This document shows positions 1-38,035 of a DNA stretch of 38,035 nt, one piece after another. The DNA comes from Candidatus Methanomethylophilaceae archaeon (GTDB lineage: Archaea; Thermoplasmatota; Thermoplasmata; Methanomassiliicoccales; Methanomethylophilaceae), in contig JAFTYV010000012.1 of assembly GCA_017461225.1 (NCBI GenBank), positions 1 through 38,035 of the forward strand, read 5' to 3'. Position numbers and translations under genes: made by a program. Below the pieces are notes generated by a model. That model did not search any database and had not been told where the DNA came from. It saw only the letters and a list, made by a program, of their open reading frames with translations. Positions within the stretch are counted from its first letter, which is position 1; each line of letters opens with the position of its first letter.

Positions 1-53
1 CGACGATGGTAACCGTTCTTATGCGATGAGCCGATTCACATGCGGGTGTCACA

Positions 54-515
54 TTGAGAACCAAAGTCCTATTCGTCTGCTACGGGAACATATGCCGCAG
101 CCCCATCGCCGAGTTCGTGTTCAGGGACATGGTGTCCGCGGAGGGTCTCTCCGACAGGATCGTGACCGCGTCCTGCGCGACCAGTGCCGAGCACATCGGG
201 GACCCCGTTGACCGCAGGTCCAGGGCGGAGCTCGAACGTCACGGGATATCGTGCGACGGGAAGAGGGGCAGGAGGCTCACCCGCGACGACTACTCCGAGT
301 ACGACTACATCATCGGGATGGACCGCCGCAACCTCGAGTACATACGCACCATGGCACCGTCCCCCGACTGCTGCCGCATGGGCATGCTCATGGACTACGC
401 CGGCGGGGGAGAGGTGGCCGACCCCTGGTACACGGGCGACTTCGGCAGGGCGTACTCCGACATAGAGCGCGGATGCGCGGGACTCCTCGACCACATAAGG
501 AGGGAGGTGCTGTGA
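54..515 (+). CDS. Low-molecular-weight protein-tyrosine-phosphatase family protein
   Basis: The 153-residue protein opens with the phosphatase P-loop CYGNICRS at residues 9-16 (C-X5-R-S, nucleophile Cys9, Arg15) and has the general-acid motif DPWYTGDF near residues 123-130. Both the order and the length fit the LMW-PTP/arsenate reductase fold. Family members dephosphorylate phosphotyrosine or related phospho-substrates in the cytoplasm; the substrate here is unknown. The start is a TTG, chosen because it places the P-loop the usual few residues from the N-terminus and no ATG is available. The stop overlaps the GTG start of the next gene, so the two are probably translationally coupled. Confidence 0.85.
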   Translation: MRTKVLFVCYGNICRSPIAEFVFRDMVSAEGLSDRIVTASCATSAEHIGDPVDRRSRAELERHGISCDGKRGRRLTRDDYSEYDYIIGMDRRNLEYIRTMAPSPDCCRMGMLMDYAGGGEVADPWYTGDFGRAYSDIERGCAGLLDHIRREVL

Positions 516-1057
516 GGATACGCACGTTCATCTCCATCCCCATCCCGGACACCACCGGGCTGGAGGGACTCGTCGGGGACGTCCGCCTCACCGACGGCGC
601 CAAGGCCGCACCCCTGTCGCAGATGCACATGACCATCCGCTTCATCGGGGACGTGGACGACAGGAAGGTCCCCCGCATCGAGAGGTGCGTGGCGGAGGCC
701 TGTGCCGGGATGGAGCCGTTCGGGATCACCATCGCCGGTGTGGGTTGCTTCCCCAACGAGCGCAGACCCAACATAATCTGGGCGGGTGCGGAACCGGGCG
801 ACATCCTGACCGGACTGTCCGAGCGCATATCCGAGAACCTCGTCGCGGCCAACATCCAGTTCGACGACAAGCCCTTCAGGAGCCATGTCACTGTCGGTCG
901 CTGCAGGGGACCGGTGGACCCGACGCCCATCCTCGGGAGGTACCGCGACAGCGTGTTCTGCGAGTTCATGTGCGACCACATCGACGTCATGAGGAGCGAC
1001 CTCGGACCCGGCGGTGCGAAGCACAGCGTCCTCAGACGCGTGGACCTGGGTCCGTAA
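512..1057 (+). CDS. thpR: RNA 2',3'-cyclic phosphodiesterase (2'-5' RNA ligase family)
   Basis: This 181-residue protein has the two H-X-T motifs that define the 2H phosphoesterase family: HMT at residues 39-41 and HVT at 125-127, each followed by an aromatic or basic strand. The family opens 2',3'-cyclic phosphates on RNA and in vitro can join tRNA halves through 2'-5' linkages. Length is normal for archaeal ThpR. The GTG start at 512 overlaps the preceding TGA (GTGA) and is preceded by a purine-rich AGGAGGGAGG ribosome site, which decides the start. It is one of only three genes in the window ending in TAA. Confidence 0.9.
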   Translation: MRIRTFISIPIPDTTGLEGLVGDVRLTDGAKAAPLSQMHMTIRFIGDVDDRKVPRIERCVAEACAGMEPFGITIAGVGCFPNERRPNIIWAGAEPGDILTGLSERISENLVAANIQFDDKPFRSHVTVGRCRGPVDPTPILGRYRDSVFCEFMCDHIDVMRSDLGPGGAKHSVLRRVDLGP

Positions 1058-1114
1058 CACTGACCGCACACCCCCTCTCTTATCAACACTCCGCCCGAGT
1101 CCCTCTGGATAACG

Positions 1115-1564
1115 ATGAGGACCAAGGGACCTTCCGGAGACCGCAGGGGAGGCATAGAGGGCCTTCCCCTGCAACTTATGATCGTGATTCTGATAGCTAC
1201 GATGGGCACCGCCATCATCATGGGGTGGATGGGCTCCATAGAGACACCGAAGTCCATCGGGGGAGTCGACGTGACCCCGTCCGAGGTCGGGGTGTCGGAC
1301 GGCACCCTGGATTCCGGGGTGGAGGTGTACGTCTACGACCAGGACGGAAACCCGCTCGGGGATGCCGTGGTGATCCTCACAGGCCTGGGCGTCATGGACG
1401 CCTCCGGGGGCACCCCGCACGGGACGACCGGTCCCGACGGGACCGTGCTGTTCCAGGGACTGGTGGTGGAGAGGCTGCACGGACAGTTCGGGTTCCTGAC
1501 CGTCAACGTGTCCAAACCCGGTTACGGGGAGGACGACTCCGCCCGCCTGGTCGTGATACCCTGA
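1115..1564 (+). CDS. Pilin-like secreted protein with a carboxypeptidase-regulatory-like domain
   Basis: The 149-residue protein begins with a short basic stretch (RRGG near residues 10-13) followed by one long hydrophobic helix at about residues 17-38, resembling archaeal type IV pilin or class III signal segments. The rest is a beta-rich domain with motifs such as YDQDGNPLGDA and TGPDGTVLFQGL, typical of carboxypeptidase-regulatory-like/transthyretin-like modules on secreted proteins. It is therefore probably anchored in or exported across the membrane. It is the first of three tandem genes with hydrophobic N-termini. A prepilin peptidase site is suggested but not certain. Confidence 0.6.
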   Translation: MRTKGPSGDRRGGIEGLPLQLMIVILIATMGTAIIMGWMGSIETPKSIGGVDVTPSEVGVSDGTLDSGVEVYVYDQDGNPLGDAVVILTGLGVMDASGGTPHGTTGPDGTVLFQGLVVERLHGQFGFLTVNVSKPGYGEDDSARLVVIP

Positions 1565-1581
1565 GGAGGGACCGTTCCGGG

Positions 1582-1995
1582 ATGGTCGGACTGCCGATGA
1601 GGCTGGCCGTCTCCATCCTGGTGCTGTCACTGGCGGTGCCGGCCGTGGTCGGCCTGGTGTCCGATGTCGAGGAGGAGGCGTCCGTCCACACCCTGGACGG
1701 TACCGTGCTCGACATCCGCGGTGCCCTGCGGGACGTCGTCAGGATGGGGGCGGGAGGGTACGGTTCCATCCACGTGGAGATGCCGACGGGATACACGCTG
1801 AAACTTGGCGGGGAGGGTGCCGATGCCGCCTCCATGAGGTTCGCCCTTGACGGCGAGACCGTCCGGACGGTGCACCTGGAGGACCCAGCGGTCATGATCG
1901 TCGGGGGACCGTTGACCCTGTCCCCGGGGGACCTCCTCATCATGGGATGCGTGGTCGTGGACGGATGGCCGTGCGTGGAGGTGACGACGGGATGA
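1582..1995 (+). CDS. Small secreted or pseudopilin-like protein, unknown function
   Basis: The 137-residue product has one N-terminal hydrophobic segment (about residues 6-25) followed by a soluble, beta-rich domain containing a single pair of cysteines near the C-terminus (MGCVVV and WPCVEV). The layout matches a signal-anchored extracellular protein. It lies 17 bases after the preceding pilin-like gene and overlaps the following gene by ATGA, so the three probably form one operon. Start could instead be the ATG at 1597. I do not recognise a named family; placement in a pilus or surface complex is inferred from neighbours only. Confidence 0.55.
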   Translation: MVGLPMRLAVSILVLSLAVPAVVGLVSDVEEEASVHTLDGTVLDIRGALRDVVRMGAGGYGSIHVEMPTGYTLKLGGEGADAASMRFALDGETVRTVHLEDPAVMIVGGPLTLSPGDLLIMGCVVVDGWPCVEVTTG

Positions 1996-2330
1996 TGGAC
2001 CTGACCCTGTCAAGGGTGGCGATGGCCGTCTGCGGATCCTTGCTGCTGATCGCCGTGCCCGCGGCACTGGAACCGGTGGTGACGGAGGACCTGTCCGATG
2101 CGGACAGGGACACGGCCGTCATGATCGCACTGCTGCTGGACGGTTTCGCCGGATCACCCATGACGGAACTGGTGCTGGACGGGGGAGACGTGCTGCCCTC
2201 GGACGGTCATGTGCTGACCGTGGGTGGGAACCTGGTTGTCCTGAGCAACGACGGACGGAGTTGGACCGCACCCACCGCGTACGGGGGCAGCTTCACACTG
2301 GACCGCCACACCACGGTGGTGCTCAGGGGA
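1992..2330 (+). CDS. Third pilin-like/secreted protein; no stop codon before the convergent gene
   Basis: Translation from the ATG at 1992 (overlapping the previous stop as ATGA) gives a hydrophobic N-terminal helix at about residues 9-27 and then a beta-rich region ending in the pattern HTTVVLRGS. The frame stays open through the end of the convergent cysteine desulfurase gene and formally stops only at 3297-3299, which would make the last two thirds an antisense translation of that gene. The credible part is therefore 1992 to about 2330. Either the real C-terminus reads into the neighbour, or the native end was lost by a deletion, a frameshift or a sequencing error. The end coordinate given here is the edge of the neighbouring gene, not a stop. 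Confidence 0.45.
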
Positions 2331-3536
2331 TCAGTCGCCGAAGACCTCGGCGATGTGCCTGACGGTGTCGGTGAACCTGTCGATCTCCTCCAGACTGTTG
2401 TAGAGGTAGACCGATGCACGGGCGCTGCCGTCGACGCCCTGCGACGTGTAGAAGGGATGGGCGCAGTGCATGCCCGAGCGGATCATTATGCCGGCCATGC
2501 TGTCGGCCATCATCGCGATGTCGTGTGCGTTGAGCCCGTCGATGTTGAACGAGAACACCCCTCCCCTGGCATCGGGGTCCGTGGGGCCCACGGGACGGAG
2601 GTTGCGGACATCCTCGAGGTTCGACAAGATCCTGCGCATGAGGGTCCTGTCCCACCTCTCGATCTCGTCCATGCCGATCCGGGACAGGTAGTCCAGGGCG
2701 GCGCGGGTGCCGACTATGCCGGCGTAGTTGTGCAGACCGGCCTCGAACCTCTCGGGGACGGGGGCCAGGTTGTACCCGTCGGCGGTGGCCAGACCGACCG
2801 TGCCGCCACCGAGCATCAGGGGCCCCATGGACTCCAGGACCTCCCTCCTGCCGTACATCACACCCATGCCCGTCGGACCGAGCATCTTGTGGATGGACAT
2901 GCAGTAGACGTCGACCTCGAGCCTCTCGAGGTCCACGGGCACGTGCGGTGCCGCCTGAGCACCGTCGACGACGACGGTTGCACCGAAGTCGTGGGCCACC
3001 TCGGCCACCTCCCTCACGGGGACGGTGCAACCGGTGACGTTGTTGCAGTGCTGGACGGACACGACCCTGACGTCGTGGCCCATGCACTCCTTGAAGGCCT
3101 CCATGTCGAAGCGTCCGTCCGGTGCCGAACGGGCGAGACGACGGCCCACGCCCATGCGCTCGGACAGATGGAGCCACGGGACGTGGTTGGAGTTGTGCTC
3201 TGCATCCGTGGTGACGACCACGTCCCCGCGGCGGAGTCCGAGTCCGAAGGCGGCCGTGTTGAGCCCCTCCGTGCAGTTTTTGGTGAAAACATAGCATGAC
3301 GGGTCGTCCGTCCCGAAGAAGGACGCCAACCTCTCACGGGTCTCGTCCACGGCGATGGAGACCTGCGTGGCCATGGAGTGGACGCTGCGGCCACCGCATG
3401 CGGGGTACTCGCCGTAGTACTCGTCGACCGCCGCGATGACGCTGTCCGGACGCAGGGACTGACAAGCGCTGTCCAGGTATATCCCCAACCCCTTGCGCAC
3501 CGTGGGGAAGTCCTTCCTTACCGAGTCCACATCCAT
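2331..3536 (-). CDS. Cysteine desulfurase (class V aminotransferase fold, SufS-like)
   Basis: The 401-residue protein has the class V PLP-enzyme layout: TDAEHNSNHVPW (PLP-stacking His), VVVDGAQAAPH (Asp that holds the pyridine nitrogen), SIHKMLGPTG (Schiff-base Lys) and, near the C-terminus, SGMHCAHP with the likely nucleophilic Cys. These are SufS/CsdA-type features. The enzyme takes sulfur from cysteine as a persulfide for Fe-S clusters or thiolated tRNA, giving alanine. No scaffold gene lies beside it. Start is the ATG at 3536, with a divergent promoter region shared with pyrD. Confidence 0.88.
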   Translation of the reverse strand: MDVDSVRKDFPTVRKGLGIYLDSACQSLRPDSVIAAVDEYYGEYPACGGRSVHSMATQVSIAVDETRERLASFFGTDDPSCYVFTKNCTEGLNTAAFGLGLRRGDVVVTTDAEHNSNHVPWLHLSERMGVGRRLARSAPDGRFDMEAFKECMGHDVRVVSVQHCNNVTGCTVPVREVAEVAHDFGATVVVDGAQAAPHVPVDLERLEVDVYCMSIHKMLGPTGMGVMYGRREVLESMGPLMLGGGTVGLATADGYNLAPVPERFEAGLHNYAGIVGTRAALDYLSRIGMDEIERWDRTLMRRILSNLEDVRNLRPVGPTDPDARGGVFSFNIDGLNAHDIAMMADSMAGIMIRSGMHCAHPFYTSQGVDGSARASVYLYNSLEEIDRFTDTVRHIAEVFGD

Positions 3537-3614
3537 ACCGATACATCCGCATCATGTTCTTAACCGTTGGTACGCGCGCACGTGCCCGTACAAAGGTTAA
3601 TTACAGGATGGGTC

Positions 3615-4532
3615 ATGCCTTCGGACATGGTTTCGCTGAAGACCGATGTTGGTAGCCTGAGGCTCGAGAGACCCGGAATGGTCGCCTCCGGCATCATGGA
3701 TGAGACCGGGCCCTCCATGGTCCGCATGATTGAGAACGGGGCCGGGGCGGTCGTCACCAAGTCCGTCGGGCTCCAGCCGAACAGCGGTCACGCGAACCCC
3801 TGTTTCATGGAGGTGACCGGGGGTTACGTCAACGCGATGGGTCTGCCCAACCCCGGGATAGACCTGTTCGCAGAGGAGATGGAGGTCGCCGTGCCCGCGG
3901 GACCGATCGTCGGTTCCGTGTACGGTTCCACACCGGACGACTTCTCCGTACTCGCGGCCAGGATGGAGGACTACGGCGCCAGCGCCGTCGAGCTCAACCT
4001 TTCCTGCCCCCACGCCAAGGGATACGGCATGGAGGTCGGCACCGACCCCGCGATGGTCTCCGCGATCGTCTCCGCGGTGAAGTCCGCGGTGTCCATCCCC
4101 GTGTGGGCGAAGCTGACACCCAACACCCACATCCTCCCCCAGATAGGTAGGGCGGTCCAGGATGCGGGAGGGGACGCCGTCGTGGCGATCAACACACTGA
4201 AGGCCATGGTCATCTCGCCCGAGTTCGCGAGGCCGGTCCTCAGCAACAGGTTCGGGGGACTCTCCGGGGCCGCTGTGAAACCCGTCGGCGTCAGGGCGGT
4301 CTACGACCTGGCGTCCGTCCTCGACATACCCCTGATCGGTGTCGGCGGGATCTCCGACTGGAGGGACGCCGCCGAGTACATAATGGCGGGGGCCAGCGCG
4401 TTCCAGGTGGGAAGCGCCATCGGAACCGTCGGCATCGACGTGTTCCAGGGGATCAACGAGGGGCTCGCGACCTTCATGGAGGACTACGGCTACGGTTCCA
4501 TTTCTTCGATGGTTGGTGTTGCACATGAGTGA
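3615..4532 (+). CDS. pyrD: Dihydroorotate dehydrogenase catalytic subunit (class 1B)
   Basis: This is the FMN-containing TIM-barrel subunit that oxidises dihydroorotate to orotate in pyrimidine synthesis. The catalytic-loop motif NLSCPHAKGYG carries the active-site Cys expected of class 1 enzymes, and the C-terminal VGGISDW and AGASAFQVGSA motifs form the FMN-phosphate site. About 305 residues is normal. The ATG at 3615 follows an A/T-rich promoter-like stretch (GGTTAATTACAG) at about the leaderless distance; an ATG at 3627 is possible. It overlaps pyrK by 8 bases, and that pairing marks it as the NAD-linked 1B type. Confidence 0.93.
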   Translation: MPSDMVSLKTDVGSLRLERPGMVASGIMDETGPSMVRMIENGAGAVVTKSVGLQPNSGHANPCFMEVTGGYVNAMGLPNPGIDLFAEEMEVAVPAGPIVGSVYGSTPDDFSVLAARMEDYGASAVELNLSCPHAKGYGMEVGTDPAMVSAIVSAVKSAVSIPVWAKLTPNTHILPQIGRAVQDAGGDAVVAINTLKAMVISPEFARPVLSNRFGGLSGAAVKPVGVRAVYDLASVLDIPLIGVGGISDWRDAAEYIMAGASAFQVGSAIGTVGIDVFQGINEGLATFMEDYGYGSISSMVGVAHE

Positions 4533-5289
4533 TGTTGTCATCATAGAGAGTGTCGTCGAGGAGGCATACGACACCAAGACATTCAGGTTCAGATGGTCCG
4601 CCGAGGCCAGACCCGGACAGTTCATCATGATCTGGGTGCCCGGACTGGACGAGATCCCCATGTCCATCTCGGGGATCGACGGCGATGTGAAGAGCATCAC
4701 CGTGAAGGCGATCGGCGGCGCGACCAGGAGGATCCACGAGCTAGTCCCGGGCGACCGCCTGAGGATCAGGGGCCCGTACGGCAACGGGTTCGACCTCTCC
4801 GCCGGCAGGCTGCTCATGATCGGGGGCGGCGTGGGTACGGCGGCTGTCATGCCCGCCGTCACCGCCACCGGCGCGGACACCATCATCGCTGCCCGCTCGG
4901 ACGCGGACGTCATCATGGACGACATCGCCACCGCCCACTCCGACAACGTGTGGATCGCCACCGATGACGGCAGCAGGGGTTTCCACGGCAACGCGGTCCA
5001 GCTCATGAGGGAGAAGGTTGCCGAGGGGGAGTACGACTGCGTGTTGGCATGCGGACCCGAGGTCATGCTCTACTTCATGTACAAGGCCTGCGAGGAGCTC
5101 GGCATCAGATGCCAGCTGTCCCTCGAGAGGTACATGAAGTGCGGTGCCGGCGTCTGCGGATGCTGCGTCATGGACGATTCCCGCATATGCAGGGACGGGC
5201 CCGTCTTCGACAACGACCAGATCTCCAAGCTCACGGAGTTCGGGGTCTCGAAGAGGGACGAGTGCGGACGCACCGTGAAGTTCAGGTGA
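4525..5289 (+). CDS. pyrK: Dihydroorotate dehydrogenase electron-transfer subunit
   Basis: PyrK passes electrons from the PyrD flavin to NAD+ through a 2Fe-2S cluster and FAD. The 254-residue product has an N-terminal ferredoxin-reductase-like FAD domain (the flavin motif is PMSISG), a central nucleotide-binding part with MIGGGVGTA, and a C-terminal 2Fe-2S loop, CGAGVCGCC plus a further Cys in SRICRDG. This order is characteristic. The ATG at 4525 lies inside the end of pyrD, so translation is coupled; the two form the class 1B complex. Confidence 0.93.
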   Translation: MSDVVIIESVVEEAYDTKTFRFRWSAEARPGQFIMIWVPGLDEIPMSISGIDGDVKSITVKAIGGATRRIHELVPGDRLRIRGPYGNGFDLSAGRLLMIGGGVGTAAVMPAVTATGADTIIAARSDADVIMDDIATAHSDNVWIATDDGSRGFHGNAVQLMREKVAEGEYDCVLACGPEVMLYFMYKACEELGIRCQLSLERYMKCGAGVCGCCVMDDSRICRDGPVFDNDQISKLTEFGVSKRDECGRTVKFR

Positions 5290-5295
5290 GTCCGT

Positions 5296-5736
5296 TTGGT
5301 CCAGGCAGACCACATATCGGTCACACACGGCAACCTCACCGTGGACGTCCCACGCAGACTGTTCAAGGGACGCGAGTGCACACTTGACGAGGCGGCCGCG
5401 GAGCCCTTCCGCAGGATCGTCCAGGCACGCTACCCCTGGGTCAGCGACAACTCCATGGACGTCCTCCTGAAGAAGGCGCGCATGGAGATGATCCGGGTCA
5501 GGGACGAGGAGACCAAGGGGAGGGACCACAGCATGAACCTGGCCTCCGAGGGGCGCCTGGACGAGGCCATAGAGCACATGAAGCTCCATCTGGAGCTGGA
5601 TCCCGACGATGCGGACTCGTGGTACGCGCTCGGCGACCTGCTGTGCAAGGCGGGACGCGGCATGGAGGGCTACAAGGCCTACAACCGCGGAAGGAAGTGC
5701 TTCAGGTCGTGCCAGAAGGGCGAACCGCCCAGATGA
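5296..5736 (+). CDS. TPR-repeat protein of unknown function
   Basis: The 146-residue soluble protein ends with a clear tetratricopeptide-like pair of helices (about residues 78-135, pattern GRLDEAIEHMKLHLELDPDD then DSWYALGDLLCKAG), a protein-docking fold. The N-terminal half is not recognised. The TTG start is supported by an AGGTGAG ribosome site five bases upstream that overlaps the pyrK stop region. It is six bases after pyrK and probably in that operon, but a role in pyrimidine synthesis is not implied by the sequence. Confidence 0.65.
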   Translation: MVQADHISVTHGNLTVDVPRRLFKGRECTLDEAAAEPFRRIVQARYPWVSDNSMDVLLKKARMEMIRVRDEETKGRDHSMNLASEGRLDEAIEHMKLHLELDPDDADSWYALGDLLCKAGRGMEGYKAYNRGRKCFRSCQKGEPPR

Positions 5737-5778
5737 ACCGTCCGACCCGTTCCAGCAGGGATCGGGTCGGGTGGAAAA

Positions 5779-5786
5779 TTTATATA
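5779..5786 (+). promoter_or_regulatory. TATA box of tRNA-Cys
   Basis: TTTATATA sits in an A/T-rich stretch in GC-rich DNA, with its centre 29 bases before the first base of tRNA-Cys, the usual spacing for an archaeal promoter. Confidence 0.75.
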
Positions 5787-5811
5787 GGTCGAATGAATCG
5801 GGAGATTCAGC

Positions 5812-5882
5812 GTCGGGATAACACAGAGGCTATGTGGCGGACTGCAGATCCGCATACGGGGGTTCGATTCCCTCTCCCGACC
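5812..5882 (+). tRNA. tRNA-Cys (anticodon GCA)
   Basis: The sequence folds as a tRNA. The acceptor arm GTCGGGA pairs with TCCCGAC (5875-5881), the anticodon stem GCGGA/TCCGC holds the loop CTGCAGA with GCA at 5844-5846, and the T arm is GGGGG-TTCGATT-CCCTC. No intron is seen. CCA is encoded at 5883-5885. The D stem is short, with a mismatch at its inner pair. The discriminator base reads as C (5882), whereas tRNA-Cys normally carries U73; see findings. Methanogens often charge this tRNA through the SepRS/SepCysS route, but neither gene is in the window. Confidence 0.92.
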
Positions 5883-6010
5883 CCATACTTTCTCCAACAT
5901 CATCATCTCATGACGGTTTGTTTTCCCCGTCATCCGCATCCCACCGACGCACCGTCCCATCGCCCGCGTTGGAGGCCGCTTTAAATCAAAGATGGAAAGC
6001 TTTATAAACA

Positions 6011-6020
6011 CTATATAAAT
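6011..6020 (+). promoter_or_regulatory. TATA box of the TBP gene
   Basis: CTATATAAAT lies 21-30 bases before the ATG at 6041; further A/T-rich TATA-like words (TTTATAAA at 6000-6007, TTTAAATC near 5981) precede it. Several TBP-binding sites ahead of the TBP gene itself would allow self-regulation, but that is inference. The transcript would have little or no leader. Confidence 0.7.
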
Positions 6021-6040
6021 AGCCCCCTCTGGTGTAACAG

Positions 6041-6589
6041 ATGGCAAAAATGAACATTGAGAACGTGGTTGCCTCGACATATCTTGGTCAGGAACTCGAC
6101 CTGAACAAGATCGAAGAAGCTCTCGAGGGTGCTGAGTACAACCCCCAGCAGTTCCCCGGTCTCGTCTACAGGCTCAAGGAACCCAAGACCGCCACCCTCA
6201 TCTTCAGGAGCGGAAAGGTCGTGTGCACCGGAGCCAAATGCCGTGATGACGTCAAAGTCGCCATCAGCAAGGTCGCCAAGGACCTTGAGAAGGCAGACAT
6301 CAAGATCACCATCGAGCCCAAGATCGAGGTCCAGAACATCGTGGCCTCGTCCGATCTGGAGCAGGAGATCAACCTCAACACCGTGGCCATCACACTCGGT
6401 CTCGAGAAGGTCGAGTACGAACCCGAGCAGTTCCCCGGTCTCGTCTACAGGCTGGACGACCCCAAGGTCGTCGTCCTCCTGTTCGGATCCGGGAAGATGG
6501 TCTGCACCGGTGCCAAGGTCCCCGAGGACGTCACACGTGCCGTCGACAAGATCGCCGCCGAGCTCAGATCCGCAAGCCTGATGGTCTGA
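6041..6589 (+). CDS. tbp: TATA-box-binding protein
   Basis: The 182-residue protein is the archaeal general transcription factor TBP, which binds TATA boxes and recruits TFB and RNA polymerase. The two direct repeats of the saddle fold are plain: NVVASTYL...QFPGLVYRL...SGKVVCTGAK in the first half and NIVASSDL...QFPGLVYRL...SGKMVCTGAK in the second. The length is standard. The acidic C-terminal tail found in some archaeal TBPs is absent. It is transcribed alone, after tRNA-Cys. Confidence 0.98.
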   Translation: MAKMNIENVVASTYLGQELDLNKIEEALEGAEYNPQQFPGLVYRLKEPKTATLIFRSGKVVCTGAKCRDDVKVAISKVAKDLEKADIKITIEPKIEVQNIVASSDLEQEINLNTVAITLGLEKVEYEPEQFPGLVYRLDDPKVVVLLFGSGKMVCTGAKVPEDVTRAVDKIAAELRSASLMV

Positions 6590-6611
6590 TCGCAGGTCAT
6601 TTGAACAACCG

Positions 6612-6822
6612 ATCGGAGGTGCCCGTGAGGGTGCCTCCGATGGAAAACGATTTCCGACAAACACATTAACCCGTTCTACCGACCGTGTATCGTGCTGATT
6701 TCAACCACATCAGCATGTGGAAAACTCATGCAATGTACAGGAACAGGACATCCTCCCTCAGGATGCTTCGAACGATACCTCCCCTGGGGGATACCGTTTG
6801 CCGACCCCTCTTCCCAGGAAGA
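6612..6822. other. Gene-free stretch 6590-6933 with several stem-loops
   Basis: No convincing gene lies in the 344 bases between tbp and the PHP gene. It holds a 13-bp stem (two G-T pairs) with a GTGA loop at 6612-6641, a GGAAA/TTTCC hairpin at 6642-6655, a 7-bp TGCTGAT/ATCAGCA hairpin at 6693-6715, a 6-bp CATCCT/AGGATG hairpin at 6749-6765 and a TCTTCC/GGAAGA pair at 6809-6822. The first may end tbp transcription; the rest could be part of a non-coding RNA or of the untranslated end of the minus-strand operon. Strand and function are unknown. Confidence 0.4.
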
Positions 6823-6933
6823 TGGCATGGATCCATTCCCTGACATGATGTGAAAATGAATTCCACCCCGGATTGTTCCGAACACAGAAACCGAACTGCC
6901 CTTAGGATGTTGGATAGCTGTGATGCACCATCC

Positions 6934-7590
6934 TCACATCCTCTTGCAGCCGCGGAGGAGCCACTCTCCGATGGATTTGAAACCGTACTTCAAAGTCGCC
7001 TTGAAGTGGCGGCTGTGGCTGAAGGGTTCCGCCCTGCCGCTCCTGACGTACTCCAGGACCTCCTGCCAGGTCCCCAGGTCGTCGGGGACGGTGACGTACC
7101 CATCCCCTATGTGACGGGGCGTGTGCGCATCGCTGCCGGCGGTGACTGGTTTGCCGATGCGCCGGGCGAGCCTCAGGGACTTCCTGTTGGCGGAGGGGAT
7201 GGACCTGCCGTTCATGGCCTCGACACCGTCGAACGGGTGCTCCAGCGTGTTCCTCTCGCCGATCCCGGACCACCAGCGATACGGGTGCGCCGCGATGGCG
7301 TACCCCCCGGCCTCGTGGATGAGGTCGATGGTCTCGGATATGGATCTGTCCCTGGGGATCTCCCTGTCGATCCCCAGGGCGACTATGTGCCCCTCGGAGG
7401 AGGAGACCTCCTCCGCGGGGATGATCATGACCTTCCCGTTGTCCCTGAGAACGTGGTACGCCTCGAAGCTGTTGTGGTCGGTGACCGCGACGCAGCCTAT
7501 ACCGTTGCGGACGGCGTACTCCACCAGCTCCTCCGGCGTGGTCCTGCCATCGTCGGAGAAGCAGGTGTGGACATGGAGGTCGACCCTCAT
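6934..7590 (-). CDS. PHP-domain metal-dependent phosphoesterase
   Basis: The 218-residue protein has the ordered PHP metal ligands: DLHVHTCFSDD at the start, TDHN near residue 38, PAEEVSS near 60, AAHPYRW near 100 and GSDAHTP near 155. PHP proteins of this short type act on nucleotides such as 3',5'-bisphosphates or on phosphorylated small molecules (YciV/trpH-like); the substrate is not evident. Its ATG overlaps the MetRS stop as ATGA, so it is translated with metG. A second PHP protein lies at 13251. Confidence 0.85.
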   Translation of the reverse strand: MRVDLHVHTCFSDDGRTTPEELVEYAVRNGIGCVAVTDHNSFEAYHVLRDNGKVMIIPAEEVSSSEGHIVALGIDREIPRDRSISETIDLIHEAGGYAIAAHPYRWWSGIGERNTLEHPFDGVEAMNGRSIPSANRKSLRLARRIGKPVTAGSDAHTPRHIGDGYVTVPDDLGTWQEVLEYVRSGRAEPFSHSRHFKATLKYGFKSIGEWLLRGCKRM

Positions 7591-9854
7591 AGGACGTTGG
7601 CACCATCCTGGATGTCGCCATCTATGGTGGCGTAGCATCCCTTGCCGTCGCCGAGGATCATGACGTCGTCGCCGTCGATGACCGCGATGACCACCGAGGG
7701 GGAACCCTCGGGCATCTCGACACCCATGGCCTTGCCGTCCACCACGTGGACGGTCTTCATGACGACCTGCTCCACGTGCTTGGTCTCGATGCGGCTGCTG
7801 GTGCCCTCGACACCGCAGTCGAACCTGGTGCCGTTGGGGATGTCGCAGGAGGGCGCGAGGAGGTGGACCGTGTCCCCTCCCATGTTCTCGTCGTCCGCTG
7901 CGGTGAGCATGCCCATGGACTGGACTCCGCGGAACTTGGCGGGTTTGAGGTTGGAGATGACGATGAGCCTCCTGCCCATCATCTCCTCGGCGGTGTAGCG
8001 CCACTTGAGGTTGGTGACCAGCTGCCTGGGCTCGCCCTCGTCGCAGTCGACCTTCAGGACGAACAGCTTCTCCGCATCGGGGTGGTCCTCGACGGACACG
8101 ACGGTTCCGACGCGGAGGTCCATCCTCCTGAACATCGCGAACGGTCCGGCGGGTGCCGCGGGCTGCGCCTCCTTGGGCTTGTCCTTCTTCTCCTGTTTCT
8201 GCTGCTGCTCTGCCTTGTTGTCTTCCATCTCTATCTCGACCTTCTTGTAGACGGGCAGGGGCTCCCTGAGCTCCTGGCCCTCCGGGAGGGGTTCGAGGAC
8301 GGATGCGAGTCCCGCCCCCTCTATGGTGCCGTCGTACCCGAGGTACCCCCAGATGGTCTCCGAGGACCTGGGCATGAACGGCCATGCCATCATCGCCAGC
8401 GCCTTGACGATGCGCAGGTTGTTGTTGAGCACCCTTCCGCACTGGTCCCTGTCGCTCTTCACGAGCGCCCAGGGCTTGACGGAATCGAAGTACCTGTTGC
8501 CGAAGTGGGCCAGGTCCATGACGACCTTCACGCCCTTCTTGAAGTCGCACCTGGACAGGCAGTCGTTGTAATCCGCCAACGCGGACTCGATGGCCGCCAC
8601 GACCTCCGCGGACCCCTCGCCGTCGTCGGCCATGGGGATGGTCCCGAAGTTCTTCCTGGTGAAGCTGAGGCACCTGTGGTAGTAGTTTCCGATGTTCGCC
8701 ACGAGCTCGTTGTTGACCTTGACCTGGAAGTCCTCCCAGGAGAACTCGGAGTCGTGGGTGTCGGGCATGATCGCCGACAGGTAGTACCTGACCACATCCG
8801 CATCGTACTTCTGGAGTACGGTGGGCACGTCGATGGCGCCGCCACGGCTCTTGGAGAACTTGCCGCCGCCGATCATGAGGTACTCGTTGGCAGGGATGTC
8901 GTGGTACTGCGTCATGCCGCCCATCCCCATGAGGATGGCCGGCCAGATGATGGAGTGGAACGGGATGTTGTCCTTCCCGATGAAGTAGTAGTGCCTGACC
9001 TCGGGGTCCTTCCAGAAGGACTCCCAGTAGTCGGGCTTCCCGATCATCCTGGAGTACTCCACGGAGGCGCTGAGGTATCCGATGACGGCCTCGAACCACA
9101 CGTAGATGACCTTGTCCTCCCAGCCCTCGATCGGGATGGGGACGCCCCAGGACATGTCCCTGGTGATCGCCCTGTCGTAGAGTCCGTCGTCGAGCCAGTT
9201 CTTGGTGAACGCCTTGACGTTGGACCTCAGGTAGTCCTTGCCGGAGATGAGTTCGATGAGCTGCTCCCTGAACGCGCTGAGTTTGAGGAAGAAGTGCTCG
9301 GTGGGCCTGACCTCGGGCTCCGACCCGCACAGGGTGCAGTAGGGCTTCAGGAGGTCGCCGGGCTCGAACGTGGTGCCGCAGGCGTCGCACTGGTCGCTGC
9401 GGGTCTTCTCCATGCCGCACTTGGGACACACGCCCTCGACGTAGCGGTCGGGGAGGAAACGGGAGCACTTGGGGCAGTAGTACTGGTTGGTCTCCTTCGT
9501 GTAGATGTAGCCCTTGTCGAGGAGGTCGAGGAATATGCCCTGGACGACCTCGTCGTGGACGGGACAGTGGGTCTTGTTGTAGAGGCTGTATTCGATGCCC
9601 ATGTCCTCGATGGCCTTCTTGTTGATCTCGTGGAACTTGTCCGCGTAGGCCTCGGGCGTCATCCCGCACTTCTCGGCGGAGACGGTGATGGGGGTCCCGT
9701 GCTGGTCGGATCCGCCGACCATGAGGACCTCGTTGCCCAGGAGGCGGTTGTATCTGCTGAATATGTCCGGGGGGAGCAACGAACCCGCCAGGTGACCGAG
9801 GTGAATCGCACCGTTGGAGTACGGCCATGCGATGTTGATGCAAACTTTCGACAT
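7587..9854 (-). CDS. metG: Methionyl-tRNA synthetase with fused C-terminal tRNA-binding domain
   Basis: Class I synthetase charging tRNA-Met. The HLGH signature is at residues 18-21 and the KMSKS loop reads KFSKS near residue 330. Zinc-knuckle cysteines follow (CPKCSRF, CPKCGM, CDACGT, CTLCGS), giving a four-pair zinc insert as in archaeal MetRS. After the anticodon domain a charged, Gln/Lys-rich linker (about residues 555-580) leads to an OB-fold tRNA-binding module with the start MDLRVGTVVSVEDHPDAEKL. The last 60-70 residues extend past the usual OB fold. 755 residues in all. A TATA-like TTTTATAT lies upstream at 9885-9892 on this strand. Confidence 0.97.
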   Translation of the reverse strand: MSKVCINIAWPYSNGAIHLGHLAGSLLPPDIFSRYNRLLGNEVLMVGGSDQHGTPITVSAEKCGMTPEAYADKFHEINKKAIEDMGIEYSLYNKTHCPVHDEVVQGIFLDLLDKGYIYTKETNQYYCPKCSRFLPDRYVEGVCPKCGMEKTRSDQCDACGTTFEPGDLLKPYCTLCGSEPEVRPTEHFFLKLSAFREQLIELISGKDYLRSNVKAFTKNWLDDGLYDRAITRDMSWGVPIPIEGWEDKVIYVWFEAVIGYLSASVEYSRMIGKPDYWESFWKDPEVRHYYFIGKDNIPFHSIIWPAILMGMGGMTQYHDIPANEYLMIGGGKFSKSRGGAIDVPTVLQKYDADVVRYYLSAIMPDTHDSEFSWEDFQVKVNNELVANIGNYYHRCLSFTRKNFGTIPMADDGEGSAEVVAAIESALADYNDCLSRCDFKKGVKVVMDLAHFGNRYFDSVKPWALVKSDRDQCGRVLNNNLRIVKALAMMAWPFMPRSSETIWGYLGYDGTIEGAGLASVLEPLPEGQELREPLPVYKKVEIEMEDNKAEQQQKQEKKDKPKEAQPAAPAGPFAMFRRMDLRVGTVVSVEDHPDAEKLFVLKVDCDEGEPRQLVTNLKWRYTAEEMMGRRLIVISNLKPAKFRGVQSMGMLTAADDENMGGDTVHLLAPSCDIPNGTRFDCGVEGTSSRIETKHVEQVVMKTVHVVDGKAMGVEMPEGSPSVVIAVIDGDDVMILGDGKGCYATIDGDIQDGANVL

Positions 9855-9900
9855 TATTACCGTCCGAGCTAACGCGCACGCACGATATAAAAGGTGGGTC

Positions 9901-9916
9901 GGGGGTCCGGACCCCC
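9901..9916 (-). terminator. GC-rich palindrome after the MATE gene
   Basis: GGGGGTCCGGACCCCC is a perfect 16-base palindrome just past the stop of the MATE gene; on the minus strand it is followed within about ten bases by CCTTTTATAT. It can serve as terminator for the MATE transcript while the T/A run forms the metG promoter. Confidence 0.5.
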
Positions 9917-9920
9917 GCTG

Positions 9921-11312
9921 TCAGAGGTCCTGCGGGGGCCCGTCGCGCCTGTAGGAACCGGAGTACCTGAGGATGGCGCGGAGCGTCATCATACCCCAGA
10001 GTCCGAAGGCCACGGAACCCACGACCTCCGCGAACGTTAGGCCGTACCACAGGTACCCGAGGACACCGTACGAGGAGAGCAGCCAGCACACCGGCAGGCG
10101 CAGGAGGTTCCTGCCGAGGGTGGCGATCAGGGACCTCACACCCATGCCCTGCGACTGGAAGAAACCGGACGAGACGAAACCGAACGGCAGGAACGGGAGG
10201 AACAGGCAGCACGTCCTCAGGAACTGGGTGAGCTCCGGTGCGAGTGCGGAGGACGCGTCGCTGTAGGTGAACATGACGATGACGTAGGGTGCGAACACGG
10301 CGAGGAGCACCGCCACGGCCAGCATCATCACTACGCCGTACCCCAGGGCGTACCTGAACGCGTCGCGGAGCTTCGCCATGTCCTTCATGCCGAAAGCCGC
10401 GGCGCAGATGGGGACGACGGTGGAGCCTATGGCCATCACCGGGATCATGGCGATGTTGAGGATCCTCCACCCGCTGGAGTAGATCGCCACGCCGTTGACC
10501 GGGTCGACGGAGATGATGATCTGGTTCATGATGATCCCGGTCAGGGACATGAGGATCATCTCCATGGATGCGGGGAGGCCGACCCTCAGGATGTCGCGGT
10601 CCATCTCGCGGTCGAAGCGGGAGCCGCGTATGGGGATGGCGACGTACGTGTCCCTGCGGACGAAGTACCAGTACGCACCTATGCATATCGACGCGACCAT
10701 GGACAGGACGGTGGCCCATGCGGCCCCGGCCATACCCCATCCGAACGTGTAGATGAATATCGGGTCGAGGACGATGTTGATGACCGCGGAGACGATCTGG
10801 AGGACCATGGAGCGTCTGGCCGCCCCCTCGGACCTCAGGAGCGCGCTGAAGAGGGAGCTCATCAGGACGACGGGCGCCGACACGAGGAGGGGGAACGCGT
10901 AGTCCACGCACTCCTGCAGGTAGTCCCCCGCACCGCACGCCACCATCAGCGGACGCACGGACAGTCCGAAGACCACGGTCATCGCGAGTCCGGCCACCAG
11001 GGTCATGAGGACCGCCTGCACGGCGACCCTGCCGGCACCGTCGCGGTCCCCCGCGCCGATGCGCCTGGCTATCGCCTGGGAGGATCCGACGCCTATCCCG
11101 TTCCCTATGCCGATCATGATGAAGAACAGCGGGAACACGACCCCCGTGGCCGCCAGTGCGGCCGTCCCCAGACCGGACACCCACACGGCGTCGATCATGT
11201 TGTTCAGGGACTGCACCAGCATCGCCACCGTCACGGGAACCGCCATCGCCAGGATCGCGCGGCGCGGGTTGCCCAGCATCACATCCACATCGGAGCTTCC
11301 GGATCTCGCCAT
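9921..11312 (-). CDS. MATE-family efflux transporter
   Basis: This 463-residue membrane protein has about twelve hydrophobic helices in two related halves, with the MATE-like first-helix pattern PVTVAMLVQSLNNMIDAVWVSGLG and a positive loop RSEGAARRS before the middle helices. Family members export drugs or metabolites in exchange for Na+ or H+. The substrate cannot be predicted. It is transcribed alone on the minus strand ahead of metG. Confidence 0.9.
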   Translation of the reverse strand: MARSGSSDVDVMLGNPRRAILAMAVPVTVAMLVQSLNNMIDAVWVSGLGTAALAATGVVFPLFFIMIGIGNGIGVGSSQAIARRIGAGDRDGAGRVAVQAVLMTLVAGLAMTVVFGLSVRPLMVACGAGDYLQECVDYAFPLLVSAPVVLMSSLFSALLRSEGAARRSMVLQIVSAVINIVLDPIFIYTFGWGMAGAAWATVLSMVASICIGAYWYFVRRDTYVAIPIRGSRFDREMDRDILRVGLPASMEMILMSLTGIIMNQIIISVDPVNGVAIYSSGWRILNIAMIPVMAIGSTVVPICAAAFGMKDMAKLRDAFRYALGYGVVMMLAVAVLLAVFAPYVIVMFTYSDASSALAPELTQFLRTCCLFLPFLPFGFVSSGFFQSQGMGVRSLIATLGRNLLRLPVCWLLSSYGVLGYLWYGLTFAEVVGSVAFGLWGMMTLRAILRYSGSYRRDGPPQDL

Positions 11313-11404
11313 ATCATCACGCGACCGGGCTCCCCGTCCGCGTATATGAAACTATCCTCGTTCCGGACGGTGCGGAAGGCCCGTCCCGCCGCCCCTCCCT
11401 TAAC

Positions 11405-11412
11405 CTATATAT
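11405..11412 (+). promoter_or_regulatory. TATA box of the Rli1/ABCE1 gene
   Basis: CTATATAT is 23-30 bases before the ATG at 11435, the spacing expected of a leaderless archaeal transcript. Confidence 0.7.
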
Positions 11413-11434
11413 CGAATGAGTCGTTCGTGCAAAC

Positions 11435-13201
11435 ATGAGGATAGCGGCAGTACTGGCGGACAGATGTCAGAACAGGAAATGCAACCACGAATGCGAGAAA
11501 TTCTGCCCCCTGAACAGGACAGGGGTCGAGTGCGTCACCTTCGGTGAGAGGGGGAAACCCGTGATATCCGAGACGCTGTGCCAGGGTTGCGGTATCTGCA
11601 TCAACAAGTGCCAGTTCGACGCCATCAAGATCATAGGTCTCGCCGACGAGCTCAAGGAGGAGATGATCCACCAGTACGGCGAGAACACGTTCCGCCTCTA
11701 CAGGCTCCCCGTCCCCAAGAAGGGTCTCGTAACCGGTATCCTCGGACCCAACGGAATCGGGAAGACCACCGCCATCAAGATGCTCTCCGGTGCGGAGACC
11801 CCCAACCTCGGGAACTACGAGAACCCCCCGAGCAGGGAGGAGGTCCTGAAGCACTTCGCCGGAACCGAGCTCCACGACTTCCTCTCCAACGTCTACGCCG
11901 GCAGGGTCAAGACCGCCATCAAGCCCCAGTACGTCGACAAGCTGCCCCTCACCGCCAAGGGCGTCGTCAGGGACCTGCTGTCCAAGATCCAGGAGCGCAT
12001 GACCCTCGAGGAGGCCGCCAGGGAGTTCGAGCTCGAGGAGGTCATGGACAGGGACCTCTCCAAGCTCTCCGGCGGTGAGCTGCAGCGCGTGGCCATGGCC
12101 GCGACCATGATGAAGGAGGCCGACGTATACTTCTTCGACGAGCCCACATCCTACCTCGACATCTACCAGAGGGTCAAGATGGCCAGGCTCATCAAGGCCC
12201 TCAGCGCCGACAAGCAGGTCATGGTCATCGAGCACGACCTCGCCATCCTGGACTTCCTCGCCGACAACGTCAACGTCGTCTACGGTTCCGAGGGTGCGTA
12301 CGGTGTGTTCACCCTCGCCAGGCAGGTCAGGACCGCCATCAACGTCTACCTCGACGGGTACCTCCCCGAGGAGAACATCAGGTTCAGGGAGAGGCCCATC
12401 GAGTTCGAGGCCACACCCCCCAGGGGCGACTGGCAGACGGCCGACCTCATCTCGTTCAACAACCTCCGCAAGGACTTCGGGGGATTCGAGCTGGACATCA
12501 CCGGCGGCGCCGTCAAGATCGGCGAGTCCGTCGGTATCGTCGGACCCAACGCGACCGGCAAGACCACCTTCGTCAAGATGCTCGCCGGCGTGATCGAGGC
12601 CGACTCCGGCGACATGGACAGCAAGGTCAAGGTCGCCTACAAGCCACAGTACATCACGGGGGACTTCGACGGCACCGTGCAGGACCTCCTCTACGCCAAG
12701 GCGTACGACACGGTCACATCCGGGTTCTTCGTCGGCGAGGTCATCGACTCCCTCGGGATAAAGTACCTCATGGACAAGCAGGTGTCCAACCTCTCCGGCG
12801 GTGAGTTGCAGCGCGTGGCCATCACCCTCTGCCTCGCCACCGAGGCCGACATCTACCTCTTCGACGAGCCCTCCGCGTACCTGGACTCCAACCAGAGGAT
12901 GAACGCCGCCAAGACCATCAGGAGGATGATGGAGAAGACCGGACGCAGCGCGATGATCGTCGACCACGACACGTACTTCCTGGACATGGTCTCCGACTCC
13001 ATGATGGTGTTCGGAGGTGAACCGGGACACCACGGTGTCGGTGACGGTCCCTTCGACATGCGCGACGGGATGAACAGGTTCCTCAACGCGGTGGACATCA
13101 CGTTCAGGAGGGATGCGGACACCCACAGGCCCAGGATCAACAAACCCGACTCCAGACTCGACAGGGAGCAGAAGTCGAAGGGTGAGTACTACTACGCCTG
13201 A
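11435..13201 (+). CDS. ABCE1/Rli1 ribosome-recycling ATPase
   Basis: The 588-residue protein is the conserved archaeal and eukaryotic Fe-S ABC ATPase that splits ribosomes after termination. The N-terminus holds two 4Fe-4S motifs (cysteines in CQNRKCNHECEKFCP and CQGCGICINKCQF, residues about 11-60). Two ATPase domains follow: Walker A GPNGIGKTT and GPNATGKTT, signatures LSGGELQRVAMA and LSGGELQRVAIT, Walker B FFDEPTSYLD and LFDEPSAYLD. No transmembrane partner is expected. It is the first gene of a plus-strand run with two further genes. Confidence 0.97.
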   Translation: MRIAAVLADRCQNRKCNHECEKFCPLNRTGVECVTFGERGKPVISETLCQGCGICINKCQFDAIKIIGLADELKEEMIHQYGENTFRLYRLPVPKKGLVTGILGPNGIGKTTAIKMLSGAETPNLGNYENPPSREEVLKHFAGTELHDFLSNVYAGRVKTAIKPQYVDKLPLTAKGVVRDLLSKIQERMTLEEAAREFELEEVMDRDLSKLSGGELQRVAMAATMMKEADVYFFDEPTSYLDIYQRVKMARLIKALSADKQVMVIEHDLAILDFLADNVNVVYGSEGAYGVFTLARQVRTAINVYLDGYLPEENIRFRERPIEFEATPPRGDWQTADLISFNNLRKDFGGFELDITGGAVKIGESVGIVGPNATGKTTFVKMLAGVIEADSGDMDSKVKVAYKPQYITGDFDGTVQDLLYAKAYDTVTSGFFVGEVIDSLGIKYLMDKQVSNLSGGELQRVAITLCLATEADIYLFDEPSAYLDSNQRMNAAKTIRRMMEKTGRSAMIVDHDTYFLDMVSDSMMVFGGEPGHHGVGDGPFDMRDGMNRFLNAVDITFRRDADTHRPRINKPDSRLDREQKSKGEYYYA

Positions 13202-13250
13202 GAAGCGGTCTTACAACCCCTATTAATACTACCGGAGAGTGGAAAGGACC

Positions 13251-14198
13251 ATGGGCAGGGCAGACACACACGTCCACACGGAGTACTCCGGGTTCTCCAA
13301 CCTGGGTGCGATGAAGTTCCCCGAGTCCGTCACGTCCCCGGAGCAGCAGGTGGACAACGCGCGCAGGAAGGGGTTCGACGTCCTGGCCATCACCGACCAC
13401 GACGAGACCACCGGCGCGTTCATCGCCGAGAGGTACTCCCGCAGGTTCGACGACATAGAGGTCATACCCGGCGAGGAGATCACCACCGCCGACGGGGAGA
13501 TAATAGGCCTGTTCCTGAACGAGAGGATAAGACCGGGCCTCCCGGTCGAGGAGACCGTGGACATCATAAGGTCGCAGGGAGGGCTCACGATCGCGCCCCA
13601 CCCCTTCAGCTTCCACGTCTTCGCCCTCAGGGAGAAGATATTCGGTCTCGACCTGGACGGCTTCGAGACGATCAACGGCGGCCATCCGGACCCGTACTCC
13701 AACAGGTTCGCACGCATGGTCATGGACAGGTACCCCGGCAGGTGGGCGGAGCTGTCGAGCAGCGACGCGCACTCGGTCTTCACATCCGGTTACAACTGGA
13801 CCGAGTTCGACGGGACGACCGCAGAGGACTTCAGGAGGAGCGTGCTCTCCAGGACCACACGCGCCTGCGGCGCACCCGCCCCTGTGTTCACACAGGTCCA
13901 GTGGAGCGTGGACGTCGTCATCGGCGGCCAGAAGCTCCTCTACAAATCGCTGGTCGGCAACCTGAAGAACACCAAGGACGACCACCTTATCGAGAAGATC
14001 AACAGCATAAACAACCTGAAGAAGGCGACCGGCATCCTCGCGGGCTCCATGTACCTCACACCGCCGGTGGTCTTCATCGCCACCTTCCTCAGCACCATGT
14101 TCCTGAACAGGCGCGGGAGGAAGCTGAACGCCACCGCGGAGAGCCGCCTCGAGGAGATCGACGAGATCATCAGGTCCATCGACGCGGGGAAGATGTGA
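13251..14198 (+). CDS. PHP-domain protein with a C-terminal hydrophobic segment
   Basis: PHP metal ligands are ordered as ADTHVHTEYSG (residues 4-14), TDHDE (about 48-52), PGEEITT (about 73-79), APHPFSF (about 113-119) and SSDAHSV (about 166-172). After residue 230 an extension contains a hydrophobic stretch (TPPVVFIATFLSTMFL, about 275-290) between charged regions, so the protein may be membrane-attached, unusual for a PHP phosphoesterase. Start at the ATG 13251 is chosen over an in-frame GTG at 13239 because the metal motif then sits at the usual position. Substrate unknown. Confidence 0.75.
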   Translation: MGRADTHVHTEYSGFSNLGAMKFPESVTSPEQQVDNARRKGFDVLAITDHDETTGAFIAERYSRRFDDIEVIPGEEITTADGEIIGLFLNERIRPGLPVEETVDIIRSQGGLTIAPHPFSFHVFALREKIFGLDLDGFETINGGHPDPYSNRFARMVMDRYPGRWAELSSSDAHSVFTSGYNWTEFDGTTAEDFRRSVLSRTTRACGAPAPVFTQVQWSVDVVIGGQKLLYKSLVGNLKNTKDDHLIEKINSINNLKKATGILAGSMYLTPPVVFIATFLSTMFLNRRGRKLNATAESRLEEIDEIIRSIDAGKM

Positions 14199-14199
14199 G

Positions 14200-14547
14200 A
14201 TGGCGGGATTCTACAAGATAGCGGTCAACATACCCGAGGGGTACCTGGAGGAGCTCATGGACTCCGTCACCGGGACCATCCGCCCGATGTACCCGGGTTA
14301 CGACCGCACGTTCAACTACTGGCCGGTCACCGGCACCTGGAGGTCCCTACCGGGATCGCACCCCTACGACGGTTCCGTCGGGGAGGTCACCGTCGCGGAG
14401 GAGATGCGCGTTGAGTTCGCCGTGTCCGAGGGGGACCTGGAGGCTGCCGTCGCAGCGATCCTCGCGGTACATCCCTACGAGGAACCAGCCATCGACGTTC
14501 TGCCGATGGTGGGTTGGAGGGACGTCATTCCTTCGGACGGTACATGA
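14200..14547 (+). CDS. NIF3/YqfO C-terminal-like small protein
   Basis: The 115-residue protein matches the short stand-alone form of the alpha-beta domain inserted in NIF3/YqfO proteins, a dimeric CutA-like fold. Marks are the N-terminal YKIAVNIPEGYLEELMDSV and the C-terminal HPYEEPAIDVLPM. Function is unknown in general; metal or small-molecule binding is often proposed. One base separates it from the preceding PHP gene, so it is co-transcribed. Its 3' end overlaps the convergent gene by 23 bases. Confidence 0.75.
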   Translation: MAGFYKIAVNIPEGYLEELMDSVTGTIRPMYPGYDRTFNYWPVTGTWRSLPGSHPYDGSVGEVTVAEEMRVEFAVSEGDLEAAVAAILAVHPYEEPAIDVLPMVGWRDVIPSDGT

Positions 14548-15106
14548 AGAGGTTGTCGAAGGACTTCTGCAGCCTGTGGATCTTCAGACTCTGCTTCCTG
14601 TACTGGAGCTCGTCCGCGTCCAGGATGCCCATCTCGACGAACGCGTCCAGGGCCTCGTAGGCCCCGTCGTAGTCGCTCTCTACACCGACCATGATGTCGA
14701 TGAGCCTGTTACGGCACACGATGGTCTTCGGGAGCTCCCCACCGTTGTCCGCGAGGAAGCGGTCCCTGATCCCGGGGAATACATCGAGGTTGTCGCAGCA
14801 TGCGACCTTGGCATCCTCGTACCTGTCGGCACCGAAAAGACCATCGATGTACCCCTCGCGGATCCTGAACCCGTCGTAGGGGTCCAGGTCGAGGGAGAGC
14901 GCGTACTCGCCGGCGGTGACCGAGAGCCCGTAGTTGCCGTCCTCCTGGGAACGGGCCATGAGCTGCGTGAGGAACGCCTGGGGGGACGATGCGTCTATGC
15001 CCGCGAGGTACCTCCTCATCTTCACCCTGGTGGGGTCGTTAAGTCCGGAATACCATTCGCCGAGTCCCGCTGCCGAGACCTCCTGGGGGATCTCACCCTG
15101 TGCCAT
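14525..15106 (-). CDS. Helical protein of unknown function
   Basis: A 193-residue, soluble, mostly helical protein; I do not recognise a family. The segment from about residue 50 to 180 (SQEDGNYGLSVTAGEYALSL, DRYEDAKVACCDNLDVF and YDGAYEALDAFVEMG) has spacing reminiscent of TPR-like helical hairpins. The ATG at 15106 is preferred to an in-frame start at 15133 because it gives a normal N-terminus. It lies 30 bases downstream of the CDF transporter gene on the same strand. Confidence 0.6.
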   Translation of the reverse strand: MAQGEIPQEVSAAGLGEWYSGLNDPTRVKMRRYLAGIDASSPQAFLTQLMARSQEDGNYGLSVTAGEYALSLDLDPYDGFRIREGYIDGLFGADRYEDAKVACCDNLDVFPGIRDRFLADNGGELPKTIVCRNRLIDIMVGVESDYDGAYEALDAFVEMGILDADELQYRKQSLKIHRLQKSFDNLFMYRPKE

Positions 15107-15136
15107 GGACCTCGTATCCCGTAATGGATACAAAAA

Positions 15137-16162
15137 TCATTCCCGACGCATCGTTACCAGGCAGTCCACTGCATGCGGTTTGTCGCAGCAGAGCATCTCC
15201 GCGGTCCAGACGACCCTCCTCTCGAAGTCGGCGCACCGTTCGAAGCAGTTCCTGGAGCAGTAGCGGCAGTTGTAGTCGCGGCACGGGACGGTCACCATGG
15301 ACAGCTCCACCGCGTCCCCGAACCTGCGCTCGAGGGCCTCCTCCAGTTCGGAGACCTCCATCCCCAGGTCGGATACCTGCATGTTGCGGGGGAGCACCAC
15401 GTGGACGTCGATGTGCATGCGGGGACCGTACTTCAGGAGACGCAGGTTGTAGACGTCTATCCAGTCGTCGTGCCTGTACTCGTTGATGGCGTCGGTCACA
15501 TCGGACACGAGACCGAAATCGGCACGGTCCATCGCATCGTCGACGCACTGCCTCATGACCCTCAGACCGGTGACCATGATTATCGCCCCGAACAGGACGG
15601 CTATGGACGAATCCAGCCAGCGGGCGTCGTACCCCATGTGCATGGCGACGTAGACGACCGCCAGACCGACGAGGATGCCCACGGACGAATATGTGTCGGA
15701 GCACAGGTGCCTGCCGCTGGCCTCCAGGGCGGGGGACCTGCTCCTCCTCCCGCGGGCGATGGCCATCCTGCCGACGGCGTAGTTCGCCAGAGCGGAGAGG
15801 GCCACGAGGACCAGACCTATGTCCAGGTCCGTGATCTCCCCGGGTTCGAAGAACGAGCGTACCGACTCGGTGACGATGAGGGCACCGGCCACCACTATGA
15901 GGACGCCCTCGATCGTGGCCGACACGATCTCGACCTTGCCGTGTCCGAACGGGTGCGAGCGGTCCGCGGGCTGCGCGGAGAGGTACAGTGCGAAGAGGCC
16001 GACGAACGCCGCCACCACGTTGACGATGGATTCCGTGGCATCCGTGAGAATCGCCACCGACCCCGTCAGGTGGTATGCGAGGAACTTCACGGCCATCAGG
16101 GTCACACCCAGGACGGCTATGACCTTCTGGAAACTGTAGTTCTCGTCCGTCACCTTGACCAT
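15137..16162 (-). CDS. Cation diffusion facilitator (CDF) metal transporter with a Cys-rich C-terminal tail
   Basis: 341 residues. The N-terminal part is a CDF exporter with six hydrophobic helices. Metal-site features include an acidic helix-2 motif TDATESIVN, a conserved loop PADRSHPFGHGKVE and helix-5 HLCSDTYSS. A cytoplasmic domain follows. The last ~50 residues hold eight cysteines (within CRDYNCRYCSRNCFERC, LCCDK and VDC), which common CDF proteins lack and which suggest an added metal or Fe-S site. CDF proteins export Zn, Fe, Mn or Co in exchange for protons; the ion here is not known. Confidence 0.88.
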   Translation of the reverse strand: MVKVTDENYSFQKVIAVLGVTLMAVKFLAYHLTGSVAILTDATESIVNVVAAFVGLFALYLSAQPADRSHPFGHGKVEIVSATIEGVLIVVAGALIVTESVRSFFEPGEITDLDIGLVLVALSALANYAVGRMAIARGRRSRSPALEASGRHLCSDTYSSVGILVGLAVVYVAMHMGYDARWLDSSIAVLFGAIIMVTGLRVMRQCVDDAMDRADFGLVSDVTDAINEYRHDDWIDVYNLRLLKYGPRMHIDVHVVLPRNMQVSDLGMEVSELEEALERRFGDAVELSMVTVPCRDYNCRYCSRNCFERCADFERRVVWTAEMLCCDKPHAVDCLVTMRRE

Positions 16163-16184
16163 GCTACCCCATGCGCATGTGGGA

Positions 16185-17627
16185 TTAACCTTTTCCTTCC
16201 GATGCCCCCGGTCCGCCCCTCATCGCCGAGGCGACAGCACCGACCGCGCACATCGCGAGGCACAGCAGCGCGGTCCCCGTCATGACGTCCATGAAGCTGC
16301 CGTAGGTCTCGGGGACGATGTTGTCCGCGGAGCCCATCACCACGGATATGAGGAGCATGGAGACGCCCATGCTGACCATCATGCCGGTCTGCCTCATCAC
16401 GCCCGCCATCGCGGACGCGTCTCCGGTGTGGGATCCGTCCACCGAGGACATGATCACCGATGTGTTGGGGGCGGAGAACAGCGAGTGGCCCACACCTATG
16501 ACCACGAGGGTCGAGGCCACCAGCGCGAGGGAGGGTTCCGTCCCGTACGTGGCGATCATCGATACGCCGATCCCGACCAGGACCATCCCCAGCGTGGGAA
16601 GCAGCCTCTTGTCGCGTATACGGTCCGACATGCGTCCCGCGACGGGGGTCAGCAGGACCTGCATGGCGGGCTGCACCAGCATCATGATCCCGGCCTCCGT
16701 GGACGAGAGCTGTCCCATGTGCTGCAGGTACAGCGGCATGAAGAAAGAGACCGAGTACGAGGCGGCGTAGCTCAGGAACGCCGCGAGGCAGGATGCGGAG
16801 AACACCCTGTTGCGGAACAGGCGTACGTTGAGTATGGGAGCGGTGCTGCGCGACTGGGACACCGCGAACAGTACGATGAGGACGAGGCCCACCGGAAGGA
16901 CCGCGAACGCGTACGGCGACGGCATGTTCATCACACCGACCATGGTCAGCAGGATCGCCGAGCCGTACAGCGCCGAGGCGGGGACGTCCACTCCGCCCCC
17001 TCTGTCCGGCGCGATCTCGAACGGGAACCTCCAGAACAGGGCTATCGACGCCACCGCGAGGGGGACGATCAGCAGGAACAGGCTGTGCCAACCGAACAGG
17101 TCGTTCAGGAACCCGCCCACCGCCGGCCCTATCGCCAGACCGCTGTAGACGCATGTCGTCTGGGCGCCGATGGCGGAACCCCTGGACCCGATCGGGAACA
17201 CGTCCACTATCATGGACATGCTGGAACACGTTATCGCCGCCGCACCTGCGCCCATGACGGCCCTGCAGGCCACGAGGAACCAGAAGGACGGGGCCACGGA
17301 GGCCAGGATGCACGCCACCAGGATCACCGAGATCCCCAGGATGCTCGTCCTCCTCTTGCCGTGCGTGTCGCCGTACCTCGCGAACGGGACCATGAACACC
17401 ACCGAGGACAGCAGGAACGCCGTGTTGACGTAGGCCAGGTCGTGGGACCCGACCGAGAAGTCCTCGCCGATCCCGACGAGTGAGAGGTTCATCATCGTGC
17501 TAAGCAGGGGGGTTATGAACGCCGATATGCAGCACGCCATGAGCAGCATCCTGCGCTCCGCCGATGTGTACTCCGTCAGGGGACCATCCCCCTGCACCCG
17601 TCCGTGGTGGGTGCCCCGAACCTGCAC
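16185..17627 (-). CDS. MFS transporter (DHA2-like, 14 helices)
   Basis: The 480-residue protein has about fourteen hydrophobic helices and major-facilitator motifs: ARYGDTHGKRRTS in the loop after helix 2 (motif A), RAVMGAGAAA, and the helix-5 pattern GLAIGPAVGGFL (motif C of drug:H+ antiporters). Export of toxic compounds is the likely job. The first in-frame start is GTG at 17627; another GTG at 17597 would remove ten unremarkable residues. It ends in TAA 22 bases upstream of the CDF gene. Confidence 0.88.
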   Translation of the reverse strand: MQVRGTHHGRVQGDGPLTEYTSAERRMLLMACCISAFITPLLSTMMNLSLVGIGEDFSVGSHDLAYVNTAFLLSSVVFMVPFARYGDTHGKRRTSILGISVILVACILASVAPSFWFLVACRAVMGAGAAAITCSSMSMIVDVFPIGSRGSAIGAQTTCVYSGLAIGPAVGGFLNDLFGWHSLFLLIVPLAVASIALFWRFPFEIAPDRGGGVDVPASALYGSAILLTMVGVMNMPSPYAFAVLPVGLVLIVLFAVSQSRSTAPILNVRLFRNRVFSASCLAAFLSYAASYSVSFFMPLYLQHMGQLSSTEAGIMMLVQPAMQVLLTPVAGRMSDRIRDKRLLPTLGMVLVGIGVSMIATYGTEPSLALVASTLVVIGVGHSLFSAPNTSVIMSSVDGSHTGDASAMAGVMRQTGMMVSMGVSMLLISVVMGSADNIVPETYGSFMDVMTGTALLCLAMCAVGAVASAMRGGPGASEGKG

Positions 17628-17722
17628 GACACGATGTCCATGGACCGTCGAAGCGGGGATACGGCATTAAGCTTGCGGCGGTGGGACGGGTGGTTGTATA
17701 TCCTTGGACGTGCTTACTACCG

Positions 17723-18319
17723 ATGGTGGAATTCAAAATGGACCGTCCCAGCATCACCGAGATCGCAGAGAGGATACGCGCGTTGCGCGAGATGTGCGGA
17801 TACACGCAGGAGGAGATGGCGGAGGCCGCCGAGGTCCCCCTCGAGGAGTACCAGGCAATGGAGGGGGGCGAGGAGGACTTCGGCTTCATGTTCCTCTACA
17901 GGTGCGCGGAGAAGTTCGGCGTGGACCTCATGGAGATCCTCACGGGGAAGAACCCCCACCTCACGGACTTCGCCGTGGTCAGGGAGGGCAGCGGACTCCC
18001 CATGAAGAGCCACGAGGGGTTCGACTTCTACCACCTCGCATCCAAGTTCAAGGACAAGATCGCACAGCCCTTCCTGGTCAACGCGGAGTACCACGAGGAG
18101 GAGCAGGGGAGGGAGATCCCCCTCGGCAGCCACGAGGGACAGGAGTTCGACTTCATCCTCTCCGGGAACCTCAGGTTCTCGCAGGAGGGCAGGATAGTGG
18201 ACCTCGGACCCGGCGACTCGATCTACTACGACTCCGGGAAGAAGCACGGCATGATCGCCACCTCCAAGGAGGGCTGCGTCTTCCTGGCCATCGTCATGAA
18301 GAGGGACGTCCAGAGATGA
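17723..18319 (+). CDS. XRE-family HTH regulator with cupin domain
   Basis: About 198 residues. The N-terminal helix-turn-helix (about residues 8-65, including ALREMCGYTQEEMAEAAEV) is of the XRE type. The C-terminal cupin half (about 115-190) has GSHEGQEFDFILSG, LGPGDSIYYDSGKKHGM and a final strand. Such proteins sense a small ligand in the cupin barrel and repress or activate nearby genes. A TATA-like TTGTATAT at 17693-17700 favours the ATG at 17723; 17738 is possible. Target genes are unknown; the nearest block concerns sulfur metabolism. Confidence 0.88.
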   Translation: MVEFKMDRPSITEIAERIRALREMCGYTQEEMAEAAEVPLEEYQAMEGGEEDFGFMFLYRCAEKFGVDLMEILTGKNPHLTDFAVVREGSGLPMKSHEGFDFYHLASKFKDKIAQPFLVNAEYHEEEQGREIPLGSHEGQEFDFILSGNLRFSQEGRIVDLGPGDSIYYDSGKKHGMIATSKEGCVFLAIVMKRDVQR

Positions 18320-18323
18320 TCCG

Positions 18324-18346
18324 GACGGGTGCGTCACGCACCCGTC
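18324..18346. terminator. Stem-loop between convergent genes
   Basis: GACGGGTGCG and CGCACCCGTC form a perfect 10-bp stem with a TCA loop, followed on the plus strand by CTTTTCTC. It sits in the 39-base gap between two convergent genes and can end both transcripts. Confidence 0.7.
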
Positions 18347-18358
18347 ACCGACCTTTTC

Positions 18359-19897
18359 TCAGACGGTGAAGGCGGACACGACGTCCGCGAGGATCCCCTC
18401 GCGGGACACCAGCCAACCGTCGAAACCCATACCGCTCGAATCCACGGCGCGGCCGATCGCGACCACCATCTCGGGTACGCGGCCCTCGGGCACTGTTCCG
18501 ACCAGGTCGCCGAACCTCTCCCTACCCTGCAGTCCGCACCCGTTGACGAACACCCTGTAAGCCGGGACCGGGACGCCGTCCACGGTCGCCGATCCACCCT
18601 GCAGACCCACGACACCGACCTGGTGCGCACCGCATGACGACGGGCACCCCGATATGCGGAACCTCGGGAGGGAGTCGTCCCCGATGCCGGCCTCCCTCAC
18701 GGCGGAGATCATCCTGCGGAGGAGGCCGTTGGAGTCGCGGACACCCAGGGAGCATATGCTGCCCCCGATGCACGACACCGATGACTCGAACCTGTTGGAT
18801 GCCCCTCCCGCGGTCACCTCCGACACCCTGAGAGCCTCGGGCCCGGACAGGTTGACCACGTGTATGGCGCTGTCCGGGGAGACGCGCAGCTCGACACCCT
18901 CCATGTCGCGGATGGTGTCCGCTATCGTCGACAGCATGCGGAGCTCCACATCCCCGCCCACGGGGCGGTATGTCACGTAGTACAGGCCCTCCTGCCTCTG
19001 CGGGTGTATGCGGTCCCCCGTGACACGGACGGGTTCCTTCACCGGCACCGGGATCGGATCCGGACGGATGCCCATACCGCCGGATGCCATGCGGGCCCCC
19101 AGCTTGTCGAGGTACGCATCGCGGTACGCCCCCTCCCCCATCGCATCCTTGATGTAGCGGGTGCGGGCACGAGTCCTGTCGTCGTAATCACCGTGTTCCG
19201 TGAACACGTCCACCATGGCGGCGACGTGGTACAGCGTGTCCCCGGGATCGACGGCCTCGGACACGAGGCAGCCCATGCGGGGGTTGTTGCCGAGGCCGCC
19301 GGCGCTCCACACGTCGAAGAGGCCGTCCGGCCTCGCCACGAACCCCAGGTCCCTGAACGTCGCATGGGTCTCGTTGCTCGTCGAACTCGAGAACGTCACC
19401 TTCAGCTTCCTGGGCAGCCTCGTCTCTAGCATCCTGCGGAGCAGGTACCCCTCCGCCTCCTTGGCGTACGGGTACACGTCGAAGAACTCGCCCGGCTCCA
19501 CACCGGAGAGCGACGTGGCGGAGACGTTGCGGGGATGGTCCCCTCCGGCCCCCTGCGTGTTGATGCCGTGGTCGAGGGCGCCCTCCATTATGTCCATGAT
19601 CTGGTCGCCCACCAGGTTGTGGAGCTGGATGCACTCGCAAGTCGTCGTGTGGATGCGGTCTACCGAGTGCCTGGTCGCGGCGGCGACTATGAAGTCGAGC
19701 TTGTCCTTGTCCAGACGGCCCCCGCACAGCCTGAGTCTGATCATCCCGCGCTCCCCTCCCCTCTGGGAGTAGCTGCCGAAACCGCCGGCCACGGAGTTGT
19801 ACTCCTTCGGCGTCGAACCGCCGGAGAAGAAGCGCTCCTCCGCCTCGCGGAACGCACCCAACCTGTCACGGAACACGTCGTCGTTCCCATCATTCAT
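18359..19897 (-). CDS. Siroheme-dependent sulfite/nitrite reductase (assimilatory type)
   Basis: About 512 residues. The siroheme/4Fe-4S signature of the family is present: CIGGSIC followed about 40 residues later by CPSSC (C-X5-C and C-X3-C). Two copies of the ferredoxin-like half-domain flank the active site, and an Arg/Lys-rich substrate region is present (LPRKLKVTFSSS). The enzyme reduces sulfite to sulfide, or nitrite to ammonia, by six electrons from ferredoxin. The divergent cysK gene argues for sulfide supply. The ATG at 19897 is chosen because a TATA-like TTTATCTA lies 23-30 bases upstream; longer in-frame extensions contain no conserved sequence. Confidence 0.85.
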   Translation of the reverse strand: MNDGNDDVFRDRLGAFREAEERFFSGGSTPKEYNSVAGGFGSYSQRGGERGMIRLRLCGGRLDKDKLDFIVAAATRHSVDRIHTTTCECIQLHNLVGDQIMDIMEGALDHGINTQGAGGDHPRNVSATSLSGVEPGEFFDVYPYAKEAEGYLLRRMLETRLPRKLKVTFSSSTSNETHATFRDLGFVARPDGLFDVWSAGGLGNNPRMGCLVSEAVDPGDTLYHVAAMVDVFTEHGDYDDRTRARTRYIKDAMGEGAYRDAYLDKLGARMASGGMGIRPDPIPVPVKEPVRVTGDRIHPQRQEGLYYVTYRPVGGDVELRMLSTIADTIRDMEGVELRVSPDSAIHVVNLSGPEALRVSEVTAGGASNRFESSVSCIGGSICSLGVRDSNGLLRRMISAVREAGIGDDSLPRFRISGCPSSCGAHQVGVVGLQGGSATVDGVPVPAYRVFVNGCGLQGRERFGDLVGTVPEGRVPEMVVAIGRAVDSSGMGFDGWLVSREGILADVVSAFTV

Positions 19898-19976
19898 GCA
19901 CACGGTACCGTCGGGAGGATAGATAAACGGTGTTCCGCCCCTTGGGATGTAACGATTGTACAGAAAGTTATAACCG

Positions 19977-20903
19977 ATGAACGCGATCGCCCCCGGCATG
20001 ACGATCTACGGCAGCATCACCGAGACCATCGGTGACACCCCCATTGTACGCCTCAGGAACATCTGTCCCCCCGGAAGCGAGGTGTACGTCAAGCTCGAGA
20101 GGGGTAACCCCGGAGGTTCCATCAAGGACCGCGCGGCGCTATCCATCATCAACGATGCGGAGGCGCGCGGACTCCTCGGACCCGGCGGCACCATAGTGGA
20201 GGCCACATCCGGCAACACCGGGATCGCACTGTCCATGATCGCGGCGGCACGCGGCTACAGGACCGTCATAGTCATGCCCGACACCATGTCGAAGGAGCGC
20301 ATATCGAGCATGAGGGCCTACGGCGCCGAGGTCGTTCTCACCCCGGGATCCCTGGGGATGAGCGGTGCCGTGGAGGAGGCGGAGCGCATAGCCGCCGAGA
20401 GGGGAGGGTTCGTCGCGGACCAGTTCGGCAACATCATGAACAGAGCCGCCCACCGCACCGGGACCGGTGTGGAGATCCTCCGCGACATCCCCGACGTGGA
20501 CTACGTCTTCGCGGGGTTCGGAACCGGCGGCACCGCCACCGGGATCGCGATGGCGTTCAGGGACGCGGGGGCACGCGGGAAGGTCATAGGGGTCGAACCC
20601 GCCGAGAGCCCCCTTGTGACGTCTGGGACCGCCGGACCCCACAGGATACAGGGCATAGGCGCCAACTTCGTGCCGGGCAACCTGGACGTGGACCTCCTGG
20701 GAGGGGTCGTGACGGTCGCCGGCGACGACGCCGTGGCAACCACCGTGGACCTCGCCAGTAAAGAGGGGATCTTCTGCGGCATATCCTCCGGTGCGGCGGT
20801 GTGCGCCGCGCTCCGCAAGGCGGAGGAGGAGCCGGGGAAGAGGATCGTCGCGATCCTCCCCGACGGCGGTGACAAGTACATGAGCACCGGGATCTTCGAC
20901 TGA
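19977..20903 (+). CDS. cysK: Cysteine synthase / O-acetylserine sulfhydrylase family (PLP)
   Basis: The 308-residue enzyme makes cysteine from an activated serine and sulfide. The PLP Lys sits in [11 protein letters not shown], the substrate loop in [12 protein letters not shown], and the phosphate loop in [19 protein letters not shown] near the end fits the fold-type II family. The natural acceptor may be O-acetylserine or O-phosphoserine; the sequence alone does not settle this. It begins a run with metA and ridA and is divergent from the sulfite reductase. Confidence 0.92.
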
Positions 20904-20913
20904 GGTGCATGCC

Positions 20914-21837
20914 ATGCCCGTCAAGATTCCCGACGACCTCCCCGCGGTCAACACCCTGGAGTCGGAGAACATCTTCGTCATGAGGAACTCCCGTGCCGAC
21001 AGCCAGGACATACGTCCCCTCGACATCCTGATCCTCAACCTCATGCCGACCAAGGTGGAGACCGAGACGCAGCTGCTCAGGTGCCTGAGCAACATCCCCC
21101 TGCAGACCAACGTGGAGTTCCTCAAGACCTCGACCCACGAGTCGAGGAACACCTCCGCAGAGTACCTCAGGAGGTTCTACAGGACGTTCGACGAGATCCG
21201 CGACAGGAAGTTCGACGGGATGATCATCACCGGGGCGCCCGTGGAGTCCATAGACTTCGGGGACGTGGACTACTGGGACGAGCTGTGCGAGATCATGGAC
21301 TGGTCCCTCACCAACGTGTGCTCCACCATGTACATATGCTGGGGCTCCATGGCCGGACTCTACCACCACTACGGGGTGCCCAAGCACCCGTTGGACTCCA
21401 AGATCTCCGGCATATTCGAGCACAGGGTCCTGTCCGACAAGGAGCCCCTCCTCAGGGGGTTCGACGACAGGTTCCACATGCCGCAGTCCAGACACACCGA
21501 GATCAGGGCGGAGGACATCGCCAGGAACCCGCACCTCCACATCCTCGCATCGTCGGACGAGTCCGGCGTGGGGATAGTCCTCTCCGAGAGGAACCAGGTG
21601 TTCATTACCGGTCACTTCGAGTACGACCGCGGCACCCTCGCCTACGAGTACGAGAGGGACCTGGACGCGGGGATGGATCCGCACGTGCCCGACCACTACT
21701 TCGAGGACGACGATCCAGCGAAGGATCCCGTGATGCGCTGGAGGGGGCATGCCACGCTGTTCTTCACCAACTGGCTCAACTACCATGTGTACCAGCTCAC
21801 CGAGTACGATCACGAGAACATCGGGAGGGGTTGCTGA
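20914..21837 (+). CDS. metA: Homoserine O-acyltransferase (MetA family, probably acetyl-CoA type)
   Basis: The 307-residue protein activates homoserine for methionine synthesis. The catalytic Cys142 lies in YICWGSMAG and the His/Glu pair in TGHFEYD (His234, Glu236). Residue 111, in TGAPVES, is Glu; in this family Glu111 is associated with acetyl-CoA use and Gly111 with succinyl-CoA, so acetylation is predicted. The ATG at 20914 is preferred over the GTG at 20905 because a GAGGTG ribosome site lies six bases before it. The stop overlaps the ridA start (TGATG). Confidence 0.92.
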
Positions 21838-22211
21838 TGGAGCGTGTGTCGACCGACTCGGCCCCCGCCGCCGTCGGACCCTACTCCCAGGCCGTCGTCC
21901 ACGGCGACCTGGTGTTCGTCTCCGGCCAGATCCCGGTGGATCCGACCGACGGTTCGGTACCGGAGGATATCGCGGAGCAGACCGCCCAGGCGCTCCGCAA
22001 CCTCCGCAACGTGCTGGAGGCCGCCGGGTCGGGGATGGACAGGGTCCTGCGCGTGACGGTGTTCGTCAGGGACATATCGAGGTTCCCGGACGTGAACGCC
22101 GTCTACGCCGGATTCTTCACGGAACCGTACCCATCGAGGTCGTGCGTGGAGGTGTCCGGACTGCCGAAGGGCGTGTCCGTCGAGATAGACGCGATAGCGT
22201 TCAGAGGCTGA
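21837..22211 (+). CDS. ridA: RidA-family enamine/imine deaminase
   Basis: The 124-residue protein has the YjgF/RidA pattern: AAVGPYSQAV at residues 11-20, VFVSGQIPVDP, and the Arg-containing active-site strand SRSCVEVSGLPKGVSVEIDAIA. These enzymes hydrolyse reactive enamines released by PLP enzymes, which fits its position after cysK and metA. Translation is coupled to metA through TGATG. The 3' end overlaps the convergent radical SAM gene by 11 bases. Confidence 0.93.
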   Translation: MERVSTDSAPAAVGPYSQAVVHGDLVFVSGQIPVDPTDGSVPEDIAEQTAQALRNLRNVLEAAGSGMDRVLRVTVFVRDISRFPDVNAVYAGFFTEPYPSRSCVEVSGLPKGVSVEIDAIAFRG

Positions 22212-23334
22212 CGGTGCCGGGGTTGATGAGCTTGCCGACGATGGCGTCCCTGACGAACCTGTTGTAACCGCTCATGTCGGGCTGGTTGTCCAGGATGTAC
22301 TGGATCTCGGAGGACACGTGCGAGAAGACCTCGCGGAATATCCTGCAGGAGTCCCCGCCGTTCTCCTCCAGCCCGCACTCGTGGTAGGCATCCATGCTGC
22401 ATCCGCCGTTGCAGTAACTGAAGATGGGACAGGATGCGCACTTCTCGCGCCTCTTCACGGAACCGAGCAGGATCCTCCTGAACCCCTCGGAGCGGAAGGC
22501 CTCGTCTATGCTGCCGACGGTGTTGATGTTGCCCATGAGGAACTCCTCCGGACACGCCTTCGCACACGGGTAGATGTCGCCGTTGGGGTTCACGCAGAGC
22601 CACTTCGTCAGACAGGACGTGTGTGCGCAGTCCGCGGGCATGGGATCGCCCAGGTAGTTGAGGATGTAGAGGTAGTGGGGGATGAGGGGCACGTCGTGCT
22701 CCGAGTCGTGTAACCACTCATCGAACACCTCGATGCTCCCGCGTATGTACTCGTCGGGATCCGGGACGGTGCCGTTGCACCTGGCGCATCCGGCGGGGAT
22801 GACCGGTGAGAACGAGACGTTGGTGCCGTCGCCGCGGAAGTGCTCGTAGATCTCCCTCTGATGGAGTGCGGTCTCGCGGCATATGGTGGCGCTCACGGAG
22901 TACTTGTTCTCCTTGGAGGAGAGGGCGGACAGGGCCTTGGACACATCGCCCTCCCTGAGGACGTTGTTGAAGGGTCCCTCGTACGAGACGCCCACGTTTA
23001 TCGCCTTGGACCTGCAGTACGCCATGAACCTCCTGTTCAACTGGAGCCCGTTGGTCTGGACGGTGTTCCCGTATCTGAACGAGCCCTTGCCGAAGTGCTC
23101 CTCCTGGAGCTCTATGGCGTCCTTGAAGAACGACATCGGCATGGTGAGGGGTTCCCCGCCGTGCCATATGAACCACGCGGACTCGTACTCCTCGGACACC
23201 ATGCGTATGAGCCTCTCGAGGGTCTCATGGGACATCCTCCCGGGGACGCGCTCCTCGGGGGTGTGGTAGCAGTGCTTACAGTCCGTGTTGCAGAAAAGGG
23301 TGGGTTTGACTACCACCGAGATGTAGGGTTTCAT
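22201..23334 (-). CDS. SPASM radical SAM enzyme, probable peptide maturase (anSME-like)
   Basis: 377 residues. The SAM-cluster motif is C15-X3-C19-X2-C22 (LFCNTDCKHCY). The anaerobic-sulfatase-maturase hallmark FIWHGGEPL is at residues 55-63 and QTNG at 93-96. The C-terminal SPASM region has many cysteines (241, 247, 257, 261, 299, 302, 308, 312 and 320 among them), enough for two auxiliary 4Fe-4S clusters. This class oxidises Cys or Ser in proteins or forms thioether bonds in peptides. No sulfatase gene is in the window, while the gene immediately upstream encodes a Cys-rich peptide, its likely substrate. It sits seven bases after an intercistronic stem-loop. Confidence 0.88.
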   Translation of the reverse strand: MKPYISVVVKPTLFCNTDCKHCYHTPEERVPGRMSHETLERLIRMVSEEYESAWFIWHGGEPLTMPMSFFKDAIELQEEHFGKGSFRYGNTVQTNGLQLNRRFMAYCRSKAINVGVSYEGPFNNVLREGDVSKALSALSSKENKYSVSATICRETALHQREIYEHFRGDGTNVSFSPVIPAGCARCNGTVPDPDEYIRGSIEVFDEWLHDSEHDVPLIPHYLYILNYLGDPMPADCAHTSCLTKWLCVNPNGDIYPCAKACPEEFLMGNINTVGSIDEAFRSEGFRRILLGSVKRREKCASCPIFSYCNGGCSMDAYHECGLEENGGDSCRIFREVFSHVSSEIQYILDNQPDMSGYNRFVRDAIVGKLINPGTVSL

Positions 23335-23341
23335 GGGAGAT

Positions 23342-23369
23342 CCCGTCGCAGACGATGCACTGCGACGGG
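23342..23369 (-). promoter_or_regulatory. Intercistronic stem-loop between peptide gene and radical SAM gene
   Basis: CCCGTCGCAG and CTGCGACGGG are a perfect 10-bp inverted repeat with an 8-base loop. It starts ten bases after the peptide stop and ends seven bases before the maturase ATG. Such a stem can act as a partial terminator or mRNA stabiliser, giving more peptide than enzyme, and it may also cover the maturase ribosome site. Confidence 0.6.
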
Positions 23370-23379
23370 TATGTCCTCA

Positions 23380-23676
23380 TCAGAAGGGCCAGTACGTCCA
23401 GACGCCACCGAATCCGTTGGTGACGTAGCAGCAGCAGGCACAGCAGACGACGACGCATCCTCCGAGGCAGGCGTACCATCCCGCGGAGTTGCAGCATCCC
23501 TTGTCGTCACAGCAGCAGTAGTTGCACTTGGAGAGGCCCTCGTGGTCGCCCTTGTCGTAGCGCTCTGCGTGCTCGGAAGGGGGGAGTCCGTGCATCGCGA
23601 TGGTCATGAACGCTGCGGGGGACTGGCTCTCGTAAAGTGCGGTCAGTTTGTCTACGGAATCTGCATCGTACGACAT
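23380..23676 (-). CDS. Cys-rich peptide, putative RiPP precursor
   Basis: The 98-residue product has a Cys-free N-terminal half (residues 1-50, charged, leader-like, ending near GDHEGLSK) and a Cys-dense C-terminal half. Thirteen cysteines lie at 51, 54-56, 61, 62, 70, 74, 78, 79 and 81-83, many adjacent (CNYCCCDDKGCC; CVVVCCACCCYV), then a Gly/aromatic tail ending in WTYWPF. I do not recognise a named family. Leader-core layout plus the adjacent SPASM maturase suggests a thioether-modified peptide; a metal-binding protein is the alternative. An AGGTGA ribosome site seven bases before the ATG and a TATA box at 23737-23744 support expression. Confidence 0.75.
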   Translation of the reverse strand: MSYDADSVDKLTALYESQSPAAFMTIAMHGLPPSEHAERYDKGDHEGLSKCNYCCCDDKGCCNSAGWYACLGGCVVVCCACCCYVTNGFGGVWTYWPF

Positions 23677-23736
23677 GGATTATTCACCTGGATATGTAAC
23701 TCGAACGGGGTTCGATGGTCGGCCAACCGATTGCGC

Positions 23737-23744
23737 ATATATAA
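23737..23744 (-). promoter_or_regulatory. Promoter of the Cys-rich peptide operon
   Basis: On the minus strand the sequence reads TTATATAT, about 60 bases before the peptide ATG, leaving a short leader with an AGGTGA site. The near-palindrome GGTCGGCCAACC at 23718-23729 lies around the expected start of transcription and could be an operator. The divergent gene has its own CTTTATTA at 23795-23802. Confidence 0.6.
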
Positions 23745-23826
23745 CGATTTAGTTGGTCTCCGCCCGCATCCAGTACGGTCGTCCGGAGACACGCCTTTAT
23801 TACCCCGTCGCCCATCGGGTGAGCCG

Positions 23827-24738
23827 ATGTTCGGATACACCGTCCCCGCCTACGGCCGCCTGTCGCCCGCCGACCTGAAGCTCTACAGGAAGTACTACTG
23901 CGAGGGATGCCATCAGCTCAGGGACGGTTTCGGCCTCACGGGGGCCACCACGGTCAACTTCGACATGACGTTCAACACCATCCTCCTGAACGGCATCGTC
24001 GGCGATGTCCGGGACTTCGAGGGTACGACGAAGACCCTGTGCGTCCTGGAGCACTCCAAGGCGGACTCCGACCTCATGAGGAAGATGGCCGCGTACACCC
24101 TGATCCTCACCAAGTGGGAGCTCCACGACGACGAGACGGACAAGCCGTCCGCGAAGACGAAGGTCATCTCGACGGTCCTCCGCGGCGCCATCGACAGGGC
24201 GGTCGCGATGTACCCCGACTACGACAGGATGGTCGGCGAGGGCTTCGCCAGGCTCAGGGACCTGGAGCTCGCGGGATGCAGGGACGCACGCCTCATGGGA
24301 CGCACGTTCGGACAGGGGCTGGTAGGTGCGCTGGCGGACATAGCCGGCGACCATGCGTCCCCGGACCTGGACAACGTCTTCGTGGAGCTAAGCACCGCGG
24401 TGTACCTCATGGACGCCATCGACGACCTGGACGACGACTTCATGGACGGGACGTACAACCCATTCCTGCCGGAGCACGGCTTCGTGAACGCCAGGGACCT
24501 GATCTCCAAGGACATCTACCGCATGACGTCCGTCCTGAACGAGACCATGGGCTCCCTGCAGGGATCCTACTCGCGCATCAGGGGCGGCATGGTCACGAAC
24601 GTGGAGCTGTGCGACAACATCGTCTACCAGGGCATCCCCGAGTCCGCCAAGAAGGTCATAATGGGCGAGGCCAAGGCGAAGGCCAGCATCAAGAACATCC
24701 TCTCGAACCGCAGGGAGAGGAACTCAGACAGGTCCTGA
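23827..24738 (+). CDS. DUF5685-like protein
   Basis: The 303-residue helical protein begins MFGYTVPAYGRLSPADL followed by YRKYYCEGCHQLRDGFG, the CxxC-bearing opening I associate with DUF5685. Later it has the aspartate-rich MDAIDDLDDDFMDGTYNP, which resembles the metal-binding Asp clusters of all-alpha isoprenoid-synthase folds; that resemblance is suggestive only. The TATA-like CTTTATTA 25-32 bases upstream gives a leaderless transcript. It is divergent from the Cys-rich peptide operon with only 150 bases between the starts, so it may belong to the same system. Confidence 0.65.
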   Translation: MFGYTVPAYGRLSPADLKLYRKYYCEGCHQLRDGFGLTGATTVNFDMTFNTILLNGIVGDVRDFEGTTKTLCVLEHSKADSDLMRKMAAYTLILTKWELHDDETDKPSAKTKVISTVLRGAIDRAVAMYPDYDRMVGEGFARLRDLELAGCRDARLMGRTFGQGLVGALADIAGDHASPDLDNVFVELSTAVYLMDAIDDLDDDFMDGTYNPFLPEHGFVNARDLISKDIYRMTSVLNETMGSLQGSYSRIRGGMVTNVELCDNIVYQGIPESAKKVIMGEAKAKASIKNILSNRRERNSDRS

Positions 24739-24960
24739 CGGGTCGTAGTCGGAGCAGACGTCCAGTCCGAAGACCTCCGATCCGGTGCGCGCGCAGGTCC
24801 CGCCGCTGTACGAGTTGCAGTTCTCGCAGCAGCCCGGCCTGTACCTCCCGCATGTGGAGCCGTCCTCCGTCGGCCTGTCCTCCGGCACGCAGAGCCACAC
24901 GTCGCCGTCGTGCCTGCAGAACCTGCACGTGCGGCACCTGCGGTAGTTCTCGTTCGTCAT
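24724..24960 (-). CDS. Small Cys-rich protein, probable zinc or Fe-S binder
   Basis: 78 residues with ten cysteines in two groups: CRTCRFC plus WLC near the N-terminus and CCENC plus a following GTC and VC. CxxC pairs of this kind bind zinc or an Fe-S cluster. The ATG at 24960 (MTNENYRRC) is preferred over a longer start at 24987, which would overlap dinB. It lies 23 bases after dinB on the same strand and overlaps the convergent DUF5685-like gene by 15 bases. I do not recognise a named family. Confidence 0.65.
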   Translation of the reverse strand: MTNENYRRCRTCRFCRHDGDVWLCVPEDRPTEDGSTCGRYRPGCCENCNSYSGGTCARTGSEVFGLDVCSDYDPSGPV

Positions 24961-24983
24961 GCACCCCGCATGCACCGCCGCCT

Positions 24984-26252
24984 TCAATACCGTTGTCCCG
25001 GTCCGGAGGCGGTCCGCCCCCTTCTGACCCCCGCCGCGGAGGCCTTGGAGCGCTGGATCCTCATGTGCTCGACCACCCCGTGTATGGAGTCCGAGCGGAC
25101 GATCCAGTCCCTGTTCCTCACGAAGTCGAACCTGTACTTCCTCCGCATCAGCTCCAGGTAGTGGACGAGCTCCTCGTCGGAGGGACGGTCATCGGTGCCG
25201 AACAGCGTCGTCTGCCTCGTCCTGCGCTCCGATATGCCCGATATCCCCACCCCCACGAGCCTGACCGGCTTCCTCGGCAGCTTCAGGAGCATGTCCCAGG
25301 CCATGCGCGAGACGGACAGGGCGTCGTCGCTCCTGAGTCCGCTCCTGGTCTTCACGACGCACTTCATGTCGGAGTAGGTGACCTTGATGTTCACCGCCGA
25401 CCCGTGCAGACCGTAGCGGGACGCGCGCTCCTCCACGCTGAGCGACAGCAGGAGTATGACGTCGAGGAGGAACGAGTAGTCGGAGACGTCCCTCTGGAAC
25501 GTGATCTCGCGGCTGACGGACTTGGCATCCTCCGGGTTGTAGGGGACCACCTCCCTGTCGTCGATGCCCTCGGCCAGCCTGGTGAGCATGCGGCCGTGCT
25601 TCCCGAGCAGGGACTCCACGTCCCTCCTGCGTCCGGCGAGGTCGCCGACTGTGTGCACTCCCATGTCGTGCAGCCTCTCGGCCGTCTTCGGGCCGACGGA
25701 GAAGAGCTCGCGGACATCCCTGTCCCTCATCAGCTCCACGAACTCCTCCCTCGTCCTCAGCTCGTAGTAGCCGTTGGGCTTGATCTCCTCGCTGGCGGCC
25801 TTGGCCGCCGCCTTGCAGTACGACAGCCCCACGGAGCAGGTCAGCCCGACCTCCTCGGCGGTCCTCCGCTTTATCTCGCGGGCCATCTCGGCGGCCCTGT
25901 CGAAGTCCCCCGCGGTACCGGTGACGTCCAGGAAGGCCTCGTCCAGCGCTATCGGCTCGGATGCGGATGCGTAGGAGTCCCATATCCCGTGCAGCTGCCT
26001 CGACACCTCCCGGTACTTGTCGAAGTTCGGGGTCAGGTACACGCCCTCGGGACACAGCCTGTACGCCTCCTTTATGTTCATCCCGGAACGCACCCCGTAC
26101 TCCCTGGCCTCGTAGCTGCAGGTGGCGACGACGCCCCTCTGATCGGGCATGGCGCCCACGATCACGGGTTTACCGCGGAGCGAGGGGTTGTCCCTGATCT
26201 CCACGGATGCGTAGAACGCGTCCATGTCCACGTGGATGATTATCCGGTCCAT
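24984..26252 (-). CDS. dinB: DNA polymerase IV (Y-family translesion polymerase)
   Basis: About 422 residues. The catalytic carboxylates are in HVDMDAFYASVE at the N-terminus and LDEAFLDV near residue 105, with the Y-family SVGLSYCKAAAKAAS motif, a helix-hairpin-helix (SVGPKTAERLHDMGVHTVGDLA) and the little-finger domain. It copies damaged DNA with low fidelity. The steric-gate aromatic follows the first motif (FYASVE). Start at the ATG 26252 (MDRIIIHVDMD) is standard; an in-frame upstream start would add an unconserved tail. Confidence 0.95.
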   Translation of the reverse strand: MDRIIIHVDMDAFYASVEIRDNPSLRGKPVIVGAMPDQRGVVATCSYEAREYGVRSGMNIKEAYRLCPEGVYLTPNFDKYREVSRQLHGIWDSYASASEPIALDEAFLDVTGTAGDFDRAAEMAREIKRRTAEEVGLTCSVGLSYCKAAAKAASEEIKPNGYYELRTREEFVELMRDRDVRELFSVGPKTAERLHDMGVHTVGDLAGRRRDVESLLGKHGRMLTRLAEGIDDREVVPYNPEDAKSVSREITFQRDVSDYSFLLDVILLLSLSVEERASRYGLHGSAVNIKVTYSDMKCVVKTRSGLRSDDALSVSRMAWDMLLKLPRKPVRLVGVGISGISERRTRQTTLFGTDDRPSDEELVHYLELMRRKYRFDFVRNRDWIVRSDSIHGVVEHMRIQRSKASAAGVRRGRTASGPGQRY

Positions 26253-26359
26253 TCCATGGGCGCATGGGGACATCACGATATAGCGTGTCGCATCACCGAC
26301 CGCCACGGACCGCCCCGTTTCTGCTCAGGGTTAAAATAAACGGTACAGGATGACGGTGC

Positions 26360-26926
26360 ATGGCAAAGACAACGATCGGTTACATGGGGATCCCCGGTTC
26401 CAACTCTGAGGACGCGGCGGGGAACTTCGCATCCAGGATGGGTTGGGACGACGTGGAGCTGGTCCCGCTCGTGGACTCCAAGGGGGTCATCGGGGCCCTC
26501 GACTCCGGCGGATGCATGTTCGGGGTCGTGGCCACCGCAAACATCAACGCGGGTCCCGTCGGCGAGACCGCGGAGGCCCTCGAGGGGAGGGACGACATCG
26601 AGACCGTGGACGAGCTCTGGCTGCCCATCCATCACTGCGTCTTCACCGTCCCCGGTTGCACCGGGATCAGGACCGTGGCCTCCCATGTGCAGGCCCTCCT
26701 GCAGACGAAGGGGAACCTGGCATCGCTCTTCCCCGATGCGGAGAGGCTCGAGGTCGAGGACACGGCCATAGCCGCACGCTACCTCTCCGAGGGGAGGCTC
26801 TCCCCGGACACGGCCGTCATCTGCCGTAGGAACGCCGGCGAGATGTTCGGTCTGGAGCTCCTCCACGAGAACATCGAGGACCGCAGCGACAACATGACGC
26901 AGTTCCACCTCCTCCGCAGGAGGTGA
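26360..26926 (+). CDS. Prephenate-dehydratase-like protein without an ACT domain
   Basis: The 188-residue protein resembles the catalytic part of prephenate dehydratase: N-terminal IGYMGIPGSNSEDAA (compare GxxGTFSExAA), the strand-helix SGGCMFGVVATANINAG, and the C-terminal SDNMTQFHLL, equivalent to the conserved N-x-T-R-F motif but with Gln for Arg. The regulatory ACT domain that normally follows is absent. It could be a monofunctional enzyme of phenylalanine synthesis, or a diverged paralog that has lost activity. A TTAAAATA box 20-30 bases upstream gives a leaderless start. It is followed after four bases by a coiled-coil gene. Confidence 0.7.
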   Translation: MAKTTIGYMGIPGSNSEDAAGNFASRMGWDDVELVPLVDSKGVIGALDSGGCMFGVVATANINAGPVGETAEALEGRDDIETVDELWLPIHHCVFTVPGCTGIRTVASHVQALLQTKGNLASLFPDAERLEVEDTAIAARYLSEGRLSPDTAVICRRNAGEMFGLELLHENIEDRSDNMTQFHLLRRR

Positions 26927-26930
26927 GCAC

Positions 26931-27467
26931 GTGATATCCGAGATGATCGAGGCCGACGCGCGCACCCTCGACGAGATGGTGGCCGAACTGAACAGGGAGG
27001 CGGCCAAACACAGGTCGGAGAGGGACATGTACAACCAGAAGGCACAGGTCCTCGCCGACAAGCGCAACGCGCTCCAGGACAAGGCCAGGAAGCTCGTCGC
27101 CGAGGCGAACCTGGTCAAGCAGAGGAGGGACGACTTCAACCTCTCCGCCAGGGAGGCCAAGGAGAAGCGCGAGGAGTGGAACGACAAGGTCGCCATGATG
27201 CGCGAACGTGGCGGACTCGGGGACATCGGCGAGGCCAAGGCCCAGTCCCAGAACTACCACCAGAAGGTCGTGAAGTACTCCAACAGCGGACAGCTCGCAC
27301 ACGAGAAGATGCTCAGGCTCAGGGAGGAGGCCGACGCCCTCAGGGCGGAGGCGCAGGTGTGCCACGGACAGTTCCTGGACTGCAAGAAGGCCGCGGACCT
27401 GGAGCACGACCGCTACATCCAGGCCATCCGCAGGATCGAGAGGCTCAGGGACGAGCTGCCGGAGTGA
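26931..27467 (+). CDS. Coiled-coil protein of unknown function
   Basis: Nearly the whole 178-residue protein is charged helix with heptad-like spacing (many Glu, Lys, Arg, Ala and Leu), interrupted by a Gly-rich break (RGGLGDIGE near residues 92-100). It matches a class of archaeal coiled-coil proteins sometimes mislabelled phosphoserine phosphatase; no phosphatase motif is present. The GTG start is fixed by an AGGAGGTGA ribosome site five bases upstream, inside the end of the preceding gene. Confidence 0.75.
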   Translation: MISEMIEADARTLDEMVAELNREAAKHRSERDMYNQKAQVLADKRNALQDKARKLVAEANLVKQRRDDFNLSAREAKEKREEWNDKVAMMRERGGLGDIGEAKAQSQNYHQKVVKYSNSGQLAHEKMLRLREEADALRAEAQVCHGQFLDCKKAADLEHDRYIQAIRRIERLRDELPE

Positions 27468-27468
27468 G

Positions 27469-28017
27469 TCACATCAGGAGCAGGTCCCCGCGGCGTATGC
27501 CCATGAACCTGTACGTGCAGGTGCGCCCGGTCTTCGGGTTCACCATCTCCCTGCGCCCCCACTCCCTGAAGTTGCACTTCTCCAGGCAGCGGCCGGACGC
27601 CTCGTTCTCCACCTCGTGACGCGCCTGTATCCAACCGTAGCAGGTGGTGTCGAAGATGTAGCGGACGATCGCACGGATCGCCTCCGTCATGTAGCCGTTG
27701 TCCCAGTACCTCTGGGAGAGGCAGTAGCCGATCTCGCAGTAACCCTCGTCCGGATGGTCCCTCACGGCGGTTATGCTCCCTATCGGCTCTGTGGATCCGC
27801 GGAGGGTTATGCACCAGTCCATCGAACCCGCGGGGTACTGGTCTATCCATGCCGATATCACCCGTGCCGTCTCGGACACGTCCCCGTGGACGTCCCACGT
27901 GAGGAAGTGCGTGACGTCCGGATCCGTCATCCAGTTGCGGTGGGCGTCCCGGACGTCCTCCATGGTGAACATGCGGAGCTCCAGACGCTCCGTCAGAAGG
28001 TGCCTCGTCCTGATCAC
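27469..28017 (-). CDS. GNAT-family acetyltransferase (RimJ/RimL-like)
   Basis: The 182-residue protein has the RimJ/RimL opening TERLELRMFTMEDV, the acetyl-CoA-binding core with EIGYCLSQRYWDNGYMTEAI (residues about 92-112), and the late motif ARHEVENEASGRCLEKCNF. Such enzymes acetylate protein N-termini or small amines. The target is not indicated. It is convergent with the coiled-coil gene. Confidence 0.88.
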   Translation of the reverse strand: MIRTRHLLTERLELRMFTMEDVRDAHRNWMTDPDVTHFLTWDVHGDVSETARVISAWIDQYPAGSMDWCITLRGSTEPIGSITAVRDHPDEGYCEIGYCLSQRYWDNGYMTEAIRAIVRYIFDTTCYGWIQARHEVENEASGRCLEKCNFREWGRREMVNPKTGRTCTYRFMGIRRGDLLLM

Positions 28018-28032
28018 GTGCCACCCGAACGC

Positions 28033-28548
28033 TCACACGTTTATGTCCCTGTTGGGTATGTGGTCGCGGATGACGTGGTGGACGGCGCTGTACGGAACGG
28101 CCATGTCTATGGATATGTCCACGCAGGACTTCCCCTTGCGGTAGCTCTCGATTATCCTCTTGCGCATGCCGTCGTCCACATCGAACGTGGTGCGCCTCGT
28201 CGCCCTCTCATCCGGTTCGCGGTCCCTGTCCCATTCCTTCGAGGAACACGACGGGCACCGCCTCGGGGTCTTGCCGCCCTTGGCGTTCCACTTGTTGCCG
28301 CAACGCTTGCACATGTAGGTCTTCGGAGGCACGTCCCACTGGTGGGATCCGCATTCGGGACAGCGCTTCGGACTCCCGGTGTGGGAGTTCCAGGTGTAGT
28401 TGCAGCGCTTGCATGTGACCGTCAGGTGCGGCATGTTCCATTTGACGGAACGGCACCTGGGGCATCTGTCAGGCGCCTTGTCCCTGCGCGGGACCCAAGA
28501 ATAGGAACACCTGGAACACTTCAGCATCTCCCCCGTACCCGATACCAT
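28033..28548 (-). CDS. Three tandem zinc ribbons fused to a helix-turn-helix-like C-terminus
   Basis: 171 residues. Three similar zinc ribbons follow one another: CSRC...CPRC, CKRC...CPEC and CKRC...CPSC, each with a W or Y core and a Gly/Pro turn (about residues 10-105). A basic linker leads to a C-terminal helical segment (about 128-165) with the HTH-like DISIDMAVPYSAVHHVIRDH. Probably a nucleic-acid-binding regulator. A TATA-like TAAATACA on the minus strand about 35 bases upstream supports the ATG at 28548. I do not know the targets. Confidence 0.75.
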   Translation of the reverse strand: MVSGTGEMLKCSRCSYSWVPRRDKAPDRCPRCRSVKWNMPHLTVTCKRCNYTWNSHTGSPKRCPECGSHQWDVPPKTYMCKRCGNKWNAKGGKTPRRCPSCSSKEWDRDREPDERATRRTTFDVDDGMRKRIIESYRKGKSCVDISIDMAVPYSAVHHVIRDHIPNRDINV

Positions 28549-28649
28549 CGTAATACCCCAACAGGTATGTTTTCAATTTGATTGTATTTAACGTTTACCG
28601 CAAATACGAAAAATAATTATATACACATGGTTGGAACCGATCCGGTGAT

Positions 28650-28685
28650 GCCCAGATGCCGCGGGGAGAACGAGGGCATCTGGGC
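28650..28685. other. Perfect 11-bp stem-loop in an A/T-rich intergenic region
   Basis: GCCCAGATGCC and GGCATCTGGGC pair perfectly around a 14-base loop (GCGGGGAGAACGAG). On the plus strand it follows an archaeal TATA-like TTATATAC at 28618-28625 by about 25 bases, so a small transcript starting near the stem is possible. It lies between two minus-strand genes, in the unusually A/T-rich gap 28549-28770, where no protein gene is evident. Confidence 0.5.
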
Positions 28686-28770
28686 TGTATGATAGGTATC
28701 CTTCTATATTAGAATCGAAAGGACGTATTATCCAGATGTATCCATCCCTGGATGCAACCCGTGGGGGACG

Positions 28771-29178
28771 TCAGAGCGGATGGTCCTCGCGGTACCTGTC
28801 TATGGCCTCGGACGTCATCTTTATACCGAGGATCCAGAGGACGAACATCACCAATCCCGTGATGATGAACAGGTACGGGACGACGGTGAAGGTCGCGACC
28901 ATGAGGATCAGACTCACCACGAACACCAGCAGCCCACGTGTGTCGGATGCCACGTAGTACGCACCCAATCCGGGTAGCACGAGGGACATCGCCATCGCGA
29001 GACCGGTCGACCTGGTCTCGGGCGCACCTGTCACCGTGGCACCGGGGTTGGAACCGGTCCCATCGGGGAATCCCAGGTCGAAGGAGCAGTACCTGCAGAA
29101 ACGGTCGTCCTGATCGACCTCCTTGCCGCAGTTCGGACAGTACATTCGGGGTGGATGCACCTCCTCGTATTTCACCAT
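28771..29178 (-). CDS. Zinc-ribbon membrane protein (TM2-like)
   Basis: The 135-residue protein has an N-terminal zinc ribbon (YCPNCGKEVDQDDRFCRYC, residues 13-31), a Gly/Thr-rich linker and two to three hydrophobic helices (about residues 58-80 and 82-120). The LVLPGLGAYYV segment followed by a Gly turn resembles the TM2 domain. Zinc-ribbon plus small membrane domain proteins are common in archaea and mostly uncharacterised. The ATG overlaps the stop of the upstream reductase gene, so both are translated from one mRNA. Confidence 0.75.
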   Translation of the reverse strand: MVKYEEVHPPRMYCPNCGKEVDQDDRFCRYCSFDLGFPDGTGSNPGATVTGAPETRSTGLAMAMSLVLPGLGAYYVASDTRGLLVFVVSLILMVATFTVVPYLFIITGLVMFVLWILGIKMTSEAIDRYREDHPL

Positions 29179-30212
29179 CCGCGTCCGAAACCGATCCAGC
29201 AGGAGATGTACACGTTGGCGAGCGACGGCCTCGTCATCGCGGCGAACGCCCCGCGGAGCACGGAGTAGCCCCGCCTGAACGGACGCATGGCATCCTCTAT
29301 GTCCTCGTCGGTCCACCCGCAGAACTGTCTGTGGGCGGCCATGAAGTGGTCGTCGAACATCAGGTCGCGGTCCACCCACCTCTGGTAGGACCTGCCGTCC
29401 GAACCGCGCGCTATGGACTCGGCGACCCTGCGTCCTGACAGCATCGCAACGCCTATCCCGCCGAAGCACAGCGGGTTGGCCAGGGACGCCGCGTCACCGA
29501 CCAGGTAGCACCCGCGGTCGACGACCGCACCGATCCTGCCTATGGGCATGTGCCTCGCCCCGGTGGACAGGACGTCGCCCACGGAGTCCGTACCCTTGAT
29601 GTAGCCCACGGACATGGTCCCGTCGGCGGACGGGAAGTCCCATCTGTACGCCCCGCGGTACCTCTCGGACACCGTGAACCTCAGGGAGCCGTCGGAGCTC
29701 CCCTCCACTATGTTGTTGACGATCGGGATCATCTCCGCCGGAGTGGAACCGAACACGTCCCTGCGGACGACCGAGTGGGCGCCGTCGGCACCCACGAGGT
29801 ACCTGCACGAGAAACCGCCCGCGGTCGTGTCCAGGATGTACCTGTCCCCCTCCCTGCGGACGGAGCGGACCGTCGCCCTCGTGAACTCCGCATCGGACCT
29901 GGAGCGCAGACCGTCCAGCATGGCGTTGCGGTCCACGATGGAGCCGCTGACGGGTATGGAGACCTCCGACCCGCCCGCGAACGCTATGGTTATGCGGTCG
30001 ACGCGCCTCAGGACCCTCCCGGGGGACACCCCGGTGAGGCGGAGCATCCTGTCGCTCACTGCCTCGCCGCATATGGAGTGGTACCTGCGGTGGGGTCCCT
30101 CGGAGAGCCTCTCCAGGACCACCACGTCACCCACCCCGTTCTCGCTCAGGTAAGCGGCCGCGGACATCCCCGCGGGACCGGCACCGACAACGACGACGTC
30201 GCACTCCCTCAT
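29172..30212 (-). CDS. Geranylgeranyl reductase family flavoprotein
   Basis: 346 residues. It has the FAD dinucleotide fold VVVGAGPAGMSAA at the N-terminus, a mid-protein GADGAHSVVRR, and GDAASLANPLCFGGIGVAMLSGR late, as in the geranylgeranyl/digeranylgeranylglycerophospholipid reductase and FixC family. In archaea such enzymes saturate the isoprenoid chains of membrane lipids, quinones or dolichols. It is shorter than many archaeal lipid reductases. The neighbours include a dolichol-kinase-like and a PAP2 gene, which fits an isoprenoid-lipid role. Confidence 0.85.
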   Translation of the reverse strand: MRECDVVVVGAGPAGMSAAAYLSENGVGDVVVLERLSEGPHRRYHSICGEAVSDRMLRLTGVSPGRVLRRVDRITIAFAGGSEVSIPVSGSIVDRNAMLDGLRSRSDAEFTRATVRSVRREGDRYILDTTAGGFSCRYLVGADGAHSVVRRDVFGSTPAEMIPIVNNIVEGSSDGSLRFTVSERYRGAYRWDFPSADGTMSVGYIKGTDSVGDVLSTGARHMPIGRIGAVVDRGCYLVGDAASLANPLCFGGIGVAMLSGRRVAESIARGSDGRSYQRWVDRDLMFDDHFMAAHRQFCGWTDEDIEDAMRPFRRGYSVLRGAFAAMTRPSLANVYISCWIGFGRGW

Positions 30213-30374
30213 GGCCTCGGTGAGAGGTCGGCAGCATAAATACCATCCTGCCCCCGGACGCGGATGCGGCGGCCGGCATGCACCACCGTGAAGATTGTGA
30301 TGTGTGAAAGTCAGTCAACACCATGCGCCAACATCAACATTTATCAGCGGATAGTCCCTGACACGTACCTGTCG

Positions 30375-31088
30375 GTGCATAGATTGCTCACTCAGGACTA
30401 CATCGGATTGATCCTCGTATACTCCATAATCGCGGTATCGCTCGCGTCGGGCCTGTACCTGGACAGGAGGGGTTCGGACCTGGACGTCAGGAAGGTCGTC
30501 CATATCGGAGTGGGCAACTTCATCCTCGTCTGGTGGATGTTCACCGAGGGGTGGATCATGCTGGCCTTCTTCACCATCCCGTTCGCCATAATCCTGTTCC
30601 TCGCGATGCTCAGGGACAATGCGGTGTCCAGATCCAAGCTGGGGGAGCTCAGCAACGTGAGGGGACACAAGACCGGTCTCTTCCTGTACGCCGTCAGCAT
30701 CACACTGATGATCCTGATATTCCCGGAGCACTGGGTCGCGGCGACCTTCGGCATCGTCGCCATGACCTACGGCGACGGGTTCGGATGCGTCATCGGGAGG
30801 AGGTTCGGAAGACACGGGATCGTCAACGGCAAGTCCCTCGAGGGATCGCTGGGGGTCTTCGCGGCCACCACGATCGTCTGCCTCGTCATCCTGGTGTACT
30901 ACACGTTCCTCGCAACCAACGGGATCTGCGGGTTCTCCGCGGACTGCACGCCGATCGTCCCCGGAATCGTCGCCTGCATGGTGGCCGGCCTCGTGGCGGC
31001 CGTCGTGGAGGCCCTCTGCCACGGCGCGTACGACAACATCATCCTGCCGATGGCGGTCGCGACCGCCATGGTGCTCCTGGGGTTGTGA
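30375..31088 (+). CDS. Membrane polyprenol (dolichol/phytol) kinase-like protein
   Basis: About 237 residues with six or more hydrophobic helices. Motifs DVRKVVHIGVGNF, TYGDGFGCVIGRRFGR and GKSLEGSLGVF are those of the CTP-dependent dolichol/phytol kinase and CDP-diglyceride synthase-like family. It likely phosphorylates an isoprenoid alcohol or makes a CDP-activated lipid. The GTG at 30375 is preferred: TTATCA near 30342 is a TATA-like element about 28 bases upstream, and no ATG lies near the first helix. TTG 30384 is possible. Confidence 0.75.
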   Translation: MHRLLTQDYIGLILVYSIIAVSLASGLYLDRRGSDLDVRKVVHIGVGNFILVWWMFTEGWIMLAFFTIPFAIILFLAMLRDNAVSRSKLGELSNVRGHKTGLFLYAVSITLMILIFPEHWVAATFGIVAMTYGDGFGCVIGRRFGRHGIVNGKSLEGSLGVFAATTIVCLVILVYYTFLATNGICGFSADCTPIVPGIVACMVAGLVAAVVEALCHGAYDNIILPMAVATAMVLLGL

Positions 31089-31089
31089 G

Positions 31090-31704
31090 ATGACCTGGTA
31101 CGTGGTCGAGGGGATGGACGGATCCGGCAAGAGCTCCGTCGCGGAGATGCTGGAATCGGGGTTGCGTGCCATGGGCCGCAGGGTCATGGTGATCACCCAC
31201 CCCAACACGGACACGTTCGTGGGACGTCTGGAACGCAGGTCCCTCACCGTGGACGGGAAGGCCGCACTCGTCGTCACGACGGGGCTGTACATAACCGACG
31301 TGCTCCATTCGATATCCGTGATGAGGTTCAGAGGCCGGAGGTACGACGACATCGTGTTCGTCCGCTACATAGGGGCGGTCGCATATCTCCCCGACAGCGT
31401 GTGCGTGACCGCCTACGATGCCATAGCCAAGATCCTCCCCATGCCGGATGTCAAACTCTTCGTGGACGTGGACGCCGCCACCGCCGCCCGGCGCATCATC
31501 GAACGCGGGGACGAGATGGAGGTCTTCGAATCCGAGGAGAGGCTCGAGAGGACCCGGGGGAGGCTCCAGCGCATCCTGTCCGACTGGACCGTGATAGACA
31601 ACACCGGCACACCGGAGGAGACACGCAGACGGGTGTCCGAGATCCTCTCCGACACCGCCGGACCCATAAGGGAAGACGATGAGGTGACCGCAGATGATAC
31701 ATGA
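31090..31704 (+). CDS. Thymidylate-kinase-like P-loop kinase
   Basis: The 204-residue protein has a Walker A motif in VVEGMDGSGKSS (residues 5-16), the DR-like segment around residues 80-95 and the lid arginines in TAARRIIERGDEMEVFESEERLERTR. The general fold is that of thymidylate kinase. Its place between a polyprenol-kinase-like gene (one base before it) and a PAP2 gene suggests a different acceptor, possibly a lipid or lipid precursor; that is inference. It overlaps the next gene by 11 bases. Confidence 0.75.
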   Translation: MTWYVVEGMDGSGKSSVAEMLESGLRAMGRRVMVITHPNTDTFVGRLERRSLTVDGKAALVVTTGLYITDVLHSISVMRFRGRRYDDIVFVRYIGAVAYLPDSVCVTAYDAIAKILPMPDVKLFVDVDAATAARRIIERGDEMEVFESEERLERTRGRLQRILSDWTVIDNTGTPEETRRRVSEILSDTAGPIREDDEVTADDT

Positions 31705-32314
31705 TCCGACACACCTGTTCGAGGGGGAGGTGTCCCCCGGGTTCGCGAGGTTCGCCAAGATGGTGTCCCTCGTGTCCCATGCACCGTTCATATCCGTACC
31801 CGTGTTCATAGCGCTGAACCTGCAGGCGCCCGACACGTCCATGTTCCTGCTGTCCACCGTGATATGCATCATCACGGCCACCGTCATACCGACAGCGATG
31901 GTCCAGTACTACTCCGTGAAGTTCGACAACGACGACGGGGACATAGTCCGCAGGGAGGACAGGTTCGTCCCGCTCCTGCTGGGCACCGCATCCTACCTCC
32001 TGGGGTACATCCTGCTCGCCCTGGTGGGTGCACCGGCCGTCTCCACCACGCTGATGCTCTGCTACGTGATCGTGACGGGGGTCATCATCGTGATCAGCAA
32101 CTACTGGAAGATCAGCATACACGCCACCGGCCCCATAGGGCCGGTCCTGGCGCTCTCGTACGCGTACGGACCCGCCATGCTGGCGCTGTTCGTGCTCCTC
32201 CCCGTGATCATGGTGAGCCGCTACGTCCTCAGGAAGCACACCCCCGCGCAGCTCGTGTGCGGTGCGGCCCTGGGGACCGTCCTGACGATCGCGGTGTTCT
32301 CCATCATGCTCTGA
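31694..32314 (+). CDS. PAP2-like membrane phosphatase
   Basis: The 206-residue protein has five to six hydrophobic helices and late histidine motifs, SIHATGPIG (residues about 142-150) and SRYVLRKHTPAQLVCGAALG (about 175-194), as in the PAP2 acid-phosphatase superfamily (SxHxxG and SRxxxxxHxxxD-like). The first KxxxxxxRP motif is weak (DDGDIVRREDR). Members dephosphorylate lipid phosphates such as polyprenyl diphosphate. The ATG overlaps the preceding gene and has a GAGGTGA ribosome site. Confidence 0.75.
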   Translation: MIHDPTHLFEGEVSPGFARFAKMVSLVSHAPFISVPVFIALNLQAPDTSMFLLSTVICIITATVIPTAMVQYYSVKFDNDDGDIVRREDRFVPLLLGTASYLLGYILLALVGAPAVSTTLMLCYVIVTGVIIVISNYWKISIHATGPIGPVLALSYAYGPAMLALFVLLPVIMVSRYVLRKHTPAQLVCGAALGTVLTIAVFSIML

Positions 32315-32462
32315 GGAGGGTGCATGGGCGATGTTCCCGACACCGGGTGCCCGTACCGTGCAATCAGGCGTGATACGAGATGGACGTGGTACGACGGGGA
32401 CCGTTGTGCATCGGAGGTGAGTATGCACGTCTATCGTCGAACATCAGTATCGACTAACAACG

Positions 32463-32470
32463 TTTTATAT
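32463..32470 (+). promoter_or_regulatory. TATA box of the acetate-transporter-like gene
   Basis: TTTTATAT is 22-29 bases before the ATG at 32492, giving a leaderless transcript. The preceding 150 bases after the PAP2 gene contain no gene. Confidence 0.7.
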
Positions 32471-32491
32471 CGGGTGCCCGATGGACGACGC

Positions 32492-33049
32492 ATGACCGAC
32501 AACAACACGCCGGCCAAGACCGCCAACCCGGCACCCCTGGGCCTCCTGGGGTTCGGGATGACGACTGTACTGCTGTCCCTGCACAACATGGGCATCATGC
32601 CGTTGGACAACGTGACCCTCGCCATGGGGGTCTTCTGCGGGGGCATCGCCCAGATGATCGCGGGCATCATGGAGTACCGCAACGGGAACACGTTCGGAAC
32701 CGTCGCCTTCACCCTGTACGGGGTGTTCTGGCTCGCACTGGTCGCGACGAGGACCGACCTGTTCGGAGCCGGATCCGGCGGGGACACCATGGGTGCCTTC
32801 TGCCTGGTCTGGGGCATCATGACCCTGTTCATGTTCATCGGGACCCTCGGGGGCAGGACGTCCCTGAAGTTCGTCTTCCTGACGCTCACGGTCACGTTCC
32901 TCGTACTCACCGCCGCCGACCTCTCCGGCATCCACACCCTGACCGCCGTCGCCGGTGCCGTCGGACTCGTCTGCGGTGCATCCGCCATGTACACGGCGTT
33001 CGCCGAGGTCCTGGCGGAACAGCACGGCAGGGAGCTGCTGCCCTTCTGA
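32492..33049 (+). CDS. GPR1/FUN34/YaaH (SatP-like) acetate/succinate transporter
   Basis: The 185-residue protein has six hydrophobic helices and the family signature NPAPLGLLGFGMTT at residues 11-24, together with GGIAQMIAGIMEYRNGNTFG and an even spread of aromatic residues. Members move acetate, succinate or related acids. In a methanogen that assimilates carbon from acetate, uptake is likely. It is transcribed alone. Confidence 0.9.
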   Translation: MTDNNTPAKTANPAPLGLLGFGMTTVLLSLHNMGIMPLDNVTLAMGVFCGGIAQMIAGIMEYRNGNTFGTVAFTLYGVFWLALVATRTDLFGAGSGGDTMGAFCLVWGIMTLFMFIGTLGGRTSLKFVFLTLTVTFLVLTAADLSGIHTLTAVAGAVGLVCGASAMYTAFAEVLAEQHGRELLPF

Positions 33050-33061
33050 GCGCCCATCCCG

Positions 33062-33077
33062 CCCCCGGAGACGGGGG
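33062..33077 (+). terminator. Stem-loop after the acetate transporter
   Basis: CCCCCG and CGGGGG pair around a GAGA loop, 13 bases after the stop; TACAAACCAATTTT follows. Short but GC-only stem, plausible terminator. Confidence 0.5.
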
Positions 33078-33089
33078 TACAAACCAATT

Positions 33090-33104
33090 TTGACGGAAAG
33101 TCAA
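33090..33104. promoter_or_regulatory. Palindrome in the MFS promoter, possible operator
   Basis: TTGAC-GGAAA-GTCAA is a perfect 5-bp inverted repeat with a 5-base spacer, just upstream of and slightly overlapping an AATTATAG TATA-like element, 28 bases or more before the MFS ATG. Such sites are typical of dimeric repressors (MarR/TetR/PadR kinds) controlling drug-efflux pumps; no such regulator is adjacent. Confidence 0.4.
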
Positions 33105-33131
33105 TTATAGTCCCATGCATCCGCATGTTCC

Positions 33132-34532
33132 ATGAGTTTGGACAACATGAGCGATTCCAAGAGGATCCTCATCTTCATCAACATCGTCGTCGCATGCATC
33201 GCATCGTCGATGATGTCCACCGCACTGTCGACGGCACTCCCGAGCATCATCGACGATTTCGGGATCACCGCATCGCTGGCGCAGTGGCTGAGCAGCGGTT
33301 ACATGCTGTGCATGGCGGTGATGATCCCCGCCACCGCGTTCCTGGTCAGACGCTTCAGGACGCGCACGCTCTACATCGGCGTGGTGTGCGTGTACCTCGC
33401 CGGCCTCGTCGTGGACATCCTGGCCGTGAACTTCGGCATGCTGATGCTCGGCAGGGTCATGCAGGCCTGTGCCAACGGCGTGCTGATGTCCATGGGGCAG
33501 ATCGTCCTCATGTCCGTCTACCCCGTGGGGAGACACGGAGCCGTCCTAGGTTGGTACGGGCTTTCCCTCACGGTCGCCCCGATCATCTCGCCGGCGGTGT
33601 CCGGCGTCCTCATCGACGCCGTGTCCTGGAGGGGGGTCTTCCTGATCCCGCTGGTGTTCATGAGCGCGTCCGTTGTCATCGCCGCGTTCACCCTTCCCGA
33701 CATCCTCGAGACCTCGGGATCGGGATTCGACGTGCTGTCGTTCTCCCTCTGCGCCCTGGGTTTCGGTGGACTGACCCTGGGTGTGGGCAACGTCATATCC
33801 CTGGGTCCGGCCTCTCCCGCCACCCTGGTCCCCGTGGTCGCCGGCGTGATCGGGGCGGCCCTCTTCGTGATGCGCCAGAGACGCCTCGCGAATCCGTTCC
33901 TCGACCTGTCCGTGTTCTCCCACAGGGGGTTCACGCTGGCGGTCCTGGTGGGGATGCTCTTCTACGCCACGGTCATGTCGATGTCCGTGCTGATGCCGCT
34001 GTTCTTCCAGACGGGGATGGGCTACAGCGCGGCGATGTCGGGTGTGTTCCTGCTGTTCGGATCCCTCGTCGTCGCGGCCACGTCACCACTGTCCGGGAGA
34101 TGGTACGACAGGAGGGGCGTGGTGCCAGTCGTCCTGTTCTCGGCCGTCACGCTGGCCGTGGGCTCCCTGGGACTCTCCATGGTGGGGCCGTCCACCCCGG
34201 TGGCGGTCCCCGTGGTCCTGTACACCGTCGCGGCACTGGCGGGATGCCAGATGATGCCGTTGACCGCCTTCGGCATAAACTCTGTCCCCGAGGCGTCGAG
34301 GGCCGACGCCACATCCCTCATCAACGCGCTCAGGACACTCGCGGGGGCGCTCGGCATGGCCCTCTCCACGGGACTGATGGAGCTGGTGGCCTCCGGATCC
34401 GACGGGACGGTGATGGAGTCCACGATGGAGGGGATGTCCGTGACGTTCACGGTCATCGCGGTGATCGCGGTGGCGACCCTGTTGGTCGGGCTGCTCCTCC
34501 GCGGGACGGGGACGCGTGCCGACGGTGCCTGA
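33132..34532 (+). CDS. MFS transporter (DHA2/EmrB-like drug efflux, 14 helices)
   Basis: The 466-residue protein has about fourteen hydrophobic helices. Typical features are TALPSIIDDFG and QWLSSGYMLCMAVMIPATAF, motif A-like LVRRFRTRTLYI, GRVMQACANGVLM and the motif C-like helix 5 (APIISPAVSGVLID). It probably exports toxic compounds using protons. A palindrome overlaps its promoter, hinting at inducible expression. It is related in type to the MFS gene at 16185 but not a close duplicate. Confidence 0.9.
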   Translation: MSLDNMSDSKRILIFINIVVACIASSMMSTALSTALPSIIDDFGITASLAQWLSSGYMLCMAVMIPATAFLVRRFRTRTLYIGVVCVYLAGLVVDILAVNFGMLMLGRVMQACANGVLMSMGQIVLMSVYPVGRHGAVLGWYGLSLTVAPIISPAVSGVLIDAVSWRGVFLIPLVFMSASVVIAAFTLPDILETSGSGFDVLSFSLCALGFGGLTLGVGNVISLGPASPATLVPVVAGVIGAALFVMRQRRLANPFLDLSVFSHRGFTLAVLVGMLFYATVMSMSVLMPLFFQTGMGYSAAMSGVFLLFGSLVVAATSPLSGRWYDRRGVVPVVLFSAVTLAVGSLGLSMVGPSTPVAVPVVLYTVAALAGCQMMPLTAFGINSVPEASRADATSLINALRTLAGALGMALSTGLMELVASGSDGTVMESTMEGMSVTFTVIAVIAVATLLVGLLLRGTGTRADGA

Positions 34533-34635
34533 GCACGGAGGGCGTTTCCGTCCGTGACGGGGTCCCACCGGGCCCCGCACACACTTTCGGACACCCCCCG
34601 CTCCCGTTCAAATACGGTCCCGGGATCGCCCGGAC

Positions 34636-35124
34636 ATGGACAGGGCGCAACCTCTTGTCGGGATCGTGGAACGGGCTATTGACGAACTCAGGACCGCCTT
34701 CGGAGCCTACACCGGGCAGGTGGTGTCGGGTTCCAGGACACCGGCGTACCGGGAGGTGCTCACGGGGGAGGGGATCACCTCGCTGACCACCCGCGTGATG
34801 GTCGCCCCCGTCGTCGAGCACATAGGGTACCACGACTACATCCACGACGAGACGTTCACACTCCTCGTGGTGCGCATGAACGACCGCGTGGGGGAGCACG
34901 CCCCGGAGCTTCTGAACCTCATGAGGCACCACGGCTCCCGCAGGGGCATCGTCACGGACGGCTTCACATGGATCCTCGCCGGGAACGGGAGGGTCAGGTC
35001 GGTGGCGGACATCAGGCCGTTCTACGTGGCGACACTCGACAGGATGACCTTCGGCGGGACGACGTACATCCCGAGGGGAGAACTCTACTGGTTGGTCGAC
35101 AGGTTCGGCAGGGACCGCGACTGA
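34636..35124 (+). CDS. Protein of unknown function
   Basis: A 162-residue soluble protein. Its pattern (an N-terminal helical part, then VMVAPVVEHIGY..YIHDETFTLLVVRMND and a late segment ...GFTWILAGNGRVRSVADIRPFYV) recalls in places the N-terminal nuclease-like domain of type I/IV restriction proteins, but the match is weak and catalytic residues are not clear. A TATA-like CAAATAC lies about 25 bases upstream. Transcribed alone. Confidence 0.55.
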   Translation: MDRAQPLVGIVERAIDELRTAFGAYTGQVVSGSRTPAYREVLTGEGITSLTTRVMVAPVVEHIGYHDYIHDETFTLLVVRMNDRVGEHAPELLNLMRHHGSRRGIVTDGFTWILAGNGRVRSVADIRPFYVATLDRMTFGGTTYIPRGELYWLVDRFGRDRD

Positions 35125-35239
35125 ATCCGACGGGGTTCCGGAGACCGTGGTGAACCGGTGACAGCGACGGTTGCAACACGACGATCGATACCGGAACCAT
35201 GATGAAAACACAATTAGATGATGATAATTGTAAAAATGG

Positions 35240-35314
35240 CGAACGGGGAGGGATTCGAACCCCCGGCCTGCAGCTTAGGAGGCTGCTGCCATATCCAGAC
35301 TAGGCCACCCGTCC
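35240..35314 (-). tRNA. tRNA-Arg (anticodon CCT)
   Basis: On the minus strand GGACGGG pairs with CCCGTTC (acceptor), the D arm begins GGCC, and the anticodon stem GCAGC/GCTGC holds CTCCTAA with CCT at 35279-35277. The T arm GGGGG-TTCGAAT-CCCTC and discriminator G are normal. CCA is encoded (35239-35237). It reads AGG, one of the most used Arg codons in these genes. A TATA-like TTTTTATAT lies about 27 bases upstream on this strand. Confidence 0.95.
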
Positions 35315-35368
35315 GTCAACATCTGCATTAATGGACTCATATAAAAATCTTTCTGCATCCCAGACTTC

Positions 35369-35405
35369 GGATCGCCCCCGTGCCATGGGATGCACGGGGG
35401 TATCC
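35369..35405. other. Stem-loop upstream of the CARF gene
   Basis: CCCCCGTG (35375-35382) and CACGGGGG (35393-35400) pair perfectly around a 10-base loop; GGAT/ATCC can extend the stem past a small internal loop. GGGATGCACG occurs at 35388 and again at 35412. The gap 35315-35496 has no gene and lies between the tRNA-Arg promoter and that of the CARF-like gene. Confidence 0.4.
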
Positions 35406-35496
35406 GGGCCGGGGATGCACGTCCGACCCGCGCGTTGGGACCGCGCATGTATGCATCCGCGGGAGGTTATATTAACACTGAACTGTTATTCATGTA

Positions 35497-36336
35497 ATGT
35501 CATTCACGGGGGACACCCACATGGAGAGGAACTCAGGTCGCAGGAAGAGGGTTATGATCGCATGCGTGACGTTCGAGACCACCAAGGTCACGGACCCGAT
35601 AATGTTCTACGAGGCCAACGAGGTCCACATCATACACTACGTGAAGGACCCAGTCAGCGAGAGCGGCAGGATATACAACTCGTTCTTCGAGAGGGTGCGC
35701 GAGATCGTCGGGTCGTCCCCCCGCGAGATCGAGTTCGTGGAGCACAACGGGTGCAGCGTCAGCGACTTCTCCGCGATGCTCAGGACCGTCCTCGGGATAA
35801 TACAGTCCCTGGACGGGGAGTGCGATGTCTACGTGAACATATCCTCCGGGACGTCGGAGTACGCGGCCGCCGCGGCGATAGCCTCCATGATGGTCCCCGG
35901 GACCATACCCTTCACCGTCGGATCCAGGAGGTACACGGTCGAGACGGCGGAGGACGTCAGGCGCACGTACTTCGTCGACGGCAAACCCGTCGGACTCACG
36001 CGCGAGACCTACGACCCGCGTGCGATGCAGACCTACTCCATCCCCGTGCCCGACGAGAGGCTTGTCCGTGCGCTCAGGATCCTGGACGACCGCAACTCCC
36101 GCGGACTGCCCGTCACCAGCGGCAAGATGGTCGCGGAGCTGCAGAGGGACGGTGTCGGACTGTGGTACAGGAGGACCGAGAACAGCCCCAACCGCCGTCA
36201 GGCGGAGGCCGTGTACTACCAGAGGGACTTCGTCGACAAGTGGAAGGAGGCCGGATGGGTCGAGAAGGGGGAGTTCGGGAACTACGTGCTCACCGACGAG
36301 GGGAGGAACGTGGTGGAGACGTTCTATGTTGAATAA
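35497..36336 (+). CDS. CARF-like (DUF6293/HFX_2341-type) HTH regulator
   Basis: 279 residues. The N-terminal Rossmann-like half (about residues 18-150) has a CARF-type ligand loop VYVNISSGTSEYAAAAAIASMM, comparable to the N-x-(S/T)-x-G motif of Csa3 and DUF6293 regulators. The C-terminal 90 residues look like a winged helix (LVRALRILDDRNSRGLPVTSGKMVAEL and a late GNYVLTDEGRNVV). CARF domains bind cyclic oligonucleotides or related nucleotides. No CRISPR array or cas gene is in the window. The TTATATTA at 35467-35474 gives a leaderless start at 35497; ATG 35521 is an alternative. Ends in TAA. Confidence 0.75.
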   Translation: MSFTGDTHMERNSGRRKRVMIACVTFETTKVTDPIMFYEANEVHIIHYVKDPVSESGRIYNSFFERVREIVGSSPREIEFVEHNGCSVSDFSAMLRTVLGIIQSLDGECDVYVNISSGTSEYAAAAAIASMMVPGTIPFTVGSRRYTVETAEDVRRTYFVDGKPVGLTRETYDPRAMQTYSIPVPDERLVRALRILDDRNSRGLPVTSGKMVAELQRDGVGLWYRRTENSPNRRQAEAVYYQRDFVDKWKEAGWVEKGEFGNYVLTDEGRNVVETFYVE

Positions 36337-36383
36337 CATGCATAACAAACATTACAATTTAGTGTTATTATATCCCGGTCACC

Positions 36384-36434
36384 ATGTACAACCTGCAGCC
36401 GGGGAGGACCCCGGTGCAGGGAGTGCAGAGATGA
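36384..36434 (+). CDS. Possible 16-residue upstream reading frame
   Basis: ATG 36384 opens a 16-residue frame (MYNLQPGRTPVQGVQR) whose TGA overlaps the ATG of the next small gene as ATGA. A TATA-like TTATTATAT lies at 36366-36374, so the ATG may fall just before the expected transcription start. It may be a leader peptide or chance. Confidence 0.25.
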   Translation: MYNLQPGRTPVQGVQR

Positions 36435-36589
36435 CATACTACCAGCAGACCTTGTTGATACCCGCGCCCACCCAGAACCTCAGGGACATGAGGACGGACG
36501 TCCGCCCCAGGGGAAGGGGGAGTACGAGAGGGTACGGCAACCGCAGGTCCAACAGCGACCTGAACAGCATCCTCGCGTTCTTCGAGTGA
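36431..36589 (+). CDS. Small Arg-rich protein of unknown function
   Basis: A 52-residue product with an N-terminal MTYYQQTLLIPAPTQ segment and an Arg/Gly-rich centre (RPRGRGSTRGYGNRR), then a short hydrophobic end (LNSILAFFE). RGG-like stretches often bind RNA. GGGAG lies about nine bases before the ATG. It follows the CARF-like gene by 94 bases and precedes the next promoter. I do not recognise a family; small size lowers the confidence. Confidence 0.5.
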   Translation: MTYYQQTLLIPAPTQNLRDMRTDVRPRGRGSTRGYGNRRSNSDLNSILAFFE

Positions 36590-36629
36590 ACGAGCGGACC
36601 CTTTATACCGACAAGGGCATCCGGACGGC

Positions 36630-37064
36630 ATGGTTGGATCGAACGGTTTCGTGCTGACGGATCTCCCCTCGGACGAGGGTTGCGCGGGTTACGTCAGGGG
36701 ACGCAGGATGAGGAGGTGCGTGGGATGTGCGAAGTGCATCTCGACCGCGCCCGGTGCGTGCTCCATAGACGATGAGGCCACCCCGATGCTGGCGGCCTCC
36801 CTGGCCGCGGACGTGCTGGAGATAAGGACGAGCGACGACGGGGGACAGTTCCCCATGCCCATGAGGAAGGTCGTGGAGCGCCTCGAGAACATACTGCAGG
36901 CGTTCACGGACGCGGGCGGCAACGTGCCCCTGGACCGCTCCACCGTGGGACTGTCCGAGATCAGGATCGTGCTCGAGGGCGGGCACGGACCGGAGTTCGA
37001 GGAGCTCTCCAAGAAGATGCTCCTCAACGGACCCGTCGGGAGGATATCCTTCACCGACATCTGA
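36630..37064 (+). CDS. Protein with an Fe-S-type Cys motif, iron-sulfur flavoprotein-like fragment
   Basis: The 144-residue protein has RRCVGCAKCISTAPGACSIDDEA at about residues 29-51, a C-x2-C-x2-C-x7-C spacing close to the cluster motif of archaeal NADPH-dependent FMN-reductase/iron-sulfur flavoproteins, which usually continues DDM. The flavodoxin-like domain that would normally surround it is absent; the rest is a helical/strand region I do not recognise. CTTTATAC at 36601-36608 gives a leaderless start at 36630. Confidence 0.6.
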   Translation: MVGSNGFVLTDLPSDEGCAGYVRGRRMRRCVGCAKCISTAPGACSIDDEATPMLAASLAADVLEIRTSDDGGQFPMPMRKVVERLENILQAFTDAGGNVPLDRSTVGLSEIRIVLEGGHGPEFEELSKKMLLNGPVGRISFTDI

Positions 37065-37133
37065 CATGATTCTTCAGAAAACAAACCGCACCGGATGGTG
37101 TTAAAGGGGTTTGTGTGGTGGGGTCTCCCCCAC

Positions 37134-37820
37134 TCACTCCTTCTTGCCTGCGTCCCAGACCTGGACGAAGTCGACCCTGTCGACTCCGAACGCGGCCCTG
37201 AGGTCGGTGACGACCTTGTACTTGGCGACGGCCCAGTTCTGGTGGAACTTGCAGATCTCGGCCTCGGTGACGACGACCTTGTCGTCGGAGACCTCGAACT
37301 CGAATCCGTCGGAGGATCCGAATGCGATCTCGAGGATTGCCTTCGCCTTCTCGACGGGGTCCGCGACCTCCTCGACGACGGTGAACCTGTACATGAGGTC
37401 GTGTCCGGCGAGCTGGTTGTTGAAGTCGACCTTGACACGTCCGGCACCGACGGAGATGACGATTCCGTTCCTGTTTCCGAAGGAGACGGGGAGTCCGGGG
37501 TAGGGGTTGATCTCCTGCTTGAGGAAGTCCTTGACGGGGTACAGCTCGATGAGCTTGGGGTTCTTGGGTCCGGCTGCCTTCTCGCAGGGGATGATGACCT
37601 CGACCTCCTTTCCGATCTCGGCGGACTCGATGGCCGCCTCGAGGTCGGGGAACAGGGTCTTGGATCCGACGATGTAGGGCATGGGGGCGTAGTTGTACTT
37701 CTCGTTGTAGATTCCGGCCTCCTTCGCCGCCTCGGCGTCGGTGGTGTCGTAGAGTCTCTCGTCTGCGTCTGCGAGGTATGCCTTGTAGGTAAGGCGGATG
37801 AGCTTCTTAGCGTCTGCCAT
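37134..37820 (-). CDS. FKBP-type peptidyl-prolyl isomerase (long archaeal type)
   Basis: The 228-residue protein has the FKBP core with the chaperone insert of archaeal SlyD-like members: RLTYKAYLADADERLYDTT, YAPMPYIVGSKTLFPDLEAAI, GKEVEVIIPCEKAAGPKNPKLIELYPV and the returning strand FNNQLAGHDLMYRFTVVEEV. A C-terminal extension of about 75 residues follows. It speeds proline isomerisation and helps folding in the cytoplasm. An AGGTGA site six bases before the ATG and a TTTATTATAA box near 37868-37877 on this strand fit. Confidence 0.95.
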   Translation of the reverse strand: MADAKKLIRLTYKAYLADADERLYDTTDAEAAKEAGIYNEKYNYAPMPYIVGSKTLFPDLEAAIESAEIGKEVEVIIPCEKAAGPKNPKLIELYPVKDFLKQEINPYPGLPVSFGNRNGIVISVGAGRVKVDFNNQLAGHDLMYRFTVVEEVADPVEKAKAILEIAFGSSDGFEFEVSDDKVVVTEAEICKFHQNWAVAKYKVVTDLRAAFGVDRVDFVQVWDAGKKE

Positions 37821-37955
37821 TTGAATTCACCTGTACAGTAAATTAACGCCGTCGGCGATTGCTTCACTTATAATAAAGCTATCGTGTATCGCCGTGGGAT
37901 CCCCGGCCCGACACAAAGCAATATAAACCCGTTGTCCGTTGCAGGGTCATCATAC

Positions 37956-38029
37956 GCCGACTTTGCATAGCCCGGTAGTGCGGCTGACTTGTAATCAGCA
38001 GGTCCTGAGTTCGAATCTCAGAGTCGGCT
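37956..38029 (+). tRNA. tRNA-Thr (anticodon TGT)
   Basis: GCCGACT pairs with AGTCGGC (38022-38028); the anticodon stem GCTGA/TCAGC holds CTTGTAA with TGT at 37990-37992. The T arm CTGAG-TTCGAAT-CTCAG and U discriminator are normal, and CCA is encoded at 38030-38032. TATAAA at 37922-37927 is the promoter. Confidence 0.95.
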
Positions 38030-38035
38030 CCATTC

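Follow-up and report, generated by a model that had tools for sequence, protein, structure and literature searches.

What does a perfect stem-loop do in the short gap between the gene for a small cysteine-rich peptide and the gene for its putative maturase, in the archaeal stretch of 38,035 nucleotides analysed here (the window)? Comparison with the same gap in related genomes suggests that the mRNA folds back on itself, thereby controlling the amount of peptide that is made. The operon is read on the minus strand and is laid out as follows.

23737..23744, minus strand: TATA-box-like TTATATAT, picked out by eye as the presumed, probable operon promoter
23380..23676, minus strand: cysteine-rich precursor open reading frame of 98 amino acids, assigned from the reading frame and its relatives
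23342..23369, minus strand: stem-loop with a perfect 10-bp stem and an 8-nt loop, assigned from sequence, folding and covariation in 11 and 14 sequences
22201..23334, minus strand: radical SAM/SPASM maturase of 377 amino acids, with PF04055 and PF13186 above the gathering score and the TIGR04085 domain above its cut-off

The layout is that of a RiPP operon, with a Radical_SAM and SPASM enzyme beside a small conserved peptide gene whose product is only predicted to be modified. No Pfam or NCBIfam model matched the precursor at E ≤ 1, and among the 25 of 58 NCBIfam families listed, the maturase reached the cut-off of no equivalog. One scan returned 46 relatives of the operon, all of them archaeal records, and a precursor end (WPF, WPN or WPY, then TGA) lies beside the maturase in 46 of the 47 loci including the window, the exception being L034. 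The tail of the precursor is strongly conserved (GFNGVWTYWPF or similar) and follows a cysteine-rich hydrophobic stretch. Between the precursor stop and the matched maturase start lie 1 to 53 nt, although the matches in L038 and L040 start inside the gene, so that their distances are not true gaps. In two Methanoplasma records (L030 and L031) only 1 nt separates the stop from the start, pointing to coupling by reinitiation in loci that lack the hairpin. All 46 loci in which a precursor end was found use TGA as the stop codon, a uniformity for which GC content may account; hairpin-directed recoding of UGA was considered and rejected, because the codons past TGA are not alike by eye. Matches to the maturase query (E ≤ 0.001), some of them distant, occur in 82 of 102 genomes of this gut-methanogen family, and one genome (G007) has two, on contigs C14 and C9, that are 46% and 45% identical to the maturase of the window. 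Our literature search did not find Methanomassiliicoccales, RiPPs and radical SAM enzymes treated together. Given the spread of the maturase across the family, control of this operon bears on a widespread, unstudied peptide.

An initial annotation of the window had described a perfect 10-bp stem-loop lying wholly within the gap, and the sequence bears this out. Read on the minus strand from 23369 to 23342, the arm CCCGTCGCAG is followed by the loop TGCATCGT and the arm CTGCGACGGG; the hairpin sits 10 nt past the precursor TGA and 7 nt ahead of the maturase ATG in a gap of 45 nt. Folded alone, the gap reaches −24.2 kcal/mol (z = −4.4), a stability attained by none of 200 shuffles; when 50 nt of flanking sequence is included at either end, z weakens to −2.45 and 6 of 200 shuffles equal the real sequence. 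A bare perfect 10-bp stem is only mildly unusual in this window: perfect stems of at least 10 bp with loops of 3–10 nt occur in three places, against a mean of 0.83 (range 0–5) in 30 dinucleotide shuffles. The other perfect stems of this length with short loops are at 7350–7379 and 18324–18346. What sets the gap hairpin beyond chance is the combination of double changes in its stem, its conserved loop and its constant place in the relatives that have it. An Rfam scan of the window at the gathering score returned three tRNAs only, placing the hairpin in no known Rfam family. A genome-wide repeat of the REP or MITE kind was ruled out, since its own genome holds one strong match, with the next at E = 1.5.

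We then drew the comparison at the level of the genus, where 29 of 31 genomes have a maturase match and 28 loci were analysed, G062 being left out because its match starts at a contig end. A locus was called a carrier when its gap was at least 30 nt long and held a hairpin with GCATCG in the loop, which gave 14 carriers among the 28 loci; G077, whose GCATCG lies in a gap of 15 nt that has no such stem, was not counted. The initial annotation had named compensatory changes in related genomes as a check on the stem, and they are there: in the first 11 sequences, double changes that preserve pairing occur in 5 of the 10 pairs, 96.3% of cells are paired, and covariation scores 0.391, compared with 0.184 ± 0.032 for shuffles, none of 500 of which scored as high. 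Over all 14 carriers, read on the gene strand, the stem cells comprise 125 Watson–Crick pairs, 8 G·U, 1 A·C and 3 others. Since the wobbles fall on the gene strand, selection has probably acted on the RNA of this operon, and the compensatory changes make the gap stem very probably a selected RNA structure. The loop core GCATCG is present in 14 of 14 carriers by selection, and the base that follows it is T in 13 of 14. In G050 the loop is kept and only the inner half of the stem differs, being also shorter. At E ≤ 0.01, a covariance model of the hairpin found 13 of the order's 147 genomes, all of this genus and with one strong match each, and missed G050; at E ≤ 1 it matched 33 of 102 family genomes, the 20 beyond these 13 scoring 0.014 or worse.

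The conserved loop has an exact counterpart some 300 nt upstream, at the start of the precursor gene.

23352..23359, minus strand: the 8-nt loop UGCAUCGU, found by sequence comparison to be the reverse complement of precursor positions +8 to +15
23662..23669, minus strand: the partner site ACGATGCA, precursor positions +8 to +15 (codons 3–5), with CGATGCA kept by 13 of 13 carriers as against 0 of 14 other loci

In the window, ACGAUGCA in precursor codons 3–5 (23662–23669) reverse-complements the loop UGCAUCGU exactly, so that a downstream motif is complementary over 8 nt to the initiation region of its own mRNA. Both traits could be read in 27 loci, G070 (with the loop GCAUCGC) being excluded because its contig stops short of the precursor start. 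Across them, CGATGCA stands at +9 to +15 in all 13 carriers and in none of the 14 other loci; with ACGATGC as the criterion instead, the counts are 12 of 13 and 1 of 14. Positions +9 to +15 are wholly invariant in carriers; so are just four of the 14 third codon positions from +6 through +45, three of these being +9, +12 and +15; background use in these genes is 35% for GAT, 29% for GCA and 76% for TAC. For 10 of the 13 carriers, no other site among about 1,470 in the operon matches the loop as well, and arbitrary 8-mers of the window operon have an exact complement within −40 to +40 in only 1 of 1,360 cases. The lowest-energy duplex partner of the loop within −40 to +45 overlaps +8 to +15 in 13 of 13 carriers, and the summed duplex energy of 19 loci (−265.3) lies below that of all 200 shuffled-target sets (lowest −235.9). 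In carriers, the loop and the site are 300–318 nt apart. This complementarity, which the initial annotation had not seen, points to control of the peptide itself.

The locus G068, counted among the 14 others, changes both sides at once. Its loop GGUAUCGC faces GCGAUGCC with 8 of 8 positions paired, including double changes from U-A to C-G and from U-A to G-C plus one G·U; random loops pair fully with this site in 0.03% of draws. In G067, by comparison, +8 is G and would wobble with the loop U. The long-gap loci whose start is known number 19. Thirteen of them are carriers and G068 keeps its match; the match is weak in G065 and lost or altered in G056, G057, G061 and G069. Neither the pairing in G065 (7 of 8 with three G·U, and better sites elsewhere) nor that in G056 (loop against the start codon, 6 nt) was counted as support. 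At the level of sequence, these comparisons establish that the stem covaries on the gene strand, that the loop is conserved and complementary to codons 3–5, and that loop and partner change or are lost jointly.

Several results limit the case for pairing. On the maturase tree, the hairpin and the partner each require at least four changes, and supported branches yield three independent contrasts, all in the same direction (p = 0.25), a number so small that significance is out of reach; with ACGATGC as the criterion, one of the three agrees. Swapping loops among the 19 loci reached the real sum in 544 of 10,000 permutations, which is not significant in a test of low power, because most loci share one motif. 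G066, G067 and G052 have 2, 3 and 1 equally good sites in the operon, respectively, and lack the +15 pair, and the G068 loop finds a better match at +386 than at the partner site. When whole gaps are used, the observed Watson–Crick run is reached by 0–6 of 100 shuffles in 12 carriers and by 42 of 100 in G067, and the first-listed longest run of G066 and G059 falls on the Shine–Dalgarno (SD) motif and not on +8. GATGCA is also present in the outgroups L023–L025, which have short gaps without such a hairpin, so the partner codons may predate it. The partner site is itself partly paired locally, with a mean unpaired probability of 0.32–0.59 in carriers. Codons 2–9 (23651–23673, minus strand) can fold locally into a hairpin that takes in part of the partner site, a candidate competitor of the long-range pairing; in several carriers it would join CGAUG with CAUCG.

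Upstream of the partner site, the leader of the precursor offers two further elements.

23684..23689, minus strand: SD-like AGGTGA of the precursor, read from the sequence
23701..23715, minus strand: small leader hairpin TCGAAC-CCC-GTTCGA upstream of the SD, from sequence and local folding

A GGTG motif similar to this SD is found in the leaders of most relatives. The leader hairpin may mark the 5′ end of the mRNA; many relatives have an inverted repeat of other sequence in its place, even those without the gap hairpin. The main partner of the downstream motif is codons 3–5 and not the SD itself. A second contact is nevertheless conceivable, in that in 9 of 13 carriers the segment between stop and stem forms a Watson–Crick run of at least 5 nt with the final 14 nt of the leader, for example ATTCAC or TCACC against the SD GGTGAAT (carriers such as L067 and L048). 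The summed runs reach 66 against 48.2 ± 3.3, with none of 2,000 shuffles as high, and with G·U allowed 75 against 63.7 ± 3.5 (p = 0.0025), in both cases over related rows and in a test made after the pattern had been seen. Singly, only G066 and G059 fall below p = 0.05, and in the window the contact is 3 nt only. We regard a contact of the stop-to-stem segment with the precursor SD as a lead. Activation by a freed SD was rejected: when the partner site is opened in 14 loci, the accessibility of the SD rises by at least 0.05 in three (G067, G071 and G063) and falls by at least 0.05 in three (G059, G050 and G064), and the lack of any consistent rise argues against an activating role. Also rejected was the idea that the stem brings an SD (GAGG, 23375–23378) near the maturase ATG, this motif being absent by eye from the gaps of relatives.

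We propose that the gap hairpin is a cis-acting element of long-range pairing in the precursor–maturase mRNA, which would latch peptide synthesis to initiation at the maturase, and we give this reading an even chance of being right. The stem would present the loop, which would pair over 7–8 bp with precursor positions +8 to +15, about 300 nt upstream, and this pairing would form in cells. Positions +8 to +15 fall within the stretch covered by the initiating small ribosomal subunit, and a duplex at this place should therefore hinder initiation; after transcription of the gap, it would lower new initiation on the precursor. The loop thus probably masks the initiation region of the precursor while the stem covers the start of the maturase. 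By eye, 7–12 nt separate the end of the stem from the maturase ATG in the 14 carriers, only one of which (G050) has an SD-like motif after it (AGGG). A ribosome starting at that ATG must therefore open the stem, whereupon the loop would be lost and the precursor start freed. With the latch closed, both starts would be hindered; with it open, the peptide start would be free, a sense of regulation that we infer. The duplex of the site with the common loop UGCAUCGU, which was used for all carriers in place of each carrier's own, is predicted at −10.6 kcal/mol (−10.9 in G067), that of G068 with its own loop at −12.0 kcal/mol, and local opening of the partner site costs 0.8–5.1. By these energies, which carry no penalty for closing a loop of about 300 nt, the long-range pairing is plausible but not strong. 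An 8-nt contact in a short two-gene mRNA can easily be tested by mutation and compensation.

The alternative that fares best is that the hairpin only sets the dose of maturase, as a stem over its start or as a 3′ stability or processing stem of a peptide-only RNA, the loop match being an inherited coincidence. This we judge improbable, though by no means negligible. The initial annotation had proposed that the hairpin hides the maturase ribosome site, and this part of its interpretation stays plausible, given a stem that ends 7 nt before the ATG in the window, although it does not explain the conserved loop. A reading by dose alone also accords with the rarity of a clear SD after the stem, with partner codons that may be older than the hairpin, or independent of it, in some outgroups, and with the small number of independent contrasts; yet it leaves the exact complementarity and the joint change in G068 without an explanation as well. 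The loop could instead be recognized by an RNA-binding protein, which would repress or stabilize the mRNA. A conserved loop on a stem is a common form of such sites, and a covarying stem carries the loop here, but a protein site would have no need of a reverse complement at the upstream start region, found in 13 of 13 carriers against 0 of 14 other loci, nor of a loop and codons that changed together in G068; we consider it unlikely. No more probable is action in trans, by which a released small RNA derived from the 3′ end would pair with the precursor start of other copies of the mRNA or with other genes. The same complementarity would serve this purpose, and for icaR, too, the authors leave action in cis or in trans open (PMC3868564), but nothing points to a separate RNA here and no terminator-like end follows the stem.

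Two further readings survive poorly. A strong GC-rich stem between a product gene and an enzyme gene invites the view, also put forward in the initial annotation, that it terminates most transcripts after the peptide. Archaeal termination is not known to need a hairpin. No terminator-like site was found in 23200–23900, a run of at least four T just past the stem is seen by eye only in G052 among the 14 carriers, and attenuation would leave the conservation of the loop unexplained, all of which makes it very unlikely. Least probable of all is a DNA operator bound as a duplex by a dimeric regulator, which the inverted repeat and its spacer of near-constant length might evoke but which is at odds with the 8 G·U against 1 A·C wobbles on the gene strand, with a spacer that is better conserved than several arm positions, and with the divergent inner half of the stem in G050.

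The cis-acting reading can be set beside known systems. As in other radical SAM/SPASM RiPP operons, a small cysteine-rich open reading frame stands directly ahead of a Radical_SAM and SPASM enzyme; the enzyme here differs in falling below the equivalog cut-offs (25 of 58 NCBIfam families listed), and the precursor in having no model. To our knowledge, few cis-regulatory mRNA structures have been worked out in archaea, and a limited literature search found no archaeal case of such long-range self-pairing of an mRNA. Only tentatively, then, do we suggest that the gap element may be an undescribed archaeal RNA latch, with a stem over the enzyme start, a loop on peptide codons 3–5 and, in some species, a contact with the SD, allowing peptide synthesis only during initiation at the enzyme gene. 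In RNA phages, as in the control of replicase by the MS2 coat gene, an upstream coding segment masks a downstream start over a long distance. The proposed pairing would likewise span hundreds of nucleotides of one RNA, linking a gene to the region where another element starts, but in the opposite sense, with a downstream loop facing an upstream start. RNase III cleavage is not expected for a duplex of 8 bp.

Such cleavage belongs to the case of the icaR mRNA of Staphylococcus aureus, in which a motif in the 3′ untranslated region base-pairs with the SD region of its own mRNA, blocking formation of the initiation complex (PMC3868564). The two cases share a short motif, located downstream of an open reading frame, with complementarity to the initiation region of its own transcript. 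The partner is codons 3–5 here and the SD in icaR; the motif is the loop of a hairpin between two genes here and part of a long 3′ untranslated region there; and the host here is an archaeon, in which any such effect is a prediction. The gap element would therefore resemble the icaR pairing in principle, while differing from it in partner, form, place and domain of life.
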